Part shown: in pieces, positions 1 through 21,091 of the stretch
Layout: every line of letters begins with the position of its first letter
Numbering within the stretch: position 1 is the first letter of the stretch
Source: a virus
DNA length: 21,091 nucleotides
Direction: 5' to 3' (one strand)
Virus record (IMG/VR): IMGVR_UViG_3300030110_004626
Span: 1-21,091 of that record
Notes under the pieces: generated by a model
The model's database searches: none
Seen by the model: only the letters and a program-made list of their open reading frames with translations
Told to the model about the DNA's origin: nothing
Position numbers and translations under genes: made by a program

Positions 1-21
1 GCTGCTGTGCATAGGGAGACA

Positions 22-54
22 AGAGGCCGCGACGTGTTCAAGATCTCGGCCTCT
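22..54 (-). terminator. Hairpin downstream of the putative decoration gene
   Basis: An 8-bp perfect inverted repeat (AGAGGCCG at 22-29, CGGCCTCT at 47-54, 17-nt loop) begins 13 nt past the TAA stop of the 68-466 gene. It sits where a terminator at the end of the head operon would be. There is no clear T-run after it on the minus strand, so an intrinsic terminator is only one reading; an mRNA 3'-protecting stem is another. Confidence 0.4.
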
Positions 55-67
55 CGTCGTCATTTAG

Positions 68-466
68 TTAGCTCACGGTCTGCTTGAAGCTGAAAGTCCA
101 GTCACCTGTCACGATAGCGCCGTCATTGGCTTTATCGATGTCGATGTGCAGGATGTCGCCCTGCCCGAACTCCAGCGAAGCCCCAGCGGACGCCAAGACT
201 GCGAAGGTCAGCTTTGTCCCTGCGACGAGGCTACCCGTGCCGCCGGTGCTAACTACCTGAGAGGTCACAACCGAAGTCGATCCCTGCTTGACGGCGAGCG
301 TAGCAGTGTTGGTAGCGTGCGCAGTGGTCGCAGCGTTGGGACAGAAATAGGCGGCATCGAGCTTCCACTCTCCGCTGTGAGGCATCACGATATAGTGATC
401 CTCAGCAGTGCCGTCGTCCGATTGACTCAGGCGGGCCTGTAGAATGCAGTTGTTTTGAATACTCAT
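68..466 (-). CDS. Putative head decoration/stabilising protein
   Basis: A 132-residue protein directly behind the major capsid gene, separated by 15 nt. It has its own Shine-Dalgarno AGGAGA 8 nt before the ATG. The sequence is rich in Thr, Ser, Ala, Gly and Val and looks mostly beta-strand (for example the stretch from NTATLAVKQGST to LTFAVLASAGASLEFGQGD), with no membrane segment or catalytic motif. In many siphophages a small beta-rich decoration or head-fibre protein is encoded next to the HK97-type capsid gene, and it would bind the outside of the capsid. The assignment rests on position and composition only; I do not recognise a specific family. It could also be a head-completion or neck protein. 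Confidence 0.6.
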   Translation of the reverse strand: MSIQNNCILQARLSQSDDGTAEDHYIVMPHSGEWKLDAAYFCPNAATTAHATNTATLAVKQGSTSVVTSQVVSTGGTGSLVAGTKLTFAVLASAGASLEFGQGDILHIDIDKANDGAIVTGDWTFSFKQTVS

Positions 467-481
467 TGTGGGGGTCTCCTA

Positions 482-1924
482 TCAGGTGCCCATGTTGTAT
501 GCCCAGTGGACATCCTTAGTAGTGGAAGAGCCGAGAGGCTTGAACTGTCCGCGCCATGTGCAGATCACGTGAGTGATACCGCGTGTCGCGTCCCGCTGAA
601 GCTCAACGCGCCGTCCGCGTCGTGTGTACATCTTGAAGCGCGAAGCGTTCATCAAGAGAATCCCTGACTTCGTTTCAGTGACCCCGTCGTAATTTCCTGC
701 AGCATTCAGGTCAGCCGTAACGAAGTCGCTCAAAATAATTCTGGCTCCCCCGAGGCGGGCAATTTCTCCATTCATCACTGACGCGCCGGGCCCGTATTTC
801 TCGAGTGTACTGCATTGATCCAGTCCCGCAATATTCGAGTAATACGCCTCTGGGCTCATGACTGCCACAAGCTCACCCTCTGTGCCGCCGAGACCACGAG
901 GGGCCGCGAGGCTTGCGATGTCGCTGAGGAAAGTCGCATAGCTGAAGGTCGACCGATCGTCCTTATTGCTCACGTCGTTAGCGCGTGCGCGCAATCCAAC
1001 CCAGGCTTTGCGATGGTCGATACTGCCCCCGCTGGCGCTTCCCCATAACCCACGCGCATTCCACGATGCGTAGCTGTCAGCAGGGCTGGCGGCTGTGTCA
1101 CCGTTGATAATGCAGTCGTCGATTCCATAAGACAGGGCGCGAACGGCCTCGTCCCGGAGCATCGGAAGCATGTCGAAGATGGCATCCTCCGCCGCGTCGT
1201 CATCTACGACTACCCTGACGCTGAGTCCCTTCGGGGCGATTGTGCGCTCTGCTGTGGTCAGGCTGGAGGGCTCGAACTGTGCAGGGTTATCGCTGGTGAC
1301 GGTGCCCTTGAGGTAGGGACGAAGACCGGCAGAGACGATCGGCAGGGTCTGAGAGTTTGAGCTGACTGCGATCTCCTGAAACAGGTTCATCACGTCGGCA
1401 CGAACGACGACCTCGCGCTCCAGCATAGGAAGCACTGGGGCGGGAATGAACTCGCCACCGCTACCGGACTGAGAGTCGAAGGCCTTCTGAATGACTTCGG
1501 GAGCCTGCTTGATGAGGTGCTTGAGGCGGGCCTGAGCCTTCTGGGGCACCTTGCCACCCATAGCGGTCTGCATCAGGTTGAAGTCTTCGCAAGCCTTCTG
1601 AAAGGTCTGCTGCCACTCGTTGTTCGTGTCGTCATCAAGGAGTCCATTCAGGTGGACACCATACTGATTCTCACGACCGGTCCAGCGAATGCCCTTCTGG
1701 TCGACATACTTGGCAAGCTCGGAGTCGGCTGGCGATGGGCGAACCTGTGCGGCGCGTGCCTCGACAAGTGCCTTCTGTGCTGCCTTGACGTCAGCGGACA
1801 TAGCGTCGAGGTCTGCCCGAAGCCTGCCGTTGTCGTCGCGTAGCTCCTTGGCTGCGCGGTGTACTTCAGACAGGACGCGCTTCGCCTGTTCTGGGGTAGA
1901 GAGATCTGGTCGATCATTGCTCAT
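482..1924 (-). CDS. Major capsid protein, HK97 fold, with N-terminal scaffold-like region
   Basis: 480 residues. The first ~60 residues are charged and helical (coiled coil about 11-60), as in HK97-type capsid proteins whose N-terminal delta/scaffolding domain is removed by the prohead protease. From about residue 170 the HK97 gp5-like part follows: a conserved start (LEREVVVRADVMNLF), then VVVDDDAAEDA and the helix DEAVRALSYGIDDCIINGD, and later the MSPEAYY and GILLMNASRFKMYTRRG strands. The ATG overlaps the protease stop in ATGA (1921-1924), so translation is probably coupled. The upstream protease and portal confirm the module. The exact cleavage site is not determined here. Confidence 0.9.
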   Translation of the reverse strand: MSNDRPDLSTPEQAKRVLSEVHRAAKELRDDNGRLRADLDAMSADVKAAQKALVEARAAQVRPSPADSELAKYVDQKGIRWTGRENQYGVHLNGLLDDDTNNEWQQTFQKACEDFNLMQTAMGGKVPQKAQARLKHLIKQAPEVIQKAFDSQSGSGGEFIPAPVLPMLEREVVVRADVMNLFQEIAVSSNSQTLPIVSAGLRPYLKGTVTSDNPAQFEPSSLTTAERTIAPKGLSVRVVVDDDAAEDAIFDMLPMLRDEAVRALSYGIDDCIINGDTAASPADSYASWNARGLWGSASGGSIDHRKAWVGLRARANDVSNKDDRSTFSYATFLSDIASLAAPRGLGGTEGELVAVMSPEAYYSNIAGLDQCSTLEKYGPGASVMNGEIARLGGARIILSDFVTADLNAAGNYDGVTETKSGILLMNASRFKMYTRRGRRVELQRDATRGITHVICTWRGQFKPLGSSTTKDVHWAYNMGT

Positions 1925-3036
1925 GATTTTGGCTCCTTCGCCAGTTTAGACGGGCAAGGCCCGAAGAGTGAATCTAGTGGGTGGTCTCCGAAGACCTCGC
2001 GCATAACGTCAGGAGCGGTGGCCTGTTCGACCTCCTCTGCCTCGCGCTCTGCTTTAGCATAAGTGACGACATAGGTGTCATCATTTTCTTCGAATGCGAT
2101 GATGTGGCGCTGCTTATCCGGCTCGACTGAGCGGATGGCGAGCGCTCCGGGGTGCGCGGGGATCGGCACTGCGGAGAGTTCTAAGAGTTCAGGGTTGCGG
2201 TAGAGGTTGCCGCTGTCGCCCCTGTAGGGGTTGCCCTCCTCAAGCTCGGAGCGAGGAGTCACAGAGCCGGGCGCGAATCCGACAGAGACCGCCGATAGGA
2301 AGCCCCTGCGAAACTGGCTGGCGACTGTCTGCCCCAGCTGGTTCTCTTCGCTCTCGTCCCACTCGATCTCTGCGATCAGCGAGCCGTTAACGACCTTCAT
2401 AGACTCGACGCGACCGACCGGAGGGATCGAGTAATCATGAGCCCATTGCACGACCGGGTTAGCCATGAATCTGTCAAGATTCCAGCTTGGATCTACGATA
2501 TCATTGTATCGGTCAGGCGTCGGAGCCGAGGCGATCACAGTCGTGGTGCCCTTCTTGGTCTTGCCCTCTTCCTTGTCTTCGTCCTCATCATAGGGAGCGG
2601 CTCGGTTGACCTGCCCGTCTCGCCTGATGATCATGCCTGACTTGTCCACGTTGATACCCTCCTCGGGTCTGATGCTCTTCGCTTCGTCTGCTGCGTCCAT
2701 CTGTGCGACGAGCTTGTTAGACCAGCTGACCCCAGCGTCCCCGGACCACAGAGCCCACGCGACTCGACCGGGTGACGGGTAGCCGTTCTCTCCTGGCTTG
2801 AAGCCCTCACCCTTCTTGTCGACCTCATGACGTGCCAGCCATGCCCGCATCTTCCGAGCCTTGTCTGGTGTGATGTCGTCGCCTGCTGCGATCTTGCGTG
2901 CCCATCGGACCGTGGCGGGGGTTAGACCGTCTCCGCTGTGTCCTTGAGCGTGCCACTCCAGCCCGCGCGCTGCTTCGAGCTGTGCGCCCTCTGGGGGGCT
3001 GAAGTCGATATCATCGTAGGCCGCGCGAGTCTTCAT
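1921..3036 (-). CDS. Prohead protease (HK97/S78-type) with extra N-terminal domain
   Basis: 371 residues from the ATG at 3036, which overlaps the portal stop as TGATG. The frame is open further upstream, but that part lies inside the portal gene and is rejected. Residues ~170-305 match caudoviral prohead serine proteases: His200 in WAHDYSIPPVGRV, Ser251 in LSAVSVGF and Glu286 in LLELSAVPIPAHP are the likely catalytic set. The protein would cleave the capsid delta region and itself inside the prohead. Residues ~38-110 form an additional module (KARKMRAWLARHEVDKK, GYPSPGRVAWALWSGD) of a type I associate with various phage proteins but whose function I do not know. An acidic/lysine-rich linker at ~148-163 joins the two parts. 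The C-terminal tail could be scaffold-like. Confidence 0.88.
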   Translation of the reverse strand: MKTRAAYDDIDFSPPEGAQLEAARGLEWHAQGHSGDGLTPATVRWARKIAAGDDITPDKARKMRAWLARHEVDKKGEGFKPGENGYPSPGRVAWALWSGDAGVSWSNKLVAQMDAADEAKSIRPEEGINVDKSGMIIRRDGQVNRAAPYDEDEDKEEGKTKKGTTTVIASAPTPDRYNDIVDPSWNLDRFMANPVVQWAHDYSIPPVGRVESMKVVNGSLIAEIEWDESEENQLGQTVASQFRRGFLSAVSVGFAPGSVTPRSELEEGNPYRGDSGNLYRNPELLELSAVPIPAHPGALAIRSVEPDKQRHIIAFEENDDTYVVTYAKAEREAEEVEQATAPDVMREVFGDHPLDSLFGPCPSKLAKEPKS

Positions 3037-5237
3037 CAGTAATCTCGTGGGCTTCGAGCATCCGAGAAGGGCTCTCGGCGAGCGCTCTCTTCGTCTGCGC
3101 TCTCTCTGTCGATGAACTGGATCGCATTGCATCGGCAGTTCACGTCGAAGGATGGATCTCCGCTCGTGGCTGGGATTCGGATGGCTCCCGCCTCGGTCTG
3201 AAAGTCCTCGTCTGAATCTACGACCTGACCATCGAGAGCCATGTGCGAGTCTCTGACGAGGTCGTCTCCAGCAGTGTCCCACATCTTGTAGATCGTGAGG
3301 CCGATGTCTCTGCCCTCGTCCATCGCTGACTGTGCGGCGGAATTGCTCAGCCGTGTCGCCTCAGTGCGAGCTATCCGCATAGCGCGCGCCCTGTCGAAGA
3401 CGTGGCTCGCCTCAAGGCGCTTTGCGATCTCCCGGATGGGGAGACCCTCTTCGAGACCCTTGCTGACGAGGGCTCGGATCTCCTTCGAGGTGTACGTGTT
3501 CACAAGCGTCGAGATGCGGCTGACCTCAGCGTCGGTCAGGTTCTTCTTGCGGACTGGATTCCACTCGACATCCTTCATTCGCTTACCGAGCTGCCTCTTC
3601 GCTATCTCGAAGCTTGAAGCGGCCACGGCTGTGACGACTGGACGGCTGGCCGCTGCGAGGGCTGCCGACTCCTCCATCTCGTCTAGGATCTCTTGGATCT
3701 CTTTCTCTGTCAGGCTTCGAGTCACCGCGCCCGACATAGCCTTACGGCCTACAGCCTCAAGCCTGCGAACCATGCGCCGCTTCTGACCTGAGAAGAACTC
3801 CGATATCATGCGCCGGAATGCTCTCTCGGCTGGACCGTGCAGCCTGCTGATGTACGAGCGCCAGACGGTCAAGCGCTCCTCTCTGGTCTCAGGTACGGGG
3901 TACTCATCAAGCGTTAGCTCTGGGTCATAATACCGTTCAAGCGCCTGAGCCCGAGTCACTACCTCGTCCCCCACCAGGGCGCCGACAGAGCGTGTGGCTT
4001 GATCCTCCACCTCATCAGAATCCGCCCCGTCATCGTCAGAGCTGAATCCGAAGTCCTCCCCCTCTGGCAGGTCTGCGAAACCCTCATAGGCCGCAGCGTC
4101 CGCCAACCCAAGACCCATATCCCACCACATCTTGACCCGTGCGACTCGCTCGTTTCGGGTCTCCTGCAATGCCTCGACAGCGCTGAAGTCGTGCTCTATC
4201 CGCACACCCTCAGAGTTAGGGAAGAGCTGCGCCAGTCGGCTGTATTCGACATCAATGAAGGCAGCCCGCGACTGTAGACTGCTCCAGTATATACGGCTTT
4301 GTTCCCTGGCTGTCGCGTAGTTCGCAGAGGGTAGCCCGACCCGTGTGGGTGGTACGCCGAAGACGGCCAGCGTGCTCTCTCGTGTTAGCTGTCGCTGCTG
4401 AATGAATTCGAGGTCTCTGGGCGTCATCGACAGCGAGTCGAACTTGGCCGCGCCGCCGAGAATCAGGAGGCCGCTCTGCCCTTTGAGCTGTGACGAGTAG
4501 GCGGCTCGGATGCGTGAGATCTGCTCCTTGCTCCACCTGTCACCGTCTTCTGTCGGCGAGATGATGCCGGACGGGCGGCCCGTCTTGGCTGTCTCTTCTG
4601 CGCTCTTGAGTGCGGCCAGCTCTGTTCGGAGGTCGTGATCGAGCGGCCTGATCGCGCCGGTGCCGAAGAGGTTGCTAGGGTCATCTTCCCACGACGGAGA
4701 GCGGACGTGCATCACCTCTTCCCACTGATAGCCCTTGCTCCCGTTGCCTGAGTCATAGAGATACTCGCTTGGCTGTCCGTCGCTCCAGGGCTTGACTGTG
4801 ACTCTCTGAGGGATCATCCGAAGCAGGGCCATCGGCTCACCCTCTCCGGCGATCAAGGCATACGCATCGCCTGTCAAGACGTAGTCCACGATCTGCTGCT
4901 TCCTGAACAGCTGCGACGATACGCGCGTGCTGGGCGCTGCGAGCAGGTCAAGCGCTGGATGAGAGTCAAGCCTCTCAGCGTCCTCACCGTGGCCCCTGAC
5001 GGCTACCAGAGGCAAGCCAGAGAGGTCGCTACTGATAGCGTCCATACAGGCGTACACGTAGGGGAAAGCCGCATAGGCGGACAGGGCATCACCCTTCGGA
5101 TACATCGGCGCGGCTGCCTGCGCTGCGGCATAGTCCGCACCCGCTACGAACTCAACCTCTCCCGAAGGGAGGAGGCCTATCGACTTCAGCACTCGCGCGA
5201 GGAGTGTGGGTCGCACCACAATTGATTCATCCGACAT
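3036..5237 (-). CDS. Portal protein fused to MuF/SPP1 gp7-like head morphogenesis domain
   Basis: 733 residues, well above the ~400-500 of a stand-alone HK97-type portal. The N-terminal ~400 residues are portal-like (AFPYVYACMDAISSDLSGLPL, LTGDAYALIAGEGEPMALLRMIP, FGVPPTRVGLPS, and a terminal DMGLGLADAAAYEGF). An acidic linker (SSDDDGADSDEVED) follows. The C-terminal ~200 residues are MuF/gp7-like: SHVFDRARAMRIARTEATRLSN, MWDTAGDDLVRDSHMALDGQVV, and the closing DPSFDVNCRC with Cys701 and Cys703. Portal proteins form the dodecameric DNA gate at one capsid vertex; MuF-type proteins are minor head components bound near the portal. No strong Shine-Dalgarno precedes the ATG, unlike most genes here. 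Confidence 0.88.
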   Translation of the reverse strand: MSDESIVVRPTLLARVLKSIGLLPSGEVEFVAGADYAAAQAAAPMYPKGDALSAYAAFPYVYACMDAISSDLSGLPLVAVRGHGEDAERLDSHPALDLLAAPSTRVSSQLFRKQQIVDYVLTGDAYALIAGEGEPMALLRMIPQRVTVKPWSDGQPSEYLYDSGNGSKGYQWEEVMHVRSPSWEDDPSNLFGTGAIRPLDHDLRTELAALKSAEETAKTGRPSGIISPTEDGDRWSKEQISRIRAAYSSQLKGQSGLLILGGAAKFDSLSMTPRDLEFIQQRQLTRESTLAVFGVPPTRVGLPSANYATAREQSRIYWSSLQSRAAFIDVEYSRLAQLFPNSEGVRIEHDFSAVEALQETRNERVARVKMWWDMGLGLADAAAYEGFADLPEGEDFGFSSDDDGADSDEVEDQATRSVGALVGDEVVTRAQALERYYDPELTLDEYPVPETREERLTVWRSYISRLHGPAERAFRRMISEFFSGQKRRMVRRLEAVGRKAMSGAVTRSLTEKEIQEILDEMEESAALAAASRPVVTAVAASSFEIAKRQLGKRMKDVEWNPVRKKNLTDAEVSRISTLVNTYTSKEIRALVSKGLEEGLPIREIAKRLEASHVFDRARAMRIARTEATRLSNSAAQSAMDEGRDIGLTIYKMWDTAGDDLVRDSHMALDGQVVDSDEDFQTEAGAIRIPATSGDPSFDVNCRCNAIQFIDRESADEESARREPFSDARSPRDY

Positions 5238-5299
5238 GGTCGGACCGTATCAGAATCGGCACGATCTGTCCCGTATATTTATCGACACGGACGAGGGGC

Positions 5300-5330
5300 G
5301 CCCCCTTGCGGGGGCTGGTGGTCGCTAGTT
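5300..5330 (-). repeat. R1: TAAC...hairpin repeat after the 5332-5673 gene
   Basis: Core hairpin GCCCCC-TTGC-GGGGGC at 5300-5315 (plus strand) joined to a GACCACCA-like flank after the TAA stop at 5332-5334. This copy lacks the following start-associated Shine-Dalgarno; instead a GC-rich run and an AT-rich patch (about 5270-5285) lead to the portal start. It closes the inserted two-gene cassette and could act as a terminator or processing stem between it and the head operon. Confidence 0.8.
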
Positions 5331-5331
5331 G

Positions 5332-5673
5332 TTATGCTGGCTCATGCCATGACCTAACGAACACCTCTGAGCGCAGCGGGCGACCTGTCTTCATGCTCGG
5401 CTCTTCGCAGTACGGTATAACCATCTCTGCGAGCACCCGCTCAAGCTCGGAGAGCGACCGAAGGACCGAGGCGTCCTCTTGCCCGGATAGCATCAGCTCG
5501 CCGTCCCAGATCTCGACGCCGATGACCATCGCATCACGGCTGCCAGGAATTCTCTGCCTAATCGTAACGCTCCAGCGGTTGGGCTCCATGTCCTCGCCAT
5601 CGCTAAAGATGCGAATCCAGACGGCTCCGCAAATCAGGGTTTGAGTCCATCGATTGATATTCAACGCATTCAT
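5332..5673 (-). CDS. Hypothetical protein (accessory cassette between terL and portal)
   Basis: 113 residues from the ATG at 5673, chosen because the start-associated sequence AAGGAGCGACACC directly precedes it; a longer upstream frame would run through the R2 hairpin and the previous gene. The protein has a Trp-rich N-terminal half (RWTQTLICGAVWIRIF) and a C-terminal helix (SVLRSLSELERVLAEMVIPY). I do not recognise a family. The gene is bracketed by R2 upstream and R1 downstream and sits between terminase and portal, where other phages often have no extra genes. Confidence 0.8.
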   Translation of the reverse strand: MNALNINRWTQTLICGAVWIRIFSDGEDMEPNRWSVTIRQRIPGSRDAMVIGVEIWDGELMLSGQEDASVLRSLSELERVLAEMVIPYCEEPSMKTGRPLRSEVFVRSWHEPA

Positions 5674-5714
5674 GGTGTCGCTCCTTGCCCCCTTGCGGGG
5701 GCTGGTGGTGGTTA
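5671..5714 (-). repeat. R2: stop-to-start hairpin repeat
   Basis: This repeat fills the whole interval from the TAA of the 5712-6083 gene to the ATG of the next. On the minus strand it reads TAACCACCACCA, then GCCCCC-GCAA-GGGGGC (5687-5702), then AAGGAGCGACACC and ATG. It is the canonical copy. The stem ends exactly where the Shine-Dalgarno begins, so it could affect ribosome access, RNA processing or recombination. Confidence 0.9.
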
Positions 5715-6083
5715 GGCGGACTCTACAGACACAAGGCTGAAGTGAGTCTGTGGGTAGAACTTGCTGCAATAGTCTCTCGCCTTGTTTGCGGCGTCGATCT
5801 CGTTAGCTGCGATGACCGTCTTGGAGGCTCTGCGCCGCTTGGCGACATTCTCGCCTTTCGCGTTCCACTCTCGGTAGCAGTTCTCTCGAATGTAGCTCAC
5901 CCGGTACTTGATGGGCTCGTTGACGGCGAGGTAGCCCTCCCAGTGAGCATTGAGCCGCGCTTCATCGGTGTGCTCTACGCTGAGGCTGTACTGACCGGTC
6001 CGGCCACCGGAGAAGATGTAGCTCTCGCCATCTGCGCTCACTCGAAGAATGCAGCCGTTCTGTGCTCTGTAGACCTTGCTCAT
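5712..6083 (-). CDS. Hypothetical protein, first gene behind element P1
   Basis: 123 residues. The start at 6083 is fixed by the start-associated sequence AAGGAGCGACACC. The N-terminal half looks like an antiparallel beta sheet (MSKVYRAQNGCILRVSADGESYIFSGG); the C-terminal part has a basic stretch (KRRRASKTVIAANEIDAANKARDYC) that could be a helix contacting nucleic acid or DNA/RNA-bound protein. No family is recognised. It is the first gene downstream of the P1 regulatory element and ends in the R2 repeat, the same arrangement as the genes behind P2-P5. Confidence 0.82.
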   Translation of the reverse strand: MSKVYRAQNGCILRVSADGESYIFSGGRTGQYSLSVEHTDEARLNAHWEGYLAVNEPIKYRVSYIRENCYREWNAKGENVAKRRRASKTVIAANEIDAANKARDYCSKFYPQTHFSLVSVESA

Positions 6084-6257
6084 GGTGTCGCTCCTTAGAG
6101 GCTGGAGGGTTTGCGTCCCGCCTCATGGATACACTGTAACCTGTGCACAAGTTATTGCTGAGAAATATATAGGGCAGAGAGGGCTAATCGCATTACTGCG
6201 CTCTAATATTATTTTGATCGTGTCTGATCGATCGGCATTTATTCGCGGCGCGCGCGT
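6084..6257 (-). promoter_or_regulatory. P1: repeated intergenic promoter/operator element
   Basis: One of five related elements. Reading towards the gene on the minus strand: a GCGC-rich end (6245-6257), three GATC sites (6216, 6226, 6230), the dyad CGCATTACTGCG (6189-6200), an AT-rich spacer, and the 20-bp dyad GTAAC-CT-GTGCAC-AA-GTTAT (6136-6155). TACAGT directly beyond the dyad is a plausible -10 box. A GGGACGCAAACCC leader hairpin and the start-associated Shine-Dalgarno follow. The dyad ends 53 nt before the ATG. No consensus -35 is seen, suggesting an activator or phage factor binds the GTGCAC dyad. Role inferred from conservation. Confidence 0.75.
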
Positions 6258-7637
6258 CTATCCGGCCTCAAACGTGGCGCGGTTGAGATGGTGCAGCAAA
6301 TAGCGAAGCGCGTCCATGCAGTGATCGTCCCTCTTGAGGGGGCGCTCCTTCTGGTCTGCCTTGCTGCGGCGCGTGTCCCAGACGTAGCCCTCGATCTCTC
6401 TGATGACGTTGACACAGTTCGAGTGCACGACGAGGTGAGGCCTGCCCTCTGCGTCTGGTGCCAGCCTCTCAGCGACTGAGCTGATGCCGGCTCGAATCTC
6501 CTTCTTCGCCTTGACTGTCGGCATGTCGTGGTCTCTCGCCATCGAGATACGCGAGCCCCTGTCTTCTGGGTCTGCCACGATGACAGCCGGCTCCCCGTAC
6601 TCGGAGAACATCTTGCGCAGCGCTGTGACGTGGCGTGATAGCGTCCACTCAGACTGTAGATGCTCGGCGATAATGTGCACCACGTCATCGGCAGGGTCGA
6701 CCGCTGCGAGCAGAGCCGCAAACGGGTTGCGTACGCCGAAATCAATCCCACATAGTCGAGTGAAGTGCTCTGGTACCTCGAAGGGCTCGACGACGTGAAG
6801 CTCTCTGCTCCAGTCCTGATAGACGCGACCTTCCAGCTGCGTGAACTCACCACGGGCGCGGGCTGCCTTCTCATGGCTGCCATAGCTCGCCAGGATGATC
6901 TCAAGCTCATCGCGTGGGATGTGGGGATTGTCGGCGCCGTGGATCCACTTGCACAGGCTCCCGGGCTCTGGGTCCTTGACGAATCGATCCCAAATCCACG
7001 TCAGCCCTCGAAGGGGTGTCATAGTGATCAGGCACCGCCCCCGCTTATCCACGAGACGCATGCGGGCCTCATTGAAGACGGCCTCATCTTCTGGGTCCTC
7101 ATCGAAGAGAGCCGCATCCCATGCGTCAGCCTGGAAGCTTCGAGCCCCCTGGTCTACCGTCTTGAAGAGGACAACGCCCCCGTTCGGTAGCTGTGCGACT
7201 GCCTCACCTGCTCCGTGCCTGTTCTTCCAGTATGTACCCACCGGAAGGAACTGCTCGACCTTGGGACGCTGGACTCTGATCGATTCGTTTGACGTCAGCG
7301 AGATGCAGCACACTCGGCCCGGCCTCTTGTAGATCGCGTCTTCTGGGATGCCGTTGTCCCTCATCCACTTAGCGACGCCAGGACTCCCACGCCCCAGAGC
7401 GATGGCCGCCGCTATCATTGCCCCCGCTTCGGACTTGCCTGAGCGGTTGCCACCCACGAGCAGACCCACCTTGACCCGCCGATCCATCAGCGCCTGGACC
7501 GAGCGCTTCTGTGATGTGCGCGGGCTCGGCCTGTCCCAGAGTGCGCGAAAGGCGAGCGGATAGAGCTCTAGAAGCCGCTGGAGCTTGATCGCGGCCTCAT
7601 ACCCCTCGGCTATCAGCTCGGAGCGCTCAGGAGCCAT
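6258..7637 (-). CDS. Terminase large subunit (packaging ATPase and nuclease)
   Basis: 459 residues, normal for TerL. The ATPase half has Walker A GGNRSGKS (62-69), Walker B ALFDEDP with Asp179/Glu180, and the coupling motif LITMTPLRG (~203-211). The RuvC-fold nuclease half has Asp299 (CGIDFGVRNP), Asp356 (VIVADPEDRGS) and Asp437/438 (RDDHCMDALRYL). It pumps DNA into the prohead through the portal and cuts the concatemer. It overlaps the small subunit gene by 11 nt; GGCGAGG lies directly against the ATG, so initiation probably depends on coupling. It is followed by element P1 rather than by the portal gene. Confidence 0.95.
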   Translation of the reverse strand: MAPERSELIAEGYEAAIKLQRLLELYPLAFRALWDRPSPRTSQKRSVQALMDRRVKVGLLVGGNRSGKSEAGAMIAAAIALGRGSPGVAKWMRDNGIPEDAIYKRPGRVCCISLTSNESIRVQRPKVEQFLPVGTYWKNRHGAGEAVAQLPNGGVVLFKTVDQGARSFQADAWDAALFDEDPEDEAVFNEARMRLVDKRGRCLITMTPLRGLTWIWDRFVKDPEPGSLCKWIHGADNPHIPRDELEIILASYGSHEKAARARGEFTQLEGRVYQDWSRELHVVEPFEVPEHFTRLCGIDFGVRNPFAALLAAVDPADDVVHIIAEHLQSEWTLSRHVTALRKMFSEYGEPAVIVADPEDRGSRISMARDHDMPTVKAKKEIRAGISSVAERLAPDAEGRPHLVVHSNCVNVIREIEGYVWDTRRSKADQKERPLKRDDHCMDALRYLLHHLNRATFEAG

Positions 7638-8049
7638 CCTCGCCCGCTTTGCCTGCCTTGAGTGCCTCGGCCACCTCTGCGACCTTGGCGATCAAGTCCT
7701 CGGCACCTTCGAGGCTGTCATCAGACGCGCCGACCTTGACCTCTTGCCTCTGGCTGTACCCGTACCGGCGTTCCATAATCCAGCCCGCAGCCTGCCACTG
7801 TCCGCCCTCCGCAGCCTTCTGGATTCGCCCCATACACTGCGCCGCACACAGACCCTCAGCCGCCTTTACTGCTGCCGAAAAGTCCGAATAGATGCCCTCT
7901 ACCTCGTCCTTCCCTTTCTGCATCCACAGGCTGAACGTGGACATCGAGACACCTGCATAGGACGCGGCGAGCTTGTAGGTAAGACCAAGCCGCAGCCCAT
8001 CGATAAATCGCTTCTGTGTCTCTGGTGTCAGTTTAGTCGGTCGTCCCAT
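7627..8049 (-). CDS. Terminase small subunit
   Basis: 140 residues from the ATG at 8049, chosen for its Shine-Dalgarno GGAGGTG 5 nt upstream; the longer frame lies in the preceding gene. The N-terminus is a helix-turn-helix of the type seen in small terminases (MGRPTKLTPETQKRFIDGLR, then TYKLAASYAGVSMSTFSLWMQKGK). It is followed by helices matching the oligomerisation region (AAVKAAEGLCAAQCMGRIQKAAEGG, WQAAGWIMERRYGYSQRQEVKVG). It recognises phage DNA and loads TerL. The start overlaps the end of the Mom-like gene by 17 nt. Confidence 0.88.
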   Translation of the reverse strand: MGRPTKLTPETQKRFIDGLRLGLTYKLAASYAGVSMSTFSLWMQKGKDEVEGIYSDFSAAVKAAEGLCAAQCMGRIQKAAEGGQWQAAGWIMERRYGYSQRQEVKVGASDDSLEGAEDLIAKVAEVAEALKAGKAGEDGS

Positions 8050-8818
8050 CTGGCACCTCCAAAGATGGAGCGACAGGGTCGGAGTTGCACCGCCGAGTCC
8101 CTGCTGGAGTGCAGGGGTCATCTACATGCTGCCGCGTTATCTTCTCGCCCTTATACATTTTGGCGTCATCGGGAATCTTCGAGAAGGGTATCACGGGAAC
8201 CGTTAAGCGATCGGCCCAAGCTGGATCGAGAAACTTGATATATCGAAGCTGGTAGCCAGGGAGGCGAACAGCGCCTGACCGCTTTACCCAAACTGAAAAC
8301 GATTCGACGCCCTTGTTGAAGCCGTATTTCCGCTGAATTCCTGAGCCGGTATTCATCCCGACATTTGTGACTACTACACCATCAGGCATTCGATAAAGTC
8401 CGCTGTTCACCTTGACTGCGGTAAGAACAAACCCTGTGGCGCGATAGATGGCCCCATCTCCGCACTGCGTGGCGTCAGAGTATGACAAGACCCACTTAAT
8501 ATCAGGGCGATGCTTCCGAATCATGCGAAACGCCACACCCAACGCCCTGCTCTCGCTATTCCTCGGCAGGGCTTCAGAGAAGGCCATACGGTTAAGCTCC
8601 ATCATGCCTTGCCACTCTGTCCCGGTTACAAGCGGCATCACTTTGCGCTGGTCAAGCGGTGGACCGAATTGCATAGCCCCTTCGAGTTTGCCCGCGTAAA
8701 AGACGCCTAAGCTAAGTCGCCTCTTGTAGTAAGTTTTTCCAGAATAGTGGTGCCTTCTCACTACTTCGTCGGCAATTTTGTCTGCCACTGGTCTGACAAC
8801 GATTCCTTTTGCGCTCAC
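8033..8818 (-). CDS. Mom-like DNA modification protein (putative adenine modification)
   Basis: 261 residues starting with GTG, overlapping the ParB-like stop as GTGA. It matches the Mom-like family I know from phages: EVVRRHHYSGKTYYKRRLSLGVFY (22-41 region), GAMQFGPPLDQRKV (48-60), ELNRMAFSEALPRNSESRALGVAFRMIRKH (74-103), VLSYSDATQCGDGAIYRATGFVLT (110-133) and LPGYQLRYIKFLDP (186-199). The prototype, Mu Mom, is a GNAT-fold enzyme that converts adenines in phage DNA to a methylcarbamoyl form and protects against restriction. The same chemistry here is inferred. The C-terminal ~60 residues look disordered and may be poorly conserved. A ParB-like partner gene directly upstream supports an anti-restriction/modification role. 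Confidence 0.82.
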   Translation of the reverse strand: MSAKGIVVRPVADKIADEVVRRHHYSGKTYYKRRLSLGVFYAGKLEGAMQFGPPLDQRKVMPLVTGTEWQGMMELNRMAFSEALPRNSESRALGVAFRMIRKHRPDIKWVLSYSDATQCGDGAIYRATGFVLTAVKVNSGLYRMPDGVVVTNVGMNTGSGIQRKYGFNKGVESFSVWVKRSGAVRLPGYQLRYIKFLDPAWADRLTVPVIPFSKIPDDAKMYKGEKITRQHVDDPCTPAGTRRCNSDPVAPSLEVPDGTTD

Positions 8819-9456
8819 TTTAATTTACCCGTGAGGAAGGTCTCGCAGATTCGAGATAGCGCGTTTCCGTTGCCGTTCTCGTTTCCTGTATCCCCATAGT
8901 CACCCATATCTTTCGCTTGAGCTATTGCCGCTCTGACCTGCTCAACCTGATCATCATGGAGCGTGAATGTCATGGTCTGAATCGGAGCACGGTCACCCTC
9001 CGGCAGGCCCGCGAGAGCATCCCCCCACTCGTCGGAGCCTACCGCATCGATTCCGCGAACGATGAGATCAAGCTCGTCCTCATCCCAGCCGAGCCCGCCG
9101 AGGTCCATCCCGTCTTGCTCAAGCTCTGCGAGGACTTGCCCTAAGGTCTCATCGTCCCAGGTTGCGATCTCTCCAATCTTATTATCCGCCAGAGCGAGCG
9201 CAGAGGCTAGCTGCTCGTCGATGTCGAGGAAACGCACTGGCACATCCTCCAAGCCCAGCCTGAGGGCCGCCGCAAGCCTCGTATGCCCTGCTATGACTCT
9301 CCCGTCAGCAGTCCTCGCGACAATGGGCGACGCAAAGCCGAATCTCTCAATAGACTTCGCGACCTCGTCGATCGCTGCTTCATTGTGCCGGGGGTTCTGA
9401 TTCCACGGCGTGAGACTGCTGGGGTCTACATAAACCGCCGCTGCTTCTTTCTCCAT
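8815..9456 (-). CDS. ParB-like nuclease-domain protein
   Basis: 213 residues from the ATG at 9456, set by the start-associated sequence GAGGAGCGACACATC. The N-terminal ParB/Srx-type domain is clear: LTPWNQNPRHNEAAIDEVAKSI (15-36), GFASPIVART (40-49), GRVIAGHTRLAAALRLG (52-68) and VPVRFLDIDEQLASALALADNKIGE. Such domains bind CTP or nucleotides in ParB proteins; in phages they often sit next to DNA methylases or Mom-like genes. The second half is acidic (TWDDETLGQVLAELEQDG, GWDEDELDLIV) and the C-terminal part may be structural. It overlaps the Mom-like gene by 4 nt, so the two are probably co-translated. Confidence 0.87.
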   Translation of the reverse strand: MEKEAAAVYVDPSSLTPWNQNPRHNEAAIDEVAKSIERFGFASPIVARTADGRVIAGHTRLAAALRLGLEDVPVRFLDIDEQLASALALADNKIGEIATWDDETLGQVLAELEQDGMDLGGLGWDEDELDLIVRGIDAVGSDEWGDALAGLPEGDRAPIQTMTFTLHDDQVEQVRAAIAQAKDMGDYGDTGNENGNGNALSRICETFLTGKLK

Positions 9457-9479
9457 GATGTGTCGCTCCTCTCTCTGGA

Positions 9480-9695
9480 TTATTCTACTGCGGCCTCTTT
9501 GGCTGCTGCGGCCTCTTTGGCTGCTGCATGGCCGGCGCACACCTGACCGCAATAGTCTGACGGCGCCTCTTCTCCGTAGTGCTTCCACTGCATCCCACAC
9601 CATGCGCACTTCGCGACGATGTAGTCGGGCGGGGCCTCGACTGCGGGCTCTGGTGCGGGCTTAGCGGCTTTGGTCGTCTTCTTCTTCGAAGGCAT
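9480..9695 (-). CDS. Small Cys-rich putative zinc-binding protein
   Basis: 71 residues. Shine-Dalgarno GGAGAT precedes the ATG at 9695. It has a Lys/Ala/Pro-rich, probably disordered N-terminus (PSKKKTTKAAKPAPEPAVEAP), a possible zinc site CAWC-x13-CGQVC with a nearby His, and an Ala/Lys/Glu helical tail made of a duplicated AAAKEA unit, encoded by two perfect 18-bp tandem repeats (9488-9505 and 9506-9523). It lies directly upstream of the ParB-like/Mom-like pair. In Mu the small zinc protein Com activates mom translation; a comparable role is only speculation since no sequence similarity to Com is evident. Confidence 0.75.
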   Translation of the reverse strand: MPSKKKTTKAAKPAPEPAVEAPPDYIVAKCAWCGMQWKHYGEEAPSDYCGQVCAGHAAAKEAAAAKEAAVE

Positions 9696-9936
9696 CTTCT
9701 ATCTCCCATGCTGTATGCCAGTAATAGTTCCGGCGCTTCTTGACCACGATCGATACCTCGCCGTCCCTGTTCAGGGTCACACCAAGATCATACGGCATCC
9801 GATGGTCTCCCCAGTGCAGAACCTCGATATCAGCCAGATATGAGAAGAGGCCAGAGTAGTCCATGATGGGGCGAGACTCTAAGACCTCGCGCACCTTGAC
9901 GGGTGGCTGTGGCTGCGGTGTCGACATGCTGTCCAT
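9661..9936 (-). CDS. Hypothetical protein
   Basis: 91 residues from the ATG at 9936, preceded by Shine-Dalgarno GGAGG at 6 nt spacing; only 1 nt separates it from the stop of the gene upstream. The N-terminus is Pro/Gln-rich (STPQPQPPVKVREVLE). The middle looks like a small beta-rich domain (SYLADIEVLHWGDHRMPYDL, EVSIVVKKRRNYYWHTAWEI) and the tail is acidic (EDAFEEEDDQ). No family is recognised. It overlaps the start of the Cys-rich gene by 35 nt, consistent with one operon running from the loader candidate through the modification genes to terminase. Confidence 0.75.
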   Translation of the reverse strand: MDSMSTPQPQPPVKVREVLESRPIMDYSGLFSYLADIEVLHWGDHRMPYDLGVTLNRDGEVSIVVKKRRNYYWHTAWEIEDAFEEEDDQSR

Positions 9937-9937
9937 C

Positions 9938-10516
9938 CTACACCTCCACGCCGAAGTGTGCACGTCTACCGCGCGACCTCAGCCTCTCATAGTCTTCTGG
10001 CGTCATCGTCTCCTCTGCTGCGCATCGCGGATTGTCGCGGTCTGTGCTGTACACGGCAATGAACCCCGGCACCTTGCGCGCGTCTGCTATCGCCTGGACG
10101 ATGCTGTAGCTCTTCTGACTCTGTGAGTAGAGCTGACCCTTCGGGCATACGCACGCGGCTGTGTGCTTGTCGCACTTGCGACGGCTGCCCGGCGCGTGGT
10201 GGTGGACATAGAACCATCGCCAGCCAGTACCGAGACAGTCAGGGCATCCACGAGCCCCTCTCTCCTTCTCCTCTGTCGTCCGCGTCATCTCGCACAGCGT
10301 CAGGAAGTCGGCGAGGCTGGGCCGGAAGCTCTCAGAACGGATCCAGGTCTGGGCTCCGAGCTTGATAGCCTCGATGCTCAGGTGTGTCGTCTCTGCGTGC
10401 CACGTGTCAAGGATGCGGTCGACCCACACTTCCGGCTTGCCCTGCCCCTTGACGCTGTGCGCTATGAGGTTGAGGGCCTGCCTCAGCGGGCCTCGTGTCG
10501 GGTGGTATTCGCTCAT
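9938..10516 (-). CDS. Putative replication accessory protein (lambda P/helicase loader-like)
   Basis: 192 residues from the ATG at 10516, set by AAGGAGCGACACT and overlapping the upstream stop as ATGA. The N-terminal ~75 residues (LRQALNLIAHSVKG, VWVDRILDTWHAETTHLSIEAI, WIRSESFRPSLADFLTLCEM) have the helical layout and the F-x-PSLADFL-x-x-C ending seen in phage P-type loaders. A Cys-rich segment follows (CPDCLGTGWRW, then KCDKHTAACVCP), likely a zinc site of CxxCxGxG style. The C-terminal part ends with MTPEDYERLRSRGRR. Position downstream of an O-like initiator fits, but the function is inferred. Confidence 0.6.
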   Translation of the reverse strand: MSEYHPTRGPLRQALNLIAHSVKGQGKPEVWVDRILDTWHAETTHLSIEAIKLGAQTWIRSESFRPSLADFLTLCEMTRTTEEKERGARGCPDCLGTGWRWFYVHHHAPGSRRKCDKHTAACVCPKGQLYSQSQKSYSIVQAIADARKVPGFIAVYSTDRDNPRCAAEETMTPEDYERLRSRGRRAHFGVEV

Positions 10517-10725
10517 AGTGTCGCTCCTTCTTCGTCTTCGTCTTCGTCGTCGACCCATTCTATCTCTGGGTAGTCCGGCTCACTCAGGTCCGCGATAATG
10601 TATGGATCGTGCTGATCGTCGGCGTATTCCTGCGCCGCTGCCCAGTTAGGGAATGGCCCTACAATGTAGAACCCCGCCAGAATATCGCCGATCATTAGGA
10701 TGCATGGAAAGGTGTCTGCGTTCAT
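10513..10725 (-). CDS. Small acidic hypothetical protein
   Basis: 70 residues from the ATG at 10725, preceded by AAGGAGCGACATC. After a hydrophobic start (CILMIGDILAGFYIVGPFPNW) it has AAAQEYADDQHDPYIIADL and a strongly acidic tail (IEWVDDEDEDEEGATL). The tail is encoded by a short (GAAGAC)-type repeat that runs into the Shine-Dalgarno of the next gene; the last codons (GGA GCG ACA CTA TGA) are themselves the start-associated sequence. Acidic small phage proteins sometimes mimic DNA, but nothing here proves that. No family is recognised. Confidence 0.78.
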   Translation of the reverse strand: MNADTFPCILMIGDILAGFYIVGPFPNWAAAQEYADDQHDPYIIADLSEPDYPEIEWVDDEDEDEEGATL

Positions 10726-10764
10726 GATGTCGCTCCTTGCCCCCGTGGGGGCTGGTGGTGGTTA
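10723..10764 (-). repeat. R3: stop-to-start hairpin repeat
   Basis: This copy fills the interval between the TAA at 10762-10764 and the ATG at 10725. It reads TAACCACCACCA, GCCCCC-AC-GGGGGC (10739-10752) and AAGGAGCGACATC on the minus strand. The loop is two nucleotides shorter than in R2 while the stem is kept, which favours selection on the stem. Confidence 0.88.
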
Positions 10765-11166
10765 GCTTTGTGTGCCGCATGGCAAAGACTCATTGTAGAG
10801 TCCTTCGCATTCCTGGCCCATGCGGTAGCCAGTCACGGCGAGGTCGATTGCCTCATTGCACATCATCCCCCACACATCTCCAAGAGTGGAGCCGCGCCGG
10901 GCAGACTTCAGGGTGTCGACCATGTAGAGCCGAGTGTGGCGCGCCTCAGCGGCATCGTCCATCGTCTCTGGCCTCAACATCGAAACCTCCACCCGCTCGA
11001 TCAGAGAAAAGAGAGAATTGATGGGCCAGCCCTTGATCTCCTGCTTGATCCAAGCGGTCGGAGCGTGGTGCTTGCAGCAGGGGCGGCCCCATGCCGGGTT
11101 CCAGCTCTGAATGTTGAAGAGATGCTCGTTTCCTGCGGTGATTGTGCTGTTGATCTTGATGCTCAT
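10762..11166 (-). CDS. Hypothetical protein
   Basis: 134 residues; start at 11166 set by AAGGAGCGACATC. The N-terminal part (MSIKINSTITAGNEHLFNIQ, then WNPAWGRPCCKHHAPTAWI) contains adjacent cysteines and histidines that could bind a metal. The remainder is helical (NSLFSLIERVEVSMLRPETMDDAAEARH, TLGDVWGMMCNEAIDLAVTGYRMG). No family is recognised. It is enclosed by R4 upstream and R3 downstream, so it is a complete R-flanked cassette. Confidence 0.8.
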   Translation of the reverse strand: MSIKINSTITAGNEHLFNIQSWNPAWGRPCCKHHAPTAWIKQEIKGWPINSLFSLIERVEVSMLRPETMDDAAEARHTRLYMVDTLKSARRGSTLGDVWGMMCNEAIDLAVTGYRMGQECEGLYNESLPCGTQS

Positions 11167-11208
11167 GATGTCGCTCCTTGCCCCCGGTAGGGTGCGGGTG
11201 GGTGTTTA
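11164..11208 (-). repeat. R4: degenerate stop-to-start repeat
   Basis: This interval runs from the TAA at 11206-11208 to the ATG at 11166. It keeps the layout TAA-ACACCCACC, C-rich arm, GGGGGC and AAGGAGCGACATC, but the left arm is altered (CGCACCCTACC), leaving a weaker stem. It is recognisable as a decayed R copy because the flanks and the Shine-Dalgarno block are intact. Confidence 0.65.
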
Positions 11209-11565
11209 TCGGGAAAGGCCGCTGATGACGGTGTCGAGGATGTCGTAGTAATCGTGACACTCAAACGTGCTCTCGTTGTAGCGATATGCGTGCTTAGCTA
11301 CCTTCTTAAAGACGGCGGCCTCTCTGTTGATAAGCGTAAAGTCTACCCCCTGCCATTCCATCACTTCTGCCTCTCGCTCATCGGCTGCACGTCTTTTTTC
11401 GTTCCACTGGGAAAGCGTCTCCTTGATTAGGGCCATGACGCGATCCGGTGCTTCCGAGTCTCTCTTGTTTCTGGCAACCGAGGCGATAAATTCCGGCTTA
11501 GATTCACGAAGAATGTCGAGGAGGATGTAGCAGCAATCTTGAGAAATTGAGAATGACTTAGACAT
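11206..11565 (-). CDS. Hypothetical protein, first gene behind element P2
   Basis: 119 residues from the ATG at 11565, set by AAGGAGCGACACC. It appears all-helical (SKSFSISQDCCYILLDILRE, PDRVMALIKETLSQWNEKRRAADEREAEVMEW, REAAVFKKVAKHAYRYNE, YYDILDTVISGLS), with no catalytic or membrane motif. No family is recognised. It occupies the first-gene slot downstream of P2 and ends in the R4 repeat. Confidence 0.8.
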   Translation of the reverse strand: MSKSFSISQDCCYILLDILRESKPEFIASVARNKRDSEAPDRVMALIKETLSQWNEKRRAADEREAEVMEWQGVDFTLINREAAVFKKVAKHAYRYNESTFECHDYYDILDTVISGLSR

Positions 11566-11689
11566 GGTGTCGCTCCTTCGGGTTGGTGTTCCCTGCTGAC
11601 TTCTGAAGTATAAGACGTGCACAGGTTATATCCACAGATAAAGCAAAGATATTTTGGCAGTGCCTCGCAGTACAGCGAATAGAAGACGA
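11566..11689 (-). promoter_or_regulatory. P2: repeated intergenic promoter/operator element
   Basis: The shortest of the five elements. It has a GATC at 11688, the dyad-like CGCAGTACAGCG (11666-11677), a TATTCGCTG block, an AT-rich spacer, and the 20-bp dyad ATAAG-AC-GTGCAC-AG-GTTAT (11610-11629) ending 44 nt before the ATG. TATACT just past the dyad on the minus strand is a plausible -10. A GGG-AACACCAA-CCC leader stem precedes AAGGAGCGACACC. It lacks the GCGC-rich block of P1, P3, P4 and P5. Confidence 0.72.
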
Positions 11690-12679
11690 TCACTTCATAG
11701 ATCTTTGATACTCATCCCACGAGCAAGAGGCGCGCTCAGTGTTCTCGATGACTGTCAGCTCTGGCCTCTGCGACCCTCCGACCATCTCGCGAATCTGTGC
11801 CTCAGCTCTATCCTTGTCTGCCCATAGCTGGCGCTCCTTCTCGGCCTGTGCGGCCTCCCACTCGATTCTGATGCGCTCTTGGTCCTCTGGGCTCAGTGGA
11901 TCGCTCCTCGTGCTCTCTGGGGCATCCTGGAGCGCCTCTGCCTCCTTCTGAGCGTGGGTCTGATAGTTGTCGTGTCGTGAGGGCCTGATAAAGGTGTCGA
12001 GGTCGTAGCCTTGACGAAGTGTGATCGCCATCTCAGACGTCGAGGTGTGCCACCACCTCCAGGCATGGAGGATCTCCTCCTCTGAGTACTCCTTCATCCG
12101 GGAGCCAAGCTGCCTCCGTCTGTTCGCTGTGAGCTTCAGGGCTCGCGCTCTTGAGCCTCCGTATCTGCTCCGCATCTCGCAGAGCTTCTCGAAGCAGACA
12201 GCGACCTTGTCGATCTTCTCTTCTGGCTCATCCTCAGGCTCGTCCCCCGTGGGGGACTTATGGGGGTTTGTGTGATCTTCATTTGTGTGATCTTCACTGT
12301 GTATATTAGGGGGACAATTTGACCCCACCACTGGGGACATTCTGACCCCACCACTGGGGACATTCTGACCCCGGTGACAATCTGACCCCGGTGACTCTGT
12401 GTCCCCAGTCGGCAGCGCTTCGAGATTGATCCTGATGCGGTAGACCTTGCCGGCTCCGCCCTCTACAAGGTCCAGAACTCCGCAGGCAATGAGCGCCGCC
12501 CTGTGACGCTTCACGGACTTCAGCGAGGAGCCGCAGAGCTTCGCAAGCCGCTCGCCTCCCGGCCATGCTATCCCGTGCTGATCTGCGTGCTTGATGTACA
12601 CGATCATCAGGAGCCGCTGCATGCTCGGCAGGCTCGATTCGAGGACGGCGTCAGTCGCTCGTCCTTTATGGAAGTCCAT
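11690..12679 (-). CDS. Putative replication initiator (lambda O-like) containing the origin
   Basis: 329 residues; Shine-Dalgarno GGAG 7 nt before the ATG at 12679. Residues ~1-90 form a winged helix domain of phage initiator type (LPSMQRLLMIVYIKHADQHGIAWPGGERLAKLCG, SLKSVKRHRAALIACGVLDLVEGG, KVYRIRINL). A low-complexity linker (~100-160) is encoded by the iteron array and an AT-rich stretch. The C-terminal half has ALKLTANRRRQLGSRMKEYSEEEILHAWRWW, typical of O/DnaD-like replication proteins, then a charged coiled coil. The initiator would bind the iterons within its own gene and recruit helicase loading. The family call is by architecture; exact homology is unverified. Confidence 0.75.
   Translation of the reverse strand: MDFHKGRATDAVLESSLPSMQRLLMIVYIKHADQHGIAWPGGERLAKLCGSSLKSVKRHRAALIACGVLDLVEGGAGKVYRIRINLEALPTGDTESPGSDCHRGQNVPSGGVRMSPVVGSNCPPNIHSEDHTNEDHTNPHKSPTGDEPEDEPEEKIDKVAVCFEKLCEMRSRYGGSRARALKLTANRRRQLGSRMKEYSEEEILHAWRWWHTSTSEMAITLRQGYDLDTFIRPSRHDNYQTHAQKEAEALQDAPESTRSDPLSPEDQERIRIEWEAAQAEKERQLWADKDRAEAQIREMVGGSQRPELTVIENTERASCSWDEYQRSMK
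12267..12406. other. Candidate replication origin: iterons plus AT-rich flank inside the initiator gene
   Basis: Four 17-bp iterons of the form GGGGACAWTYTGACCCC lie at 12310-12326, 12333-12349, 12356-12372 and 12373-12389 (the last begins GGTG). A diverged fifth copy lies at 12390-12406. Each has GGGG-AC/GT-CCCC dyad symmetry. Next to them are a tandem 15-bp repeat, TTTGTGTGATCTTCA (12267-12281 and 12282-12296), and an AT-rich TGTATATTAG. Iterons plus an AT-rich element in the middle of the initiator gene is the arrangement of the lambda origin in gene O. Function is inferred. Confidence 0.75.
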
Positions 12680-12733
12680 ATCTATCTCCGTTGAGGTAGA
12701 CCTTCGAGGTGTGCCCCTACTCCCAGGAGCTAC

Positions 12734-12760
12734 CCGGGAGATCGTGGGGGCGTGACCTCA
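12734..12760. other. Hairpin in the leader of the initiator gene
   Basis: In the 102-nt gap between the ribbon-helix-helix gene and the initiator start, CTCCC-A-GG-AGCTA-CC-C-GGGAG forms a short interrupted stem. There is no T-run, no P element and no R repeat in this gap. It may be a leader structure for initiator expression; evidence is only the inverted repeat. Confidence 0.3.
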
Positions 12761-12781
12761 ACAGATCAAAGCCATTCTATC

Positions 12782-12988
12782 TCACTTCTTGACCTTAGCA
12801 AACCGGGTCCGCTTGTACTTCTCTGACAGAGCCTGCCGCATGACCTCGCTCCCGCTGTCGTCCATGTGCCTGGATAGCTTGCGGAGCTTCGCTTCTTCAA
12901 ACTCGTCGAGGTAGATGACGACTCGCTTATCCTTGATGTTGCCTCTGGGGCTGTAGCCTTTCGGCCTTCCTACTCGTGTCTCATTCAT
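12782..12988 (-). CDS. Ribbon-helix-helix (Arc/CopG-type) DNA-binding protein
   Basis: 68 residues overlapping the upstream gene as ATGA. After a basic N-terminal arm (GRPKGYSPRGNIKDK) it has a beta strand RVVIYLDEFEEAKLRKLSRHM and a second helix SGSEVMRQALSEKY followed by a basic tail (KRTRFAKVKK). This is the length and pattern of a ribbon-helix-helix repressor, which binds DNA as dimers on short palindromes. It is encoded downstream of P3, making it a candidate regulator of the P-element dyads; no sequence evidence links the two directly. Confidence 0.75.
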   Translation of the reverse strand: MNETRVGRPKGYSPRGNIKDKRVVIYLDEFEEAKLRKLSRHMDDSGSEVMRQALSEKYKRTRFAKVKK

Positions 12989-13335
12989 GGCTCGTACCCT
13001 CGTGTGTAGTATCCCTGTCGATCGTAGTTGTTATAGACGTACTCATTGAGCCCGTGGTCGACGCACTCGTGACACCACTCCTCTGCGGCCTCGTGCGTCA
13101 TGTCCTCGCCGCCGAAGACCCAGTGACAGTCTTCCATGTCGACGTCGCACATGTAGACCTTCCAGGTCTTCTGACCTTCGAGCCTGACCATTACAGCTCG
13201 GATGCTCGATATCTTAGCGGTGACCCAGTGCGCCTCCTCGACTGGGAAGGGCTCTTCCGCATTCCAGTCCTCGGTATAGTCGCTCCAGGTTAGGTCAGTG
13301 TCTTCGATGATGTACTGTCTCCGGTCGGCTCTCAT
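12985..13335 (-). CDS. Hypothetical protein
   Basis: 116 residues from the ATG at 13335, which overlaps the previous stop as ATGA; AAGGAG and GAGAGG lie upstream. The protein is rich in Asp, Glu, Trp and Tyr (TDLTWSDYTEDWNAEEPFPVEEAHW, TWKVYMCDVDMEDCHWVFGGEDMTHEAAEEWCHECVDHGL, YVYNNYDRQGYYTRGYEP). The Cys/His set HEAAEEWCHEC could coordinate a metal. It is acidic overall. No family is recognised. A much longer upstream extension of the frame runs through two other genes and is not used. Confidence 0.75.
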   Translation of the reverse strand: MRADRRQYIIEDTDLTWSDYTEDWNAEEPFPVEEAHWVTAKISSIRAVMVRLEGQKTWKVYMCDVDMEDCHWVFGGEDMTHEAAEEWCHECVDHGLNEYVYNNYDRQGYYTRGYEP

Positions 13336-13517
13336 CCTCTCAGCTCCTTGAGTGCGTCTTCGAGTGCCTCGATCGCTTCTGTGATGTTGGGCTCGTCTTC
13401 GAGCAGTAGATTGCGGGCTCGCCTGACGCTGTCCGCTGTCGATACGTGGATCGATTCGACCTGCTTCTCCAGGCTGGAGATAGTGTCGTAGACCTGCCTC
13501 ATAGGTGTGTCGCTCAT
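13332..13517 (-). CDS. Small helical hypothetical protein
   Basis: 61 residues, start at 13517 set by GAGGAGCGACACA. It is almost entirely helical: VYDTISSLEKQVESIHVSTADSVRRARNLLLE then ITEAIEALEDALKELRG, which has coiled-coil heptads. No family is recognised. It is the third gene behind P3 and starts with the R5 repeat upstream. Confidence 0.75.
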   Translation of the reverse strand: MSDTPMRQVYDTISSLEKQVESIHVSTADSVRRARNLLLEDEPNITEAIEALEDALKELRG

Positions 13518-13558
13518 TGTGTCGCTCCTCGCCCCCTTTCGGGGGCTGGTGGTGGTTA
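13515..13558 (-). repeat. R5: stop-to-start hairpin repeat
   Basis: The repeat runs from the TAA at 13556-13558 to the ATG at 13517: TAACCACCACCA, GCCCCC-GAAA-GGGGGC (13531-13546), then GAGGAGCGACACA. The GAAA tetraloop replaces the GCAA of R2; both are GNRA loops, so a stable RNA hairpin is likely the conserved property. Confidence 0.88.
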
Positions 13559-13885
13559 GACGGATTCAAGGGATGTAAGCAAGTCCGGGCGCCAGCACTT
13601 CCAAGTAATTCCACACGTTCCAGGCTGCGACTCTCCGTTCTCGTCGCGATACGACCGTCCAAGAAACATGTCTTCGTCCTCTATGAAGCACTTCGCGTCA
13701 TCGACCGTGATTCCCCACTGAGAGAGCACAGAGCCGGCAGCGAATAGCTTTGCAATAACGCCCCGCGCAATGTCGCCGCGAAAGCAGCCGGGCGGGTATC
13801 TGTTGGCGTTTCTGAGGGCTCTCATGGCCCTGGCGATGCATTGATCTATCTCTCTTTCTGTCGTTTCGTTATTTGTGTCGCTCAT
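13556..13885 (-). CDS. Hypothetical protein in an R-flanked cassette
   Basis: 109 residues; start at 13885 set by GAGGAGCGACACT. The N-terminal 40 residues are helical (TEREIDQCIARAMRALRNA), followed by YPPGCFRGDIARGVIAKLFAAGSVLSQWGI and a Cys/Trp-rich end (PGTCGITWKCWRPDLLTSL). No family is recognised. R6 lies upstream and R5 downstream, so the coding sequence is enclosed by two copies of the same stop-to-start repeat. Confidence 0.78.
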   Translation of the reverse strand: MSDTNNETTEREIDQCIARAMRALRNANRYPPGCFRGDIARGVIAKLFAAGSVLSQWGITVDDAKCFIEDEDMFLGRSYRDENGESQPGTCGITWKCWRPDLLTSLESV

Positions 13886-13926
13886 AGTGTCGCTCCTCGC
13901 CCCCTTGCGGGGGCTGTTGGTGGTTA
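13883..13926 (-). repeat. R6: stop-to-start hairpin repeat
   Basis: From the TAA at 13924-13926 to the ATG at 13885: TAACCACCAACA, GCCCCC-GCAA-GGGGGC (13899-13914), then GAGGAGCGACACT. It differs from R2 at only a few positions outside the stem. Confidence 0.88.
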
Positions 13927-14355
13927 GTTCATTGCTCTGTTGATCTTGCTCTCAATGGTGCGGACCATCTTTCTGGTGCTTCGCTCCATGCTCTCAAGGA
14001 GGCCATCGTTTAGGTCCACTATGAGACCCTCCAGCCGAGCATTCCACATCAGGTCTCCGTCCAGCATGTCGCGCACGCCCTCCAGTTGTTTCACGGTCCC
14101 GCGAAGGTAGGTCGCGCCGAGGTCCAGGCTCTCCAGCTGCTCCTCCGTGGTGAGGTATTCAATCGCGTCAGACTGAGCGCTTGTGAGGCTCACGCGGACG
14201 ATGCGCGCAGGCTTGCGGGCTGCGGCCAGCTTTGCGCGCCAGCTGTCGGTCCCGTCAGCGTTGATCAGCGCGTCATATGCTGCCTCGCTCGCGTCCCAGG
14301 GCAGAGAGTTCCATGCTTCGTCCCAGCTGCATGTGTTTAAGTTAAGATCAGTCAT
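13924..14355 (-). CDS. Hypothetical protein, first gene behind element P3
   Basis: 143 residues; start at 14355 set by AAGGAGCGACACC. The N-terminal half has a Trp-rich region (CSWDEAWNSLPWDASEAAYDAL, DSWRAKLAAARKPARIVRVSLT). The C-terminal half is a long helical stretch (TTEEQLESLDLGATYLRGTVKQLEGV, LIVDLNDGLLESMERSTRKMVRTIESKINRAMN). I do not recognise a family. The first 14 residues resemble the WDEAW-type motifs of other small phage ORFans only loosely. It is the P3 first-slot gene and ends in R6. Confidence 0.8.
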   Translation of the reverse strand: MTDLNLNTCSWDEAWNSLPWDASEAAYDALINADGTDSWRAKLAAARKPARIVRVSLTSAQSDAIEYLTTEEQLESLDLGATYLRGTVKQLEGVRDMLDGDLMWNARLEGLIVDLNDGLLESMERSTRKMVRTIESKINRAMN

Positions 14356-14490
14356 GGTGTCGCTCCTTCGGGGTGGATGCCCCTGCTGACATCTACGATT
14401 CTATTAGATGGGCACATTATAAGCAAACAGAAATATACCTATACAGCGCAGTGCAGCGAATAGACGCGATCGATCGGCTTTGATCGAGTG
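14356..14490 (-). promoter_or_regulatory. P3: repeated intergenic promoter/operator element
   Basis: It contains GTGGCGC and TTTGATCGA, three GATC sites (14468, 14472, 14482), a TATTCGCTG block with the dyad-like CGCAGTGCAGCG (14447-14458), an AT-rich spacer, and the most diverged copy of the 20-bp dyad (ATTAG-AT-GGGCAC-AT-TATAA, 14403-14422). On the minus strand TATAAT falls within the dyad. A GGGG-CATCCA-CCCC leader stem precedes AAGGAGCGACACC. The dyad ends 47 nt before the ATG. Confidence 0.68.
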
Positions 14491-14505
14491 GCGCAAAATG
14501 CAGAA

Positions 14506-14537
14506 GAGCCCCCAGGCCGGTGAAGACTTGAGGGCTC
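14506..14537 (-). terminator. Possible terminator after the Gp157-like gene
   Basis: GAGCCC (14506-14511) pairs with GGGCTC (14532-14537) across a 20-nt loop that contains GGCC. On the minus strand it is followed by TTCTGCATTTT. It lies between the stop at 14591 and element P3, where the recombination operon would end. The stem is short and the loop long, so this is weak. Confidence 0.3.
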
Positions 14538-14590
14538 AAGGTGCTGAGCTGCTGCCACAGATGAGCAGAGCCACCCTATCAGGGCGCTCG

Positions 14591-15088
14591 CTACTTGTAC
14601 ACCATGACGGGTCGGCTCTCGATGCTGAAGCCGTCGCCGATGTCCTTGCCGTCCTTCAGGGCTTGCAGGGCTGCGCGTCTGTCTGGCTTGGGTGCCTGCT
14701 CCTTCAGATAGGCCACAGGCCAGTCGAGAGGGCTCTCAGGCGCCACGAGAGCAGGTGAGGAGCGCATGTATCCGACACCCTTGATCGATGTGCTCTCTCC
14801 AAGCTCAAGCCGGTCGAGCATTAGATCGAGCCCTGAAGCCTTCGTCCAGACCATCAGAGATTCTGCCCGCTTCCGCAGCGCTGTCGCCTTGTCTGCCTCG
14901 CGCTTCCAGTGCTCAGCCTCAGCAGATGCGCGGTGATAGACGGCTCTGAGAGCTTCGATCTTGTCTCCTGACGCATTCGCCCAGTGCTCAAGGATGACCT
15001 CGTCCTCGTCATCCAGAGCCCCCTCTCGGTCCATCATTCGATCAAGGATGCCGCGCGCTTCTTGATGTAGCTGGATCGTCGTGCTCAT
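14591..15088 (-). CDS. Gp157-like protein (siphovirus Gp157 family)
   Basis: 165 residues overlapping the upstream stop as ATGA. It has the layout of the Gp157 family found near single-strand annealing proteins: an N-terminal helical segment (HQEARGILDRMMDREGALDDEDEVILEHW), a coiled coil (KIEALRAVYHRASAEAEHWKREADKATALRKRAESLMVW), then a beta strand region after a Gly-rich turn (LELGESTSIKGVGYMRSSPALVAPE) and a short C-terminal end (DGFSIESRPVMVYK). The molecular role of the family is not well defined; it is found in recombination modules. Its position at the end of the ERF operon agrees. Confidence 0.75.
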   Translation of the reverse strand: MSTTIQLHQEARGILDRMMDREGALDDEDEVILEHWANASGDKIEALRAVYHRASAEAEHWKREADKATALRKRAESLMVWTKASGLDLMLDRLELGESTSIKGVGYMRSSPALVAPESPLDWPVAYLKEQAPKPDRRAALQALKDGKDIGDGFSIESRPVMVYK

Positions 15089-15570
15089 GATGCCACCCGC
15101 TCAAGGTCGATCAGGTTTTCGATGTCTCGACGAAGGAACAGATACGGATATCTATTTCCGATGTGCTGCTTGTGGACCTGTAGACGTCCTGACTTGTAGA
15201 GCTTCTCAAAGGCATGCATAGACAAGCCCATCATCTCGCAGGCGGCGTCCTTCCTGATATACGAGCGCCGGTCATCGCTGGCTATAATCTGGAGCCCGGC
15301 AGCCTCAGACTTCAATCCTCTCGGCTCGACTTCTGGCTTTAGGCTGAGTTCGCTCCATAGCTGGTATTCCTTACCGTTCGCGCTGCTCATCATCTGTTCA
15401 AGGTTGGCAGTGAGCGTCTTGATGTGCTCGCGGGTCTCAATGCGCGTTCTGTTCAGCTCCGCGAATGCGTCGGCGAATGAATCCATGCGGGCGTGTAGCT
15501 CCATCAGTGTGGACGCTGTCGCCTGGATTTGTGCGTAGAATTGGATCTTAGCTTCAACAGTTGTGCTCAT
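15085..15570 (-). CDS. Helix-turn-helix protein with N-terminal coiled coil
   Basis: 161 residues; start at 15570 set by TAAGGAGCGACACC, in which the TAA is the stop of the upstream gene. The N-terminal ~60 residues form a coiled coil (QIQATASTLMELHARMDSFADAFAELNRTRIETREHIKTLTANLEQMM). The C-terminal ~55 residues resemble an excisionase/MerR-like winged helix: RRSYIRKDAACEMMGLSMHAFEKLYKSGRLQVHKQHIGNRYPYLFLRRDIENLI. It could be a DNA-binding adaptor or regulator in the recombination operon. There is no integrase in the window to suggest a true excisionase. Confidence 0.68.
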   Translation of the reverse strand: MSTTVEAKIQFYAQIQATASTLMELHARMDSFADAFAELNRTRIETREHIKTLTANLEQMMSSANGKEYQLWSELSLKPEVEPRGLKSEAAGLQIIASDDRRSYIRKDAACEMMGLSMHAFEKLYKSGRLQVHKQHIGNRYPYLFLRRDIENLIDLERVAS

Positions 15571-15581
15571 GGTGTCGCTCC

Positions 15582-15926
15582 TTAAAAGGGGATGTCTTCG
15601 AGTGGGTCATTGGTGATAGGTGCGGGGGCGTTAGGACCGTCAGCGACGACCTCCAGAGCCCGCACATCGAGAGAGTTAAAGTATTTGACCTTGCCGTCCT
15701 TCGGGCTCGTCCATTCGCGCCCTCTCAGGTTGAACTCAAGCGAGACGATGTCGCCCGCTTGGCAGTTGTCGAGCAGTCCGCAGAGGTCGTTAGTCACTTG
15801 GAATTTGACGAGCTGCGGATACTTGGAATTGTCCGCTATCTCGACGACGAACTCTCTGACTCTGAATCGCTCTGAGACCTTCCGGGTCTCCTCGATTAGG
15901 TAGATCGTGCCTTGGGTGGTGTTCAT
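15582..15926 (-). CDS. DUF3127-type OB-fold protein, probable single-strand DNA binding protein
   Basis: 114 residues from the ATG at 15926, set by AAGGAGCGACACACC and the ATGA overlap with the upstream gene; the longer frame is rejected. The body matches the DUF3127 pattern: GTIYLIEETRKVSERFRVREFVVEI, YPQLVKFQVTND, LDNCQAGDIVSLEFNLRGREW, KYFNSLDVRALEVV. The last residues DPLEDIPF (107-114) copy the acidic, Phe-ended tail of bacterial SSB, the segment that recruits repair and replication enzymes. Next to ERF, it most likely coats single strands for annealing and replication. Confidence 0.8.
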   Translation of the reverse strand: MNTTQGTIYLIEETRKVSERFRVREFVVEIADNSKYPQLVKFQVTNDLCGLLDNCQAGDIVSLEFNLRGREWTSPKDGKVKYFNSLDVRALEVVADGPNAPAPITNDPLEDIPF

Positions 15927-16114
15927 GGTGTGTCGCTCCTTAGATGGGCCTTCATAGCCTCTTTGATTGTCGCTCGAAGCTCTGGCGCCCCTATGGCGAT
16001 GAGCACGAGCTGACGGATGAATTCTGACCGGGTGACGCCGAGCTTTCGACACATCCCGTCGAGGCGGTAGGCCTCTGTATCGCTTAGGGTCGTGGACGCT
16101 CTGTGAGCCCTCAC
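15923..16114 (-). CDS. Ribbon-helix-helix DNA-binding protein
   Basis: 63 residues starting with GTG at 16114, within GTGA overlapping the ERF stop; Shine-Dalgarno GGAGGT lies 5 nt upstream inside ERF. The sequence ASTTLSDTEAYRLDGMCRKLGVTRSEFIRQLVLIAIG has the strand-helix-helix pattern of CopG/Arc-type proteins, including the turn GVTRSEFIR before the second helix. The C-terminal tail (APELRATIKEAMKAHLR) is helical. It is a second candidate for binding the P-element palindromes. Confidence 0.72.
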   Translation of the reverse strand: MRAHRASTTLSDTEAYRLDGMCRKLGVTRSEFIRQLVLIAIGAPELRATIKEAMKAHLRSDTP

Positions 16115-16824
16115 GCTGCACCTCCTCGGACTTGCGCGAGCTTCTCTTGCCCCGCCTTCGATGGAATGAACTTGGCGATCAAGCGCTCCACCCGCTCAGC
16201 CGGCAGAGTAGCGACATCGTCGCCGCCTCGACTGACCTCCCGCACCATCTGTGCGACCTCGTCGGGTGTGGGCTGACCTGGAGCCGATAGAAGCGCCTCG
16301 ACGTACCTGTGGGGCCATCCGTTGTCCGCTGGGGGTGTAGGGCTCGCCTTCTTGGCTGCGGGCTGCCTCTGGGCCTTCTGGGGCTCCTTGTCGCCCATGC
16401 TCCATCGGGGATGGTCCATGTCGTCGGTAGGATGGACGCGGGGCGCGATCAATAGGTCGCGGATGAGATAGCCGAGGCTCGATGTGCGAGCGCTGGCGAC
16501 TGCCTTGTCCATCGGCTTGCCCTTCGCTTCGACGATGGGCCAGAACCCTTCAACCTCAAGGTTTTCGCCTGTCTCTGAGTGCTCTACTATCCAGACGGAC
16601 TGGAGCCACGTCCTGCCCTCGATCTGCACCGGTCGACCTACGCACTTCGGGCGCAAGATCAGCCCGTGAGTCTCGCCGATCACTGTCCACATAGCCATCA
16701 TTGATTCGGCAGAGGTGTAGTCGAAGCGAGCAAAGTCGTTCCGGCTGTCCTTGTCGATCCTGTCTGCGCTCGCTTGAGCCGCAGCCAGTGCCGTGGCAAG
16801 GGTGGTCTTCTTCTTGGTTGTCAT
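16111..16824 (-). CDS. erf: ERF-family single-strand annealing protein
   Basis: 237 residues. The N-terminal ~130 residues match the ERF superfamily: TLATALAAAQASADRIDKDSRNDFARFDYTSAESMM, the strand region LILRPKCVGRPV, WLQSVWIVEHSETGENLEVEGFWPI, and the conserved helix DKAVASARTSSLGYLIRDLLIAPR (106-129). The remainder is a linker and a C-terminal region with a three-helix bundle-like segment. ERF-type proteins pair complementary single strands and act in phage recombination and repair. Start: GGAGCGACACC, read within the small membrane gene upstream, which overlaps by 4 nt. Confidence 0.88.
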   Translation of the reverse strand: MTTKKKTTLATALAAAQASADRIDKDSRNDFARFDYTSAESMMAMWTVIGETHGLILRPKCVGRPVQIEGRTWLQSVWIVEHSETGENLEVEGFWPIVEAKGKPMDKAVASARTSSLGYLIRDLLIAPRVHPTDDMDHPRWSMGDKEPQKAQRQPAAKKASPTPPADNGWPHRYVEALLSAPGQPTPDEVAQMVREVSRGGDDVATLPAERVERLIAKFIPSKAGQEKLAQVRGGAA

Positions 16825-16949
16825 GGTGTCGCTCCGTTGATGTGCAGCCAGTACGCTATGCGCGGGGCTGCGATGATGGCCGCAAGGATGGCAGCCGTAA
16901 AAATACTACCCGCGATAGCCTCGCGGATGAGGTCAGGATTCGTCCGCAT
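16821..16949 (-). CDS. 42-residue putative membrane peptide, start overlaps TGATG
   Basis: A short gene of 42 residues between two known neighbours. It begins MRTNPDLIREAIAG and continues with a hydrophobic stretch (SIFTAAILAAIIAAP, about residues 15-29) long enough for a marginal membrane helix, then RIAYWLHINGATP. Its ATG overlaps the upstream stop as TGATG, and its own stop overlaps the ERF ATG as ATGA. Its last codons (GGA GCG ACA CCA TGA) double as the ERF Shine-Dalgarno region. It has no recognised family. The exact fit between both neighbours without spare bases argues for a real coupled gene. Confidence 0.65.
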   Translation of the reverse strand: MRTNPDLIREAIAGSIFTAAILAAIIAAPRIAYWLHINGATP

Positions 16950-17224
16950 CAGGTCATCTCCGCGTAGCTGATGAAGGTCTGAGGCTCTGGCTCTGGCTGT
17001 CCTGCCTCGGCTCGCCGCTTCTCCTCTCGCTTGAGCTGTGCATACTCTGACGGGGTGAGCTTGACGCCGTAGTCGTGCACGATGCCGATGCCCATCTGAG
17101 AGGCCAGAGAGCGATACCCTCGGCTCTGGTAGTCCTGCCGGCGTGTCACCTGCTGGTCAAGAGCCTCGAAGGCGTCTGCAAGCTCACGGAAAAGCCGAGA
17201 GATGTCCTGATAGGGATTCTTCAT
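16949..17224 (-). CDS. Hypothetical protein
   Basis: 91 residues, ATG overlapping the upstream stop as ATGA. It is helical at the start (YQDISRLFRELADAFEALDQQVTRR) with a middle region (LASQMGIGIVHDYGVKLTPSEYAQLKREEKRRAEAG) and a short tail (EPEPQTFISYAEMT). Possibly a small regulatory or structural partner of the neighbouring recombination proteins; no family is recognised. Confidence 0.72.
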   Translation of the reverse strand: MKNPYQDISRLFRELADAFEALDQQVTRRQDYQSRGYRSLASQMGIGIVHDYGVKLTPSEYAQLKREEKRRAEAGQPEPEPQTFISYAEMT

Positions 17225-17643
17225 GACTCACCTCCTCTCGCTTCAGCGATTGCCTCGCAGGCAGCTTGACGCGCCCGCTTGACGGGTAGGTCTCTCGACA
17301 AGTCGATCGGACCTTCGCTGTCCCAAAAGCTAAACCGCATCACGGACTCTAGCGCAGTCAGCAGGTCTGCCTTCTCGGCCTTCAGCGCTCGAACATGCCT
17401 GTTCAGCCACGCATTCTCGACCTCGACCCTTCTGTGCCTGTCTGCTGCCTCACCCTTCTGAGCTGCGTCTACCTGCTTCTGAAAGCGGTGCAGCGTAGCT
17501 CCGCAGCGACAGCCGAGAGCGCTCCAGCCGCCATAAGTGACGACGCGACGGAGGCCGCAGCCTGGACACTTGACAGCGCACGCGCTGAGACCGTTGACTG
17601 ATGGATGAGGGTGTCGGCCTGTGATGATGGCTCGATAGTGCAT
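17221..17643 (-). CDS. Zinc-ribbon protein with C-terminal helical region
   Basis: 140 residues; start at 17643 set by GAGGAGCGACAC. Residues ~22-50 form a zinc ribbon: CAVKCPGCGLRRVVTYGGWSALGCRCGATLHRF, with CxxC and CxC pairs. A long charged helix follows (KQVDAAQKGEAADRHRRVEVENAWLNRHVRALKAEKADLLTALESVM). The C-terminal part (DLPVKRARQAACEAIAEARG) is helical. Function unknown; zinc ribbons of this kind commonly bind nucleic acid or proteins. It is second behind P4, following R7. Confidence 0.74.
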   Translation of the reverse strand: MHYRAIITGRHPHPSVNGLSACAVKCPGCGLRRVVTYGGWSALGCRCGATLHRFQKQVDAAQKGEAADRHRRVEVENAWLNRHVRALKAEKADLLTALESVMRFSFWDSEGPIDLSRDLPVKRARQAACEAIAEARGGES

Positions 17644-17683
17644 GTGTCGCTCCTCGCCCCCTTGCGGGGGCCGGTGGTGGTTA
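17641..17683 (-). repeat. R7: stop-to-start hairpin repeat
   Basis: From the TAA at 17681-17683 to the ATG at 17643: TAACCACCACCG, GCCCCC-GCAA-GGGGGC (17656-17671), then GAGGAGCGACAC. The spacer between the Shine-Dalgarno and ATG is one to two nucleotides shorter than in R2. Confidence 0.88.
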
Positions 17684-17893
17684 GGCAGTGACGATAACGG
17701 TGACGTGAGAGGCCGGGTGGCCGAAGGTGCCGGAAAGGGTTTCTACGGAAGAAGAGAAGACGGTTGCGCCCTGGCCGGGAACCACAGTGACGAAGGTGTG
17801 AACGTCGGAGGGGGTGAAGCCTTCGGAGAGGATGTGCGCGTGAGCCTTTGCTGCGGCTGACTTTTCTGCGAGGGAGGTGGGCTTGTGGGTCAT
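17681..17893 (-). CDS. Hypothetical protein, first gene behind element P4
   Basis: 70 residues from the ATG at 17893, set by AAGGAGCGACACATA. The N-terminal part is helical (SLAEKSAAAKAHAHILSEGF) and the second half is beta-rich (SDVHTFVTVVPGQGATVFSSSVETLSG, HVTVIVTA). No family is recognised. It occupies the first slot behind P4 and ends in R7. Confidence 0.8.
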   Translation of the reverse strand: MTHKPTSLAEKSAAAKAHAHILSEGFTPSDVHTFVTVVPGQGATVFSSSVETLSGTFGHPASHVTVIVTA

Positions 17894-18075
17894 TATGTGT
17901 CGCTCCTTCGGTGGGGTTGGTTTATCTCCCCGCCTCATGAACATACTGTAATACGTGCACAGCTAACGTGAGCCATATTTGTATCATTTATTTATCTACT
18001 GAAGCGCATTGCATCGAATAGGAAAAGATCATATTTGCACCTATCGCCTTGATCGAGTGGCGCGGGCGCTGTTTT
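17894..18075 (-). promoter_or_regulatory. P4: repeated intergenic promoter/operator element
   Basis: Reading to the gene on the minus strand: GCGCCACTCGATCAA (shared with P3), GATC sites (18027, 18051), TATTCGATG and the dyad-like CGCATTGCATCG (18005-18016), an AT-rich stretch, and the 20-bp dyad GTAAT-AC-GTGCAC-AG-CTAAC (17948-17967). TACAGT and a TTCATGAGGCGGG segment nearly identical to P1 follow. A GGGG/CCCC leader stem precedes the Shine-Dalgarno. The dyad ends 54 nt before the ATG. It is back to back with the RuvC-like gene on the other strand. Confidence 0.75.
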
Positions 18076-18093
18076 CGGGGGTGGTTCCACATG

Positions 18094-18159
18094 TGATATG
18101 GTACCCAAACCACACCCAGTTTGAACCGCTACGCGGGCACACTTAACTAAGGAGCGACA
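18094..18159 (+). promoter_or_regulatory. Possible promoter and start region of the RuvC-like gene
   Basis: TGATATGGT (18095-18102) would fit an extended -10 element (TG-n-TATGGT) about 58 nt before the RuvC-like ATG. No good -35 is visible. GGTGGTT and AACCACACC form an inverted repeat around this box, a possible operator. The gene itself starts with TAAGGAGCGACA-ATG, the same start-associated sequence used on the opposite strand. Confidence 0.4.
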
Positions 18160-18669
18160 ATGCAGATCATAGGCATCGACCCAGGCAAGAAGGGGGGCGT
18201 AGTAGCCCTCGACATCACAGGCAGACCCACGGCTACAGAGTGGACAGCCGCCGACCATCCGGACGAGGGCTATGTGGCCGGCAAGGCCTACAACGTCCGC
18301 AGGATGGTCCAGGTGCTCGAAGAGATAGCTGAGCGCGGAGAGGTCGCTCTCGTGGTCCTTGAGCGTCAGCAGGCTCGCCCTATCGAGGGGAGATCGAGCT
18401 GCCTCACTACGGGGTTCGGCTGGGGGCTCTGGAGCGGCATCGTTCACGCGCTCCGTCTGCCTCTGCTCGATGTCTCGTCAGCTCGATGGACGCGGAGCAT
18501 GTACGCAGGCCTCCAGGGTGAGGGCAAGGCGCGCTCTATCGCCCTCGTGGGCGCTCGGCTGCCAGAGCTGAGCCTCACATGGGGTAGACGCCGCAAGCCC
18601 CACGACGGGCTCTCTGACGCGGGCTGTCTCGCCCTCTTCGGGCTGGCTCACGTCGGTCCCGTGGGGTAG
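18160..18669 (+). CDS. RuvC-like Holliday junction resolvase/nuclease
   Basis: 169 residues, the only plus-strand gene. RuvC-fold acidic residues are in place: Asp7 in MQIIGIDPGKKGG, Glu69 in VALVVLERQQARP, and Asp149/Asp153 in KPHDGLSDAGCLALFG. The middle motif TTGFGWGLWSGIVHALRLPLLDVSSARWTRSMY also agrees with RuvC/Rap-type relatives. It would cut branched DNA made by replication and recombination, before packaging. Start: TAAGGAGCGACA 1 nt before the ATG spacing region, so it uses the same start-associated sequence as the minus-strand cassettes. It runs convergently towards the 18804-19202 gene. Confidence 0.85.
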   Translation: MQIIGIDPGKKGGVVALDITGRPTATEWTAADHPDEGYVAGKAYNVRRMVQVLEEIAERGEVALVVLERQQARPIEGRSSCLTTGFGWGLWSGIVHALRLPLLDVSSARWTRSMYAGLQGEGKARSIALVGARLPELSLTWGRRRKPHDGLSDAGCLALFGLAHVGPVG

Positions 18670-18700
18670 ACTTGCGCGGGGCGTCGAGGATGGGCGCTCT

Positions 18701-18795
18701 GCCCTTCAGGGCTGCCCCCGTTCGCCCCTGAGTCGCTCCGGGGGTGTTCGGGGGCTACCTGTACCGGGAGCCCCCCGAAGGGGGCTGTAGTGGTT
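18701..18795. terminator. Hairpin cluster between the convergent genes, including repeat R8
   Basis: The gap between the convergent RuvC-like and 18804 genes has several stems: GCCCT-TC-AGGGC (18701-18712); AGCCCCC-CGAA-GGGGGCT (18769-18786) followed by a T-rich GTTAATTTTAATT on the plus strand, a plausible terminator for the RuvC-like gene; and TTCGGGGGCT (18747-18756), which can pair with the same AGCCCCCCGAA. The minus-strand reading TAACCACTACA-GCCCCC...GGGGGGC is an R copy (R8), here without a following gene start. Confidence 0.6.
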
Positions 18796-18803
18796 AATTT
18801 TAA

Positions 18804-19202
18804 TTATCCTCGATAGGCCGCTTGGAGAGCGTTTGCCGCTTCTGTCCGCGTCCAGCGACGACAGATTCCGTCCGTCAGCTCCACATCCACCACCCGGCCT
18901 TGATGGATTGAGAAGTGGATGTCTCCCGCTCGGATTTCGCGTCCGTCCTCGATCTCGATGACCTGCGCCTGAAAACTGCCGTCGTCAAAGCGTCGCATCC
19001 ACACGCTGGCGATCCCGATGTCCACTATACGAAACCCGTCTGCAAGCTGGACCGAGGCCGTGACCGATCGGGCCCGCTTCGCAGCATCAACGCGACCAGT
19101 AGCACCGCAGGCGAAGCAGTCGCCGCCTGCGATGTGACGAAAAGCGCGGATGTAGCCCTTTCCAAGGCACTTGTCACATGTGGTGGTTTGCGTGGTAGTC
19201 AT
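18804..19202 (-). CDS. Zinc-motif hypothetical protein, gene behind element P5
   Basis: 132 residues; start at 19202 set by AAAGGAGCGAC. The N-terminus has a DnaJ-type cysteine arrangement: CDKCLGKGYI...GGDCFACGATGRV (CxxCxGxG and CxxCxxxG, residues ~9-37), a likely zinc site. The rest is beta-rich (SVTASVQLADGFRIVDIGIASVWMRRFDDGSFQAQVIEIEDGREI, IHFSIHQGRVVDVELTDGICRRW) and ends in a short helix. No family is recognised. It is the single gene behind P5, ends next to R8, and is convergent with the RuvC-like gene. Confidence 0.8.
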   Translation of the reverse strand: MTTTQTTTCDKCLGKGYIRAFRHIAGGDCFACGATGRVDAAKRARSVTASVQLADGFRIVDIGIASVWMRRFDDGSFQAQVIEIEDGREIRAGDIHFSIHQGRVVDVELTDGICRRWTRTEAANALQAAYRG

Positions 19203-19385
19203 GTCGCTCCTTTCGGGGGTTGGTTTGTGTCCCCCTCGGTGAAATAACTATAACCCGTGCACACGTTATGAGGTCAAGAGAAAGGAGAAAATAATCTATA
19301 ATAACCAGCTAATCGCACCACTGCGCTGCAATATTATTTTGATCACTCGCGATCGATCGGCTGTAATCGCGTGGCGCGCGCGTCG
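19203..19385 (-). promoter_or_regulatory. P5: repeated intergenic promoter/operator element (best copy)
   Basis: The most complete copy. Reading on the minus strand: GCGCGCGCC end, ATTACAGCCGATCGATCGC with GATC at 19341, 19351 and 19355, AATAATATTGCAG, the dyad CGCACCACTGCG (19314-19325), an AT-rich stretch, TTGACC (-35-like), the perfect-arm dyad ATAAC-CC-GTGCAC-AC-GTTAT (19250-19269), and TTATAG/TATAGT as -10 at 18-19 bp from TTGACC. The leader has a GGGG/CCCC stem before AAAGGAGCGAC. A repressor on this dyad would block RNA polymerase. About 60 bp of P5 upstream of the AT stretch is near-identical to P1. Confidence 0.8.
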
Positions 19386-19433
19386 TTACGACATACGACC
19401 AAAGGTGTTCAAGAAGCTCAAGGCGCTCAAGAA

Positions 19434-19454
19434 GCTCATCAATTCTGGATGAGC
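19434..19454 (-). terminator. Possible terminator of the lysis-type operon
   Basis: GCTCATC (19434-19440) and GATGAGC (19448-19454) form a perfect 7-bp stem with a 7-nt loop, 17 nt past the stop of the 19471 gene. On the minus strand it is followed by TTCTTGAGCGCCTTG, only moderately T-rich. A direct repeat CAAGAAGCTCA (19410-19420 and 19428-19438) lies alongside. Confidence 0.45.
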
Positions 19455-19470
19455 ACCTTGGCGCGCGCGG

Positions 19471-19800
19471 CTATCTCGCCTGGAAGAATCTCACAGCGTC
19501 GTCCAGCTTCCGGTCCATGTCTCGGAATAGCCGGTCCCGCTCGGTATTGTAGGTTTCTACGACTCTATCGTAGCGAGCGCGGATCTCACTTTCCCTGTCT
19601 TCGTACTTATTGACCATCGCCACCAGCTGACGCTCCCAGCCTTTAACCATCTCCGTCATCCGCTGATCGTGCTCTTTCCGCTGCTCGTCCATGGCTGCGG
19701 CTTGTGCGTCCATCTTCTGATTCATATGGTAGGACTGCGCCAGCAGCAGCGGGACAAGGCCGATCGCGTCGATGTGCTCCATAATCATCGACAGGTCCAC
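19471..19800 (-). CDS. Coiled-coil protein, possible holin-like (BhlA/UviB-type)
   Basis: 109 residues starting with GTG; Shine-Dalgarno GAGGAGG lies about 8 nt upstream within the previous gene. A hydrophobic N-terminal segment (IMEHIDAIGLVPLLLAQSYHM, ~6-27) is followed by a long charged coiled coil (KMDAQAAAMDEQRKEHDQRMTEM, VKGWERQLVAMVNKYEDRESEIRARYDRVVETYNTERDRLFRDMDRKL). This shape resembles small phage holin-like proteins of BhlA/UviB type, and it is encoded in the same operon as the putative lysin. The hydrophobic segment is short for a clear membrane helix, so this is a weak call. Confidence 0.6.
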   Translation of the reverse strand: MDLSMIMEHIDAIGLVPLLLAQSYHMNQKMDAQAAAMDEQRKEHDQRMTEMVKGWERQLVAMVNKYEDRESEIRARYDRVVETYNTERDRLFRDMDRKLDDAVRFFQAR

Positions 19801-19802
19801 GA

Positions 19803-20051
19803 CTATTCCTCCTCGCTGCTCTCAGGCTCCTCTGTGGCCTCTGGAGCGCTCTCAGGCTCTTTTGTGGCTTCTGCCTCAGGCTCTGCGTCTGCGTCGCCCT
19901 CAGCGTCATCCTCGGCGCTCTCAGGCTCGATGCCTGCTGCCTCTTCGAGAGCTGCTATCCGCGACTCCATGTCCATCAGCTGAGCGCCGCCCATGCAGAG
20001 CGAGCCCACCAGCGCCACAAGTGCGCCCTTTACTTTATTGTCCATCATCAT
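19803..20051 (-). CDS. Small membrane-anchored protein with acidic tail
   Basis: 82 residues. Three consecutive ATG codons (20051, 20048, 20045) follow AAGGAAG; the third gives the best spacing. A hydrophobic segment (KGALVALVGSLCMGGAQLM, ~7-25) is followed by MESRIAALEEAAGI and a long acidic, repetitive tail (EPESAEDDAEGDADAEPEAE, then EPESAPEATEEPESSEEE). The N-terminal segment could be a membrane helix or signal anchor. Its place between lysis-cluster genes suggests a holin or spanin-like role, but no lipobox or diagnostic motif is seen. It overlaps the gene upstream by 17 nt. Confidence 0.62.
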   Translation of the reverse strand: MMMDNKVKGALVALVGSLCMGGAQLMDMESRIAALEEAAGIEPESAEDDAEGDADAEPEAEATKEPESAPEATEEPESSEEE

Positions 20052-20274
20052 CTTCCTTCGACACGAGGTCGATCAATAGTTCAGCCACGCCCATCAGGAG
20101 CCGCCGCTCTGCGGCCTCGGTTAGTCCTGGGATGTCGATCGCTTTGTTCACGATGCCTACGACGAAAGCCTTCTGGGCTTCTTCGTCGCCAGTGTGCAGC
20201 TCTCGCGCCAGTGCCACGGCTCGCGTAATGACCCGCCGGCGTCGGGCTCGTCTCTGTTCTCTGGAGAGCTTCAT
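20035..20274 (-). CDS. Hypothetical protein of the lysis-type cluster
   Basis: 79 residues, overlapping the lysin stop as ATGA. The N-terminus is strongly basic (KLSREQRRARRRRVITRAVALARELH), the middle is a helical region (EEAQKAFVVGIVNKAIDIPGLTEAAERRLLMGVAELLIDLV) and the end is acidic (SKEDDDGQ). No membrane segment is convincing. Function unknown; operon position implies a lysis-related or structural accessory role. Confidence 0.7.
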   Translation of the reverse strand: MKLSREQRRARRRRVITRAVALARELHTGDEEAQKAFVVGIVNKAIDIPGLTEAAERRLLMGVAELLIDLVSKEDDDGQ

Positions 20275-20858
20275 AGCTGCACCTCATCGAGTAGGGTGTA
20301 AGTGAAGGTATCCCAGCCGGGATTGTGGGAGATCTGCGCGTCGCACAATTTCACGAGGTGCAGCATATCGTCAGGGTGTAGCACTTGACATCCCGCTGAG
20401 AATTTTCCGACCCTGTCGCTACGCCCTCCGCGGTGCACGTGAAGGCCGGTATTAGCCTTTCTTAGCGTGCTCTCGTCAAGGTCTAACTCTCCGTCCCTGT
20501 CGTTATCACGATAGAATAGCACTGGCCGATGCTGGCGTAGGCACTCTGTCCCTTTGTGAAGCCCTCGCTTGTAAGCTCCTCGGTACTGGCCTGGAGCCAT
20601 GATAGCGCATCCCTCTGAGGGCCTCATAGGGTGTGCGAGATAGTAGGCCCCGGGGCTTGTACTACACGCGGCGCTCCATTGTCGCCAGTGTCCGTCCTCC
20701 TTCCATATGACGTGAAAATCATCGAGGTACTTGTCCGGAGAGCGATGGGTCTCCCTGCTGCGGACGGCTACGAGGTTTAGATCAAAGTCTCGCGGACCGT
20801 CGAAGACGGCATATCCGAGAGCCTGGACAGATCGAAGTATCGGCGGGAGATAGCTCAC
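20271..20858 (-). CDS. Putative cell-wall lysin with YkuD-like motif and EF-hand-like loop
   Basis: 195 residues starting with GTG in a GTGA overlap. The C-terminal half has TGLHVHRGG with His140 and His142 and VGKFSAGCQVL with Ser154, Gly156 and Cys157. The H...SxGC pattern is that of YkuD-type L,D-transpeptidase-like domains and related phage proteins thought to act on peptidoglycan; Cys157 would be the nucleophile. Just before it, DNDRDGELDLDE (118-129) matches the 12-residue EF-hand calcium loop at every ligand position (Asp118, Asp120, Asp122, Gly123, Glu129). The N-terminal ~90 residues match nothing I know. Enzymatic role and calcium binding are inferred. Confidence 0.72.
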   Translation of the reverse strand: MSYLPPILRSVQALGYAVFDGPRDFDLNLVAVRSRETHRSPDKYLDDFHVIWKEDGHWRQWSAACSTSPGAYYLAHPMRPSEGCAIMAPGQYRGAYKRGLHKGTECLRQHRPVLFYRDNDRDGELDLDESTLRKANTGLHVHRGGRSDRVGKFSAGCQVLHPDDMLHLVKLCDAQISHNPGWDTFTYTLLDEVQL

Positions 20859-21091
20859 ACGTTCACCAGCAATTGCAGACCATAGGAGATGAGGGCAACC
20901 ATACCCATGGCAGCGGCTACCTTGAGATCGAGACGCTGTAGCCGGTGCTCCATCTTGTCGAGGCGCATGGACTGAAGCTCCACCTGAGTCTCGCGGGCGG
21001 CTGAGCGCTCATCGAGGCGAGCCATGCAGACCTTGATCTCCCCGACGTCGCGCCTGATGCCGTTCGTGACTGCCCACACTTTGTCGATCTG
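20855..21091 (-). CDS. Coiled-coil protein with C-terminal membrane helix (partial at the window edge)
   Basis: The frame is open to the right edge, so the start may lie outside; the first possible in-window start is a GTG at 21079. It shows charged helical heptads (GIRRDVGEIKVCMARLDERSAARETQVELQSMRLDKMEHRLQRLDLK) and then a hydrophobic C-terminal helix (VAAAMGMVALISYGLQLLV, about 19 residues) and a short end. The layout, an N-terminal coiled coil with a C-terminal anchor, is like XhlA/hemolysin-type phage accessory proteins. It overlaps the lysin start as GTGA. Likely part of the lysis system; not proven. Confidence 0.65.
   Translation of the reverse strand, partial: QIDKVWAVTNGIRRDVGEIKVCMARLDERSAARETQVELQSMRLDKMEHRLQRLDLKVAAAMGMVALISYGLQLLVNV

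Follow-up and report, generated by a model that had tools for sequence, protein, structure and literature searches.

Gene content of the mom locus

The window (the whole 21,091-nt stretch of viral DNA analyzed here) carries on its minus strand a parB-like gene, a mom gene and the genes for both terminase subunits, with a tRNA-Gly-like element in the distal part of mom (Table 1). The parB-like and mom genes overlap by 4 nt (GTGA). A sequence-only reading of the window had described this overlapping pair, its location just before terminase and a small Cys-containing open reading frame upstream of it, and the three reading frames and their arrangement were all confirmed.

Table 1. Features of the mom locus in the window.
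Feature	Coordinates	Strand	Description and evidence
Terminase large subunit	6258..7637	minus	PF03237, PF17289
Terminase small subunit	7627..8121	minus	phrog_4102, E 6.4e-25
mom, Mom-family GNAT DNA-modification enzyme	8033..8818	minus	261 aa, GTG start; PF25680, phrog_1384, predicted fold
tRNA-Gly-like element	8066..8135	minus	70 nt, within last codons of mom; covariance models R1, R2
ParB-like protein	8815..9456	minus	213 aa, ATG at 9456, stop at 8815; PF02195, phrog_620
71-aa Cys-containing ORF	9480..9695	minus	upstream of parB-like; no family

Homology searches place the window Mom in the Mom family, with matches to PF25680 (E 2.1e-44, 152.1 bits, curated cut-off 27.1) and phrog_1384 (E 9.5e-41), and its GTG start is backed by relatives beginning M.(S)AK. 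The predicted structure (pLDDT 86.2) aligns with the solved structure of Mu Mom (8bv8_A; Z 21.6, rmsd 4.1, 200 aligned residues). Structural comparison to the GNAT fold, which the sequence-only reading had named beforehand as a refuting test, thus returned a GNAT fold. The next structural matches are general GNATs (Z 11 to 13.5), of the CoA type or related to it. The list is not headed by any known aminoacyl-tRNA enzyme, and a known aminoacyl-tRNA transferase is absent from the matches listed, which is evidence neither way. Mu Mom shares with the window protein its family, its fold, the RNSESR motif and 32% identity over 200 residues, and the serine of the motif (S90 in the window, S124 in Mu) is invariant across 57 aligned Moms; the Mu S124A variant is inactive according to its PDB title. 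The Mu locus is nonetheless organized differently, with com upstream and neither ParB nor a tRNA-Gly-like element beside mom.

The ParB-like protein matches ParB_N (PF02195, E 2.2e-8, 34.4 bits, cut-off 26.3) and consists of a ParB_N/sulfiredoxin-fold N domain followed by a conserved C-terminal domain (MTFTLHDDQ...NENGNGNAL). In its model (pLDDT 89.9) the N domain superimposes on Noc (7ng0; Z 14.6, rmsd 1.5, 92 aligned residues), and no convincing structural match was listed for the C-terminal domain when searched within the full-length model (best Z 3.4). All 83 Mom-selected IMG/VR loci place ParB immediately before Mom on the same strand, and in 82 the two are within 21 nt of each other; these loci represent the best 80 relatives of the window Mom, a biased sample that includes duplicates of a few contigs. 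Among named phages the same test found the ParB-Mom order in 1 of 16 Mom loci, to which the cultured Psychrobacter phage vB_PmaS_Y8A (Y8A) can be added, with ParB, Mom, TerS and TerL arranged as in the window. The sequence-only proposal of a Mom and ParB DNA-modification module is therefore well supported, by Pfam, by the Z score of 21.6 and by the conserved coupling; the pairing is not due to chance, but neither is it universal.

The ParB-like partner is also found outside this pairing. At one locus (L005), Mom is followed by a ParB-methyltransferase fusion, the ParB part of which is identical at 124 of 157 residues to the ParB partner of Mom, and phrog_498, annotated as DNA methyltransferase, also matches the window ParB-like protein. 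On these sequence grounds, DNA-modifying enzymes seem to use ParB as a module that can be exchanged among them, and it may load or guide them. The C-terminal domain occurs in eight records of named phages, seven of them Vibrio phages; at the one such record examined (L251) no gene annotated as Mom lies nearby.

The 71-aa Cys-containing reading frame had been likened to the Mu regulator Com. It had no match in Pfam at E values up to 1, none to the Com family, and no phmmer match in any relative locus examined. Just two of 66 loci have a small reading frame of the CxxC type ahead of ParB. The analogy was consequently dropped, and the reading frame is probably not part of the module.

A tRNA-Gly-like element in the distal part of mom

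Alignment of the post-mom region of seven sequences revealed a block whose DNA is conserved regardless of reading frame, a conserved partner of the two genes that the sequence-only reading had missed. In the window this block pairs as a 7-bp acceptor (GCGGCAG/CTGTCGC, including G1-C72 and C2-G71) with U73 and an encoded CCA end, an anticodon-arm hairpin bearing TCC (NCC) in its loop, and a T arm (GGCGG-TGCAACT-CCG(A)CC). It thus has the acceptor, discriminator, CCA end and anticodon-arm triplet of a tRNA-Gly. Covariance models built from such elements match it with 50.7 bits (R1, E 3.5e-9) and 60.1 bits (R2, E 3.7e-11). An ordinary tRNA identity was rejected, with no call in the window by ARAGORN or at the Rfam gathering score; a complete cloverleaf with a D arm is not formed, and in the absence of both a clear D arm and a standard tRNA call the element is classed as tRNA-Gly-like and not as a tRNA gene. 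Exceptions elsewhere are the copies at locus L198, whose score is high enough for the Rfam tRNA gathering threshold, and at L277, for which ARAGORN gives tRNA-Gly (tcc). The folding of the window copy is not exceptional relative to shuffles (z -1.71), giving the acceptor and anticodon hairpin with an altered T arm; the L157 copy has as its minimum free energy fold a cloverleaf whose T stem contains a bulged A.

Since the element lies inside the mom reading frame of the window, a single transcript cannot be both a processed tRNA and a full mRNA; in Psychrobacter phage Y8A, the element follows the mom stop codon. The tRNA-like region encodes only residues 228-251 of Mom, and residues 221-250 are weakly modeled (mean pLDDT 40-59), so that the C-terminal tail of the protein looks, on the predicted structure, like a by-product of the RNA element. 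The first 24 residues of the TerS reading frame likewise read through the element, and the true TerS start is therefore probably the ATG at 8049.

Covariation and glycine identity of the elements

To characterize the elements as RNA, we compiled two ungapped alignments, one of 76 nt with a D arm (25 sequences) and one of 69 nt without (13 sequences). Paired cells amount to 93.3% and 99.6%, respectively, and double changes occur at 16 of 21 and 11 of 18 pairs; none of 500 shuffles reached the observed score and paired cells. The anticodon and D stems had no part in selecting the aligned elements, and covariation in the acceptor is partly by construction, since the loose finder described below selected for pairing of at least 6 of 7 positions. 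The RNA element covaries as a tRNA.

The viral pattern scan described below fixed CGC and U73, and identity counts were therefore taken from Mom-selected loci or from an unconstrained genome scan. All 60 distinct elements taken from Mom-selected loci carry U73, G1-C72 and C2-G71, and 55 carry G3-C70. CC at positions 35-36 was recovered in 53 of the 60, with five unparsed, by a finder blind to CC that served as a check on a CC-requiring anticodon parser. U33 is kept in only 15 of the 60 and a TTC T-loop in four; every one of the 60 has a bulged A in its T stem, a position among the 17 that the finder scores. In the short class, to which most Mom-linked copies belong, too little room is left for a D arm. 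The identity set read by GlyRS extends beyond U73, and U33 and the T loop are important for translation. As judged from these sequences, the elements have kept glycine identity and lost decoding features. In bacteria, U73 is found in 231,855 of 232,109 tRNA-Gly sequences and is rare in most other tRNAs, with tRNA-Cys the main exception (PMC6097841).

Association of the element with mom in viruses

A loose finder located the element in 71 of 79 loci, with two matches in 606 kb of shuffled sequence (a narrower spacing gave 42 of 79), and was followed by the covariance models R1 and R2, run on both strands of 91 sources totaling 699,622 bases. Each model returned 77 matches, one per locus and two, in tandem, in Psychrobacter phage Y8A, all on the same strand as Mom, and no further match elsewhere in these 699,622 bases. 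Every one of the 73 IMG/VR Mom loci searched carries the element immediately 3' of mom (51 of 51 after removing redundancy), in most cases inside the gene or at its edge. ParB, Mom and the tRNA-Gly-like element are thus contiguous and conserved together. Among the 16 named-phage Mom loci (L008-L023), the element is present in one, Salinibacter phage B2_17, for which the depositors annotate a tRNA-Gly, and absent beside Mom in the other 15, Mu included.

To approach the association from the other side, we searched IMG/VR, blind to Mom, with the T-arm/acceptor half of the element as a DNA pattern, obtaining at least 119 loci. A seven-of-seven acceptor partner (G-U allowed) lies 39 to 48 nt upstream of 120 of 127 pattern elements. 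Among the 119 matches listed, Mom adjoins the element in 106, on its 5' side in 76 and on its 3' side in 30; this two-sided count supersedes a one-sided one considering only Mom on the 5' side (85 of 127). In the same set, 107 of the 119 listed loci have Mom, with ParB upstream in 67 of these. The four distant element-linked Moms tested all belong to PF25680 (E 2e-38 to 4e-47). The 13 other pattern loci comprise five in which no more than 250 nt separate the 5' side of the element from the contig end, two with Mom 1.0-1.3 kb upstream, and six (L033, L080, L095, L114, L126 and L132) where the element is away from contig ends and Mom was not found. At two of these six, a methyltransferase is encoded, of the C5 type at L095 and, about 1 kb on, of the N6/N4 type at L114.

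In place of Mom, L126 has a phage GNAT of family PF22559 together with a ParB-like reading frame, and at L228 a PF22559 GNAT fused to a DAM-like domain occurs with both ParB and the element. Loci of this kind raise the prospect that tRNA-fed DNA modification forms a wider class. We keep this only as a hint because the element is present in few PF22559 relatives: of 16 loci retrieved with the enzyme of L126 (one being L126 again), only L297-L300 have a strong element, and the single relative of L228 lacks it. Two weaker matches at L312 (45.6 and 33.5 bits) are perhaps real tRNA genes.

Distribution in bacterial genomes

A GTDB-based genome scan that left the acceptor and N73 free found 29 places, 24 of which form an acceptor of six to seven pairs; U73 is present in all 24. 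Mom is near 14 of these 24 elements and was not found within the stretch examined around the other 10. At the level of whole genomes, Mom was detected in 16 of the 24 behind these loci and in none of 14 control genomes. The Chloroflexi loci show the order element-mom-parB. Three of the places (L223, L239 and L248), without Mom, look like chance matches; L234 is cut off, and L240 is degraded yet next to Mom.

Within the class Dehalococcoidia, Mom occurs in 11 of 197 genomes and R1 matches 118 of the 197. Each of the eight best R1 places is close to Mom: seven are within about 25 nt, of which six precede it and one lies 24 nt downstream, and the eighth is 491 nt upstream. The next 18 R1 loci are all host tRNA-Gly genes by ARAGORN (18 of 18), picked out even where up to six other tRNAs share the locus, which indicates that a model trained on viral elements recognizes tRNA-Gly. 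The element is present in 10 of the 15 Dehalococcoidia-class Mom loci examined.

Relation to known systems

The combination of ParB, Mom and a tRNA-Gly-like locus has already been reported, in Dehalococcoides ssrA islands (PMC3146451). There, a 76-bp tRNA-Gly-like locus with a DCC anticodon in a 5-nt loop lies within the first 150 bp of mom, in 16 copies (PMC3146451). These modules resemble that of the window in composition and differ from it in being integrated islands with the element in the 5' part of mom (PMC3146451). In the sections covered of that report, its "likely roles" included, the tRNA is not tied to the chemistry of Mom, and a link between glycyl-tRNA and Mom was not found in the open-licence literature searched. 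For Psychrobacter phage Y8A, ParB has been annotated and a different gene product, ORF69, called Mom (PMC10434257); the record of this phage lists the Mom linked to ParB as a hypothetical protein.

A dedicated tRNA-Gly feeding glycine to a non-ribosomal transferase is known from Staphylococcus aureus, where non-proteinogenic tRNA-Gly with weakened EF-Tu contacts and a changed G18G19 serves FemXAB; the acceptor is peptidoglycan, as opposed to DNA in the reaction proposed here for Mom (PMC4052509). Glycine-bearing bases are known in phage DNA from the CmoX/CmoY system, in which an ATP-dependent reaction joins free glycine to a cytosine derivative through an amide bond to give 5-carboxymethylcytosine-glycine, with no tRNA donor (PMC12783734). 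Further prior work includes PMC7761591, PMC11318856, PMC6483171, PMC12707154, PMC8281217 and PMC4810233.

A possible glycyl-tRNA donor for Mom

The modified nucleoside of Mu is alpha-N-(purin-6-yl)glycinamide, on adenine (title of Swinton, 1983, cited in PMC3146451), and an acyl-CoA such as glycyl-CoA has been predicted as the Mom donor (PMC7824862). We consider it probable that the window holds a ParB-Mom-tRNA-Gly-like module in which Mom glycylates adenine from a dedicated glycyl-tRNA, with ParB as loader. Host GlyRS would charge the element RNA, whose abnormal T loop, T stem, D arm and U33 would make it a poor substrate for EF-Tu and the ribosome. Mom, with its GNAT fold, would then take the glycyl group from this RNA and transfer it to N6 of adenine in phage DNA. 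A glycyl residue adds C2H3NO and so matches the known glycinamide in mass; the product would be exactly alpha-N-(purin-6-yl)glycinamide if the alpha-amino group then migrated within the molecule to C6. ParB may act in this scheme as a nucleotide-driven clamp on DNA or as the loader of the modifying enzyme, and Mu-type Moms, without an element, would use host glycyl-tRNA.

The main alternative is that Mom uses an acyl-CoA (glycyl-CoA) and that the tRNA-like RNA acts only in cis, controlling the mom/terminase mRNA through RNase P/Z processing or translation. The published glycyl-CoA prediction (PMC7824862), the CoA enzymes that follow Mu Mom among the nearest structures of the GNAT fold, and the location of the element within or bordering mom at most loci all fit such a role. 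A structural RNA, however, has no need of U73, NCC and G1-C72, which are kept while the rest drifts; the side of mom on which the element lies differs between clades (3' in one, 5' in another), and in Psychrobacter phage Y8A it lies past the mom stop, so we regard cis control as unlikely. The RNA evidence, as far as sequence comparison reaches, favors glycyl-tRNA over glycyl-CoA as donor. That the element is instead a supplementary translational tRNA-Gly, as the few copies passing as tRNA at L198 (Rfam) and L277 (ARAGORN) might suggest, is very improbable given the rarity of U33 and of the TTC T-loop, the invariant bulged A in the T stem, the mostly missing room for a D arm, and the restriction to one amino acid tied to mom.

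We attach as little weight to a packaging (cos/pac) or attachment site that borders mom near terminase by chance. The element does lie just before TerS in the window and in many phages, and the Mom-less elements at L033, L080, L095 and L132 precede, by eye, apparent terminase genes. DNA sites, on the other hand, need no compensatory tRNA pairing, and the Chloroflexi order is element-mom-parB; the Dehalococcoides islands carry the element inside mom and integrate at ssrA, and no terminase figures among their six listed integration-module genes (PMC3146451). Equally hard to sustain is the original version of the module, a ParB-Mom pair with a Com-like Cys-rich regulator, which accounts for the ParB-Mom coupling and is countered by the scarcity of the CxxC reading frame and its lack of a Com family match.

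Beyond the window, we lean towards Moms being aminoacyl-tRNA-dependent DNA modifiers, with a dedicated, translation-unfit glycyl-tRNA encoded within or beside mom in phages and mobile islands feeding adenine modification. For annotation, a warning applies to C-terminal tails of these proteins such as RRCNSDPVAPS or GGADPTPALH, which result from reading through the tRNA-like element, and the element itself provides a sequence tag for finding such phages. As far as the papers found say, the Mom donor has so far only been predicted, as glycyl-CoA (PMC7824862); a dedicated glycine tRNA tied to mom in distant viruses and islands points to glycyl-tRNA and makes the donor question testable at the bench. 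If true, glycyl transfer by Mom would join the chemistry of translation with DNA modification.

Reading frames and gene neighbors of the tRNA-Gly-like element

In the window and in the tails of Mom relatives, peptides such as GGATPTLSLH and RRCNSDPVAPS, with which ORFs end or begin, are the tRNA-Gly-like element read in one frame or another. The terminase small subunit encoded in the window probably starts at 8049.

Among named phage records, the neighbor of Mom is a type II restriction enzyme in a Synechococcus phage and a DNA methyltransferase in phages of Polaribacter and Pantoea. In locus L041, two tandem Mom genes are followed by a PAPS-reductase-like gene (named by eye) and then by the element, which precedes a ParB-methyltransferase-like ORF. 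A ParB-methyltransferase also comes after Mom in locus L005; its ParB part is identical to the ParB-like partner of Mom at 124 of 157 positions, which looks like domain exchange between modification enzymes.

Elements in loci without Mom

A PF22559 GNAT-like phage protein occurs with a ParB-like gene and the element, without Mom, in loci L126 and L228, and in the latter is fused with a DAM-like domain (PF22555). This protein is a possible second DNA modifier of the proposed class that would be fed by tRNA. Four loci from Bacillota MAGs (L227, L229, L244 and L250) carry near-identical elements with 5' halves of the GCGGCGTTGGTGCAAG type, with no Mom found within reach of them; some adjoin unrelated genes, and they may be mobile copies or remnants.

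Coordinates of the element and associated genes
Feature	Locus	Position	Source
Frame-derived ORF ends/starts	window	8049-8121	
Mom beside restriction enzyme/methyltransferase	L022	3424-4594	named phage record
Mom beside restriction enzyme/methyltransferase	L016	3143-4654	named phage record
Mom beside restriction enzyme/methyltransferase	L023	3279-4552	named phage record
Tandem Mom, PAPS-reductase-like gene, element	L041	2-2498	
Mom, ParB-methyltransferase	L005	5364-8536	
PF22559 protein, ParB-like gene, element	L126	12970-14184	
PF22559 protein, ParB-like gene, element	L228	5287-7918	
Element, first of tandem pair, after mom	L007	7656-7723	Psychrobacter phage Y8A
Element, second of tandem pair, after mom	L007	7728-7796	Psychrobacter phage Y8A

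Psychrobacter phage Y8A, with its two elements in tandem after mom, is a cultured phage and a convenient test case.
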